In this document: piece by piece, positions 1-35,267 of the stretch
Layout of the letters: every line of letters begins with the position of its first letter
Position numbering within the stretch: position 1 is the first letter of the stretch
Origin: a virus
Virus record (IMG/VR): IMGVR_UViG_3300025151_000136
Coordinates: 1-35,267 of that record
Length of the DNA: 35,267 nucleotides
Strand: one strand, 5' to 3'
Notes under the pieces: generated by a model
Databases searched by the model: none
The model's input: only the letters and a program-made list of their open reading frames with translations
Told to the model about the DNA's origin: nothing
Made by a program: the position numbers and the translations under genes

Positions 1-26
1 TGATGTGTAAAGAAAGAGGAATAAGA

Positions 27-101
27 ATGAAGATAGGAAAGATATACTACAATCAAGGTAGTATTTATTGGAGGAATGAAAATGATAAAACAAGAAAGTA
101 A
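27..101 (+). CDS. Possible 24-aa micro-ORF
   Basis: A short ORF starts at ATG 27 behind an AGAGGAATAAG ribosome-binding-like stretch and overlaps the next gene by 20 bases. The peptide is basic and aromatic with no recognisable domain. It is listed because the block is otherwise gap-free and translationally coupled; it may not be real. The first 26 bases show only stop codons and probably the tail of an upstream gene. Confidence 0.25.
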   Translation: MKIGKIYYNQGSIYWRNENDKTRK

Positions 102-339
102 TGTAGAGTTTAGGGTGATTATTGATGAAGAAATGCCACCCTTAGTAATAACGATGAATGATGATGACAAAGTGAAACTGGTTTTGAACCAAAAGTATTT
201 GATTTGGCTTGCACTAAATAGAAAGACAATTGGTGGATTACCCGAAGCACTTTTTGGTAAGATAGACTTACTTCTAGATGGATATCTGAGAGAACAAAGA
301 AGTGTAGAACTATTTGATAGTGAAGGTGACTTACAATGA
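82..339 (+). CDS. Hypothetical 85-aa protein
   Basis: I do not recognise this small acidic protein. The N-terminal half alternates hydrophobic and acidic residues as in beta strands (FRVIIDEEMPPLVITM); the second half is helical. An ATG at 76 is in frame, but the GGAGG at 70-74 is correctly spaced (7 bases) only for the ATG at 82, so 82 is chosen. It overlaps the next gene by ATGA, so the two are probably co-translated. Confidence 0.6.
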   Translation: MIKQESNVEFRVIIDEEMPPLVITMNDDDKVKLVLNQKYLIWLALNRKTIGGLPEALFGKIDLLLDGYLREQRSVELFDSEGDLQ

Positions 340-575
340 GTGAAGATATAACAGAGAATATTAAGGAACTAACTGAAAAAATTAGAACCGCAGTAGAGTT
401 TCCCTCACAAATGGTAACAGAATGTATGGAACATATTATGAAAATTGATGCTACGATTCAGCAGTTGGCTAAAGAATCAAGGCATTTAACTTTAGTAACA
501 TTATCTAGAATACAAATACTAATGACTGAGATGGGCGATACTGTTGAATCAATGGGAGAAGATTCAGATGAATGA
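336..575 (+). CDS. Hypothetical helical 79-aa protein
   Basis: Almost entirely predicted helix, with acidic ends and amphipathic heptad-like spacing, consistent with a small coiled-coil or adaptor protein. No family recognised. Its ATG overlaps the stop of the gene before it, and its own stop overlaps the start of the gene after it. Confidence 0.55.
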   Translation: MSEDITENIKELTEKIRTAVEFPSQMVTECMEHIMKIDATIQQLAKESRHLTLVTLSRIQILMTEMGDTVESMGEDSDE

Positions 576-1707
576 TATAGATAATGAAAGAAACTTGAAA
601 AGAGGTAATAATTATCCTGCTTTAACATCAAGATTACTGAACTTATCTGTATCAGATGACTACGAGATTGCAAAGAAGGAATGGAGAATAACTGGTAAAG
701 TTTGGAAGAAATCTCCTGTCGGTAGATATAGAGATATTATTCTAAATCATCCTAGTGGACATCCACATCATTGTCTTTGTGGCAAAGATATAGTCTATCA
801 CTTTGAGATAGAGAATACTGAAAACGGAGTTAAAGAAATAGTAGGTTCAACTTGCATTAACAACTGGATGGTTCTAAGGCATATGTCTGAGACCCTTAAC
901 ATTCCAATGTCTGCTATCACGGAAGAAAAGATAGAACAATGGAAGAATATTGCAGTTCAAACTCTAATCAAAGAAGCATGGTGGGATGAAGAAGGTGAAG
1001 AGTTCACAAAGTTGTTTGATGAAATCAAAGACTTAGATTTGAGAATGAATGTAAAGAAGACTGCAAAGAAGTATTATGATAATGTCTTGAAGGAATATCG
1101 CCCTGTAACTTATCTTAGAAAAACAAGTTCAGGTAAGTTTGGTCGTGATGATTACAACATGGCTTCTATTGTTTGGAGGTGGAATCACCCTGATAACAAG
1201 AAGGCACAGAGTAAGACTAGAGGTTATCCTAACCAAAAACTACTGAATGATATGGATTTGTTTTCAATATACATTGATGAATATCTAGAGAAAGCAGGTA
1301 TCGAGGACAAGTATGTTGAAGATAGAAAGGCATTCCTAGAAAACTTAAACTTGGAAGTTAAGGATAAAATGAGTAAACTAAGAGAACATGACATCCGAGA
1401 ACGTAAGTTCTTAGAAGCATGTCTTTACTTTGGTTTCCCTGCTTTCGATTCATATGAAGATGGTTCAAACCAATGGGAACGTTCATTTTTACACGATATG
1501 AAGCGTTTATTCATTCGCGGTGGTGAGCCATCTGAAAGACAAGCCGAAAGATTAAAGGAGATTTTACTTACAGGTAAGACTGCTAAGGCGACAGAGAAGC
1601 AAGTAGCGTTTTTGAAGTCATTAGGTTATCAAGAAGGAGATTCACTTACCAAGAAAGAAGCATCAGCGAAAATTGATGAATTGAAAACTAGTAATTGGAG
1701 GAATTAA
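568..1707 (+). CDS. Phage-type Cys-motif protein with C-terminal helical repeats (379 aa)
   Basis: The start at ATG 568 is chosen over an upstream TTG at 544 because it forms the ATGA-type overlap usual in this operon. Residues 60-100 carry a His/Cys cluster (HPHHCLCGK, then STCINNW; C69, C71, C96) followed by IEN...VGSTCI, a pattern I have seen in phage proteins of unknown role; it probably binds a metal. The C-terminal 60 residues hold two copies of an S/T-E-(R/K)-Q-x-x-x-L-K helical motif (SERQAERLKEIL, then TEKQVAFLKSLGY), the second followed by LTKKEASAKIDEL, a small module found at the ends of nucleic-acid-associated phage proteins. The role is unknown; nucleic-acid binding is an inference. 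Confidence 0.7.
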   Translation: MNDIDNERNLKRGNNYPALTSRLLNLSVSDDYEIAKKEWRITGKVWKKSPVGRYRDIILNHPSGHPHHCLCGKDIVYHFEIENTENGVKEIVGSTCINNWMVLRHMSETLNIPMSAITEEKIEQWKNIAVQTLIKEAWWDEEGEEFTKLFDEIKDLDLRMNVKKTAKKYYDNVLKEYRPVTYLRKTSSGKFGRDDYNMASIVWRWNHPDNKKAQSKTRGYPNQKLLNDMDLFSIYIDEYLEKAGIEDKYVEDRKAFLENLNLEVKDKMSKLREHDIRERKFLEACLYFGFPAFDSYEDGSNQWERSFLHDMKRLFIRGGEPSERQAERLKEILLTGKTAKATEKQVAFLKSLGYQEGDSLTKKEASAKIDELKTSNWRN

Positions 1708-1708
1708 A

Positions 1709-1987
1709 ATGAGTAAGAAAAAGACAGAAGAAGAAGCAGTTGAAGTAACAGAAGAAGTAGTGGTGGAGCAAACACCCGTAAATACATTGCAAGAAGATTT
1801 CAATCGTCTTCTAGAATATGCTAAGAGTTTAGAAGGGATTATTCAGGCATTGAGACAGAAGATTGAAGTTTACGAGTCAATGCAGATACAACTCCTCGGT
1901 GATAAGAAAGAACTGAAAAGTTACATATTGTCGTTAGAGAACACGCTCAAGGAGCGAGACAATCAACAAAGTCTTGAACATAGTTGA
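1709..1987 (+). CDS. Coiled-coil protein, 92 aa
   Basis: The N-terminal 25 residues are Glu/Val-rich and low complexity. From about residue 26 to the end there is a long amphipathic helix with leucines at heptad spacing (LLEYAKSLEGIIQALRQKI), a clear coiled coil. GGAGG with 7-8 bases spacing precedes ATG 1709. It may be a small scaffold or oligomerisation protein; no family assigned. Confidence 0.6.
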   Translation: MSKKKTEEEAVEVTEEVVVEQTPVNTLQEDFNRLLEYAKSLEGIIQALRQKIEVYESMQIQLLGDKKELKSYILSLENTLKERDNQQSLEHS

Positions 1988-2012
1988 ACTGAAAAAAAAG
2001 GAAGTAATAAAA

Positions 2013-2213
2013 ATGAAATTGCGAATAATGAATGAAACAGGCCACACTGAACTAGAAGTATCTAGTGCAGAGATGATTGAACAGATAGCAGAACACCCAA
2101 CTCATTGGGTCTATGTTAACGGTGACATGGTAAGCAGAGAAAACATAACCAACATAGATTGGTCAACTGTTGACAATGTTAACCTAGTACCTGCAATCGT
2201 CGGCGGTTGTTAA
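2013..2213 (+). CDS. Ubiquitin-like / ThiS-MoaD-like beta-grasp protein ending in Gly-Gly-Cys (66 aa)
   Basis: The 66 residues match the size of ThiS and archaeal SAMP/MoaD proteins. The order is strand (MKLRIMNETG), strand (TELEVSS), helix (AEMIEQIAEHP), strand (THWVYVNGDMV), a turn, and a final strand NVNLVPAIVGGC. The end VPAIVGG closely resembles the C-terminal hydrophobic strand plus Gly-Gly of MoaD/ThiS/SAMP, where the last Gly is adenylated by an E1-like enzyme. One extra Cys follows the GG, so a C-terminal trim would expose it. ATG 2013 is chosen (AAGGAAG upstream); a TTG 13 codons earlier adds only a lysine-rich stretch. Partners in the window are the E1-like gene at 6728 and the JAMM peptidase at 8651. 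It could be a protein modifier, a sulfur carrier or both. Confidence 0.62.
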   Translation: MKLRIMNETGHTELEVSSAEMIEQIAEHPTHWVYVNGDMVSRENITNIDWSTVDNVNLVPAIVGGC

Positions 2214-2245
2214 GTCTAAAATAAATAGTCGGATTAACAAGAAAC

Positions 2246-2346
2246 CCCACTAGTTTTCTCTAGTGGGAGGTAACTACTATATGTTGTACTACACACCATA
2301 GTAGTCCTAGCATCGGGGCAGATGCCAAGAAGGTGAGAAGCCTTCT
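2246..2346 (+). ncRNA. Stem-loop-rich leader before the RNR gene; possible cis-regulatory RNA
   Basis: The 159-base gap 2214-2372 holds four successive hairpins. H1 pairs CCCACTAG (2246-2253) with CTAGTGGG (2260-2267). H2 pairs ACTACTAT (2273-2280) with ATAGTAGT (2298-2305). H3 pairs GCATC (2310-2314) with GATGC (2321-2325). H4 pairs AGAAGG (2328-2333) with CCTTCT (2341-2346). A TATA-like AAAATAAAT lies near 2218-2226, about 25 bases before H1, so a transcript could start at the first stem. I looked for B12-box and tRNA signatures and saw none, so it matches no RNA class I know. Control of the B12-dependent RNR or a stable ncRNA are possibilities. Confidence 0.45.
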
Positions 2347-2360
2347 AAAATCACTTATAA

Positions 2361-2375
2361 GGAGAGATAAAATTG
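2361..2375 (+). promoter_or_regulatory. Ribosome-binding site deciding a TTG start for RNR
   Basis: GGAGAG at 2361-2366 lies 6 bases before a TTG at 2373, which is taken as the RNR start. The nearest in-frame ATG choices are further from the site. The leader hairpins end at 2346, leaving this site unpaired in the drawn structure. Confidence 0.5.
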
Positions 2376-4274
2376 AAATTAGGAAATGATGTATTAGCAG
2401 AAGTCGTAGCGAATATGAAGTATGCTAAATGGTTAGAAGCAGAACAACGAAAAGAAACATGGGATGAGGTTTGTGATAGAAATCGAAACATGCATCTCAA
2501 ACATATGAGGCAAACATTAGAGTTAGATTCAGAAACCTATTCTACTATTGCAACTAGGTTATATGATGTATATGATAACTTTGTTAAAACTCAAAAGATA
2601 CTACCGTCAATGCGTTCAATGCAGTTTGGTGGTAAACCAATAGAAGTATCACCAAATAGAATATACAATTGTGCATACTTACCAATAGATAGCACTCTAT
2701 CTTTTAGTGAGTCAATGTTCTTATTGTTAGGTGGAACAGGTGTTGGTTTCTCAGTACAGAAACATCACATTGACAAGTTACCTGTTATTAGAAAACCTAC
2801 TACTGAAAGAACTTATAGATATAAAGTAGCAGACACAATTGAAGGTTGGGCTGAAGCGATTAGAGTTCTTTTTGATAGTTATACTGGTAAGAGAACTACA
2901 ATGCCTAGATTCGACTATTCAGACATAAGACCTTTAGGTGCTAGACTCAAAACAACAGGTGGAAATGCACCCGGCCCTGAACCATTAAAGAAGTGTATTG
3001 TTATCATTCAAGGAATGCTTAACGAGATGGAAGAAGGTCATAAGATTAAACCAATTGAAGCACATGATATGATGTGTTATATTGCTGATACTGTATTAGC
3101 AGGTGGCATTCGTCGTTCTGCTTTAATCAGTTTATTTAGTGCTGATGATAGAGAGATGATTAATGCTAAAGCAGGTAACTTCGCAGCAGAAGGTAATGCT
3201 CAAAGATATAGAGCAAACAATTCAGCAGTTGTATTAAGACATAGAGTTACTGAAGACTTCTTCAAAGAACTAATGTCTAATGTTGCTAATAGTCATTCAG
3301 GAGAACCCGCAGTTTATCTGACTAATGACAAAGATTGGGGTACAAATCCTTGTGTAGAGATTGGATTACGCCCCTATCAATTCTGCAACTTGTGTGAAGT
3401 AAATGTATCTAATATTGAAAGTAAGGAAGACTTACTACAACGAGTAGAAGCAGCAACATTCTTGGGTACAATGCAAGCAACTTATACTGACTTCCACTAT
3501 CTTAGAGAAGTTTGGAGAAGAAACACTGAGAAAGATGCTCTTATTGGAATAGGGATGACAGGTATTGCTAGTAATAAAGTAGATAATTCTTGGTATGCTG
3601 ATGCTGCAAACTTAGTTAAGACAACTAATGCTACTTACGCTAAGATGCTTGGTATTAACAAAGCAGCAAGAACAACTTGTGTCAAACCCGCAGGAACTAC
3701 TAGTTGTGTTTTAGGTACTTCTAGTGGTATTCATGCATGGTATGGTAAGTACTACATTAGGTCAGTTCGTGTAGGTAAGAATGAAGCAATCTATCCTTAC
3801 TTACTAGATAAACTTCCTGATTTAATTGAAGATGAAATAGGTAAGGAAGATGAGAGTGCAGTGCTATCTATACCACAAACTATCCCATACGATTATGTGA
3901 CAACAAGAGCAGATGAAACTGCTTTGGATATGTTAGAACGTGTGAAGTTTGTTTCTGAGAATTGGGTTAAAACTGGTTATCGTAAAGGTAACAATGGACA
4001 CAATGTTTCAGCAACAGTTTATGTTAAACCAACAGAATGGGAACAAGTGATTGAGTGGTTGTGGGATAATAGACATTCATACAATGGTATGTCTTTCTTA
4101 CCTTATGATGGTGGCGAGTATGACCAAGCCCCATTTCAGGAGATAGATGAAGAAAGATATAATGAAATGGTCAAACAACTACATCCAATAGATTTGACCG
4201 AAGTAATAGAATTGGAGGATACCACCAACCTTCAAGGCGAAATCGCTTGTGCAGGTGGAGCGTGTGAGATATAG
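2373..4274 (+). CDS. nrdJ: Class II (adenosylcobalamin-dependent) ribonucleotide reductase
   Basis: Reduces ribonucleotides to deoxyribonucleotides through a cobalamin-generated thiyl radical, supplying dNTPs for viral DNA. C100 (IYNCAYLP) and the FCNLCEV cysteines near 338-341 fit the active-site disulfide pair. GGTGVGFSVQ (120-129) is the conserved finger region. NPCVE at 325-329 matches the Asn-Cys-Glu radical site. PAGTTSCVLGTSSGIH (439-454) is the phosphate-binding segment. The C-terminal CAGGAC (C626, C631) is the CxxxxC shuttle pair of monomeric class II enzymes. At 633 aa it is shorter than the roughly 740-aa Lactobacillus type, and no ATP-cone is visible. No second subunit or activase lies nearby, also fitting class II. 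The start is a TTG. Confidence 0.9.
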   Translation: MKLGNDVLAEVVANMKYAKWLEAEQRKETWDEVCDRNRNMHLKHMRQTLELDSETYSTIATRLYDVYDNFVKTQKILPSMRSMQFGGKPIEVSPNRIYNCAYLPIDSTLSFSESMFLLLGGTGVGFSVQKHHIDKLPVIRKPTTERTYRYKVADTIEGWAEAIRVLFDSYTGKRTTMPRFDYSDIRPLGARLKTTGGNAPGPEPLKKCIVIIQGMLNEMEEGHKIKPIEAHDMMCYIADTVLAGGIRRSALISLFSADDREMINAKAGNFAAEGNAQRYRANNSAVVLRHRVTEDFFKELMSNVANSHSGEPAVYLTNDKDWGTNPCVEIGLRPYQFCNLCEVNVSNIESKEDLLQRVEAATFLGTMQATYTDFHYLREVWRRNTEKDALIGIGMTGIASNKVDNSWYADAANLVKTTNATYAKMLGINKAARTTCVKPAGTTSCVLGTSSGIHAWYGKYYIRSVRVGKNEAIYPYLLDKLPDLIEDEIGKEDESAVLSIPQTIPYDYVTTRADETALDMLERVKFVSENWVKTGYRKGNNGHNVSATVYVKPTEWEQVIEWLWDNRHSYNGMSFLPYDGGEYDQAPFQEIDEERYNEMVKQLHPIDLTEVIELEDTTNLQGEIACAGGACEI

Positions 4275-4604
4275 ATGCTAATTAAAGAGAAGGATTTCCG
4301 CACTTTTGAGTGGGTCATAAAAGAAAGTATAGTATATCCTAGAAGGAGATACTTTGACCAAACTTGGATGATGTATAAGCAGGGAAAGACTTCGTATAGA
4401 GCATTATATCACAACATGCGTTATCTTGTTAAAGGGGGGTTTAGTTCTTTCGAAACTATGGAAGAACTAGCCTCCCAAATAGAAAGAGATGCATGGTATC
4501 TTCATAATTATGGAGATGCTAAATATTGGGAAAATAATAAAAGGAATGATAAAAATGGTAAAAGTAAAAATAACAATCCCCTCAGTAGGGGACAATCAGA
4601 ATAG
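4275..4604 (+). CDS. Hypothetical protein, 109 aa
   Basis: Starts on the base after the RNR stop codon. It is rich in aromatic and basic residues (SIVYPRRRYFDQTWMMYKQGK) and looks helical up to about residue 88. The last 20 residues are low-complexity Asn/Lys where it overlaps the next gene by 50 bases. No family recognised; immediate coupling to RNR suggests co-expression only. Confidence 0.55.
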   Translation: MLIKEKDFRTFEWVIKESIVYPRRRYFDQTWMMYKQGKTSYRALYHNMRYLVKGGFSSFETMEELASQIERDAWYLHNYGDAKYWENNKRNDKNGKSKNNNPLSRGQSE

Positions 4605-5856
4605 TTTCATAACAAGTAGTTTTTTGTTTAGGTCTTCAAAGAAGGGTTTGTTTCCAAGAATATGGAGCATTAATCCTAGAACTAAACAATACTATACTAA
4701 TAAGCAAACAATGAATACTTTTGGTGAATTACAGTTTCAGGTGTCTAGACCAACTCTCTCTAATCTTAGAGGAGAACAAGACCCTGTTCTAACAAACACC
4801 GCTTCATTGCTTACTAATATTCTATTGACTAAGGTTCAGAACACTAACTTTCTAAACACTATCACCTTTAGATATAAAGATGGTGAAAGTATCGTAGTGT
4901 ATGGTCGTAAAGGAACTGGACACCATATTGATGGTGTTAAAATCAGTAAGAAAGATTTGGTAACTACTTTAGGGAAAATAATAATCAGAGCATCTTTTGT
5001 TCGTAGTGTTGACACTATGGATGACTATATTGACAGGGTTATTCATTTTCCTCCTAATGTTCTTCATGCTATTGAAAACAGGAGTAACTATTCGTTCTAC
5101 AACGAGGGTAGGAAACAGGAAGTTCTAATCAATACTAGAGTTATTAGTGAGAATGAATGTGCTTTAGAGATTTCAGAAGGTGTTTGGGGTGCAATTACTT
5201 TGAGGGACTTGAACGTATTCATTAACACGTTTAGATTCAATCAGGCTAAGTCTAAAACTTGGTATAGAGCAACACCTGCTAAGTTATGGGAACTACTAAT
5301 GGGAAACCCACCAACTTCATCTGAGGAGAAGTTGTGTATTGCATGGTTAATGCAAAACAGAAAGCAGAACATGGTTGAAGATAGAGCAACTAAGTTATTG
5401 TTCGATATGGATAATGAGTATCCAAATATCAGTTTAGTTCAATTCAGGAATCCATTGAACAAGGCTCTATTCGTTAGAGGTAAAGTTGCTGATTGGGTTG
5501 TTGTTGATGAAAGAAAGGGTATGAAACTTGGACATCAGAATGTAAATACATATATGATTGGTCGTAAAGGAGGTGGTAAATCTTGGAAGGGTCATTCACT
5601 TACTGGCCCAATTTGTATTGATAATATACATAAGAACTCAAGCATTGGCGACCAACTAACTGCTAGAGCATTAGCCTTAATGAATGATGTTAACTCTTCA
5701 AATAGTATCTATACTATTAGAGATTATGTCAAAGAAAGACTAGCATTAGACCCTAATGAGATTGAAACCGAATGCCGTTTAGATACAACACAGTTGAACT
5801 CTTGGACTCAAGAGAAAGAGGATAAATATAAGCAATGGAAAAAGGTGAATGCATGA
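4555..5856 (+). CDS. Hypothetical protein with a late P-loop-like motif (433 aa)
   Basis: The start at ATG 4555 (AGGAATGATAAAA upstream, MVKVKITIP strand) is preferred over the ATG at 4489, which would deepen the overlap with the previous gene. The first 200 residues look beta-rich. Near residue 346 is IGRKGGGKSW, which fits GxxxxGKS, but it lies in the last quarter, no Walker B follows, and context suggests a glycine/lysine loop rather than an NTPase. The C-terminal 40 residues are charged helix. I cannot assign a function. The gene overlaps the TFB start by ATGA. Confidence 0.6.
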   Translation: MVKVKITIPSVGDNQNSFITSSFLFRSSKKGLFPRIWSINPRTKQYYTNKQTMNTFGELQFQVSRPTLSNLRGEQDPVLTNTASLLTNILLTKVQNTNFLNTITFRYKDGESIVVYGRKGTGHHIDGVKISKKDLVTTLGKIIIRASFVRSVDTMDDYIDRVIHFPPNVLHAIENRSNYSFYNEGRKQEVLINTRVISENECALEISEGVWGAITLRDLNVFINTFRFNQAKSKTWYRATPAKLWELLMGNPPTSSEEKLCIAWLMQNRKQNMVEDRATKLLFDMDNEYPNISLVQFRNPLNKALFVRGKVADWVVVDERKGMKLGHQNVNTYMIGRKGGGKSWKGHSLTGPICIDNIHKNSSIGDQLTARALALMNDVNSSNSIYTIRDYVKERLALDPNEIETECRLDTTQLNSWTQEKEDKYKQWKKVNA

Positions 5857-6731
5857 AGTGTGTAGAGTGTGAATCAACCGATTCTACGTTTGATGATAGA
5901 TTAGGTTATCACATATGTTCTGATTGTGGTCTTGTACTTAATGTCGAAATATTCGAAGAAACATCTAGTGCAACAGAATCAGATTCTAAATACGGAATAG
6001 GTAGTACAATACGATTTGGTGATGGAAGTAAAACGTCTTCAAAATATAACCTAAGACTTAACCACATTAAGACTGAGACAAAGAGTAAGTTTTGGACAGA
6101 AGGTGATATAGCAACACATAATACTTGTATGATGTTTTTATCTCCATATAAACCATACAAACTTTCTCTCAGAAGAGAAGTAGAACACTACTATCAGGAA
6201 CTTCAACGTAATAGAGTACTGGTAGGTTTACCAACAGAAGTTAGGGCAGCAGGTTTAGCATACTTCATCTTAAAGGATGAAAGTATTTTTATCTCGCTCA
6301 AGTCTTTGCAGAAAACATCAGGAGTTCATAGAAGTAAGATAATGAGGGCTTCTAAAAAAATAGCCAAGTTCTATCGTAAGTCCCATATCTTTGGTGTTAG
6401 AGATGTACATGATGTAGTAACAGTATGTTTGGATAAGTCAGGAGCAGATATTAAAGATAGAAACCCTATCTTTGCTTTCGTTGATTATGTTTCTAATTAC
6501 TATGAAACAGTCAATGTCAGGGTTGGTAATGGTGAAATTGCAGGAGCAGTTTACATTGCATGTAAGATGTTAGATTACCCTGTACTACAAAGAGAACTAG
6601 CGTCAACAGTTAACATCAGTGAAGTAACACTGAGAATACACATAAGAAAGATATGTGAATTAATACAGATAGAAAGAACTATCTTGAATAAATATAATGT
6701 AAATGAAATAATAGGAGGAATAAGAATATGA
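5853..6731 (+). CDS. tfb: Transcription initiation factor B (TFB/TFIIB homologue)
   Basis: Recruits RNA polymerase to TBP-bound promoters in archaea. The zinc ribbon has C3, C6, C22 and C25 (MKCVECEST, HICSDCGLV). Residues 40-75 hold the reader/linker region with a typical GSTIRFGDGSK. Two cyclin-like repeats follow: about 90-175 (RVLVGLPTEVRAAGLAYFI) and about 195-290 (GEIAGAVYIACKM, then HTH-like VNISEVTLRIHIRKICELI). The length (292 aa) is close to cellular TFB. ATG 5853 is chosen over 5835 because of GGTGAA spacing and ATGA overlap. A viral TFB probably redirects host polymerase to viral promoters, together with the PC4-like protein at 10961. Confidence 0.88.
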   Translation: MKCVECESTDSTFDDRLGYHICSDCGLVLNVEIFEETSSATESDSKYGIGSTIRFGDGSKTSSKYNLRLNHIKTETKSKFWTEGDIATHNTCMMFLSPYKPYKLSLRREVEHYYQELQRNRVLVGLPTEVRAAGLAYFILKDESIFISLKSLQKTSGVHRSKIMRASKKIAKFYRKSHIFGVRDVHDVVTVCLDKSGADIKDRNPIFAFVDYVSNYYETVNVRVGNGEIAGAVYIACKMLDYPVLQRELASTVNISEVTLRIHIRKICELIQIERTILNKYNVNEIIGGIRI

Positions 6732-7318
6732 GAAAAGTAATGATAATAGGAGCAGGTGGAATTGGGAGTTATTTAGTTGACTTCTTATCTAGGATTGGTA
6801 TCTATGATATAACGGTGTTTGATGATGATAAGTTAGAAGAGAAGAATCTGACATATCAAAACTTTATGCCTGATATGGTAGACCATACTAAGGTTAATGC
6901 TCTCAATAATAGATTGAAGGTTAACGGGTTGAAGCCTATAAACCCTCAACCGTATCAAGTATTAGTAGAGAAGCAATTGAAAGGTTATGACCTAGTAGTT
7001 TGTTGTGCTGATAACTTAGCAGTAAGACGTTTACTATATCGTCAAGGCTATGGTGATGATGCAAAGATAGACTGGTTAGACCTTAGAGCGCAAGGGCGTA
7101 ATGCTGCATTGATTTCCTACAAGGTTAACGAGAATCTTGTTGATGATTTGTTAGCAGGTGCAGAAGGTTCTTTCTCTTGTCAAGGAGGAGAATGGGATGG
7201 TAGCCCTGAAGATGTTAACTGTATGCAAATCGCAATTGCAGGTATTGCAGTACAGTGGATTCAAAGATGGTGGCAATCCCCTGATTACGTTGCAGATAAG
7301 ATGGTGATAAACGTATGA
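6728..7318 (+). CDS. E1-like adenylating enzyme (ThiF/MoeB/UbaA superfamily), minimal form
   Basis: Activates the C-terminal glycine of a ubiquitin-like protein with ATP. A Rossmann P-loop GAGGIGS lies at 8-14, with acidic FDDDKLEEKNL at 31-41. N40 and Q44 stand in the family NLxRQ motif, whose Arg is replaced (NLTYQ). K55 follows. CCADN (92-96) with R100 matches the DxxDNxxxR Mg-ATP site. In PEDVNCMQIAIAGIAVQWI, C165 sits where ThiF-type enzymes carry their reactive Cys before the final helix. At 196 aa it is only an adenylation domain, with no rhodanese or UFD domain. GGAGG precedes ATG 6728, which overlaps the TFB stop. The natural substrate in this window is the GGC-ending protein at 2013. 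Confidence 0.8.
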   Translation: MRKVMIIGAGGIGSYLVDFLSRIGIYDITVFDDDKLEEKNLTYQNFMPDMVDHTKVNALNNRLKVNGLKPINPQPYQVLVEKQLKGYDLVVCCADNLAVRRLLYRQGYGDDAKIDWLDLRAQGRNAALISYKVNENLVDDLLAGAEGSFSCQGGEWDGSPEDVNCMQIAIAGIAVQWIQRWWQSPDYVADKMVINV

Positions 7319-7608
7319 AATGTAGTTTATGTAATAGGGAAATTGAGCAAAGGAAAGACCACACTGGAAGAGTGTATTGGAGCGAAGGAAACAACGCCGC
7401 ACCATACGAAGGTAGATGTTGTGATGTTTGCGACTGTCTCGTTGTTATCCCTACAAGATTGGGATTCGATACAGAACAAGCAGTTGGTTTCGGTAGATTT
7501 TTACTTAGAGAACGTCAAATTAAGTTTAAGTTAATTGAAGAAAATGAAGTAGTTACTCCTGAAATGGTTATGGAGGCTTTACAATCAGGATTAGGTGAAG
7601 AGGAATGA
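7315..7608 (+). CDS. Small phage-type zinc protein (97 aa)
   Basis: The order is CSLC (3-6), NNAAPYEGRCCDVCDC near 27-42, then VVIPTRL. This CxxC ... N-A-x-P ... RCCDxC ... VVIPxRL layout is a recurrent family of small phage proteins of unknown role that surely bind zinc. It overlaps the E1-like gene by ATGA. The position next to E1 might suggest an E3-like or adaptor function, but the family is widespread in phages without E1, so I do not claim it. Confidence 0.65.
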   Translation: MKCSLCNREIEQRKDHTGRVYWSEGNNAAPYEGRCCDVCDCLVVIPTRLGFDTEQAVGFGRFLLRERQIKFKLIEENEVVTPEMVMEALQSGLGEEE

Positions 7609-7835
7609 GAGCAAGTTCAAAAGTACATGTTGAATATGAAGTCTTGAAATATCTAATGGATAAGATTGACTTAACTGAATTAGAAGAGAAGATGTGTCCA
7701 TCAGGCGATAAGACGGCTGAAAAGAGATTTTTAGATGGTGCTGATTCTGTTTCTTCTCTTGTTAACAATATGATTGTTAGGAGATTACACAGGTTGCCGA
7801 AGAAACATCCTGCATATAAGGAGAAATCAGAATGA
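7605..7835 (+). CDS. Hypothetical helical protein, 76 aa
   Basis: Charged and mostly helical (YEVLKYLMDKIDLTELEEKM), with a basic C-terminus (RRLHRLPKKHPAYKEK). No family recognised. ATGA overlaps at both ends place it in the tightly coupled string between the E1-like and JAMM genes. Confidence 0.5.
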   Translation: MRASSKVHVEYEVLKYLMDKIDLTELEEKMCPSGDKTAEKRFLDGADSVSSLVNNMIVRRLHRLPKKHPAYKEKSE

Positions 7836-7984
7836 GTAAGTTAGCACAGTTAGTAGGAGAGATAGAAGCAACACTTACACAAGAGAAGAAGACATACGAT
7901 GATGGTATGGAAACTGATGATGTCGTAAAGGGTTGGATTGAAGCACTTGAGTATGTGCTAAGACAGATAGAGGGATTGTATTGA
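7832..7984 (+). CDS. Hypothetical 50-aa protein
   Basis: A short ORF fills the gap exactly: ATG overlaps the stop before it (ATGA) and its TGA overlaps the TTG of the next gene. The product is an acidic amphipathic helix (LAQLVGEIEATLTQEKK ... VKGWIEALEYVLRQIEG). AAGGAG precedes it at 7817-7822. Confidence 0.55.
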   Translation: MSKLAQLVGEIEATLTQEKKTYDDGMETDDVVKGWIEALEYVLRQIEGLY

Positions 7985-8259
7985 AATATATCTGCTTTAC
8001 AATATTAGATAAAACTCTTTGTGGTAAAGAGAATGAATCTGTTCCTGAACATTTAGCAGACAGTAGAAGATTCTGCAATGATTGTGTTCAAGTTATGTGG
8101 AGAGAACAATATAGAAGAAGTGTATCTCTCCCTTTGCAAAAAGGAATTGACATTAAGAAAGTAGAAAAAGAAATGAAAGAAGTAGAGGTAACAGTTGAAG
8201 AACCTCGATTAGTCACACCAAGACGAATCAAAAGTCTTCGACATTATTTGAAGGTGTAA
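7981..8259 (+). CDS. Small zinc-binding protein (92 aa), TTG start
   Basis: The N-terminal half carries C5, C14, H24 and CNDC near 32-35, a spacing common in small phage zinc proteins. The second half is a Lys/Glu helix and a basic tail (PRRIKSLRHYLKV) that could touch nucleic acid. The TTG start is inferred from the TTGA overlap; no upstream ATG is in frame. Confidence 0.55.
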   Translation: MKYICFTILDKTLCGKENESVPEHLADSRRFCNDCVQVMWREQYRRSVSLPLQKGIDIKKVEKEMKEVEVTVEEPRLVTPRRIKSLRHYLKV

Positions 8260-8261
8260 AA

Positions 8262-8501
8262 ATGAGTGACGAAGAGAATATAGAAGATATAGATGAAGAG
8301 ATGATTGATGAAGTTATGAATGTAATTTCAACAGATGGTTATTATCAACAAGCAGAGATAGTCAAAGTAACATGTCCTGTTTGTGGTGAAGAGTTCTTAG
8401 GAACAAAAAGACATGCAGGAGCGTTCATTGCAGGTCATCGTGAATATCATGAGTTTATCAACAGTCAAGATATGATTATAGATAATATGGGTGGTATCTG
8501 A
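8262..8501 (+). CDS. Single zinc-finger protein ending in Gly-Gly-Ile (79 aa)
   Basis: An acidic helical N-terminus (1-37) is followed by a C2H2-like finger, CPVCGEEF then HREYH (about residues 41-65). The last residues are NMGGI, giving a Gly-Gly one residue from the C-terminus, like the GGC of the beta-grasp protein at 2013. The fold is a zinc finger, not beta-grasp, so this is probably chance. Confidence 0.55.
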   Translation: MSDEENIEDIDEEMIDEVMNVISTDGYYQQAEIVKVTCPVCGEEFLGTKRHAGAFIAGHREYHEFINSQDMIIDNMGGI

Positions 8502-8648
8502 ATGGGAAAGATGGGAAGAAAGTTTCAAGAAATGAGAGATTCTTATGAACAAGCATTACTTGATGGAACAATAAATGAAAGTCTAACGTTTTCTGATTGG
8601 ATTCAATTAGAGAAAGCGTCAGCAAAAATAAAAAAAGAGGAGGAATAA
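8502..8648 (+). CDS. Hypothetical 48-aa protein
   Basis: ATG 8502 directly follows the previous stop. The product is a basic/acidic helix (GRKFQEMRDSYEQALLDG), no family recognised. Its end contains the AGGAGG that serves the following JAMM gene. Confidence 0.5.
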   Translation: MGKMGRKFQEMRDSYEQALLDGTINESLTFSDWIQLEKASAKIKKEEE

Positions 8649-8650
8649 AA

Positions 8651-9157
8651 GTGAAAGAAGAAGAAATAAAGAATGAAGAAGCAATGAAGGAGTTTGATTG
8701 GAAACAACACATCAGAGATGTGCATAATGATATGGCTGAAGATATACAATATCTTTACCCAAACAATTCAACAGAAGCCTTCCTAACTGCAATATGGAAA
8801 ATGTCAATAGACGTATTAGAAGGAATGGAAATACAGGTTATTGTAGATAACAAAGATGATTTGTACATTAGTAGTGGTACACCTGCCTTTGTATCCTTTG
8901 AAGGACATGAAGATGAATTAGTAAATGGTAAACCTATGCAAATACCTATCAAGTCTTGGATACACACACATCCTTTCGGTCATGCTTACTTTAGCAGTAC
9001 AGATTGGAAAACAATTAACACATGGAAACCTATACTAAAGTCTGCTATTGTACTTGGTGACAGTCAGTATTTAGCATATGACCCTGAAACCATACTAGCA
9101 AAGAAAGTTTTCTATGGTCTACTGGCAGAAGATAAATCTAAGGGGGAAGAGGAATGA
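8651..9157 (+). CDS. JAMM/MPN-domain metalloprotease (Rpn11/HvJAMM/Mec+-like)
   Basis: A zinc metallopeptidase that in known members removes ubiquitin-like proteins from targets or trims C-terminal tails after Gly-Gly. The full signature H-x-H-x7-S-x2-D is present: H105, H107, S115, D118 in IHTHPFGHAYFSSTD. The catalytic Glu expected about 45 residues upstream is probably E60 (LEGMEIQVIV). The order helix, strand, loop, HTHP, helix and VLGDSQYLAYD strand fits a compact MPN core. GTG 8651 is chosen because AGGAGG sits 7 bases upstream; a more distant TTG at 8597 lies inside the previous gene. The probable substrate or precursor is the GGC protein at 2013. The C-terminus is a short acidic tail. 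Confidence 0.82.
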   Translation: MKEEEIKNEEAMKEFDWKQHIRDVHNDMAEDIQYLYPNNSTEAFLTAIWKMSIDVLEGMEIQVIVDNKDDLYISSGTPAFVSFEGHEDELVNGKPMQIPIKSWIHTHPFGHAYFSSTDWKTINTWKPILKSAIVLGDSQYLAYDPETILAKKVFYGLLAEDKSKGEEE

Positions 9158-9384
9158 GATTGATTAGTTTAGTAACTAATTCAGGTGTCACTACTCTAAA
9201 GGTAGATGATATTAGTGGGTATTGTATTAATGAAGAAGCACAAGGTATGTTGAAGAAAAACACATACGTTACTGATATTCATATGATTAGTGGTACTATA
9301 TTCACTAGTAAGATGACTGAGGCACAACTTCATGCGTTTGAAGATGTGATGCACGAAAGAAGGAAGGCGAAAGAAGATGAGTGA
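9154..9384 (+). CDS. Hypothetical protein, 76 aa
   Basis: A small mixed alpha/beta protein: strands MRLISLVTNSG and VTTLKVDDIS, then YVTDIHMISGTIF and a C-terminal charged helix. The pattern suggests a small beta-rich regulatory fold, but I do not recognise it. It overlaps the JAMM gene by ATGA. Confidence 0.55.
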   Translation: MRLISLVTNSGVTTLKVDDISGYCINEEAQGMLKKNTYVTDIHMISGTIFTSKMTEAQLHAFEDVMHERRKAKEDE

Positions 9385-9733
9385 AGTAGAAGAGATAGTA
9401 ATAGGAAAGTTAAGGCAACGAGCCGAAGTAGGTAAAAGAAAGTATAATACTACTATGGAAAGAAAAGACTTGACTCGTAAAGCATGGTTAATACATGCTC
9501 AAGAGGAATGTCTAGACCTAGCAGTTTATCTACAAAAATGTATAATATTGGAGGAAGAAGAAGCCCCCGTTGATTTCTATTGGTCTAAGTTTGAAAGATA
9601 CAAGGAGATTATAGGTGAGTTTGATGAGTTCATGTGTAATAATGAAGTAGATGAAACCGTACACAGTACATGGAATAAACTGTTTATTAAATATCCAGTA
9701 GTACGCCGAATGCCAAAAAAGGAGGAAGAATAA
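9377..9733 (+). CDS. MazG-like all-alpha NTP pyrophosphohydrolase family protein (118 aa)
   Basis: The N-terminal sequence RQRAEVGKRKYNTTMERKDL followed by AQEECLDLAVYLQK matches small phage nucleotide pyrophosphohydrolases of the all-alpha MazG/dUTPase superfamily. The E-E-x-x-D segment (EECLD, about 42-46) would bind Mg and pyrophosphate. Such enzymes hydrolyse NTPs or dNTPs to monophosphates, which may remove modified or competing nucleotides. The C-terminal part (70-118) is helical and extends beyond the core. It lacks a visible second ExxD on the next helix, so activity is uncertain. Confidence 0.6.
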   Translation: MSEVEEIVIGKLRQRAEVGKRKYNTTMERKDLTRKAWLIHAQEECLDLAVYLQKCIILEEEEAPVDFYWSKFERYKEIIGEFDEFMCNNEVDETVHSTWNKLFIKYPVVRRMPKKEEE

Positions 9734-10078
9734 ATGAATAAAAATAAGAAGATGATAGAAGAAGCAAATGACCTTGCAAAAGGTGTTAAGATGTTAGTGA
9801 AAGAAAATAAGGAGTTAACAGACCTTGTTTGTTACATGAGGAAGATGTTAGATGATTGTGTAATTAGTAAGAATGGGATTACTGAATCAATTGATTGGAG
9901 TTCTAAGAAACTAGAGAAAGCATTTAACATTATGATGGAAGTTGAGCATGAAAAGGATATGATAAAGGAAGCAAAGCGTCAAGAAAAGACTGATAACCTA
10001 CATGTTGAAGGGATAATTGCATTCAATGACAGTCCCGCACCTACCATTGATGACTTTTATGGAGATGAAGAAATATGA
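9734..10078 (+). CDS. Coiled-coil protein, 114 aa
   Basis: Residues 1-85 form charged amphipathic helices (IEEANDLAKGVKMLVKENKE); the last 30 residues are acidic and Pro-containing (FNDSPAPTIDDFYGDEEI), like a flexible interaction tail. GGAGGAAGAATAA precedes the start. No family recognised. Confidence 0.55.
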   Translation: MNKNKKMIEEANDLAKGVKMLVKENKELTDLVCYMRKMLDDCVISKNGITESIDWSSKKLEKAFNIMMEVEHEKDMIKEAKRQEKTDNLHVEGIIAFNDSPAPTIDDFYGDEEI

Positions 10079-10566
10079 GTGATAAGACATTAACTATGGA
10101 AAATAGCAGACAAACAACACTAGCAGAATATGGTTTTGTATTCCTGATTCTAACAACTTTGTTAGCAGGTTGTACAATCCCAACTCCTGATGAAGTGTTC
10201 GATGAAGAAACACAAGCACCAAAAGAATGGAGTACAGTTAATGGTACTTTCACATTCTTGATAGATGATGCAAATAACTCTACGCAAGAAACTGTATGGT
10301 TAGATGTTAATACTACTTATGGATTAATTGAATTAGATTATTTCCATTATAATGTAACACATCTTAGTTTTGACATTGTAAACAATTCTGTTAGGTTCAA
10401 TAACTATTCCTTCAATATAGATGGTCATTTAGAACAAGATGGTTTAATTTGGAATAGTGGTTATGCACCTCAGTTTGGTAATGCAACACTTATGTTTGCT
10501 ACATTCCCCTTTGATGTAACAGTCGAATACGAAGTTAAATATCGTGTATGGAATGGTAGAGAATGA
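10075..10566 (+). CDS. Predicted lipoprotein with eight N-glycosylation sequons (163 aa)
   Basis: A hydrophobic stretch FVFLILTTLLAGC (21-33) ends in a lipobox (LAGC, C33), predicting export and lipid anchoring outside the cell membrane. The mature part is beta-rich and carries eight N-x-S/T sites (N56, N67, N68, N79, N93, N103, N110, N136), unusually dense for 130 residues. Archaea N-glycosylate such sites. A surface lipoprotein made early in infection could alter the cell surface, for example by excluding other viruses; that role is inference. ATG 10096 is an alternative start that shortens the N-terminal region before the hydrophobic core. Confidence 0.65.
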   Translation: MSDKTLTMENSRQTTLAEYGFVFLILTTLLAGCTIPTPDEVFDEETQAPKEWSTVNGTFTFLIDDANNSTQETVWLDVNTTYGLIELDYFHYNVTHLSFDIVNNSVRFNNYSFNIDGHLEQDGLIWNSGYAPQFGNATLMFATFPFDVTVEYEVKYRVWNGRE

Positions 10567-10964
10567 AGAAAGAAGCAATAACTGTTCAATTTCCTGCTCC
10601 GCTTCCTGCGGATATAACTTGTCCTATTTGTGAAGGCAATAAGTGCAAGGTTTGTGAAATGAGTGGTAAAATAAAACTAGTAGTTGATGCTAAAGTCCCG
10701 ATACAAAAAGCATTGATAGTAAAGTATGTCGCTAACAATATTAACTCAATAAGTTCAGATTTATCTAAGAACTATGGTTTAGTTCCTGAGATAGAAACAA
10801 TGGAAGTTTTCGAACATCCTGAGAAGAGAACTTATGAGATAATTAAGATTAGTAGTCTAGGGGGCGTGGTCTATATCGCCACAAGAGTTGATGATGTTGA
10901 AGCAATAAGAACGTTCACATCTCTAAAAGATTTGAATAGATTTAAGGAAGGTTGGTACGAATGA
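10563..10964 (+). CDS. Zinc-knuckle protein, DnaJ-like cysteine motif (133 aa)
   Basis: Residues 20-36 read CPICEGNKCKVCEMSGK, a CxxCxGxxCxxCxxxG arrangement resembling one half of the DnaJ cysteine-rich domain. The remaining 95 residues are mixed alpha/beta with no motif I know. ATGA overlap with the lipoprotein gene. The function is unknown; a zinc-dependent nucleic-acid or protein contact is possible. Confidence 0.55.
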   Translation: MKKEAITVQFPAPLPADITCPICEGNKCKVCEMSGKIKLVVDAKVPIQKALIVKYVANNINSISSDLSKNYGLVPEIETMEVFEHPEKRTYEIIKISSLGGVVYIATRVDDVEAIRTFTSLKDLNRFKEGWYE

Positions 10965-11191
10965 GTAAAGAATTAGAAACGGTATTAAGAATACCAAGAA
11001 ATGCAACAATGGAAATGATAGTGAAGAAAGGGCAATATTACAAAATAGATGTAGTAGATGTTAGATGGTATAGCAATGGTAAACCATCTAGAAAGGGAAT
11101 CCGAATGAATATGGATGAACTTGATATTCTACTGAAAGGATTGTCTAAGATTAATGCAAATTATAAGGTGAACTCTGATGAGTCTAATTAG
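10961..11191 (+). CDS. PC4-like single-stranded DNA-binding/transcription cofactor (76 aa)
   Basis: The core QYYKIDVVDVRWYSNGKP followed by SRKGIRMNMDELDILLKGL matches the PC4/YdbC fold: strand, VDIR-type strand with aromatic residues, G-K-P-(S/T)-x-K-G-I, then an L-rich helix used for dimerisation. PC4 proteins bind ssDNA and assist transcription or replication. ATG 10961 is chosen over 10952 because it forms an ATGA overlap with the previous stop. Presence with a viral TFB suggests a viral transcription or ssDNA-handling kit. Confidence 0.65.
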   Translation: MSKELETVLRIPRNATMEMIVKKGQYYKIDVVDVRWYSNGKPSRKGIRMNMDELDILLKGLSKINANYKVNSDESN

Positions 11192-12728
11192 ATTTGCAAG
11201 AATGTGTGAAGCAATAGAAGCCCAAGATAGAACAACAGAAAAGATTAGAGTATTAGATGAATCTCTTAGTTCATTTTCTAATCCTACTGTTGTTTTAGAT
11301 ATATTATCTCTTAACTTAGAACCTAATAATATTGGTAATAAGAGAGCGATAACATGGGTTGCTAATTCATTAGAGATGTTTGAGGATGAAGTCAAAACTC
11401 AAATAGATATGTGGAATGATTTAGGTGAAGGCATATTTATGTTTCTTGATGGTGAATGGAATAGTGATTCTAATTACACTATTAGAAATCTATATTCCTT
11501 TCTAACATTAGATTGTTCATCAATCAATAGTGATTCATATAGCATTATCAAAGAGGCAATGAATGAAATGTCTGCTTTAGAAGTTAAATGGTTTCTTCGC
11601 TATTGGTTAAGACATCCAAGAAACGGAATAGGTGAAAAAGCATTAACTCAACTATTGAAGCGTAGGTTTTCATCAGAATATAGAGATAGTTACATTAAGG
11701 TACATTCTCCTGCTGAAATATTTAGGTATTTATCTAATGGTGAAACACCACCAGTACATTCAGGTGTAGGTAAGTTCGTACAATGTTCTCTTGCAAAAAA
11801 GTTTCAACAACCATATAAGTTGCCTGTTGAGTTTCTAATTGATTACAAGTATGATGGTAATAGATATCAGATTCATAGAGATAGGGACAGTGTTATTATT
11901 TTCAATAGAAAGGGTAAGGTTGTAACTAGGCAATATCCTGATATCGTAGAATTAGTTAAAACATTTAATGCTACTACTTTTATTTTAGATACAGAGATTT
12001 ACCCTGTTATATCTAGGGGAAAGACAGAACCTTCTGAACATAAGAACCTAGCAACTAGAGTTCATTCTAAAGATATTGAGAGTGCGGTTGAGAAGTGTCC
12101 TGTTCATCTTGTGATTTTTGACATCTTATATTATATGGGTCATAGTCTAATAGAACAAAAGTACAAAGAACGTTTAATTCATATGCCTGATTTTCCCTCT
12201 GTAAACAGAGCAATATCTTTTACAGATAGGGATATAGAAAGAGCATACAATATGGCTATCAATGATGGCTTTGAAGGTATTATGATTAAAGACTTAAACT
12301 CTACTTATCAAGCGGGAAGAAGAACTAGTGCTATGGTAAAACATAAACCACCTAGAATTGATTTAGATGTTGTAATTACTAGTGCCAAATACGGTGAAGG
12401 TAAAAGAGGTAATGTATTCGGTACATTTGGTGTATCAGTTAAGGATGACTCTACATCTACTGGATTTACCCCAATAGGTTCTGTTGGTAGTGGTTTATCT
12501 GAAGGTGATTTAGTTTATCTAACAACTGAACTCAAGAAAATAGTAGAGAAGTTTTCTAGTGATGTGTTCCATGTGCTACCTAGAATTGTTCTAGAGGTTA
12601 CTTGTGATTTAATATCTAGAGATGCTGATGGTAACTATGGTCTTAGATTTCCAAGAGTTATTAGAATTAGAAATGACAAGTTCGCTAAAGAATGTAATTC
12701 TATTTTAGATGTGCAAATGATGGCTTAG
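11178..12728 (+). CDS. lig: ATP-dependent DNA ligase
   Basis: Seals nicks in duplex DNA through a ligase-AMP intermediate. Motif I KYDGNR has the adenylated lysine K224. LDTEIYP (270-276) is motif III, FDILYYMG motif IIIa, EGIMIK (366-371) motif IV and MVKHKP (386-391) motif V. Residues 1-205 are the helical DNA-binding domain and 395-516 the OB domain (GEGKRGNVFGTFGV). The length of 516 aa is typical of archaeal/eukaryotic LigD1/Cdc9-type enzymes trimmed at the N-terminus. No C-terminal PIP box is visible. It overlaps the PC4-like gene by 14 bases. Confidence 0.9.
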   Translation: MSLIRFARMCEAIEAQDRTTEKIRVLDESLSSFSNPTVVLDILSLNLEPNNIGNKRAITWVANSLEMFEDEVKTQIDMWNDLGEGIFMFLDGEWNSDSNYTIRNLYSFLTLDCSSINSDSYSIIKEAMNEMSALEVKWFLRYWLRHPRNGIGEKALTQLLKRRFSSEYRDSYIKVHSPAEIFRYLSNGETPPVHSGVGKFVQCSLAKKFQQPYKLPVEFLIDYKYDGNRYQIHRDRDSVIIFNRKGKVVTRQYPDIVELVKTFNATTFILDTEIYPVISRGKTEPSEHKNLATRVHSKDIESAVEKCPVHLVIFDILYYMGHSLIEQKYKERLIHMPDFPSVNRAISFTDRDIERAYNMAINDGFEGIMIKDLNSTYQAGRRTSAMVKHKPPRIDLDVVITSAKYGEGKRGNVFGTFGVSVKDDSTSTGFTPIGSVGSGLSEGDLVYLTTELKKIVEKFSSDVFHVLPRIVLEVTCDLISRDADGNYGLRFPRVIRIRNDKFAKECNSILDVQMMA

Positions 12729-12765
12729 GGTAAATACTTATGTACCTACTTGTATAGGGTCAATA

Positions 12766-13221
12766 GTGTGGAATACGGCCTCAGTAGTCGGTTTGAATAA
12801 GGATGTTATTTCAGGGGTATGTGCTATTTTAGCAAAACCTGTTGTAGTTATTAATAGAGATAGCAACCATGATTTAGGATACAAGGTTAAATTATCAATA
12901 GTGCTTAGAGGTGATATGCATTTGTTGACTAAAGTTCAGCGTGTATTTATGCAGAATGGTATTTATTGTACTATCAAAGACGTTGAATCCAAAGTCAGAC
13001 CAAGACCTATTCTGAGGATAGGAAGGTTGGAACATATTAGAAACTTCCAATCTACCTATCTTCAAAATGCTCTAGATGATGATAATGCTCTTTACATTGG
13101 CGACGAAAACAGTAAAGAATCTTGGATTAGATTCCTAACAATACTTGCTATTGTTGAGGGTAAAAAACATCTTACTGCTGATGGACTTGACGAAATAATG
13201 AAATTAAAAGGGGTATTATAA
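12766..13221 (+). CDS. Degenerate LAGLIDADG-like protein (151 aa)
   Basis: The layout (helix DVISGVCAILA, strands KPVVVINR and GYKVKLSIVLRG, helix MHLLTKVQRVFMQNG, strand IYCTIKD, then RPRPILRIGRLEHIRNF) resembles the LAGLIDADG domains of archaeal homing endonucleases and regulators. The acidic catalytic residue of the first helix is absent (SGVCAI in place of AGLID), so nuclease activity is unlikely and DNA binding alone is possible. The start is uncertain: the frame is open from 12721 and GTG 12766 has no good ribosome-binding site. The 37-base gap after ligase contains a five-codon ATG ORF at 12740. Confidence 0.4.
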   Translation: MWNTASVVGLNKDVISGVCAILAKPVVVINRDSNHDLGYKVKLSIVLRGDMHLLTKVQRVFMQNGIYCTIKDVESKVRPRPILRIGRLEHIRNFQSTYLQNALDDDNALYIGDENSKESWIRFLTILAIVEGKKHLTADGLDEIMKLKGVL

Positions 13222-13562
13222 TGCTCTGCCCTAGATGCAATAATACTGAAATAAAGGAGGGCAGAAGCCTATGTTCTCTTTGTGCCATTGAAATGGTTAA
13301 ACTATCTATAACAAAAGAAACTTCTACAAGTATGTCTGATTATGAAATAGTCAAACACCATACTATTAGAATGTTGATGGATGGTTGTAGAGAGTGCGGT
13401 AACAAAGACTTCGGTTTTGATGTCGGAGTTAAAGAAGAAAATGAATTAAAATGGTATGTAGCACACATACACTGTGGAAATTGCCACATTAATTATAAAG
13501 AAATAATGGAAGTGAGAATGAATGAGTTTAATAAAAACTGCGAACCAACACATGAAAAATAA
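13221..13562 (+). CDS. Two-site zinc-ribbon protein (113 aa)
   Basis: Two cysteine clusters are present: CPRC (3-6) with CSLC (18-21), and CREC (56-59) with CGNC (88-91), each CxxC-x(n)-CxxC. The second site is flanked by beta strands (FGFDVGV, WYVAHIHC) as in zinc ribbons of transcription factors and RNA-polymerase subunits. The role is unknown; a nucleic-acid partner is likely. ATG overlaps the preceding TAA. Confidence 0.55.
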   Translation: MLCPRCNNTEIKEGRSLCSLCAIEMVKLSITKETSTSMSDYEIVKHHTIRMLMDGCRECGNKDFGFDVGVKEENELKWYVAHIHCGNCHINYKEIMEVRMNEFNKNCEPTHEK

Positions 13563-14373
13563 ACCAATGATAGTAGTCGGTAATACAAAACTAGACAAGA
13601 TGGAAAAGGCGTTGTCCTTTGTATCAGATAATCCAATTGTAATGTATGCAAATGAATATGATATTATTGATAATTATAGTATCCCATCAGAAAGGGGTAT
13701 TATTATTGATGAAGCCCACTACAAACCTAACGTTGATTTAATTAAGAAAACTATGTTAGAATATAGAGGACAAGTAGTATTACTTTCTGATAATCAGAAG
13801 TCTGTACCAAAGGCATTGTTTTCATTGTGTAACTTAAAAAGAGCAGGAAAGAAGATAGAACTAGGAATTAAATCTCCTAGAGCAGATGAATCTAAAGAAT
13901 ATGATATAGATATGTATCCAATGATTCGTGAGTATCTAAAAAACCCTGATAGAGACGAAGTAGCATCTATGCTGAAACTGTCTCAACCTAGCGATACTCA
14001 TTTCTTATCTTGGCTAGTTCCTAATCTACATCCTAACAGACTATCATTTGTTGATTTCTCTGTTAAAAGAAGGTGGCCTAATTCATACTTCTATGAATTA
14101 TTAGCATACGCACATGATGGTAGATTGAATCGTAAAATGCAAATGCCTAAGCGTGGTAGTTATTCTAAATTACCTAGTATATCTAAACGATTAGGACTTA
14201 AACCTCATGAATCATATCTACTACATGACTTACTTAAAGATGTAAAGTTTGCAGAATATGCTAAAACTAAACTTAACAATGGTGAATGTAGATTACTAGG
14301 TTTAGGAGAAAAGAAAAGAAAAAAGAAAACAGATTTAATAATCCCACAACAAGGATTAGGAGAGTGGTTTTAA
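13522..14373 (+). CDS. PIP-box protein with Walker B-like motif; candidate RFC large-subunit analogue (283 aa)
   Basis: The last eight residues QQGLGEWF (276-283) fit a PCNA-interacting (PIP) box, preceded by a basic patch (EKKRKKKTD). Near residues 60-68 is GIIIDEAHY, a Walker B-like strand, and VVLLSDNQKS could be sensor 1. The expected Walker A is degenerate: MIVVGNTKLDKMEKAL lacks GKT. Archaeal RFC large subunits have the same order (ATPase domain, helical domain, basic tail, C-terminal PIP box), and the RFC small subunit gene is less than 1 kb downstream. T4 gp62 is a precedent for a non-ATPase loader subunit. I infer a clamp-loader role; a generic PCNA-binding protein is the alternative. 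Confidence 0.5.
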   Translation: MSLIKTANQHMKNKPMIVVGNTKLDKMEKALSFVSDNPIVMYANEYDIIDNYSIPSERGIIIDEAHYKPNVDLIKKTMLEYRGQVVLLSDNQKSVPKALFSLCNLKRAGKKIELGIKSPRADESKEYDIDMYPMIREYLKNPDRDEVASMLKLSQPSDTHFLSWLVPNLHPNRLSFVDFSVKRRWPNSYFYELLAYAHDGRLNRKMQMPKRGSYSKLPSISKRLGLKPHESYLLHDLLKDVKFAEYAKTKLNNGECRLLGLGEKKRKKKTDLIIPQQGLGEWF

Positions 14374-14483
14374 TGGATAAAGTATGTTTATCCTGTTTAT
14401 ACGTTTTACCTCACGTTAGAACAAAAAGAGGTAACTTAGTCTGCAAAAGATGTGGACATCCTACAAAGGAGGAAAAAATATGA
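14373..14483 (+). CDS. 36-aa zinc-ribbon microprotein
   Basis: ATG 14373 overlaps the previous stop and the TGA overlaps the next start (ATGA). The peptide has CLSC (5-8) and CKRC (24-27), a complete CxxC-x15-CxxC zinc ribbon in a minimal protein. AGGATTAGGAGAG upstream gives a good ribosome-binding site. Confidence 0.6.
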   Translation: MDKVCLSCLYVLPHVRTKRGNLVCKRCGHPTKEEKI

Positions 14484-15301
14484 ATAAGAAAAATATGAAT
14501 GTAAGAAATGCAAAAAAGAACGAACTGTATATGAACAGAAAATGGCTTGAAGGACAATATGTACACAACAACAGGTCAGCAAAACAAATTAGTGATATGT
14601 TTAATGTATCTCTCTATGAGATAATTAAGTATATTGAGATGTTTAATTTAGAAGAGAACCCTAACAAAGAAGAAAGACAATTCAGAAAATTGGTTAAAGG
14701 GAAACAACAAGCAAAGCCTTCAAGTAAAAAGGTTAAGAAAGTTAAGAAAGTTAAAAAGGTTAAGAAAGTTAAGAAAGTTGACAACTTCAAGGTTAGGCCA
14801 AAGTCAAATAAGTATAAGTCAAAAACTTGGTTAAAGACTGCTTTCTTTGATGAAGGAATGTCAATAACAGAAATGGGAGTTCTTTGTGGTGTTAATGAAG
14901 GAGTTATTCGTTATTGGTTAAAGAAATATGGATTAACAAGACAGGCTAGAGATGCATATAGAACAAAGAAACAAGACGCAAAATATCTTGGAGTAACACA
15001 ACACCAAGTATCTACAAAAATGGGGCATTATGTACAAGTTAATCCTTATACTAATGTAACACAACCAAGAAAGGCATATAGTACTATTAGGAACTATGAA
15101 ACAGGATTGTATGATGTTGTAGGTGTAATAGAACATGAACACGGATACCATTCATTAGAGCATGGTATGTTCTTAGAACTTTCAAAGGAAGACGCATCAG
15201 AACTGGCTATGAATATGAATAAGTCATTGGGGCTTAGAGATTCAGAAGCAAATACAATTATTCTATCTTCATTAGGTTGGGATAAAACGGTGAGACAATG
15301 A
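14480..15301 (+). CDS. Double helix-turn-helix DNA-binding protein with a KKV repeat linker (273 aa)
   Basis: The first HTH is at about 16-55 (WLEGQYVHNNRSAKQISDMF, then SLYEIIKYI); the second at about 112-150 (FFDEGMSITEMGVLCGV, then EGVIRYWLKKYGL). Between them six copies of Lys-Lys-Val form a strongly basic linker. The remaining 120 residues look mixed alpha/beta (VGVIEHEHGYHSLEHGM) and may sense a ligand or dimerise. ATG 14480 is chosen because of AAAGGAGG and ATGA overlap; an upstream TTG-type start at 14450 lies inside the zinc-ribbon gene. It is probably a viral transcription regulator or an origin-binding protein. Confidence 0.6.
   Translation: MNKKNMNVRNAKKNELYMNRKWLEGQYVHNNRSAKQISDMFNVSLYEIIKYIEMFNLEENPNKEERQFRKLVKGKQQAKPSSKKVKKVKKVKKVKKVKKVDNFKVRPKSNKYKSKTWLKTAFFDEGMSITEMGVLCGVNEGVIRYWLKKYGLTRQARDAYRTKKQDAKYLGVTQHQVSTKMGHYVQVNPYTNVTQPRKAYSTIRNYETGLYDVVGVIEHEHGYHSLEHGMFLELSKEDASELAMNMNKSLGLRDSEANTIILSSLGWDKTVRQ
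14726..14779 (+). repeat. Six tandem 9-base repeats coding KKV
   Basis: Units of the form AA(A/G)AA(A/G)GTT are repeated six times in frame, differing only at silent third positions. They encode the basic linker between the two HTH domains. Copy number may vary between relatives by slippage. Confidence 0.9.
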
Positions 15302-16215
15302 GTGAATTATGGACTGAAAAATATAGACCAAGTAAACTAAGTGAAATAGTAGGACAACTAAGTTTTGTATTAGATGCAGAACATTGGGTAACATCAGGTA
15401 ACATGCCTAATGTATTGTTCTACGGTGTAGCAGGTACAGGTAAAACTGCTGCATCCGTTGCGTTAGTTAATGAGTTACTAGGTGATAACAAGCATGGTAA
15501 TTTCTTTGAGATTAATGCTTCTGATGATAGGAAACTAGAAACTGTCAGAACCAAGATTAAAGAAATTGCTTCTACCAAAGTTATAGGTGATGCTCCTTTC
15601 AAGATTATACTTCTTGATGAGATGGATGGTATGACGAGAGATGCACAAAATGCTTTGAAGAGAGTCATGGAAAGGTATGCTGATAATTGTAGATTTATTA
15701 TTACATGTAATGAGAGACACAAGATTATTCATCCCTTGCAATCTAGGTGTGCAAACTACCAATTCAAGAGAGTTAATCCTGACAGTATGTTAGATATTTT
15801 CACTAAAATCCTATCAGAAGAAGGTGTAAAACAGTATTCTGAGGATGAGTTAAAAAGGTTTATTACCTATTTGCAGGGTGATTTAAGACGAGGGATTAAC
15901 GAATTACAGGCATCCTCATCTAGCAATCGAAGCCTAGAAAACCAAATAGATAGAAGTTTAGAACCATACTCTAAAATAATGAAAATGATAAATGAAAATG
16001 ACTATGATAATGCTTTAGAGAAGGTGCATAAATTGATTTACGATTCTACTGATATGAAGACTATCTGCATTAATTTGCACGATATTATATTAAAGATGGA
16101 TTCTTCGCAACAATCCAAGTTCAAGATGCTCCGTGTAGTTGGGGAGGCTGAGTGGAGAAGTAGTAATATGACTCCTAAAGTGTTAGCATCTTGGATGATA
16201 GGACAGATGATTTGA
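15298..16215 (+). CDS. rfcS: Replication factor C small subunit (clamp loader)
   Basis: An AAA+ ATPase that opens PCNA and loads it on primed DNA. WTEKYRPSKLSEIVGQ (5-20) is the RFC box; GVAGTGKT (43-50) Walker A; LLDEMD (105-110) Walker B; TCN (136-138) sensor 1; SRC (149-151) the arginine finger acting on the neighbouring subunit; GDLRRGINELQ sensor 2. The collar domain begins near residue 225. At 305 aa it is slightly short of cellular RfcS (about 320-330). It overlaps the HTH gene by ATGA. It probably works with the PIP-box protein at 13522. Confidence 0.93.
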   Translation: MSELWTEKYRPSKLSEIVGQLSFVLDAEHWVTSGNMPNVLFYGVAGTGKTAASVALVNELLGDNKHGNFFEINASDDRKLETVRTKIKEIASTKVIGDAPFKIILLDEMDGMTRDAQNALKRVMERYADNCRFIITCNERHKIIHPLQSRCANYQFKRVNPDSMLDIFTKILSEEGVKQYSEDELKRFITYLQGDLRRGINELQASSSSNRSLENQIDRSLEPYSKIMKMINENDYDNALEKVHKLIYDSTDMKTICINLHDIILKMDSSQQSKFKMLRVVGEAEWRSSNMTPKVLASWMIGQMI

Positions 16216-16298
16216 TGGAAGGAGTAGCAATTTTACTAGGGTTTATTGTATTGAGATTTCTAATGAGAATAGATAAACGAGGTAGAAGGAGATGGTAA
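16215..16298 (+). CDS. 27-aa membrane microprotein
   Basis: ATG 16215 overlaps the RFC stop (TGATG). The peptide is one hydrophobic helix (VAILLGFIVLRFLM) followed by a very basic tail (RIDKRGRRRW), as in a single-pass peptide with the tail in the cytoplasm. Its stop overlaps the next start. Confidence 0.5.
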   Translation: MEGVAILLGFIVLRFLMRIDKRGRRRW

Positions 16299-16561
16299 TG
16301 ATGAGTAAATTAGATATTAACGAAGATGGTGTAGTGGATTTGAAAGATGTAGAACATCTACTACTACGCTACGAAATAATAGCGTTAGGTGGTGCGTTGC
16401 TGATAGTACTACCAATATTAAACACGCTAGATTATATCAGCGTAGATTCCAATTTCTTTTGGATATTATGTGGCTTAGTCATGTTGACAGAAGGATTAGT
16501 GGAAATAAAACACGAAAGAAAAAAAATGAATACCGTAAAGGAGGAAAAAATAAATGAATGA
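16298..16561 (+). CDS. EF-hand-like loop plus two transmembrane helices (87 aa)
   Basis: Residues 6-17 read DINEDGVVDLKD, with acids at EF-hand loop positions 1, 3, 5, 9 and 12 (Asp at 12), so calcium binding is plausible. Two hydrophobic segments follow, about 26-46 and 54-69, joined by a short loop, with a Lys/Glu tail after them. The start could be ATG 16298 or 16301, both served by GGAG at 16288. No family recognised; a small membrane sensor or holin-like protein are possibilities. Confidence 0.55.
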   Translation: MMSKLDINEDGVVDLKDVEHLLLRYEIIALGGALLIVLPILNTLDYISVDSNFFWILCGLVMLTEGLVEIKHERKKMNTVKEEKINE

Positions 16562-17792
16562 AAATGAAATAAAAGAAATGATAGGAAAGACGGCATCTGC
16601 CATCGGGTTAACCGAAGCAGAAGCACTAGCGAGGTTTGATGATATATGTCAGAAGAACAACGTTAGTGTCCAAGAAGAAGGCATACTATGTCTAAATCTT
16701 TGGAAAGAGTTCTACAATAGTGCGTTAAGAGCGCAGAAGAACAGTATGAACACCAATGCAACAACAAGTAGTGGTGGATTTTACAAACAAGCGTTTGGTT
16801 TCTTTGCATCACTAGATGAAGCAAGAGATATGTTAGCAAGAAAGAATGAAGCAGTAGTTGCTGATTACAGAAGAGATAAAGATACTTCTTTCTCTACTGG
16901 TCAAGTAGCAGTATTTACAGAAGTTGATGGTAAGTATGAAGGTAGAATGATGAGAGATGGTGAAGAGTTAGTTAAGATGATGGATAAATTACCTGCTAAC
17001 CACACTGATATGGATGATGGTACATACATCACTCCTCTCGATACTAATGATGCAGAATGGAACAAAGCAAGATATGGTAAACCACTACCTATGTCAGAAT
17101 GGAGACGCTCAGGTGTTTTCATTGGTGAAGTTGATGGTAAGTTTGGTAAGTTCTTCTTTAATTACAAAGGAGAATCATCTAAGGATTTTTGTCCCAACAC
17201 TTTTGAGTTTGTACACTTCGATTGTATTCTTAACTCGAATGATGGTACTAAGATACATGGTGGTAAAGCAAGAACTCTAGAGTCTCTTGTTACAAACAGT
17301 TCTCTTGCTGATGATGATTCCCGTAAGGAAGATACATCTGATATTAACATGCAGGATGCGTTGATGGAATACAGTGAAGCAAACTTCTGTCCTATTGTTG
17401 ACTTGAGCCAAGCACACAGTATGCTTATGGATAAAGCCTACAATGATAGGTTTGTATTTACTGATGGTGATGTTACTACTGTTAACATGAATCAGACAAA
17501 GAATGGTAACAGATACTTTGTTCTAGCAGACTTCAACTCGGAGTTCTCTCTAGATGATGATAACTTAACATGTTGGACACCACCACATATTAACATAGAC
17601 TTTGGTATTGGGTCAAAGGTTGTTGTTGTAGGTAGGACTTCACAAGGTACTGATGAAGACGGTAACTTAAGACCAATTTCATTGAATGTCAATGGAATAC
17701 TTGTAACAAAGGCTAGAGGCGGTAGTCCTGAAGAGATAACTCATATTGAGGATGACTCAGATGGGTTTGATGATGACTGGATGCCAGTCTGA
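16554..17792 (+). CDS. Probable OB-fold single-stranded DNA-binding protein with acidic tail (412 aa)
   Basis: Two segments look like OB-fold regions: about 100-225 (STGQVAVFTEVDGKYEG, then SGVFIGEVDGKFGKFFF) and about 300-395 (GDVTTVNMNQTKNGNRYFVL, then GSKVVVVGRTSQG and SLNVNGILVTKA). The last 20 residues are strongly acidic with Asp runs (DDSDGFDDDW), like tails of T4 gp32, bacterial SSB and RPA partners. Position between RFC and the RecA-like/PCNA genes fits a replication SSB. No zinc site is seen. RPA homology is an inference from layout, not from recognised sequence identity. Confidence 0.5.
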   Translation: MNENEIKEMIGKTASAIGLTEAEALARFDDICQKNNVSVQEEGILCLNLWKEFYNSALRAQKNSMNTNATTSSGGFYKQAFGFFASLDEARDMLARKNEAVVADYRRDKDTSFSTGQVAVFTEVDGKYEGRMMRDGEELVKMMDKLPANHTDMDDGTYITPLDTNDAEWNKARYGKPLPMSEWRRSGVFIGEVDGKFGKFFFNYKGESSKDFCPNTFEFVHFDCILNSNDGTKIHGGKARTLESLVTNSSLADDDSRKEDTSDINMQDALMEYSEANFCPIVDLSQAHSMLMDKAYNDRFVFTDGDVTTVNMNQTKNGNRYFVLADFNSEFSLDDDNLTCWTPPHINIDFGIGSKVVVVGRTSQGTDEDGNLRPISLNVNGILVTKARGGSPEEITHIEDDSDGFDDDWMPV

Positions 17793-17869
17793 TTACATCT
17801 TGTGTAACCATACACTTATTGTTGGTCATAGGGGTGCAATGCCCCTAAAATAACTTAAGAGTTGATAAA
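17793..17869 (+). promoter_or_regulatory. 77-base gap with two hairpins; possible terminator/promoter
   Basis: TTACA (17793-17797) pairs with TGTAA (17803-17807) right after the SSB stop. TAGGGG (17829-17834) pairs with CCCCTA (17842-17847). GAGTTGAT before ATG 17870 is the likely ribosome-binding site. Being one of only three real gaps in the replication block, it may separate transcripts. Confidence 0.4.
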
Positions 17870-18181
17870 ATGAATAAAGGATACTATAATGAATATAATA
17901 TAACTTCGTATGCTGATGATGATGACATAATTCATGGTCAATCATACGCAATAAGGGTTAGTAACATTGATTTTGTTACTTGGAAACCCAATAACGAACT
18001 AAAAAATGAGATTTGGATGAAATTACATACTAAATCCGGTAAAGAAATAAGAGTAAAAGTAGATAGAGAAGGATTGAATGAAATATTAGCCACAGTTGGT
18101 AATGATTTAGTTCAATTTGAAGATAATAAAAGGAATAGGAATGAATATGAGTTGGAACAAAGGAAAAAGTACAGGTACTAA
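17870..18181 (+). CDS. Hypothetical protein, 103 aa
   Basis: Starts after the hairpin-bearing gap. Residues 20-90 alternate strands (SYAIRVSNIDFVTW, EIWMKLHTKSGKEIRVKV) and a helix (EGLNEILATVGND), reminiscent of a small beta-barrel; the tail is charged and basic. No family recognised. It overlaps the RecA-like gene by 41 bases. Confidence 0.5.
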   Translation: MNKGYYNEYNITSYADDDDIIHGQSYAIRVSNIDFVTWKPNNELKNEIWMKLHTKSGKEIRVKVDREGLNEILATVGNDLVQFEDNKRNRNEYELEQRKKYRY

Positions 18182-18986
18182 AACGTTTGAAGAAAGAAAG
18201 AAAGAAAGACTTGAGAAAATCAAGTATAAAGCAAAAGTAGCAGAATCCTACATGTGTTTAGGTATTTGGGGCGAACCAAAATCTGCTAAATCTGCAATAT
18301 CATTAGATATTTTGTCTGAAGAAGATATTAAAAACGACATGAAAGTGTATGTTTTTGATTTCGACAATAGGGCTATTGATGTTAAAAGAAACCACTACAA
18401 TAACATAGATAATATCGTTGTTGATAATCCAATTGAAAGAAAGGATGATAGTTTAGTTGATTTTGATGCTACAATGATGAATGCTAGAACTTTTTATGAA
18501 ATGGCTATGGAATGTTTAGAAGAAGGTAAACTAAAAGCAGTAATAGTTGATGGAGCAGATAAACTTCTAACAGATGTTTGCGAAACTAAGATGCGTGAGA
18601 AGCATGGCATGGATGCTGATACTGTTATCAAGCAACCTCCGTATGTTTGGGGTGATAGAAACACACCTTACAAGAACTTCTTACATAAGCAGATACTAGA
18701 GATGCCTTGTCATCGAATAGTGATTGCACATTCTAAAGATAAGTATGCAGGTAATCCTAACCCTATTGGTGTTGAGGCTAACTGGCATGACTCAACAGAA
18801 GATATCTTTACTGCTACAATTCGTATGCAGAGAGACTTAAGAAAAGGTGGAGCAGAATATACTGCATTGTTCGAAGCAAGTGCAAGAAAGCCTGAACTTA
18901 TTGGAACAAGAAGAAAGGTTCTATCAATTAAAGATGGTACTATTGATTGGACTGGTGTTGCTGAAATTAAAACAGGCGAACTTTAA
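18141..18986 (+). CDS. RecA/RadA-superfamily ATPase (Sak4-like), atypical P-loop
   Basis: Residues 38-52 read MCLGIWGEPKSAKSA: the expected GxPGxGK(S/T) of Sak4/RadA-like phage ATPases with two glycines replaced (GEPKSAKS), K50 and S51 kept. VYVFDFDNRA (69-78) and AVIVDGADKL (Walker B) follow; HRIVIAHSKDKYAG fits the sensor segment of phage nucleotide-binding recombinases. It lacks the N-terminal domain of cellular RadA. It would assist strand annealing or recombination of viral DNA. The start may be ATG 18141 or 18147; a TTG at 18117 is less likely. Confidence 0.65.
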   Translation: MNMSWNKGKSTGTKTFEERKKERLEKIKYKAKVAESYMCLGIWGEPKSAKSAISLDILSEEDIKNDMKVYVFDFDNRAIDVKRNHYNNIDNIVVDNPIERKDDSLVDFDATMMNARTFYEMAMECLEEGKLKAVIVDGADKLLTDVCETKMREKHGMDADTVIKQPPYVWGDRNTPYKNFLHKQILEMPCHRIVIAHSKDKYAGNPNPIGVEANWHDSTEDIFTATIRMQRDLRKGGAEYTALFEASARKPELIGTRRKVLSIKDGTIDWTGVAEIKTGEL

Positions 18987-18997
18987 GAGGTAATAAT

Positions 18998-19768
18998 ATG
19001 ACAATAACAATAACAATAGAAACAGATGATTTCAGAGAGTTAATAGAAAGCGTTGCTCTGAAAGGGAAATACAATCATGGCGACAGTAGTAAGAATGGTC
19101 AACTGAGTAATTATGCTTGGTTAGTTAGTGATGGTGAGCATCTTAATGCCTACAATGCAGATACTACTACTATTTGTGCTTCTAGAGTAGCCAATGAAGG
19201 TATTGCTACTGCTTCTTGGATAGTTGATATAGAGAAGACAGTAAAATACCTCAAAGCGTTTAGTGATGAGATAACATTAACTGTTAGTGATTACCTAACT
19301 ATTAGTAGTGATTCTGCTAATGCTAAAGTACCACTAGTTTCAGAACATCCACACAATGATTACATTGGTAGGATTGTAACGTTTACTAAAGATATGAGAA
19401 GTGATAATCCTTCGTGGGGTGAAGGCTTCCCTATCTTTGGTAAGACACAGTTTGAAGCAGAGATAGTAATATCAGAAGATGAAATTAAAAGAGCAAGTTC
19501 TGCATGTGATGTAGTTAATATTGCTAGATATAAGTTCAACTTTGATGATGAAGTATTAACAATGTCGAGTACTAAAACAATGAACGAGACTATTGATACT
19601 AACGTAGAGTACACTATTGCAGAAGGCGATAGTGCTACTGTTGAGTTTAATGGACAGTTTGCAAAGTTCTTGAATGGTGCAGTTAGACTGTACCTCAAGG
19701 ATGATGCTCCTGTTCTTTTCGTAACAACAAACAGACTACTGTTGAAAGCACCTTACCTTAACAGGTGA
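18998..19768 (+). CDS. pcn: PCNA sliding clamp
   Basis: A trimeric DNA clamp that tethers polymerase and other PIP-box proteins. The length (256 aa) is that of archaeal PCNA (about 245-250). The C-terminal part reads VRLYLKDDAPVLFVT then LLLKAPYL, matching the last strands of the clamp (L-x-L-x-x-x-x-P-L ... Y-x-L-A-P). Two repeated domains are joined near residue 125. The sequence is divergent, with an inserted loop around 125-145 (DMRSDNPSWGEGFPIFGKTQ). GAGGTAATAAT precedes the ATG. Confidence 0.78.
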   Translation: MTITITIETDDFRELIESVALKGKYNHGDSSKNGQLSNYAWLVSDGEHLNAYNADTTTICASRVANEGIATASWIVDIEKTVKYLKAFSDEITLTVSDYLTISSDSANAKVPLVSEHPHNDYIGRIVTFTKDMRSDNPSWGEGFPIFGKTQFEAEIVISEDEIKRASSACDVVNIARYKFNFDDEVLTMSSTKTMNETIDTNVEYTIAEGDSATVEFNGQFAKFLNGAVRLYLKDDAPVLFVTTNRLLLKAPYLNR

Positions 19769-19772
19769 TTAT

Positions 19773-19859
19773 ATGGATGAAAGAATAAAGTTATTTTGGC
19801 TTCAAACTAATGGAACTGGAATGTTAGACCATAACGATTTTAATTTAGAAGAGGAATAA
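19773..19859 (+). CDS. 28-aa ORF between PCNA and PolB
   Basis: An ORF fills the 93-base gap between PCNA and PolB, with an acidic C-terminus. AGGTGATTAT upstream is a good ribosome-binding site, and GAGGAATAA at its end serves the PolB start. It may be a real microprotein or just a carrier of the site. Confidence 0.4.
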   Translation: MDERIKLFWLQTNGTGMLDHNDFNLEEE

Positions 19860-19861
19860 AA

Positions 19862-21565
19862 ATGATAATATGTAAAACAGAAAATGGAATAGGATTAAGG
19901 TGGAGAGAAGGAGATGAGATACAAAGTAAGATTGTGTCTCACTCCGACTTTCAACCTTACATGTATGTACTTAGCGACCTTATTCCTGTCGGAGCGACTG
20001 ATTTTAGTTTTAAGTGTAAAGACACTCATGGTTCTTTTAACATCAAAGTAAACTTTACCCCAAGTGGTGGTGAAGTTAGCCTTGAAAAAAGACCATTACA
20101 TAAAGTAACTTGGACACCTAATAATCCTAAATATTCTAAAGATGTTAGGATTGCTTTAGAGGCTAATAACATTAAAACGTTTGAAGCAGATGTACCTTAT
20201 CATTACAGATATGCAGTTGATGAAATAAAAGAAATACCTGAGCAAAACTTGCGTAGATGGTATTGGGATATGGAATGGCAACAAGGTGGTAGGTATGATG
20301 AGTATATTACTTGTATTGTCATCTATGATAATTATGATGATGAATATCATGTCTTCGCTTGGTATCCTGAAGAGGGTAAAAATATAGTATTGAAAGACAA
20401 TGATAATTTTATCCTACATAGATATAATAGTGAACACAATATGCTTACAGGTTTCTTAGCATTCGCTATGGATAAAGAACCTGATATGCTTATCTCTTGG
20501 TTCGGATGGAAGTTCGATATACCAAAGTTGTTTACTAGAATGGTTCATCATAATATTGACCCAAGACTACTATCACCTTTTGATGAGATAACTGGTATTG
20601 GTTGGAAAAGAAATAAGCCTACTATTTGGAAGTCTAGAGTAGAAGGTTACTCTCCTGTAACTCAACCAATCAAGGGAATGATTACAGTAGCATTAGATTT
20701 GATTTTTGAAAGACAATGGAATGATGCTCAACGTGGAACATTACCTTCTCTTTCATTAGATTACGTTTCTGAGAATGTACTTGGTGATGTCAAATTAGTT
20801 AGCGAAAAGTTTCCTGACAAGAATGAGTTTTTCAGAAGAGCATGGTTAGAAGATGCAGATACATATCTTGAATATGCTTTCAAGGATGTAGAGTTAATCA
20901 AAAGAATTGATGAAGAAAACCACTGTATTGATGCAGTTCTTTCTTTACAGAGACTTTTGAAAGCACCGTTTGATGCATGTTTCTATGCTAGTAACATGGG
21001 TGGTATATATTTCATGCGTAATGCTTGGTGGAAAGCCCCTACTGGAGAGAAAGGTGAACGTAAGGAGTATGAGGGGGCAATGATATACAATCCCCTCAGT
21101 GAAGGTACAAATGGCCTTCATCGGAACGTTGCTGCTTTTGATTTTGCAGGGCTATATCCTTCAATGATAATTTCACGGAATATATCTTGGGAAACTATTT
21201 CGGAAGAACCAACAGACTTTGCAGTTAACTTAGCAATACCTAGAGATTTTAGTGAAGTCAAAAGAGAAGAGATGATGTATTTCAAAACAGATGAGTTAGG
21301 TTTACTACCTAAAGCAGTACTTGACTTGAAAGAGTTAAGAGACGAATATAAAAAGAAGATGAAACAGGCAACATCCAAAGATGAATATGCCAAGTGGAAT
21401 AACAATCAGTTAGCAGTAAAACGGCTTTCTGCGTCTTTCTACGGGATAATTGCGTATCAAGGATTTGGTTGGGCTAATGTTGATTTGGCTGCTAGTATAA
21501 CTGCTAGTGCTAGAGAAGCAATAAGGGCTGCCGCGTTTAAAGTGAGGGATATGAATGCCAATTAA
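19862..21565 (+). CDS. polB: Family B DNA polymerase, N-terminal part (exonuclease plus palm motifs A and B)
   Basis: The main replicative polymerase, first of two pieces. N-terminal domain 1-130; 3'-5' exonuclease with WDMEW (Exo I, D136/E138), GWKFDIPKL (Exo II, D219) and YAFKD (Exo III, Y338/D342). Motif A is DFAGLYPS (427-434); motif B is KRLSASFYG (520-528), where the usual Asn is Ala/Ser. The protein stops after KVRDMNAN, exactly where a normal PolB would continue into motif C. The downstream gene at 21773 carries motif C and the thumb. A 73-aa membrane-protein gene lies between. No sequence seems lost at the junction. Confidence 0.88.
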   Translation: MIICKTENGIGLRWREGDEIQSKIVSHSDFQPYMYVLSDLIPVGATDFSFKCKDTHGSFNIKVNFTPSGGEVSLEKRPLHKVTWTPNNPKYSKDVRIALEANNIKTFEADVPYHYRYAVDEIKEIPEQNLRRWYWDMEWQQGGRYDEYITCIVIYDNYDDEYHVFAWYPEEGKNIVLKDNDNFILHRYNSEHNMLTGFLAFAMDKEPDMLISWFGWKFDIPKLFTRMVHHNIDPRLLSPFDEITGIGWKRNKPTIWKSRVEGYSPVTQPIKGMITVALDLIFERQWNDAQRGTLPSLSLDYVSENVLGDVKLVSEKFPDKNEFFRRAWLEDADTYLEYAFKDVELIKRIDEENHCIDAVLSLQRLLKAPFDACFYASNMGGIYFMRNAWWKAPTGEKGERKEYEGAMIYNPLSEGTNGLHRNVAAFDFAGLYPSMIISRNISWETISEEPTDFAVNLAIPRDFSEVKREEMMYFKTDELGLLPKAVLDLKELRDEYKKKMKQATSKDEYAKWNNNQLAVKRLSASFYGIIAYQGFGWANVDLAASITASAREAIRAAAFKVRDMNAN

Positions 21566-21776
21566 AACCGCAAAGATAGATGTAGAACAACTACAAGAAG
21601 AAGTTGAAGAAATAAATAGAAAGATGATAGAAGAGTTTGCTCCATCTAGAACCGAAAAAATGATAATGAAAGCATATGTTTTACTTGATGATGTTTATGT
21701 TATTCTAAAGTATCTTGCAGTAGGTGTATTCTTCTATGGTTTAATATCTCTATTGCAGGATGTGAATATAATATGA
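21555..21776 (+). CDS. 73-aa single-pass membrane protein inserted between the two PolB genes
   Basis: Residues 8-27 are a charged helix (DVEQLQEEVEEINRKMIEEF). A hydrophobic segment VILKYLAVGVFFYGLISLL (about 49-67) predicts a membrane anchor. It overlaps the PolB N-part by 11 bases and the C-part by ATGA. No homing-endonuclease motif is seen. It may be an unrelated cargo, a remnant of the event that split PolB, or a membrane tether for the replisome. Confidence 0.6.
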   Translation: MPIKTAKIDVEQLQEEVEEINRKMIEEFAPSRTEKMIMKAYVLLDDVYVILKYLAVGVFFYGLISLLQDVNII

Positions 21777-22690
21777 AAGTAGTTTATGGACATACAGATT
21801 CTATCTACGTTAAGATGGAAGATGATAGTGTTGAGAAAGCACAACTAGTATTAGATGAGTTGAACGAACACGTTAGAGAAATATTTCCTAATGTTCTAGG
21901 TTTAGACGAACATCCTGTAACTCTTGAGTTTGAGAAGTTCTTCAAGACTCTAGGTGTAGGATGTAAGAAAAACAGAAACGCAGGGTTAATCTCATGGAAA
22001 GATGGTGAGTACCTAGATGATTTGGAGTTTACTATGACTGGTTTTACTGCAAAGAGAGTGGCAATAACTCCTCTAGCAAAGAAGATTCAGTTAGAAGTTT
22101 TAGATAGATGGGTAAAGGAAGAAACAGAAGAAGAGATAACTAACTACTTACACAATGAATACTATAATGTTGTCAATGGTAATATTGATATCTCAATGTT
22201 AGCACAACGTAGTAGATTTAGAGAAGAAAGATTCTTAGTGAAATGTAAGACTTGTATAAGAAACTTCAACAAACATACGAAGTATCATTTACATGAACTT
22301 GCTAATATTACAATAGGGAAAAAATACCCTTGTTGTAATAAACCTGAGTTCATAACTTTGAAAGGAAAAAGACCAACAATAGGTTCAGGCATTGAAGGTG
22401 TGTTATATCATAACACAAAGAATCCTGATAACATGATTGATGATTCATATCTGTATCTAAGAATTAGAGACATACATGATACTTACTTTCATCCGTTAAA
22501 CAGGAATGATGTCATACCTAACTATGTTTCTGCAATGACTCAAAAGGATTTACTTGAGTACACTCCTGATTACAACCATTATGCTAGTTCTATAATTAGC
22601 AAAGCAGAGCCTATTTACGAAGCAATGGGTTGGGATATATCACAAATCTACCGTGATAGGAAACAAAGCAGTATGGAGGATTGGTTTTGA
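21773..22690 (+). CDS. polB: Family B DNA polymerase, C-terminal part (motif C, thumb, PIP box)
   Basis: Begins MKVVYGHTDS, so motif C (YGHTDS, 5-10) lies at the very start. The first Asp of YGDTDS is His, the second, metal-binding Asp (D9) is kept. KKNRNAGL (65-72) is the downstream conserved region, usually KK(R/K)Y. Residues 158-188 contain CKTC and YPCC (C158, C161, C187, C188), a zinc-finger-like insertion unusual for PolB. The last residues QSSMEDWF (298-305) are a PIP box for PCNA. It presumably assembles with the product of 19862-21565. Confidence 0.85.
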   Translation: MKVVYGHTDSIYVKMEDDSVEKAQLVLDELNEHVREIFPNVLGLDEHPVTLEFEKFFKTLGVGCKKNRNAGLISWKDGEYLDDLEFTMTGFTAKRVAITPLAKKIQLEVLDRWVKEETEEEITNYLHNEYYNVVNGNIDISMLAQRSRFREERFLVKCKTCIRNFNKHTKYHLHELANITIGKKYPCCNKPEFITLKGKRPTIGSGIEGVLYHNTKNPDNMIDDSYLYLRIRDIHDTYFHPLNRNDVIPNYVSAMTQKDLLEYTPDYNHYASSIISKAEPIYEAMGWDISQIYRDRKQSSMEDWF

Positions 22691-23022
22691 AAAGCAGATT
22701 GTATAGAGGTTTATCTTGGTCGAACAAACGTCGAGTAGACAGGCTAGTTGCATTATACAATAAATACTTTAACAAGGAAAAGATAGAAGAAACAGAAGAA
22801 GTAGTTGAGTTAACAGAAGACTTTGTAGCAAAGACTGTTTTATTCAATGAGCCAAAATATGTAATAGGGTATTCTGTTTATGTAGAAAAGGGAATGCCTA
22901 AAATGAATGTAATAGAAAAACCTCCACCTAAACATGGTAGAGATTGTAAATGTAATAAATGCATAATAGCAAATGTAGAAGAAGTAGAAAAAATAATTAA
23001 AAAGAGGAATAAAAATGAGTAG
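22687..23022 (+). CDS. Hypothetical protein with C-terminal Cys cluster (111 aa), TTG start
   Basis: TTG 22687 is chosen: GGAGG at 22675-22679 is 7 bases upstream and TTGA overlaps the PolB stop. The N-terminus is very basic (KSRLYRGLSWSNKRRVDRL); near residue 90 HGRDCKCNKC could bind a metal. The function is unknown. Confidence 0.5.
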   Translation: MKSRLYRGLSWSNKRRVDRLVALYNKYFNKEKIEETEEVVELTEDFVAKTVLFNEPKYVIGYSVYVEKGMPKMNVIEKPPPKHGRDCKCNKCIIANVEEVEKIIKKRNKNE

Positions 23023-23902
23023 ACCCGCAAGTAACACAAAAGAATACACATATCAATGGAATGCAGAAACATATGGAGATGATAGTCTTCCAATATTGAA
23101 GATAAGTAAATCTTCATTTGGTTCATTTCAATGGTGTCCTAAGAAGTATCAGTTCAATTATATTGAACAAAAACCACAAGACACAACAGAAGCAATGTAC
23201 AAAGGAACTATTGCACACAATGCAAGAGAAGCATTCTTTGATGAGTTTGATATTTCCAAAGCAGAAAATATGACCCATGAAGAATTAACTAATTATTGTT
23301 ATACTTTATTTCCATTAGATGAAATGAGTCCAATGTATGAAACAATAGCAACATACGAAGCAAAGAGATTCATGGATTCTAAGGAAGAAGGAACATTAGA
23401 TAACTTTCTACCTGTAATTAATGAAGAAACTATTGACGCAAAGATTACAATAAGAAGAGAAGACTATCCTTCCATTAGACTAGAAAGAGATTATGTTGTT
23501 CACCTTCAAGGTATTATTGATAGAATGTTTCAGGAAGGAGAATCATATATTCCAATGGAACTTAAAACAGGTGCATGGAAAGAATACAAGAAAACTATGA
23601 TGAGAAAGGAAATGGCTTTCTATAAACTTCTTTTTGAGAACTGTCCTGATGAGAGAATAGATGAACTAGGATTAACTAGAGATAATGCAATTACTCATTG
23701 GGCTTGGTATTATCCTGCTTCTAATCATATGTATGTAGAAGAGGCTAAGAAGTCTAGTGAAACCGCAGTATTGAAGGGGATTGCTAATTTGATTCATGCT
23801 TACGAAAGAAACATATTTCCCACTAAATATAGTGCTAGAACATGTCCAACATGTAGTTACTATTCAATATGCGATACTGCTAGTGAAGATGGGTGGTTAT
23901 AA
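23015..23902 (+). CDS. Cas4/RecB-like PD-(D/E)XK nuclease with Fe-S cysteines
   Basis: SKSSFGSFQWCPKKYQFNYI (31-50) is the typical first element, with C41. GTIAHNAREAFF has H68; GIIDRM has D169; MELKTG gives E182-x-K184, together the nuclease centre. The C-terminal CPTCSYYSIC (C277, C280, C286) with C41 forms the four-Cys Fe-S site of Cas4/AddB-type nucleases. The length (295 aa) exceeds Cas4 (about 190) by an inserted helical part at 80-140. There are no CRISPR arrays nearby; a role in end processing or recombination is more likely than CRISPR adaptation. Confidence 0.82.
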   Translation: MSRPASNTKEYTYQWNAETYGDDSLPILKISKSSFGSFQWCPKKYQFNYIEQKPQDTTEAMYKGTIAHNAREAFFDEFDISKAENMTHEELTNYCYTLFPLDEMSPMYETIATYEAKRFMDSKEEGTLDNFLPVINEETIDAKITIRREDYPSIRLERDYVVHLQGIIDRMFQEGESYIPMELKTGAWKEYKKTMMRKEMAFYKLLFENCPDERIDELGLTRDNAITHWAWYYPASNHMYVEEAKKSSETAVLKGIANLIHAYERNIFPTKYSARTCPTCSYYSICDTASEDGWL

Positions 23903-23973
23903 TGAAATGGGTTATTCGTATAATATATTTCATAGGCACAGTATCTACTATGGTTAAAAGGTGGAGAAAATGA
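23902..23973 (+). CDS. 23-aa membrane microprotein
   Basis: ATG 23902 overlaps the nuclease stop. The peptide is a short hydrophobic helix (VIRIIYFIGTVSTMV) with a basic end (KRWRK). Its TGA overlaps the next ATG, as in the real genes of the block. Confidence 0.4.
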   Translation: MKWVIRIIYFIGTVSTMVKRWRK

Positions 23974-24029
23974 AGTGGAAAGAATACTTTAGAAGAAAAA
24001 AAGAATATAGAGAGAGGAATAAAAAATGA
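23970..24029 (+). CDS. 19-aa basic micro-ORF
   Basis: Overlaps its neighbours by ATGA on both sides. Almost all residues are charged (KEYFRRKKEYRERNKK). AAAAGGTGGAG upstream is a fair ribosome-binding site. It may exist only to relay ribosomes to the next gene. Confidence 0.3.
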   Translation: MKWKEYFRRKKEYRERNKK

Positions 24030-24334
24030 ATTGGAAGGATATAATAAAAGACAAAGAAGGGGAAGAAAATATGTGGGAAAAATGGATGTCTAATGACGGA
24101 CAAGCCACAGGCAAAGCCCACATAACAAGATATAACGACAAGCCTATGTGGATGATAGATGAGTTCGGTATAGAAAATACTGGTATGGGAGAAGGTCAAA
24201 AATATTTAGAAGATTTTTTAGAACACTTAGAATCTCTTTTTCTAACAGGAGACATGGCATTAGTAGGCTCTATGGCTAGTAAAGCAGTTTCGTTTTGGGA
24301 AAGAATGGAAGCAGAAGGTTTAGTGATAGTATGA
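24026..24334 (+). CDS. Hypothetical protein, 102 aa
   Basis: A Trp-rich acidic protein (MWEKWMSNDGQATGKAHITR, then YNDKPMWMIDEFGI), followed by two helices (KYLEDFLEHLESLF and ASKAVSFWERMEAEG). AGAGAGGAATAAAAA precedes the start. No family recognised. Confidence 0.55.
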   Translation: MNWKDIIKDKEGEENMWEKWMSNDGQATGKAHITRYNDKPMWMIDEFGIENTGMGEGQKYLEDFLEHLESLFLTGDMALVGSMASKAVSFWERMEAEGLVIV

Positions 24335-24714
24335 AAGATAAAGTAAAACAAATACTAAGTTCTAGAGAATGGACTTTTGCTGATTTAACTAATATGAATC
24401 AGTTAGTGAAAGACTTTTCAGAAGAAATATATACTCAGTTAGATGCTAAGGAAAAATTAACTATTGTATGGGAAGAAGAGATATTTCAAAAAACAATTCG
24501 ATTTGGAAGTTTCTTTCAGAACCTAGTAATAGAACAAATACAATTAGAAGTAGCAAGCATACTTCAAGAACAACTACTGAATGCAAATGTAAACTTTGGT
24601 AATAATAAAAATGAGGAGGATGAAACAAATGAGGTTTCCGAGAGTAGTGTGGGCGGGGAGTCATCTCCCGAACGCTCCGCAGATGAGAAGAAGAGTAGTA
24701 AAAACAAAAAGTGA
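24331..24714 (+). CDS. Hypothetical helical protein with charged tail (127 aa)
   Basis: ATG 24331 is chosen because it overlaps the stop before it (ATGA); an earlier start at 24295 would lie inside the previous gene. Residues 1-90 are helical. The last 35 are low-complexity Glu/Ser/Lys; that is the part overlapping the primase start by 86 bases, so its composition is shaped by the overlap. Confidence 0.5.
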   Translation: MKDKVKQILSSREWTFADLTNMNQLVKDFSEEIYTQLDAKEKLTIVWEEEIFQKTIRFGSFFQNLVIEQIQLEVASILQEQLLNANVNFGNNKNEEDETNEVSESSVGGESSPERSADEKKSSKNKK

Positions 24715-25627
24715 ATATATTGATTGGTTTAACCAATACAATGGTAAAATGAATTGTTATACTACTGTATATGATTTTGAAGATATTAATGACAATACTC
24801 AGATTGATTCTTCTGTTATTCTTGACAGAATGTTTCTAGATTTTGATGCTCACGATAAACCACTAGAATTAGCACACCAAGACTTTGTATCAGTTGCTAA
24901 AAGGCTAGAAGAACAAGACATCTTGTTCAGAAGTTATTTCAGTGGTAAGGGTTTCCATATCATTGCCAAAGGAGAACGAGTCACTGATATTAGAAGCATT
25001 CAACAGTATTATTCCGAATTGGCTAAAGATTATCCTACACTTGATAGGACTGGTATTCAGATAACTAGATTGCGTAGAATACCTAACTCTATGAATCTAA
25101 GTAGTACTTACGGTGATGATAAATCTTACTTCTGTATTCCTGTTAATTACAAGTTAGAAGATTTAGGTTTGATACTTGAAACTGCAAAGACCATGACTCC
25201 TATTGATATAGAATATGGTTCAAAGAAGATAGTATTCCCATCTGTTAAACCAATAGAAGTATCAGACATAGAAGTTGAAATGCCTAAGCCTATTGGTAAA
25301 ATACCAATACTACCTTGTTTGAATAATGCTATTATGGTTGAGAACCCTAGTCATTATGCTAGAGTATATCTTATTCAGTGGTATAGAGATTTACTTAGTG
25401 GTAGAGAAAGAAATCTACCATTAGAACAACAACAAGAAATAATTAATACTATTATGTCTGAATTGGAAACTATTGCTAGTAAAGATGAGATATGGTTAGA
25501 TTGGGATGAGCATGTTACTAGAAAGTACGTTACAGGAATAGTTTCAAAGGGTTATCATGCCCCTAGTTGTAAGACACTTATACCTCAAGGGTATTGTATC
25601 GGTAAATGTTGGAGGTATTGTGAATGA
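24629..25627 (+). CDS. Archaeo-eukaryotic primase: PriS-like domain apparently fused to a PriL-like Fe-S domain
   Basis: Makes primers for DNA synthesis. AEP core: FLDFDAHD (D71, D73, metal-binding), SGKGFHIIAKG (105-115, with the conserved His) and RLRRIPNSMN (148-157). From about residue 225 the sequence changes: LPCLNNAI (C230), helices HYARVYLIQWYRDLL, DEIWLDWDEHVTRKY, then APSC (C314), GYC (C323) and KCWRYC (C327, C331). That order resembles the C-terminal Fe-S domain of archaeal PriL. Archaeal plasmid primases such as PolpTN2 are known PriS-PriL fusions. ATG 24629 is chosen for GGAGG at 24615-24619. Confidence 0.75.
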   Translation: MRFPRVVWAGSHLPNAPQMRRRVVKTKSEYIDWFNQYNGKMNCYTTVYDFEDINDNTQIDSSVILDRMFLDFDAHDKPLELAHQDFVSVAKRLEEQDILFRSYFSGKGFHIIAKGERVTDIRSIQQYYSELAKDYPTLDRTGIQITRLRRIPNSMNLSSTYGDDKSYFCIPVNYKLEDLGLILETAKTMTPIDIEYGSKKIVFPSVKPIEVSDIEVEMPKPIGKIPILPCLNNAIMVENPSHYARVYLIQWYRDLLSGRERNLPLEQQQEIINTIMSELETIASKDEIWLDWDEHVTRKYVTGIVSKGYHAPSCKTLIPQGYCIGKCWRYCE

Positions 25628-26322
25628 AACTAATAATAGATAGTAGAGAAAACTCGGAACTAACAGAGAAAGTAATTGAAAAGGCTCAAGAATATAATAT
25701 TCAATATGAAAAGCAATTCATAGAGATTGGAGATTATGTTTTCAATGACGTTTGTTTTGAGGCTAAATCATCCTTTGATTTCCTTCAATCTATTGTAAAT
25801 AATAGGTTATGGAATCAAATGGATAACATGGATAGAGCCTTTACAAATAACTTAGTTATTGTTTACGGTTCTTTTGATTCTGCATTTAGAAAACATTCTG
25901 ATTACAGTAAGTCAACAATGAACAAAGCAACTCAAAGAGTTATACTAAAGAAAAAGTTCTATGGTGCAATGGGTAAAATTATACTCGACACTGACTGTTC
26001 TTTACTTTGGTTTAAGGATGCATTAACTGCGGCTGACATGATAGCAGTTGTTTGTAAGATGCAACCACATGATAGGGAAGTTTATACTCCCAAACTAGTA
26101 AAAAAGAGAAAAATTAGTACCGCAGACTTGCGACTTGATGTACTAACCATGATAAAGGGACTAAGTGAGAAAAAAGCAAAGATGCTTTTAGATGAGTTCG
26201 GTTCTATCATGGAAATAGGAGAAGCAACGTCTAATGAATTGTGTGCATTAGATGGAATAGGTAGTGTATTAGCAAAAAGAATACATGACACACTAAATAA
26301 AGAAGAAAAAATGGAGTTATAA
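25624..26322 (+). CDS. XPF/ERCC4-family structure-specific endonuclease
   Basis: Cleaves branched or flap DNA. Nuclease domain: DSREN (D6, R8, E9), IGDY (D37) and FEAKSSFDFLQSI (E46, K48), the ERKxxxD motif with Arg replaced by Ala. The C-terminal tandem helix-hairpin-helix is at 165-222 (IKGLSEKKAKMLLDEFGS, LCALDGIGSVLAKRIHDTL). The length of 232 aa equals the short archaeal XPF. No C-terminal PIP box is seen. It overlaps the primase by ATGA. Confidence 0.88.
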   Translation: MKLIIDSRENSELTEKVIEKAQEYNIQYEKQFIEIGDYVFNDVCFEAKSSFDFLQSIVNNRLWNQMDNMDRAFTNNLVIVYGSFDSAFRKHSDYSKSTMNKATQRVILKKKFYGAMGKIILDTDCSLLWFKDALTAADMIAVVCKMQPHDREVYTPKLVKKRKISTADLRLDVLTMIKGLSEKKAKMLLDEFGSIMEIGEATSNELCALDGIGSVLAKRIHDTLNKEEKMEL

Positions 26323-26323
26323 T

Positions 26324-27898
26324 ATGAATAGTAAAAGAGAAGATGAATTGACAATAGATAATCCTGAATTGGAAGCAGAAATAGACAGAATGTACTACGA
26401 ATCTTTAGAAGAAGGTAAAGAGTACACTAAAACTAGTAAAATACCTAAAGTTGTAGAGAAATATGTAACAAGTGCAGTAGAAGTTTCATTAAATAACGAA
26501 GTTCCTGCAATGTTATCATATTACAATCTGTTAGGACAGATATGCAAAGAGTTTGTTTGTATTCCATCAGGAAGAAGAAGGATAGATACTAGATTACAAG
26601 TAATTGTTATGCAAACTAGTGGTACTGGTAAGACAGAACTGTATAATTTTTATGGGCCAATAGCAAAAGAAGTGTTTAAGCAGTTAAATGAAAGGTATCC
26701 GGTAGAATCTAGAGACGATGTAGTAGGAGAGTATGGCTGGCAAAACGTTAGAACAGGAACTAGGTTTTCTGTTGCTGAGATTAAAGACACTACGGATGCA
26801 GGTTTAATTGGTTCTATGGGAACAGAAGAACAAGTTGTAGTTGACGATGAAACAGGTAGAGAGCGAAGAGTAGAAGTTCCTGTACAAATATATGGTGAAT
26901 TAGAAGGTGGTGGTTTACTAGTTTATGATGAGTTTGCAGACTCAGGAATATTCAAACAAAGCCAACATCAGAACAAAGTTGTTTTGTATATTAACACTTT
27001 TATGAATACCTTATGGGGTCAGAATTGGATAATTACCAAGAGATTACTAAAGGGTGGTCTAATGCAATGTAGAAGTAGTCGTTCAATGTGGGCTACTACA
27101 TATATACCAAAAACATTGACCCATGCTATTACTGAAACAGGTGCAATGCAACGTTCTTTAATTTACATTAGAGAAGTTCCAATCAGTGAACAGAATTATG
27201 TTAGAAATAAAATAGCAGATTCTTATGGGGTTATAGACGATGCACAAACACCTATTGATGGTTTTGCAGGTTCTTTTGTTAAGATATATGAAACACTAAA
27301 AAAGCACTATGAAGAAACAGGAGAAGACCCACTAAGAACAATTACCTTTGGTAAAGGGGTTAATGATGCAATAAAGAATGAAACTTGGAAGTTCCAAAAC
27401 TTCGTACAAACTAGCAGACCTGCCGTTATGGAAATAGCAAACAACTTCATTACTAGAATGCAAGGGATGATGGTTAAGTTAGCAGTGTTATCATGTATTG
27501 CTGAATCAGGAACTACCATTAGAAATAAAGAAAACCGCTTTATTGTAACAGAAAGACATGTAACTCAAGGTGCTTATATTACTCGACAATGTTATAAATC
27601 GCTTGTATCGTGGCTTGACTTAGCACTTAAGGCAGACCACAAGAGTATTCAAGAAAGAGCCAAAGTAGGAGAGTTCAAAAAAGCATTCAGTGAATTGGTT
27701 AAAACACCAAATGCTAGAGTGATGGATGGAGAAAGGTGGGTGAATAAGTCTATTTTGTTAGCACACGTTATGAAAACAACAAGAAGAGGACAAGCACAAG
27801 TGTATAGAAACTACAAAGAAGTATCGGAGCATTTTGATGAAAGACGAGAAGGCAGATATGGATATGTAAAACTGAAAAAGGAAGTGATGAAAAAATGA
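26324..27898 (+). CDS. AAA+ replicative helicase candidate (MCM/DUF3987-like)
   Basis: Residues 95-104 VMQTSGTGKT are Walker A; GGGLLVYDEF (195-204) Walker B; SMWATTYIPKTL resembles sensor 1; MQRSLIYIREVP may hold the arginine finger. Helices near 370-430 (FITRMQGMMVKLAVLSCI, HVTQGAYITRQC) form a lid-like region. The end (KTTRRGQAQVYRNYKEVSEHFDE) looks like a winged helix. With primase and XPF genes immediately before it, a replicative helicase is the best inference. Whether it is MCM-derived or closer to DUF3987 helicases cannot be settled by eye. Confidence 0.65.
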   Translation: MNSKREDELTIDNPELEAEIDRMYYESLEEGKEYTKTSKIPKVVEKYVTSAVEVSLNNEVPAMLSYYNLLGQICKEFVCIPSGRRRIDTRLQVIVMQTSGTGKTELYNFYGPIAKEVFKQLNERYPVESRDDVVGEYGWQNVRTGTRFSVAEIKDTTDAGLIGSMGTEEQVVVDDETGRERRVEVPVQIYGELEGGGLLVYDEFADSGIFKQSQHQNKVVLYINTFMNTLWGQNWIITKRLLKGGLMQCRSSRSMWATTYIPKTLTHAITETGAMQRSLIYIREVPISEQNYVRNKIADSYGVIDDAQTPIDGFAGSFVKIYETLKKHYEETGEDPLRTITFGKGVNDAIKNETWKFQNFVQTSRPAVMEIANNFITRMQGMMVKLAVLSCIAESGTTIRNKENRFIVTERHVTQGAYITRQCYKSLVSWLDLALKADHKSIQERAKVGEFKKAFSELVKTPNARVMDGERWVNKSILLAHVMKTTRRGQAQVYRNYKEVSEHFDERREGRYGYVKLKKEVMKK

Positions 27899-28155
27899 GT
27901 AGTAAAACGACATATGAAAACCAGTATTTAGTGTTTGACGCAAGAGATGGCCCAAAGGTAATTATTGAACAACTTAATGCCTTTGGACAAGAGGGTTGGC
28001 AACTCCAAACAATGCTAAACGTAGGAGAAACACAAATAGTAGCGTTTCTAACAAAAGGCAATGTAAAAGATGCACCTAACCCAAAACAATCTGAAGCACA
28101 GAAGATTGCGTCTCTATGGACAAGCGGGAACAAAGATGAAAAGGATGAGGAATAA
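27895..28155 (+). CDS. Small DUF4177-like protein (86 aa)
   Basis: TYENQYLVF followed by IEQLNAFGQEGWQLQTML and IVAFLTKG resembles the DUF4177 pattern of strand, helix, G-x-E-G-W-x-L, strand and strand. The function of that family is unknown. The tail (60-86) is charged. It overlaps the helicase by ATGA. Confidence 0.5.
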   Translation: MSSKTTYENQYLVFDARDGPKVIIEQLNAFGQEGWQLQTMLNVGETQIVAFLTKGNVKDAPNPKQSEAQKIASLWTSGNKDEKDEE

Positions 28156-28752
28156 ATGAGTTCTGTTCTAGCAATTGATTTAGAAACAAAGAACTTTTCT
28201 TATGAAATTGGTGGTTGGGATAATACCCACATGTTTTTAGTGTCAACAGTTTGTACTTGGGATGGAGACAAAGGCACAATATATATTGACAAGTCTGTTG
28301 ATAGCCTAGCAAAAAGTAATGTACAAATCAAACCTCTTTCGCAATTGAAGTTTGATTTAGATGACCACTTTGAAAAGGGTGGCAAGTTACTTGGTCACAA
28401 CATCAGAAACTTTGACTTGCCTGTACTGAAAAATGCAATGGATATTTATTGTATTAAAAAATATCTTGATAGTGAAGCATATATTGATACTAGTGCTATT
28501 CTTTCAAAGGAATACAAGGAAAGATATAGTCTTAACAATTTAGTACAACACACACTTGGCTCAGAAAAAATAATGGACAGTGCTGATGCACCTATTGTTT
28601 GGAAAGCAGGTGGTTATTCAGAAGTAGCAGAATATTGCTTAAAAGATTGTGAATTGGTCTATGACCTATGGAAACATGGGGTTAACAACAAAATGGTTAA
28701 AGGTTTCTCCCTAGAGGAAGAAATAGTAAAGGACTTGGGAGTTGAGTGGTAA
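28156..28752 (+). CDS. DEDDy-type 3'-5' exonuclease
   Basis: AIDLET (D8, E10) is Exo I; LLGHNIRNFDLPVL (78-91, D87) is Exo II; YCLKD (Y160, D164) is Exo III, placing it with the stand-alone PolB-type DEDDy exonucleases. The spacing is normal and all four acidic residues are present. It could proofread, trim ends or degrade RNA primers. It starts right after the preceding stop. Confidence 0.82.
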   Translation: MSSVLAIDLETKNFSYEIGGWDNTHMFLVSTVCTWDGDKGTIYIDKSVDSLAKSNVQIKPLSQLKFDLDDHFEKGGKLLGHNIRNFDLPVLKNAMDIYCIKKYLDSEAYIDTSAILSKEYKERYSLNNLVQHTLGSEKIMDSADAPIVWKAGGYSEVAEYCLKDCELVYDLWKHGVNNKMVKGFSLEEEIVKDLGVEW

Positions 28753-28914
28753 ATGGATACTTTTGAAATAATTGCATGGTTTGTTTTCGTTATTGTTATA
28801 TCTTTACTTTTCTTTGCAGCATTCGGTAATAGTAAATATTCCGAACAAAGCATTGAAGAATATATGGATAAACTAATTGCAGAAGAACGAGGCAGAGGAA
28901 ATGGCCCTGCGTGA
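28753..28914 (+). CDS. 53-aa single-pass membrane protein
   Basis: ATG 28753 follows the exonuclease stop directly. Residues 5-24 (EIIAWFVFVIVISLLFFAAF) form a transmembrane helix; a charged helical tail follows (SIEEYMDKLIAEERGRG). No family recognised. Confidence 0.55.
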   Translation: MDTFEIIAWFVFVIVISLLFFAAFGNSKYSEQSIEEYMDKLIAEERGRGNGPA

Positions 28915-29038
28915 AGTTTGTAAATATTGTAAACAGACAACAATAGCAAGACGCATCAAAGGCGTATATGTTGGCAGTCTTGATGAAATCAAGATATGGC
29001 AATGTAGAAAATGTAAAGCATTATGGTCGGATAATTGA
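28901..29038 (+). CDS. 45-aa zinc-ribbon protein
   Basis: Starts at ATG 28901 with AGAGG just upstream and overlaps the membrane protein gene by 14 bases. CKYC (7-10) and CRKC (36-39) give a CxxC/CxxC zinc ribbon with short basic strands between. It is the last gene of the replication block. Confidence 0.6.
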   Translation: MALREVCKYCKQTTIARRIKGVYVGSLDEIKIWQCRKCKALWSDN

Positions 29039-29056
29039 ATCCGGCCATAGTGCCTC

Positions 29057-29064
29057 TTTTTTTT
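29057..29064 (+). terminator. T-tract terminator of the rightward block
   Basis: Eight consecutive T follow 19 bases after the last stop codon, the usual archaeal intrinsic termination signal. GGC(C)A/TGCC upstream gives only a weak hairpin. Confidence 0.55.
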
Positions 29065-29113
29065 ATCGCAAAAATACCATCAAATCTTAAAAGCATACTC
29101 TCCATTATATTAA

Positions 29114-29212
29114 TAATAGAAATAAACTGTTATCTGTGAAAACCATAAAAGGTTAGCCAACCCCCTTGCCTCGGCAACAAAACTTTTCAAAATTAAGTGT
29201 TTATTTCTATTA
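29114..29212. repeat. Perfect 14-bp inverted repeat enclosing secondary pairing; candidate origin or ncRNA
   Basis: TAATAGAAATAAAC (29114-29127) and GTTTATTTCTATTA (29199-29212) are exact inverse complements 71 bases apart. Inside, TGAAAA pairs with TTTTCA and two small hairpins (GGTT/AACC and TTGC/GCAA) can form, so the stretch folds as a closed, branched structure. No ORF crosses it. It sits at the change from replication to structural genes. An origin, a recombination site or a stable RNA are all possible. Confidence 0.5.
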
Positions 29213-29231
29213 AGTGCAAAAAGTAAATTAA

Positions 29232-29262
29232 CCTTCGGTGTATTTTCTACACTTGTTGAAGG
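29232..29262 (+). promoter_or_regulatory. Hairpin overlapping the ribosome-binding site of a micro-ORF
   Basis: CCTTC (29232-29236) plus GTGTA (29238-29242) pair with TACAC (29248-29252) plus GAAGG (29258-29262). The last bases belong to the GAAGGAGG ribosome-binding site (29258-29265) of the ORF at 29275, so the stem could hide it. Confidence 0.45.
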
Positions 29263-29274
29263 AGGCGGAAAAAA

Positions 29275-29340
29275 ATGACATCTAATTTAATTTCGTTTTT
29301 ACTTTCTATGTTTGAGTCGGAGGATGATTTTTTTGAGTAA
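29275..29340 (+). CDS. 21-aa micro-ORF
   Basis: GGAGG at 29261-29265 lies 9 bases before ATG 29275. The peptide is a short amphipathic helix (LISFLLSMF) with an acidic end (ESEDDFFE). The strong ribosome-binding site in an otherwise empty 418-base gap is the main support. Positions 29341-29456 show no gene. Confidence 0.4.
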   Translation: MTSNLISFLLSMFESEDDFFE

Positions 29341-29456
29341 ACTCACCTTACCATATGACTTACTAATAGGCATTATTGCTTGGGGGAGGCTTAGATTGTA
29401 ATTTGCAGTACCATTGCATTTTCAATATTTTTATTCGTGTTTAGGGGGGGTATTTA

Positions 29457-29537
29457 GTGGAAGAAAGAAAACACCATAATGGTTCATGTAAAATGTGGAA
29501 AACATTCATGGCTGAAGCGTTTGAAGATTGGGATTAA
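29457..29537 (+). CDS. 26-aa ORF, GTG start
   Basis: A run of seven G (29444-29450) six bases upstream of GTG 29457 could serve as ribosome-binding site. The product has the acidic, aromatic end WKTFMAEAFEDWD. Its stop is one base before the next ATG, which suggests coupling. An alternative is a single longer ORF from ATG 29479 in another frame. Confidence 0.35.
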   Translation: MEERKHHNGSCKMWKTFMAEAFEDWD

Positions 29538-29538
29538 A

Positions 29539-29667
29539 ATGGATGAAGAATATTGGGATGCTCAACTTGAGGGTTTTGAGAAGGTATTCAAAAAACCTAT
29601 TTGGAGAGACTACTTAGAAACTCAACGAAAACTTATGGATGCTTTATTTGATATGGGGTTAGATTAA
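29539..29667 (+). CDS. Hypothetical 42-aa protein at the convergence point
   Basis: The peptide MDEEYWDAQLEGFEKVF and KPIWRDYLETQRKLMDALF is an acidic helical protein. ATG 29539 sits right after the stop of the 26-aa ORF; an in-frame ATG at 29479 would add 20 basic residues. Its TAA and the stop codon of the leftward gene share TTAA at 29664-29667. Confidence 0.45.
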   Translation: MDEEYWDAQLEGFEKVFKKPIWRDYLETQRKLMDALFDMGLD

Positions 29668-29960
29668 CTCATCCAAGATGGAGCATTAGGAAAATTATCG
29701 GCAGCGTTGTTAGCACCATCCATATCTTCTTCTTCATCTAAATAATCTGTAATATCTCTTAACGCCTGTCTGTATGTAGTTAATTCTGCCTGTTGCTCAC
29801 TTGTAAGAGTATTATATCTATCAACAAGCATCCATATATCTGATATTTCTAGTTGTGTTATTCTTGCCATCAAAATTGTTTCCCATTGAAAATCTCTCAT
29901 TCCTGTTTCTACAATAGTTCCATCTTGATTATATAATGTATAATTTCTATCTAAAGCCAT
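29664..29960 (-). CDS. Probable tail-fibre assembly chaperone (98 aa)
   Basis: The C-terminal half reads LTSEQQAELTTYRQALRDIT and ends NFPNAPSWMS, matching the E-x-x-x-Y-R-Q-x-L-R-D-x ... FP-x-x-P-x-W layout of phage tail assembly chaperones. These small proteins often lie beside the fibre genes, as here. GAGGTGATTAA precedes the ATG at 29960. It probably helps folding or attachment of the fibre proteins encoded upstream on the same strand. Confidence 0.65.
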   Translation of the reverse strand: MALDRNYTLYNQDGTIVETGMRDFQWETILMARITQLEISDIWMLVDRYNTLTSEQQAELTTYRQALRDITDYLDEEEDMDGANNAADNFPNAPSWMS

Positions 29961-29969
29961 TTAATCACC

Positions 29970-30614
29970 TCATACTATCTTTAATGTTATCAATGGTAAG
30001 TTTGATTCTGATGTCCAAGAAATTGTATTATGTGTAATACTACTTGGTGGAGTTGAATCACCAATAACATACCAACCAATGTTCATATAATTTACTCGTT
30101 GTTCTGCGGGTGGCATAATAGCGTGATGCTTTTGCCCCCACATTCTAAATGAGTTTGAACCTCCACTTCTCGCAAATAAACACCAATATATTTTATCAGC
30201 AGTTAATGTTACGTTTGGGCTTACGTTAATATCTTTAGTACCCGCAGAAGCACAATCAAAACTTAATTCAAGAACTCTATTTGTTGGCATGCCATTACTA
30301 TCAGATTCATATATTCCTACTTCAAACTTACAACCCTCTACACCAGTAGCAACTTGAATACTTGCCATTGATACATCACCACCAAAGAAAGAATAAAACG
30401 GAGTTAATCTCCATCCGTAACTTGTAGTATTATTCCACGCCATAGAAGTGCTTAAACTATTATACCCACCATTGCCACAACTAAGATAATGCGCTCCTGT
30501 TGATGTTGAACTTCCTTTATCAAATACCCTATGTCCTATATCTACCGAAGGTGCGCTTGTACCATCATCTATTGTTCCATCTGCCTTTCTTCTTCTAAAT
30601 GCTTGTCTACCCAT
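29970..30614 (-). CDS. Tail-fibre/tip-like structural protein (214 aa)
   Basis: A beta-rich protein with a basic N-terminus (GRQAFRRRKADG) and Ser/Thr/Gly-rich body. Residues 90-150 (ATGVEGCKFEVGIYES, then TLTADKIYWCLFARSGG) resemble a carbohydrate-binding-like jelly-roll seen at fibre ends. The perfect GAGGTGATTAAAT upstream supports ATG 30614. It lies between the large fibres and the chaperone; a role as fibre tip or adhesin is inferred. Confidence 0.5.
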   Translation of the reverse strand: MGRQAFRRRKADGTIDDGTSAPSVDIGHRVFDKGSSTSTGAHYLSCGNGGYNSLSTSMAWNNTTSYGWRLTPFYSFFGGDVSMASIQVATGVEGCKFEVGIYESDSNGMPTNRVLELSFDCASAGTKDINVSPNVTLTADKIYWCLFARSGGSNSFRMWGQKHHAIMPPAEQRVNYMNIGWYVIGDSTPPSSITHNTISWTSESNLPLITLKIV

Positions 30615-30625
30615 ATTTAATCACC

Positions 30626-32167
30626 TCATGGATGGCATACTGCATGTATGCTCCCTGCAAGATTCGCGGTTGAACCTTGCGTATTTTTAAATCTAATTCT
30701 GATATTACTACTATTAATGTCAACTTCTATTTCACCAATTGTTGCAGCCCCATCATAAATTATACCGTAAGTAGTATAATTAGCATTAGAACCATCATAG
30801 TGACAAACCAAATCCATAGTTTGCACTTCATTGTTTGAAGAGTCTGTAATATGAACTGATGCTTTAACTGCCTTGAATGTAGCATGAGGTACTGCAAGTA
30901 AAGTAATATAGTTATTATTAGCAGTACTTGTAGCAGAAACAGAATTAGTTAGTGTTTTTATCCCTGTTTGATTATACACTAATCCTCCATAAGCACCACC
31001 TGTTGTACCATCCATTGTAATAATATCAGTTATAGCAGCACCAATAGTTGTTGAGAATACTAGAGAGCCAGTATGTGAACCTGCTCCAACGGCAACAGAA
31101 GTTGCTTCTATCTTAGCATAGTCCCTTGCAGAGCCACCACCATCTTCACCATTGAATCTGATAGAACCTAATCTATCACCTGCCGCCGGAGATGCCGTGT
31201 TTCTATACATGGTCATTATTGGGCCTCTTGTAGCATCATCTTCGTTATCCATCAAAAGAAGAGTATGTGCGGATTCATCTCCATCAGTTTGAACAACAGT
31301 TAATTGACCTGCTGATATTGGTTGTGTTCCATCCCCTACAACAACTGCTCCTGTAAATGTAGCAGTATCGTCTGATTGTGTACCAAATGTTTTGTCTCCG
31401 CCCCAATCAGCATTAAGAGCAGATAATACTTGAGCAGTTGTTGGTGCGCTACCTGAAACATCTTCCCAAGCAGGGGCAGAATTAGGCCCAGTTGAAGTTA
31501 ATACTTGACCATCAGTTCCATAATTAGCACCACCAATACCTATTTGACCTGCATCGTGTATTCGTAATCTTTCAGTTCCATTAACAGTAAAACCTACACC
31601 ATTTGAACCACTTGGAAACATCCCTGTATTTCCACTTGCTACACCATTGAATGTATAAAATGGCTTACTCGCAGAATTAGAGTTACTGAAACCTTTAATT
31701 TGACCTTCACCACCAAAGCAGTTTAAGTTACTTGTTCCGCTTAATCCATGCCAACCTATATCTGATACGTTGATATTTAATGGATTACCACTTGCTACTG
31801 ATACATCACCGATAGTTAGTTTAGTTAAATCCGTTCCATCAAATGTTGCTACTGATGTAGGTATTGCACCTAATGAGCCATTAGCATTATATTGTAATTG
31901 AGTATTTGAACCTGCTACTACTGCATCACCCACAGTAACCCAACCGAGATTACCACTACCATCAGTCTTCAATGCTTGACCAGTTGAACCATCGGCGTTA
32001 GGTAAAACCCATATCTCATCAGCAGAAAGAGCAGGGGCTTCAAATCCTACATAGTTAGAACCTTCATAGAATCGTAATTCTTTTTGTGTTCCACTTTTAC
32101 TTTTGATGGATAAATCACCATCTCTTACTATCAAACCTTTCTTAACCTTAAAGTCTGTATCTGCCAT
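30626..32167 (-). CDS. Tail-fibre protein with intramolecular motif repeats (513 aa)
   Basis: The start MADTDFKVKKGLIV at 32167 is chosen (GGTGGAATAAT upstream); an ATG at 32188 would add seven residues. The N-terminal MADTDFKVKKGLIVRDGDL is typical of marine phage tail fibres. The middle carries GIGGANYGTDGQVLTSTG and GTDLTKLTIG-type fibre segments. The last about 100 residues (FKAVKASVHITDSSNN ... RIRFKNTQG) resemble the end of the larger fibre at 32229, suggesting a shared tip domain. It probably forms part of the host-binding tail fibre. Confidence 0.7.
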   Translation of the reverse strand: MADTDFKVKKGLIVRDGDLSIKSKSGTQKELRFYEGSNYVGFEAPALSADEIWVLPNADGSTGQALKTDGSGNLGWVTVGDAVVAGSNTQLQYNANGSLGAIPTSVATFDGTDLTKLTIGDVSVASGNPLNINVSDIGWHGLSGTSNLNCFGGEGQIKGFSNSNSASKPFYTFNGVASGNTGMFPSGSNGVGFTVNGTERLRIHDAGQIGIGGANYGTDGQVLTSTGPNSAPAWEDVSGSAPTTAQVLSALNADWGGDKTFGTQSDDTATFTGAVVVGDGTQPISAGQLTVVQTDGDESAHTLLLMDNEDDATRGPIMTMYRNTASPAAGDRLGSIRFNGEDGGGSARDYAKIEATSVAVGAGSHTGSLVFSTTIGAAITDIITMDGTTGGAYGGLVYNQTGIKTLTNSVSATSTANNNYITLLAVPHATFKAVKASVHITDSSNNEVQTMDLVCHYDGSNANYTTYGIIYDGAATIGEIEVDINSSNIRIRFKNTQGSTANLAGSIHAVCHP

Positions 32168-32228
32168 ATTATTCCACCATAACTTCACTTTCCATTATGT
32201 ACTAGTACTCCTACATTGTTTTACTTTA

Positions 32229-35200
32229 TTATGCTTTAGGGAAAAGTGTCAAATCCCAATAGACCTTAATTGCATTTGTAACATCTGCTCCTGTTACGTT
32301 CTTTATACTCAAAGTCATATCATCTCCACTTGCTTCATTCCATGAAACTTCAAATGGCATATCACTTGTTCCTTCATGAACAACACCGTAACTTATGAAG
32401 TCAAACTGAGCATTTCCATACCTGTCGTTAGCAATAAAGTCTTGAGTCATAACAAAGTTATCACTCGATAGTCCTGCATCAATATGTATAGTTCCTTTTA
32501 TTGCTCTATACCCGCTTGTACCCGAATTAACCGTTCCGTTAGGTAATATGAAAGGAACGCTAAATGCACTACCAGTAGAAACGTTTGCTGATAAAGGATT
32601 TGAAGAACCTGTTACCTTAGTTATACCAAGTTGTTGTGCTGCATTTCCTGTTGTATCACCAGTATCACTATGAACCCTAGTTACATTACTCCCTCTAAAA
32701 TTAGTCTTACCAGTACCGTTAGGACTAATAGTAATACTACCATTACTTACAGATGTTAATCCTCTAGCAGTTCCCGTTACATCTCCTGTTAAATCACCTG
32801 TAAAACCTGATGAAGACAATATACCAGTGTTAGGATTGTATGATAGTCCTGTGTCTGTTTCTGCTCCCTGTGTTCCTGTTGCACCATCTACAAAGACAGG
32901 GTAAACAGTCTCATCTGTTGAATTGTTAGCGGAGACTGTTATGCTAGTTGCTAATGTAGCAGTATCAGCATTCCCAGTAGTATTCTGATTTAGTGTAGGA
33001 ATGTTGTTTGCATGAATTGTAGCAGTACCGCTTATATCAGTATCCCATCGGTAGTGTTCTGCTGCCACGAAACCTGCTAGGCTATCGTGATTTACTGCCG
33101 TAGGAGAAGTAGCATCGTAGTTAAGTGACCCATCAGCATTTGTAGTAATTCTACTATTTAACCAACTATTACTGCTTGTAGTTCCCGTTCCTCCTCTATT
33201 TACTGGTAGTGTACCACTACCAATTTTACTTGCATTCAAACTCGGTATATCACCTGCGACTAATGTTCCCCAAGAAGGTACAGCAGAAGCAGAACCATTT
33301 CCTGTTTGTGTAAGGAACTTCTTTGTTGTAGTAGTGTTACCTGCTAGTAAAGCAGTAGTTGCAGAATCGGATTGATACGGTATAGAACCTAATGCTCCCC
33401 CTGCTATGTGGGTAGCAGTAGTAGCCGTACTAGCATTTCCAGTTATATTAGATGAAGTAAGTGCTAATGTTCCTGTTGTGGATGGTAAAGTTACTGTTAT
33501 GTCAGAAGTAAGTCCTGTTACTCCTGTTAGTAGTGTTTCTTTATCTACATGTGAGCCTGTTGCGTTACTCTCAAACACAACTCCATTGCTTGTGCTTACA
33601 GTTTCTACATTATTGGTAGTTGTAGTTCCGGTAACAACTAAATCATTAGCAATAGTTATTGTTCCTGAACCTGCTGTACCAAGAGTATAACTAGCAACAT
33701 CATCTAGTAGAGCAGTTATTTCTGCTGCTGTTTGGTCTGCTGTTGCCCCTGCTTCAATATTATCTAACTTATCATGATGAGTAGTTGACATTAATCCGGC
33801 AATGCTACCAGTTGCTTCACCGATTACTACATTGTTTCCTGTACTACTTGTAATGGTGATTTGACCAGTAGCGGTTGTTTTTCCTAAGTTCGTTGCAACG
33901 TGTGGAGCATCGTTTGTTATTGTTAATGTTCCATCAGCACTTGTATCTGTTGAAATACTTGTACCACCTGCAATAGTTAATGTTTCACCTTCAACAATAG
34001 TAGTTGCATTTGAATTAGAATCTCCTACTACAATGAACCCATCTCCCATATCCACTGTATCACTAGTAGAGTATGTTCCTGATAGGTCAGGAATATCTGC
34101 CGCTACTAATGCTCTAAATGCAGGTGCGGAGGCACTACCTGTTGTTGGCCCTGCATATACAACATTAGCATTTGCATTTCCGGCAAGGGCAGTCGCAGTC
34201 GCAGCATTACCTGTTGTTGAACCTGAACTACCTGTTACGTTACCTGTTACGTCACCTGTTAATGCACCAACAAAACCACCACTTGAATAAAGAGTTTTAT
34301 TTACTGCTAATCTACTATCTGCATGAACCCATGTTAGAGTAGGAACAGTCCCACTTGACCAAGCACCAAAGGTTAACCCTGCACCATTTGTAGCAGAAGA
34401 GGAAGTAGCACCTTTACCTACTGTTATGTTTAAGTCTTCAACATCAAGTGTTGCAGTGTTGAGTGTTACAGTATCTCCACTTACAAGTAAATCTCCTGTT
34501 ACAGTTAAGTGATTACCTACTGTAATTGTTCCTGAGTTATCTCCAAGTGTATAACTTGCTACATCATTTAACAGTGCAGTAATCTCGGCAGCAGTTTGGT
34601 CATCAGTAGCATCGGCATCTCCGGTAAAGCCTAAGTTCGCTAAGGTTAAGTTTCTTGTTGCTATTGTAGCATTAGCATCTGTAACGTGACCAAGTGTATC
34701 AGTAGTTATGTTGAGGTCTAAGTCTGAAATGACGGTTGCACCTGTTAATGCAGTTGTGTCAATATCTATATCATCTCCATTATGTGTAGGATGAGTATAG
34801 TTATTCCAGTTTTGGTCGTTATTGAATTGGCCTAACTTAATCTCACTAATGAGTTTCCTCTTTTGGTTTCCATCATCCAAGTAAATTAGTTCGTCTGCAC
34901 TACCAACAACATCATCTGCTCCATCTGCTAACTCTGCTAAATCAAGAGCAACAGTCATTGTAGTTAGACTGTTAGTGACATCTATTCCTGTACTTCCTTG
35001 TAATATGAAATCAGCAGAACCACCTGTATCTGTTGCTTTAGCACCTGAACCTGAATCAGTTTGGAATGTTACTGCGGTTATATCTCCCGTAGCAGTTCCG
35101 AATCCTTGTGCAGCAATGTAATCATAAACTGCATTACCTGTAACTAATCCGCTTTCTCCATCAGCAACTCCATTTGAATCATCACTTGCTACTGCCTTTA

Positions 35201-35267
35201 CTGCTGCTGCTCCTAATCCTAAAGCGGTTCTTGCACCGGATGCACTAGTCGCTCCTGTTCCTCCACT
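32229..35267 (-). CDS. Large tail-fibre protein, 5' end outside the window (1012 aa visible)
   Basis: The frame stays open to the right edge: the first visible residues are SGGTGATSASGARTALGLG, a fibre motif common in tailed phages, so ATG 34958 is internal and the gene is partial. The body repeats QTAAEITALL(N/D)DVASYTLG with SGTIT-x-x-N-x-L-x-VTG twice (about 33640-33745 and 34500-34610), and GNA-x-TAT units several times. The C-terminal 100 residues (YRAIKGTIHIDAGLSSDN ... LSIKNVTG) match the tip of the fibre at 30626 in layout. It is likely a trimeric, beta-helical receptor fibre. Codon use looks like the neighbouring late genes. Confidence 0.75.
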   Translation of the reverse strand, partial: SGGTGATSASGARTALGLGAAAVKAVASDDSNGVADGESGLVTGNAVYDYIAAQGFGTATGDITAVTFQTDSGSGAKATDTGGSADFILQGSTGIDVTNSLTTMTVALDLAELADGADDVVGSADELIYLDDGNQKRKLISEIKLGQFNNDQNWNNYTHPTHNGDDIDIDTTALTGATVISDLDLNITTDTLGHVTDANATIATRNLTLANLGFTGDADATDDQTAAEITALLNDVASYTLGDNSGTITVGNHLTVTGDLLVSGDTVTLNTATLDVEDLNITVGKGATSSSATNGAGLTFGAWSSGTVPTLTWVHADSRLAVNKTLYSSGGFVGALTGDVTGNVTGSSGSTTGNAATATALAGNANANVVYAGPTTGSASAPAFRALVAADIPDLSGTYSTSDTVDMGDGFIVVGDSNSNATTIVEGETLTIAGGTSISTDTSADGTLTITNDAPHVATNLGKTTATGQITITSSTGNNVVIGEATGSIAGLMSTTHHDKLDNIEAGATADQTAAEITALLDDVASYTLGTAGSGTITIANDLVVTGTTTTNNVETVSTSNGVVFESNATGSHVDKETLLTGVTGLTSDITVTLPSTTGTLALTSSNITGNASTATTATHIAGGALGSIPYQSDSATTALLAGNTTTTKKFLTQTGNGSASAVPSWGTLVAGDIPSLNASKIGSGTLPVNRGGTGTTSSNSWLNSRITTNADGSLNYDATSPTAVNHDSLAGFVAAEHYRWDTDISGTATIHANNIPTLNQNTTGNADTATLATSITVSANNSTDETVYPVFVDGATGTQGAETDTGLSYNPNTGILSSSGFTGDLTGDVTGTARGLTSVSNGSITISPNGTGKTNFRGSNVTRVHSDTGDTTGNAAQQLGITKVTGSSNPLSANVSTGSAFSVPFILPNGTVNSGTSGYRAIKGTIHIDAGLSSDNFVMTQDFIANDRYGNAQFDFISYGVVHEGTSDMPFEVSWNEASGDDMTLSIKNVTGADVTNAIKVYWDLTLFPKA

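Follow-up and report, generated by a model that had tools for sequence, protein, structure and literature searches.

We analysed a window of 35,267 nt (positions 1 to 35,267 of IMG/VR record IMGVR_UViG_3300025151_000136) and identified genes for a ubiquitin-like protein (UBL), an E1-like adenylating enzyme and a JAMM metalloprotease, together with two conserved neighbors (Table 1). A preliminary description, made from sequence alone, had placed the three open reading frames at these positions on the plus strand, and this held. The UBL gene begins with an ATG at 2013, with GGAAG upstream, and its stop codon ends at 2213; UBL relatives share the same start Met. The GTG start of the JAMM gene at 8651 follows GAGGAGG, which makes the start as given plausible. 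The stop of the TFB homolog overlaps the start of the E1 gene.

Table 1. Features of the UBL-E1-JAMM region, in positions of the window.
Feature	Position	Strand	Basis or remark
UBL, 66 aa, beta-grasp (predicted), ends VGG-C (Gly-Gly plus one-residue tail)	2013..2213	+	AlphaFold2 model, structure comparison, weak ThiS match
ORF415, fold unknown, motif GPICIDN..GDQ..R	4555..5856	+	ATG at 4555; universal neighbor
Viral TFB homolog	5835..6731	+	Pfam Zn_Ribbon_TF 1.9e-8; directly upstream of E1
E1-like adenylating enzyme, ThiF domain, 196 aa	6728..7318	+	Pfam ThiF E=1.1e-17
JAMM/MPN+ metalloprotease, 168 aa, HTHx7SxxD plus invariant upstream Glu	8651..9157	+	Profile, structure comparison

The window is part of a magrovirus-like genome (order Magrovirales), an assignment made without a formal phylogeny. 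Magrovirales are tailed viruses whose genomes of 90–110 kb encode PolB, TFB, a DNA ligase and a clamp loader and have their genes arranged in two opposite clusters (PMC10768690). When compared with that source, the window agreed with these traits in its Pfam matches, in a strand switch at ~29.6 kb and in the lengths of its relatives, the long related viral records being 75–103 kb for the most part. Hosts of these viruses are thought to be marine Poseidoniales archaea. A cellular origin was considered and rejected: a search of genome contigs with the E1 profile returned 3 loci, all of which had the viral neighbors seen here and were located in bacterial MAG bins.

Properties of the three proteins

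The UBL is predicted to have a ThiS/MoaD/SAMP-like beta-grasp fold. Its AlphaFold2 model (mean pLDDT 83) showed the element order b-b-a-b-b-a-b, consistent with the b-b-a-b-b-(a)-b order of that fold, and structure comparison (VIA) matched the model to MoaD (Z 5.9), PfSAMP2 (Z 5.3) and TtuB (Z 5.1, TM 0.63). Failure of the 66-aa protein to fold as a beta-grasp had been set beforehand as a refutation of the ubiquitin-like reading, which thus withstood this test in the model. Sequence-based matches were weak: Pfam ThiS (E=0.0045, 17.9 bits) fell under the curated cut-off of 22.5, the SAMP1 profile weakly matched 2 of 17 UBLs, and no NCBIfam match to PRTRC_C was found. The Gly-Gly pair was invariant (96/96) and was followed by 0–9 freely variable residues, mostly 1–2, giving 36 kinds of end; in most UBLs it is therefore not terminal, as in precursor Ubls. 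An invariant Gly-Gly with a variable tail is the signature of a processed precursor and fits the presence of a JAMM protease. Precedents are known: a Caldiarchaeum Ub precursor is cut exactly after Gly-Gly by CsRpn11, and CsSAMP precursors are cut by CsJAMM (PMC6043591). The Gly-Gly end claimed in the preliminary description was thus confirmed, whereas the Cys that follows it is only one of many variable tails, and a special role for this residue is ruled out by the variety of ends.

The E1-like protein scored 64.5 bits against Pfam ThiF (cut-off 28.1). The superfamily residues (the GxGGxG loop, D-x-D, the N and Q of NLxxQ, Lys and DN) were all present in 96/96 sequences, and Cys151 within SxSCQ was invariant. 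The N-terminal Arg-finger helix of canonical (MoeB/UbaA type) E1s was absent, the protein beginning at the glycine loop, and the canonical Arg of NLxRQ was replaced by Tyr in 92 of the 96 E1s; thus, the adenylation chemistry could be altered. The PRTRC_ThiF profile matched all 20 E1 members (20/20, best E 4.9e-18), and hhalign aligned E1 with PRTRC ThiF over 175 columns (probability 96.8). The window E1 reached only 50.2 bits against the PRTRC ThiF equivalog TIGR03736 (≥144.75), so that it is related to PRTRC ThiF but is not a member at this cut-off, and only 42.5 bits against the UbaA equivalog NF047750 (≥450). ThiF homologs found in annotated phages were all distant. The label SAMP-like proposed for the trio was therefore partly supported: it was right for the fold and the parts, but E1 is nearer to ThiF and bacterial PRTRC ThiF than to UbaA.

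In the JAMM protein, HTHPFGHAYFSSTD corresponds to HxHx7SxxD, confirming the full signature reported previously. The H, H, S and D of this motif were kept in 95 of 96 sequences and the upstream Glu in all 96. The Pfam Prok-JAB match of the window protein was weak when taken alone (E=0.01); this family matched 20 of 24 JAMM members, and the JAMM profile matched AMSH-LP with E=4.6e-6. The AlphaFold2 model (mean pLDDT 83) had Pyrococcus furiosus JAMM1 (PfJAMM1, an archaeal deSAMPylase) as its top structural match (VIA, Z 9.2), and its matches were JAMM/MPN proteins and the related RadC, as expected for an MPN fold. JAMM was also present in 20 of 21 loci whose UBL already ends in Gly-Gly, suggesting that it likely has a role beyond maturation.

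Co-occurrence, gene order and neighboring genes

All 95 distinct related loci that hold the three genes had them in the order UBL-E1-JAMM (95/95), which is not explained by chance. In the set of long viral records (42), every record had both E1 and JAMM, and 41 had UBL, the single UBL miss lying at a contig end. Records selected by DNA polymerase (PolB) alone agreed with this distribution, all absences being explicable by contig ends, and the apparent UBL absences (L232, L148 and PolB-selected records) were traced to locus or contig ends. The least certain case is record G650 (43.7 kb), which contained none of the trio. Relatives with E1 and JAMM but no Gly-Gly partner, which would have refuted the initial reading, were not found wherever the contig reaches far enough. 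UBL, E1 and JAMM are core genes in a large tailed-virus group whose hosts are probably marine archaea.

In the window, UBL and E1 are ~4.5 kb apart with several genes between them, and the preliminary description had regarded such non-adjacency as a weakness. This concern is eased by direct adjacency of E1 and JAMM in 11/95 loci, with the JAMM open frame starting -27 to +4 nt from the E1 gene. The whole early regions of these viruses, trio included, are syntenic, and therefore synteny alone is weak evidence for one pathway. Distance correlations with shared ancestry removed were small (UBL-E1 0.12, UBL-JAMM 0.04) and were not taken as support for co-evolution. One could argue that these are functionally unrelated core genes, the E1-like protein being an adenylyltransferase for small molecules, UBL a beta-grasp protein with a structural role and JAMM a general protease; the intervening genes and the synteny would be compatible with this. 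We consider it very unlikely, because the invariant C-terminal Gly-Gly would serve no evident purpose other than Ubl chemistry, E1 adjoins JAMM in the 11 loci mentioned above, and the trio is kept where the RNR between its genes is absent.

A further possibility is counter-defense, in which the trio would mainly disrupt a host SAMP-type or Ubl defense, JAMM stripping host conjugates and UBL/E1 serving as a decoy or competitor. Archaeal Borg elements hold many deSAMPylase-like JAMMs, for which a role against SAMP tagging by the host was proposed (PMC12660748), and the retention of JAMM beside GG-ending UBLs and the atypical active-site residues of E1 would also fit. However, UBL and E1 rank near the top in conservation within the region (median identities 0.59 and 0.55, respectively, versus 0.23 for TFB), unlike fast-evolving counter-defense genes, and stripping requires neither a viral UBL nor a viral E1. 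Counter-defense is therefore an unlikely main function.

A role of UBL as a sulfur carrier remains possible. Here, JAMM-trimmed and E1-adenylated UBL would be converted to a thiocarboxylate that serves tRNA thiolation, a cofactor, cysteine or the modification of viral nucleotides. QbsE/QbsD and CysO/Mec+ are models for such a route; no paper naming QbsE was found in the literature searched. In favor of this role, the closest likeness of UBL is to ThiS/MoaD/TtuB, operons with ThiS/MoaD, E1 and JAB are known (PMC1779556), and the encoded GG-C end of the window UBL is reminiscent of the CysO-cysteine adduct. Against it, that Cys is not conserved, no recognized sulfur-handling gene was found among the conserved neighbors, and rhodaneses were detected in 0 of 45 long viral records versus 13 of 14 control genomes. 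The last result counts against a classical sulfur relay, although the search covered rhodaneses alone and sulfur could come from host enzymes.

Two neighbors were present in all regions (94/94 each): the TFB homolog, whose median identity was only 23%, and ORF415, in which the Cys of the motif was invariant (94/94). ORF415 had no family match in Pfam, PDB or PHROG, and hhalign comparison with E2 profiles gave <1%; the positive control, PRTRC_B versus Cap2 E2, itself gave only 1.2%. No recognized E2 or E3 was detected. ORF415, whose invariant Cys occurs in an E2-reminiscent G-x-I-C-I-D, may be an E2-like protein or a substrate partner, but this is unproven, and the initial claim that no E2 is present has neither held nor failed.

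Proposed function and comparison with known systems

The genes themselves, the predicted UBL and JAMM folds, the E1 family, the conserved catalytic and terminal residues, the co-occurrence and the synteny are established. We favor, with modest confidence, a virus-encoded reversible ubiquitin-like modification system as the best explanation; its function is inferred, with neither experiments nor a model of the complex. In such a system, UBL would be made with a short tail beyond Gly-Gly, which would be cut off by JAMM; the exposed Gly carboxylate would be adenylated by E1, and UBL would probably then be handed to the invariant Cys151 as a thioester. UBL may then be transferred, directly or via ORF415 or a host factor, to protein targets, either viral replication/transcription proteins or host proteins, and later removed by JAMM. 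Processing, thioester formation, covalent conjugation to target lysines, the targets and the removal step are all inferred. The overall initial reading was supported, but which pathway the trio runs (tagging, defense inactivation or sulfur carrier) is still inference.

The data suggest that these viruses have a private protein-tagging system, for which there are no activity data. It is also possible, as a bolder joint claim, that a whole archaeal virus order has a complete, self-sufficient Ubl conjugation pathway as core genes that tags proteins during infection, in which ORF415 would represent a new family of E2-like (or E3-like) enzymes and E1 would be a minimal form whose catalytic residues are altered. 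Prokaryotic ubiquitin-like conjugation is known from host housekeeping, anti-phage defense and bacterial mobile elements; if our reading is true, many viruses of marine archaea, forming a large group, would have it as a core function of their own. A viral Ubl pathway could then be tested using only three small proteins; the trio also offers a minimal E1 that lacks the usual Arg residues and is relevant to the movement of Ubl systems between viruses and cells. In the literature searched, no paper mentioned both magroviruses and ubiquitin, and the trio genes were unmentioned in the magrovirus texts checked (PMC10768690 among them); earlier gene-level annotation is not excluded.

Several known systems resemble the viral trio. 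Siderophore/thioquinolobactin sulfur-carrier operons (PdtH or QbsE, E1-rhodanese, JAB) also combine Ubl, E1 and JAB, and in QbsE, JAB removes the residues after GG; however, the viral E1 has no rhodanese domain, and none was found in the 45 viral records. The Crassvirales ThiF and JAB pair (crAss001 Gp76/Gp77) is likewise encoded by a tailed virus, with both genes adjacent in the replication region, and this ThiF is ~26% identical to the viral E1 across the E1 core. It differs in length (383 aa, with an N-terminal extension), and no UBL was identified there. Archaeal SAMPylation (SAMP1/2, UbaA, HvJAMM1/PfJAMM1) shares a small GG beta-grasp modifier, one E1, one JAMM and the lack of a recognized E2/E3, and the PfSAMP2-PfJAMM1 complex was among the structural matches of both the viral UBL and JAMM. 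In contrast, the viral trio is virus-encoded, most viral UBLs have a 1–2 residue tail after GG, and the viral E1 is shorter, lacks the canonical Arg residues and scores lower with UbaA than with ThiF or PRTRC_ThiF. The PRTRC cassette, which we take to be operon type 6d of Iyer et al. 2006 (Ubl, JAB, E1 and E2-like), occurs in bacterial elements rather than archaeal viruses, and its PRTRC_C and PRTRC_B have no detectable match to the viral UBL and ORF415, respectively. Nevertheless, it too has UBL, E1 and JAB as stand-alone genes, its ThiF aligns with the viral E1 over nearly the full length, including the late SC motif, and the viral trio is likewise accompanied by an additional universal protein with an invariant Cys.

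Occurrence and order of the three genes

The preliminary description had placed a ubiquitin-like protein (UBL), an E1-like enzyme and a JAMM protease on this window, and all three ORFs were found at its positions (see table). Its GTG start for JAMM is also reasonable because a GAGGAGG site just precedes it; an alternative start is possible at TTG 8597. Single-sequence family scores were strong for E1 and weak for UBL (ThiS, 0.0045) and JAMM, and therefore relatives and structure models were needed.

Coordinates of the trio genes and ORF415 in the window
Feature	Position	Strand	Start, C-terminus or family match
UBL	2013-2213	+	ATG at 2013 after GGAAG; C-terminus ...AIVGGC
E1	6728-7318	+	ThiF 1.1e-17
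JAMM	8651-9157	+	GTG at 8651 after GAGGAGG; Prok-JAB 0.01
ORF415	4555-5856	+	no family-library recognition

Scans of IMG/VR yielded 163 stretches with a relative of UBL, 283 with E1 and 282 with JAMM (80 loci retained per scan). The whole trio was present in 95 distinct loci, always in the order UBL, E1, JAMM and on one strand. That the genes are not adjacent had been the main doubt at the outset; it was answered, since the open frame of JAMM begins -27 to +4 nt from the E1 gene in 11 of these loci. In one clade the stretch from UBL to E1 contained no ribonucleotide reductase gene, yet the trio was retained. Median identity was 0.59 for UBL and 0.55 for E1, compared with 0.23 for the neighboring TFB homolog. 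In whole records, E1 and JAMM were detected in 42/42 and UBL in 41/42, the sole exception beginning too near the contig start. Because these 42 records had been picked by the trio itself, a second set was picked by DNA polymerase only. UBL was found in 23 of these 35 records, all 23 of which also had E1 and JAMM; the other 12 were truncated, and the expected sites of their missing genes coincided with a contig end or lay past it. Among these cut records, the least certain case is G650.

Small Cys/His-rich proteins with a zinc-finger look, patchy among relatives, lie between E1 and JAMM (7315-7608, 7981-8259 and 8262-8501). EEE or GEE, followed by an overlapping or adjacent start, is the C-terminus of many proteins (at window positions 7608, 9157 and 9733, and among relatives of the JAMM gene). 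At these ends GAGGAATGA would double as Shine-Dalgarno site and start, and translational coupling is a possibility inferred from sequence alone.

Structure models and conserved residues

The UBL model (pLDDT 83) had the strand/helix order b-b-a-b-b-a-b. Foldseek ranked ubiquitin and NEDD8 chains at the top, with the highest TM for the sulfur carrier TtuB (0.63), and VIA-align placed MoaD first (Z 5.9), followed by many ties including P. furiosus SAMP2 (5.3) and TtuB (5.1). These Z values are modest if taken alone; sequence matches to ThiS and SAMP1 agree with the structural ones. The Gly-Gly was invariant in all 96 sequences and was followed by 36 kinds of end (none, C, Y, F, Q, SL, NQ, CY, RF and others, up to SCTIDDDDY), which gives UBL the look of a processed precursor, although this is inferred from the sequences only. 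The JAMM model (pLDDT 83) matched P. furiosus JAMM1 (Z 9.2), RadC, AMSH, Cap3 and Rpn11, and its sequence profile matched AMSH-LP (4.6e-6) and a Caldiarchaeum Rpn11-like protein. Rpn11 of Caldiarchaeum is a precedent: it cleaves its own Ub precursor precisely behind the Gly-Gly pair, and SAMP precursors are cleaved by CsJAMM (PMC6043591). JAMM was still present in 20 of 21 loci whose UBL already ends in GG, suggesting that it may have a role beyond tail trimming, such as taking UBL off conjugates.

Invariant residues of E1 included the glycine loop, D32, D34, N40, Q44, K55, D95, N96, R100, C92, C93 and C151 (SxSCQ). MoeB-type enzymes have an N-terminal helix bearing an Arg finger, as well as the NLxRQ Arg. 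In contrast, both features are missing from the viral E1, which has no such helix and has Tyr at the NLxRQ Arg position in 92 of 96 sequences. PRTRC_ThiF was matched by 20/20 scanned members (best 4.9e-18), and the match to UbaA was poorer (best 4.9e-12). With hhalign, viral E1 and PRTRC ThiF aligned over 175 columns (probability 96.8), the SC of the latter falling on the invariant SC of the former. C151 may be the catalytic Cys, but this is inferred. A scan of an 84,980-species genome collection detected the E1 subfamily in three loci, all on contigs with the same viral neighbors, and the subfamily thus appears to be virus-specific. Bacterial MAG bins (Altibacter, Maricaulis) include three contigs, L237, L238 and L239, with ORF415, E1 and JAMM, L237 having UBL as well; these contigs are viral and were binned with bacteria.

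Viral group and ORF415

The window, from a virus record of 35,267 bases, encodes an archaeal-type TFB, an RFC small subunit, DNA ligase, a split family B DNA polymerase and a PD-(D/E)XK nuclease, with a strand switch after about 29.6 kb followed by long repetitive ORFs. Long related records were mostly 75-103 kb, and E1, UBL and JAMM of IMGVR_UViG_3300026258_000007 were 99-100% identical to those of the window. By gene content, without a formal tree, the group fits Magrovirales (Aoguangviridae) as described in PMC10768690, a source that associates these viruses with marine Poseidoniales and from which the host is taken. A 73-aa ORF separates the two ORFs into which the polymerase is split (19862-22690); the most distant relatives (G030, G035, G040, G041) have an open frame of ~800 aa instead. 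The 184.7-kb record IMGVR_UViG_3300021958_000021 (L072) contained two different copies of UBL, E1, JAMM and PolB ~90 kb apart, and is probably a merger of two related genomes.

Besides the trio, only TFB and ORF415 were found in 94/94 regions. ORF415 matched nothing in the family libraries. Its only invariant Cys is that of a G-P-I-C-I-D-N motif; GDQ and R come after this motif, and no invariant His is near the Cys. The active site of canonical E2 enzymes is G-x-I-C-L-D, and operon type 6d, which we take to be PRTRC, has Ubl, E1 and JAB alongside a divergent E2 (PMC1779556). By motif likeness, ORF415 could be an E2-like protein. Profile comparison neither confirmed nor excluded this: hhalign against E2 profiles was not significant, and a control pair of two known E2 groups was likewise not recovered.

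Pathway readings and known systems

In sulfur-carrier operons with Ubl, E1 and JAB, E1 is often fused with rhodanese, whereas in conjugation-type neighborhoods it never is (PMC1779556). No rhodanese was detected in 45 long viral records, and 13 of 14 control genomes were positive; other sulfur donors were outside this search. We therefore lean towards a reversible protein modification system, its function being inferred. Sulfur transfer, against which the absence of rhodanese speaks, is an unlikely second, and counter-defence ranks below it as somewhat less likely still. For a reversible modification system, replication and transcription proteins of the virus or the host would be natural candidate targets of UBL because the trio sits with TFB and replication genes.

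No paper in the literature searched dealt with both magroviruses and ubiquitin. SAMPylation and PRTRC-type cassettes are among the closest described systems to the viral trio. Among viruses, the closest is the JAB-ThiF pair of crAss001 (L485, 3256-5654), in which Gp77, a Prok-JAB protein, is encoded immediately upstream of Gp76, a ThiF protein; this pair of crAss-like phages is similar to the viral E1 and JAMM.

What the first reader, a model, noticed from the sequence alone, without database searches (positions are those of the whole stretch)
2013..2213. Modifier ends in Gly-Gly-Cys: an encoded precursor or a CysO-cysteine mimic
The last residues are VPAIVGGC, one Cys beyond the Gly-Gly that E1-like enzymes use. 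Ubiquitin-like precursors carry short tails removed by a peptidase, and the JAMM enzyme Mec+ removes Cys from CysO-GG-Cys. The virus has a JAMM gene 6.4 kb downstream, so JAMM may mature this protein. Alternatively the Cys itself may be used, for example in a thiol reaction.
Basis: partly seen in the sequence, partly recalled or inferred. Interest (0 to 1): 0.7.

Follow-up and report, generated by a model that had tools for sequence, protein, structure and literature searches.

The report
Capped viral ubiquitin-like protein precursor
A marine virus with archaeal-type genes makes a tiny ubiquitin-like protein whose active Gly-Gly end is hidden under a removable one- or two-residue cap, here a cysteine, and it also carries the activating enzyme and the peptidase that could uncap and recycle it; the cysteine itself is not special.

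Summary
The ORF at 2013-2213 ends VPAIVGGC*, and an intact JAMM gene starts 6.4 kb downstream. In 57 distinct viral homologues the Gly-Gly never varies. The cap residue changes often: Y 13, C 10, Q 4, SL 4, SQ 4, NQ 4 and others. A sister virus with an almost identical protein has Tyr. Three homologues end directly in GG, yet their viruses keep a JAMM. Caps contain no K, D or E.

So the 'encoded precursor' half of the idea is supported; the 'CysO-cysteine mimic / functional thiol' half is not. Likely mechanism: the viral JAMM trims the cap, the viral E1 activates the exposed GG, and the JAMM also reverses conjugation. Published precedents are C. subterraneum ubiquitin (Cys directly after GG, removed by its Rpn11 homologue) and capped sulfur carriers. 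UbL, E1 and JAMM are colinear in 60 of 60 distinct loci. No biochemistry was possible; modifier versus sulfur carrier stays open.

Unexpected: a zinc-finger protein encoded between E1 and JAMM also ends in a near-invariant GG plus one uncharged residue (36 of 37). It may be a second substrate.

The parts
2013..2213 (+). ubiquitin-like (beta-grasp) protein, 66 aa, capped precursor ending VGG-C
   Evidence: ORF; ThiS Pfam E=0.0045, below the curated cut-off; AF2 model bb-a-bb-a-b, pLDDT 84.7; Foldseek best = ubiquitin, VIA best = MoaD/FUBI/SAMP2/TtuB/ubiquitin, tied at Z 5-5.8
2202..2207 (+). Gly-Gly codons (GGC GGT), invariant
   Evidence: 57/57 distinct homologues
2208..2210 (+). Cys cap codon (TGT)
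   Evidence: cap position: C 10, Y 13, Q 4, dipeptides 22, none 3 of 57
6728..7318 (+). E1/ThiF-like adenylating enzyme, 196 aa, no extra domains
   Evidence: Pfam ThiF 1e-17; GxGGxG, D32, D34, N40, K55, D95, R100, C92, C93, C151 invariant in 45 sequences; profile matches UBA5, Uba4, MoeB, Cap2
8262..8501 (+). small zinc-finger-like protein ending NMGG-I, encoded between E1 and JAMM
   Evidence: 36/37 homologues end [MLV]GG + one residue; always between E1 and JAMM, 33/33; divergent copies end MGGV and MGGP
8651..9157 (+). JAMM/MPN+ metallopeptidase, 168 aa
   Evidence: E-HxHP-SxxD invariant; PDB profile matches AMSH-LP 2e-5 and C. subterraneum Rpn11 homologue 1.5e-4; fold: Foldseek 6fno 8.3e-4, VIA P. 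furiosus JAMM1 Z 9.8
5835..6731 (+). TFB-like transcription factor, overlaps the E1 start by 4 bases
   Evidence: Pfam Zn_Ribbon_TF 1.9e-8
2373..4274 (+). B12-dependent ribonucleotide reductase directly downstream of the UbL (context only)
   Evidence: NCBIfam RTPR 1e-83

Best explanation
The protein is made as a capped precursor of a ubiquitin-like protein. Step 1 (inferred): the virus's own JAMM metallopeptidase cuts after Gly65 and removes the one- or two-residue cap, here a single Cys. Step 2 (inferred): the exposed Gly-Gly carboxylate is adenylated by the virus's E1 and probably passed to a Cys (C151 is the best candidate). Step 3 (inferred, less sure): the activated protein is attached to viral or host proteins, and the same JAMM removes it again. 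Shown by sequence: GG is invariant; the cap is nearly always present, short, uncharged and rapidly changing; all three genes are linked; both enzymes keep most or all of their signature residues. The Cys is one of several tolerated cap residues, not a reactive group in its own right.
For: Cap length 0/1/2 in 3/32/22 of 57 distinct homologues, never 3 or more; the JAMM of the same viruses has 0-86 residues after its last conserved column. No K/D/E among 54 cap-terminal residues, against 37% of last residues in 1,723 other ORFs; with ~31 independent cap changes this is about 7e-7. UbL-E1-JAMM same strand and order in 60/60 distinct loci; JAMM in 30/30 records searched whole. JAMM model aligns best with P. 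furiosus JAMM1, the partner of SAMP2, and with AMSH and the C. subterraneum Rpn11 homologue. Precedent: C. subterraneum pro-ubiquitin has Cys79 directly after GG; its Rpn11 homologue cuts exactly after GG, Cys79Glu blocks cutting, and isopeptide-like conjugates are cut too (PMC6043591). Capped sulfur carriers with 'MV' or a single 'C' after GG occur in Streptomyces and are held to need a protease, as shown for QbsD (PMC6006322).
Against: Three homologues have no cap (L056 and L101 share a branch; L061 is separate) but keep the JAMM, so cap and JAMM are not strictly tied. The E1 has Tyr where UBA5 has Arg in the N-x-x-R motif (Y43 in 63/67), so its chemistry may differ. No E2 was found, but that search had no positive control. 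No experiment; host peptidases could also trim the cap.
Confidence: 0.68

Rival explanations
1. Capped sulfur carrier rather than protein modifier: after JAMM trimming, the E1 makes a GG-thiocarboxylate that donates sulfur to a metabolite, tRNA or nucleotide, as in QbsE/PdtH-type systems.
For: Weak ThiS matches; VIA best rows include MoaD and TtuB; capped sulfur carriers with C or MV after GG are known (PMC6006322); E1 C151 and the CC at 92-93 are invariant.
Against: No rhodanese, no ATP_bind_3 (TtuA/Ncs6), no MoaE and no cysteine synthase in 30 viral records, each with ringing controls; no metabolic enzyme other than the RNR is next to the cassette. Host enzymes could supply the sulfur, so it is not excluded.
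Confidence: 0.3
2. The JAMM only removes UbL (or host SAMP) from targets; the cap is incidental and is trimmed by any host peptidase, or caps are nearly neutral.
For: JAMM is kept in three viruses whose UbL has no cap; cap residues change at least 31 times on the E1 tree; Borg elements carry many JAMM proteins read as deSAMPylases (PMC12660748).
Against: A neutral tail should sometimes be longer or charged; here it is 1-2 uncharged-or-Arg residues in 54/57 with no K/D/E. Viral E1 and UbL come with the JAMM in every locus, unlike a lone deSAMPylase.
Confidence: 0.2
3. CysO-cysteine mimic: the protein carries Cys to the JAMM, or the C-terminal Cys thiol itself reacts.
For: This protein, nine other distinct homologues with a lone C, and the caps SC and CN contain Cys.
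Against: 45 of 57 distinct homologues have no Cys in the cap, including the ~97% identical sister proteins with Tyr; no PF00291 enzyme in 30 viral records. Releasing a ribosomally encoded Cys makes no net cysteine (reasoning).
Confidence: 0.03
4. Decoy: the cap keeps the viral UbL from the host's own E1, so it binds or clogs host SAMP machinery without being used as a modifier.
For: A cap must block E1 use until it is cut (established E1 chemistry); cap presence is favoured.
Against: The GG and a dedicated viral E1 are kept in all 60 distinct loci, which a decoy would not need.
Confidence: 0.07

Closest known systems
Caldiarchaeum subterraneum ubiquitin precursor and its Rpn11 homologue (PMC6043591; PDB 6fno, 6fnn)
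   Same: Pro-form with Cys immediately after GG; separate JAMM peptidase of the same fold that also removes conjugates; cap chemistry matters (Glu after GG blocks cutting).
   Different: Cap of nine residues; operon with E2 and E3; cellular. The viral cap is 1-2 residues and no E2 or E3 was identified.
QbsE/QbsD, PdtH/PdtG and PtmS2-S3/PtmS1 capped sulfur carriers (PMC6006322, PMC1779556)
   Same: GG followed by a 1-2 residue cap (CF from general knowledge; MV and C in PMC6006322) plus a JAMM partner and an E1-like enzyme.
   Different: The siderophore systems have an E1 with a rhodanese domain and thioacid-making enzymes; no rhodanese was found in the viruses.
Haloarchaeal SAMP / UbaA / HvJAMM1 and P. 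furiosus JAMM1-SAMP2 (PMC4443979; PDB 5lda)
   Same: Archaeal UbL + E1 + JAMM set without an E2; best structural match of the viral JAMM (Z 9.8) and among the best of the UbL (Z 5.2).
   Different: As far as I know, H. volcanii SAMPs end directly in GG; here a cap is nearly always present and all three genes are viral.
CysO / Mec+ of Mycobacterium tuberculosis
   Same: UbL with GG followed by Cys and a JAMM that cuts there.
   Different: CysO is encoded without the Cys (general knowledge), which a cysteine synthase adds; in the viruses the Cys is encoded, replaceable and without that synthase.
Bacterial antiphage UbL systems (Bil/Bub, CBASS Cap2-Cap3)
   Same: UbL or UbL-like conjugation with E1 and JAMM; E1 and JAMM profiles or models reach Cap2, Cap3 and BubCD.
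   Different: Host-encoded defence with E2 domains; this one is virus-encoded with a minimal E1.
Haloarchaeal arCOG06308: TBP-like-fold protein with a C-terminal GG next to a MoaD-like UbL (PMC2948915)
   Same: A precedent for a non-beta-grasp small protein with a C-terminal GG in a UbL neighbourhood, like the zinc-finger protein here.
   Different: Different fold, and no cap residue described.

Membership tests
beta-grasp ubiquitin-like / ThiS-MoaD | beta-grasp fold | tested here: met
   AF2 bb-a-bb-a-b, pLDDT 84.7, pTM 0.62; Foldseek best rows are ubiquitins (E 1.9e-3, prob 0.99), VIA Z 5-5.8 to MoaD, FUBI, SAMP2, ubiquitin; moderate scores
beta-grasp ubiquitin-like / ThiS-MoaD | C-terminal Gly-Gly | tested here: met
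   57/57, followed by a cap in 54/57
ThiS (PF02597) as a named family | profile score above the curated cut-off | tested here: not met
   17.9 bits against 22.5; TIGR01683 14.9 against 37.45
E1/ThiF superfamily | nucleotide-binding GxGGxG plus catalytic Asp/Lys | tested here: met
   Pfam ThiF 64.5 bits against 28.1; G8, G10, G11, G13, D32, K55, D95 invariant
E1/ThiF superfamily | Arg of the N-x-x-R motif (common, not universal; from general knowledge) | tested here: not met
   Tyr at that position in the alignment to UBA5, Y43 in 63/67
JAMM/MPN+ metallopeptidase | E ... HxHP ... SxxD zinc site | tested here: met
   invariant in 45 sequences, including those of tail-less viruses L056 and L101
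JAMM/MPN+ metallopeptidase | MPN fold | tested here: met
   AF2 pLDDT 88; VIA Z 9.8 P. furiosus JAMM1, 9.2 AMSH
JAMM/MPN+ metallopeptidase | zinc-dependent cleavage after Gly-Gly | not testable with these tools
   needs purified protein
CysO/Mec+ cysteine pathway | Cys-specific adduct with a cysteine synthase partner | tested here: not met
   cap varies; no PF00291 in 30 records, controls ring in 14/14
QbsE/PdtH capped sulfur carrier system | 1-2 residue cap after GG plus JAMM | tested here: met
QbsE/PdtH capped sulfur carrier system | E1 with or near a rhodanese/sulfurtransferase | tested here: not met
   E1 ends after its ThiF domain; no PF00581 in 30 records, controls ring in 13/14
E2-containing ubiquitin system | E2 enzyme | tested here: inconclusive
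   Prok-E2_B not found, but no control genome rang
magrovirus (marine archaeal Caudoviricetes) | DNA PolB, ATP ligase, ERCC4 nuclease block | tested here: met
   all three in the window; the set is described in PMC10160649; no named magrovirus record was compared

The most novel reading that the evidence does not exclude
The cassette has two Gly-Gly-capped substrates of unlike fold: the ubiquitin-like protein and a small zinc-finger protein with a near-invariant C-terminal GG plus one uncharged residue, encoded between E1 and JAMM. The JAMM would uncap both, and the E1 would activate one or both, making the zinc finger a second modifier or a substrate adaptor attached through its own C-terminus.
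Probability: 0.18. Interest if true: 0.8.

Novelty: new variant of a known kind. Interest (0 to 1): 0.52.

Why it matters
It gives uncultured marine viruses with archaeal-type genes a complete minimal UbL, E1 and JAMM cassette. I found no UbL homologue in 50,697 deposited phage records, and no paper in the held library joined magroviruses with ubiquitin. The natural cap series (C, Y, Q, NQ, SL, none) is a ready-made substrate panel for asking how JAMM peptidases choose the residue after Gly-Gly, and whether cap removal and deconjugation are separable jobs. The zinc-finger protein with its own GG-X end would be a new type of substrate if confirmed.

Tried and rejected
CysO-cysteine mimic: rejected on cap turnover and absence of the synthase. 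Tail tied strictly to JAMM presence: rejected, since tail-less UbLs coexist with a JAMM. PADLOC defence systems: UbL and JAMM match nothing, E1 only generic E1-E2 models. Rfam on the window: no match at gathering thresholds. PDB sequence search with the UbL profile: nothing credible. E2 search uninformative. Zinc finger in deposited phages: no match; it was not found in a large part of the UbL viruses, so it is not an obligatory part. Searches for published accounts of a virus-encoded UbL/E1/JAMM set in archaeal viruses found only Borg deSAMPylases; one broad search on bacterial systems returned irrelevant papers.

Full report
WHAT IS THERE. The ORF 2013-2213 (+) has a good ribosome-binding site and encodes 66 residues ending VPAIVGGC*. 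It scores weakly against ThiS (E 0.0045, below the curated cut-off). An AlphaFold2 model from 50 viral homologues is a beta-grasp (pLDDT 84.7). Foldseek ranks ubiquitins first (E 1.9e-3). The second aligner ties MoaD, FUBI, P. furiosus SAMP2, TtuB and ubiquitin at Z 5-5.8. I therefore call it a ubiquitin-like protein without placing it in a named subfamily.

THE TAIL. Profile searching gave 70 viral loci. Among 57 distinct sequences in the held loci, Gly-Gly is invariant. It is followed by one residue in 32, two in 22 and none in 3; never more. Caps are Y 13, C 10, Q 4, NQ 4, SL 4, SQ 4, F 2, NY 2 and eleven others once each. The closest relatives of the window protein differ by two residues, one of them the cap (Tyr instead of Cys). 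On a tree of the linked E1 proteins the cap changes at least 31 times and 'C alone' at least 8 times (quick tree, so the counts are approximate). No cap contains K, D or E, whereas 37% of last residues in 1,723 other ORFs of the same contigs do. With 31 independent draws the chance of none is about 7e-7. So cap presence, length and lack of these charges are kept while identity drifts. That fits a P1' position read loosely by a peptidase. It does not fit a functional cysteine.

THE ENZYMES. The E1 at 6728-7318 is a bare ThiF domain with the nucleotide-binding glycines, D32, K55, D95 and three invariant cysteines (C92, C93, C151). Tyr stands where UBA5 has Arg in the N-x-x-R motif, so its activity should be tested, not assumed. 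The JAMM at 8651-9157 keeps E60, H105, H107, S115 and D118 in all 45 aligned sequences. Its model aligns best with P. furiosus JAMM1 (Z 9.8), AMSH (9.2), Cap3 (8.8) and the C. subterraneum Rpn11 homologue (8.4). UbL, E1 and JAMM lie on one strand in the same order in 60 of 60 distinct loci, and JAMM is found in 30 of 30 records searched whole.

L056, L101 and L061 encode UbLs that end directly in GG. L056 and L101 are sisters on the tree; L061 was not on that tree, but its E1 resembles that of L049, so I count two origins. All three viruses still carry a JAMM; in L056 and L101 the catalytic residues were checked. Cap removal is therefore not the only reason to keep JAMM; removal of the UbL from targets is the natural second role (inference).

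PRECEDENT. C. subterraneum pro-ubiquitin has Cys79 immediately after its Gly-Gly. Its Rpn11 homologue cleaves precisely after Gly-Gly and also cuts isopeptide-like conjugates; Cys79Glu stops cleavage (PMC6043591). This matches both the Cys here and the absence of acidic caps. Streptomyces sulfur carriers with one-residue (C) or two-residue (MV) caps are known and are expected to need a protease, following QbsD (PMC6006322). Iyer and colleagues predicted JAB processing of phage UbLs in 2006 (PMC1779556). The cap principle is thus known; its use in this viral cassette is what I could not find described.

MODIFIER OR SULFUR CARRIER. Thirty viral records contain no cysteine synthase, rhodanese, tRNA-thiolation ATP_bind_3 or MoaE family, with control genomes ringing each time. 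This leans away from a self-contained sulfur pathway, but host enzymes could fill in. The E2 search had no working control. I keep the question open, about 2:1 for a modifier.

A SECOND GG-X PROTEIN. Looking for chance C-terminal GG ends exposed a family. The ORF at 8262-8501, a CxxC...H...H zinc-finger-like protein encoded between E1 and JAMM, ends NMGGI. 36 of 37 homologues end [MLV]GG plus exactly one uncharged residue (I 20, A 8, Q 5, V 2, T 1), after a variable linker. Divergent copies end MGGV and MGGP. It is always between E1 and JAMM where scored (33/33) but was not found in a large part of the viruses. Possible roles are a second JAMM/E1 substrate, an adaptor that docks by a UbL-like tail, or an unrelated motif; the MGGP copy argues mildly against cleavage. 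A GG-ended protein of another fold beside an archaeal UbL gene has been noted before (PMC2948915).

HOST AND GENOME. The window carries PolB, ATP ligase, an ERCC4 nuclease, an RFC-like clamp loader and TFB. PMC10160649 lists the first three among genes that almost all magroviruses encode. The virus is therefore probably a magrovirus-like virus of marine archaea, but I did not compare it with a named magrovirus genome. The window is nearly identical to the start of IMGVR_UViG_3300026258_000007. Relatives in the genome collection lie in MAG contigs binned as Altibacter and Maricaulis that carry parts of the same cassette; I read these as mis-binned viral contigs.

VERDICT. Observation confirmed. 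Interpretation half right: a capped precursor most likely matured by the viral JAMM, with Cys an interchangeable cap. No step of the mechanism has been shown biochemically.

Noticed in passing
8262-8501 (+): Zinc-finger-like protein between E1 and JAMM ends in near-invariant GG plus one uncharged residue in 36/37 homologues.
   Followed up: partly
19862-21565, 21555-21776, 21773-22690 (+): DNA polymerase B looks split: the first ORF carries the exonuclease and part of the polymerase domain, the third begins near YGHTDS, and a small ORF with a hydrophobic stretch lies between.
   Followed up: no
6845-6859 (E1 residues 40-44): The viral E1 family has Tyr where UBA5 has Arg in the N-x-x-R motif, in 63/67 sequences; effect on ATP use unknown.
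   Followed up: no
2214-2372: Intergenic stretch between UbL and the B12-dependent ribonucleotide reductase; several relatives share a motif like 'gtcttagcagtagttagattgactgcc' after the UbL stop. No Rfam match.
   Followed up: partly
L056, L101: The two viruses with cap-less UbL sit on a long shared E1 branch (0.75) and no zinc-finger protein was found between their E1 and JAMM.
   Followed up: no
L121 (Kolpuevirus OQ198718.1), 2343-4642: Crass-like phages carry a ThiF-like 'thiamine biosynthesis protein' next to a gene annotated as metalloprotease domain protein.
   Followed up: no
L108, L110 (Methanoperedens contigs), around 10000-11200: Distant E1 relatives with the same YSCQ motif; the next gene downstream ends in a bare C-terminal GG.
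   Followed up: no
L105-L107, L113-L115: Contigs in MAGs binned as Altibacter and Maricaulis carry the viral cassette genes; probably mis-binned virus sequence in reference genomes.
   Followed up: partly
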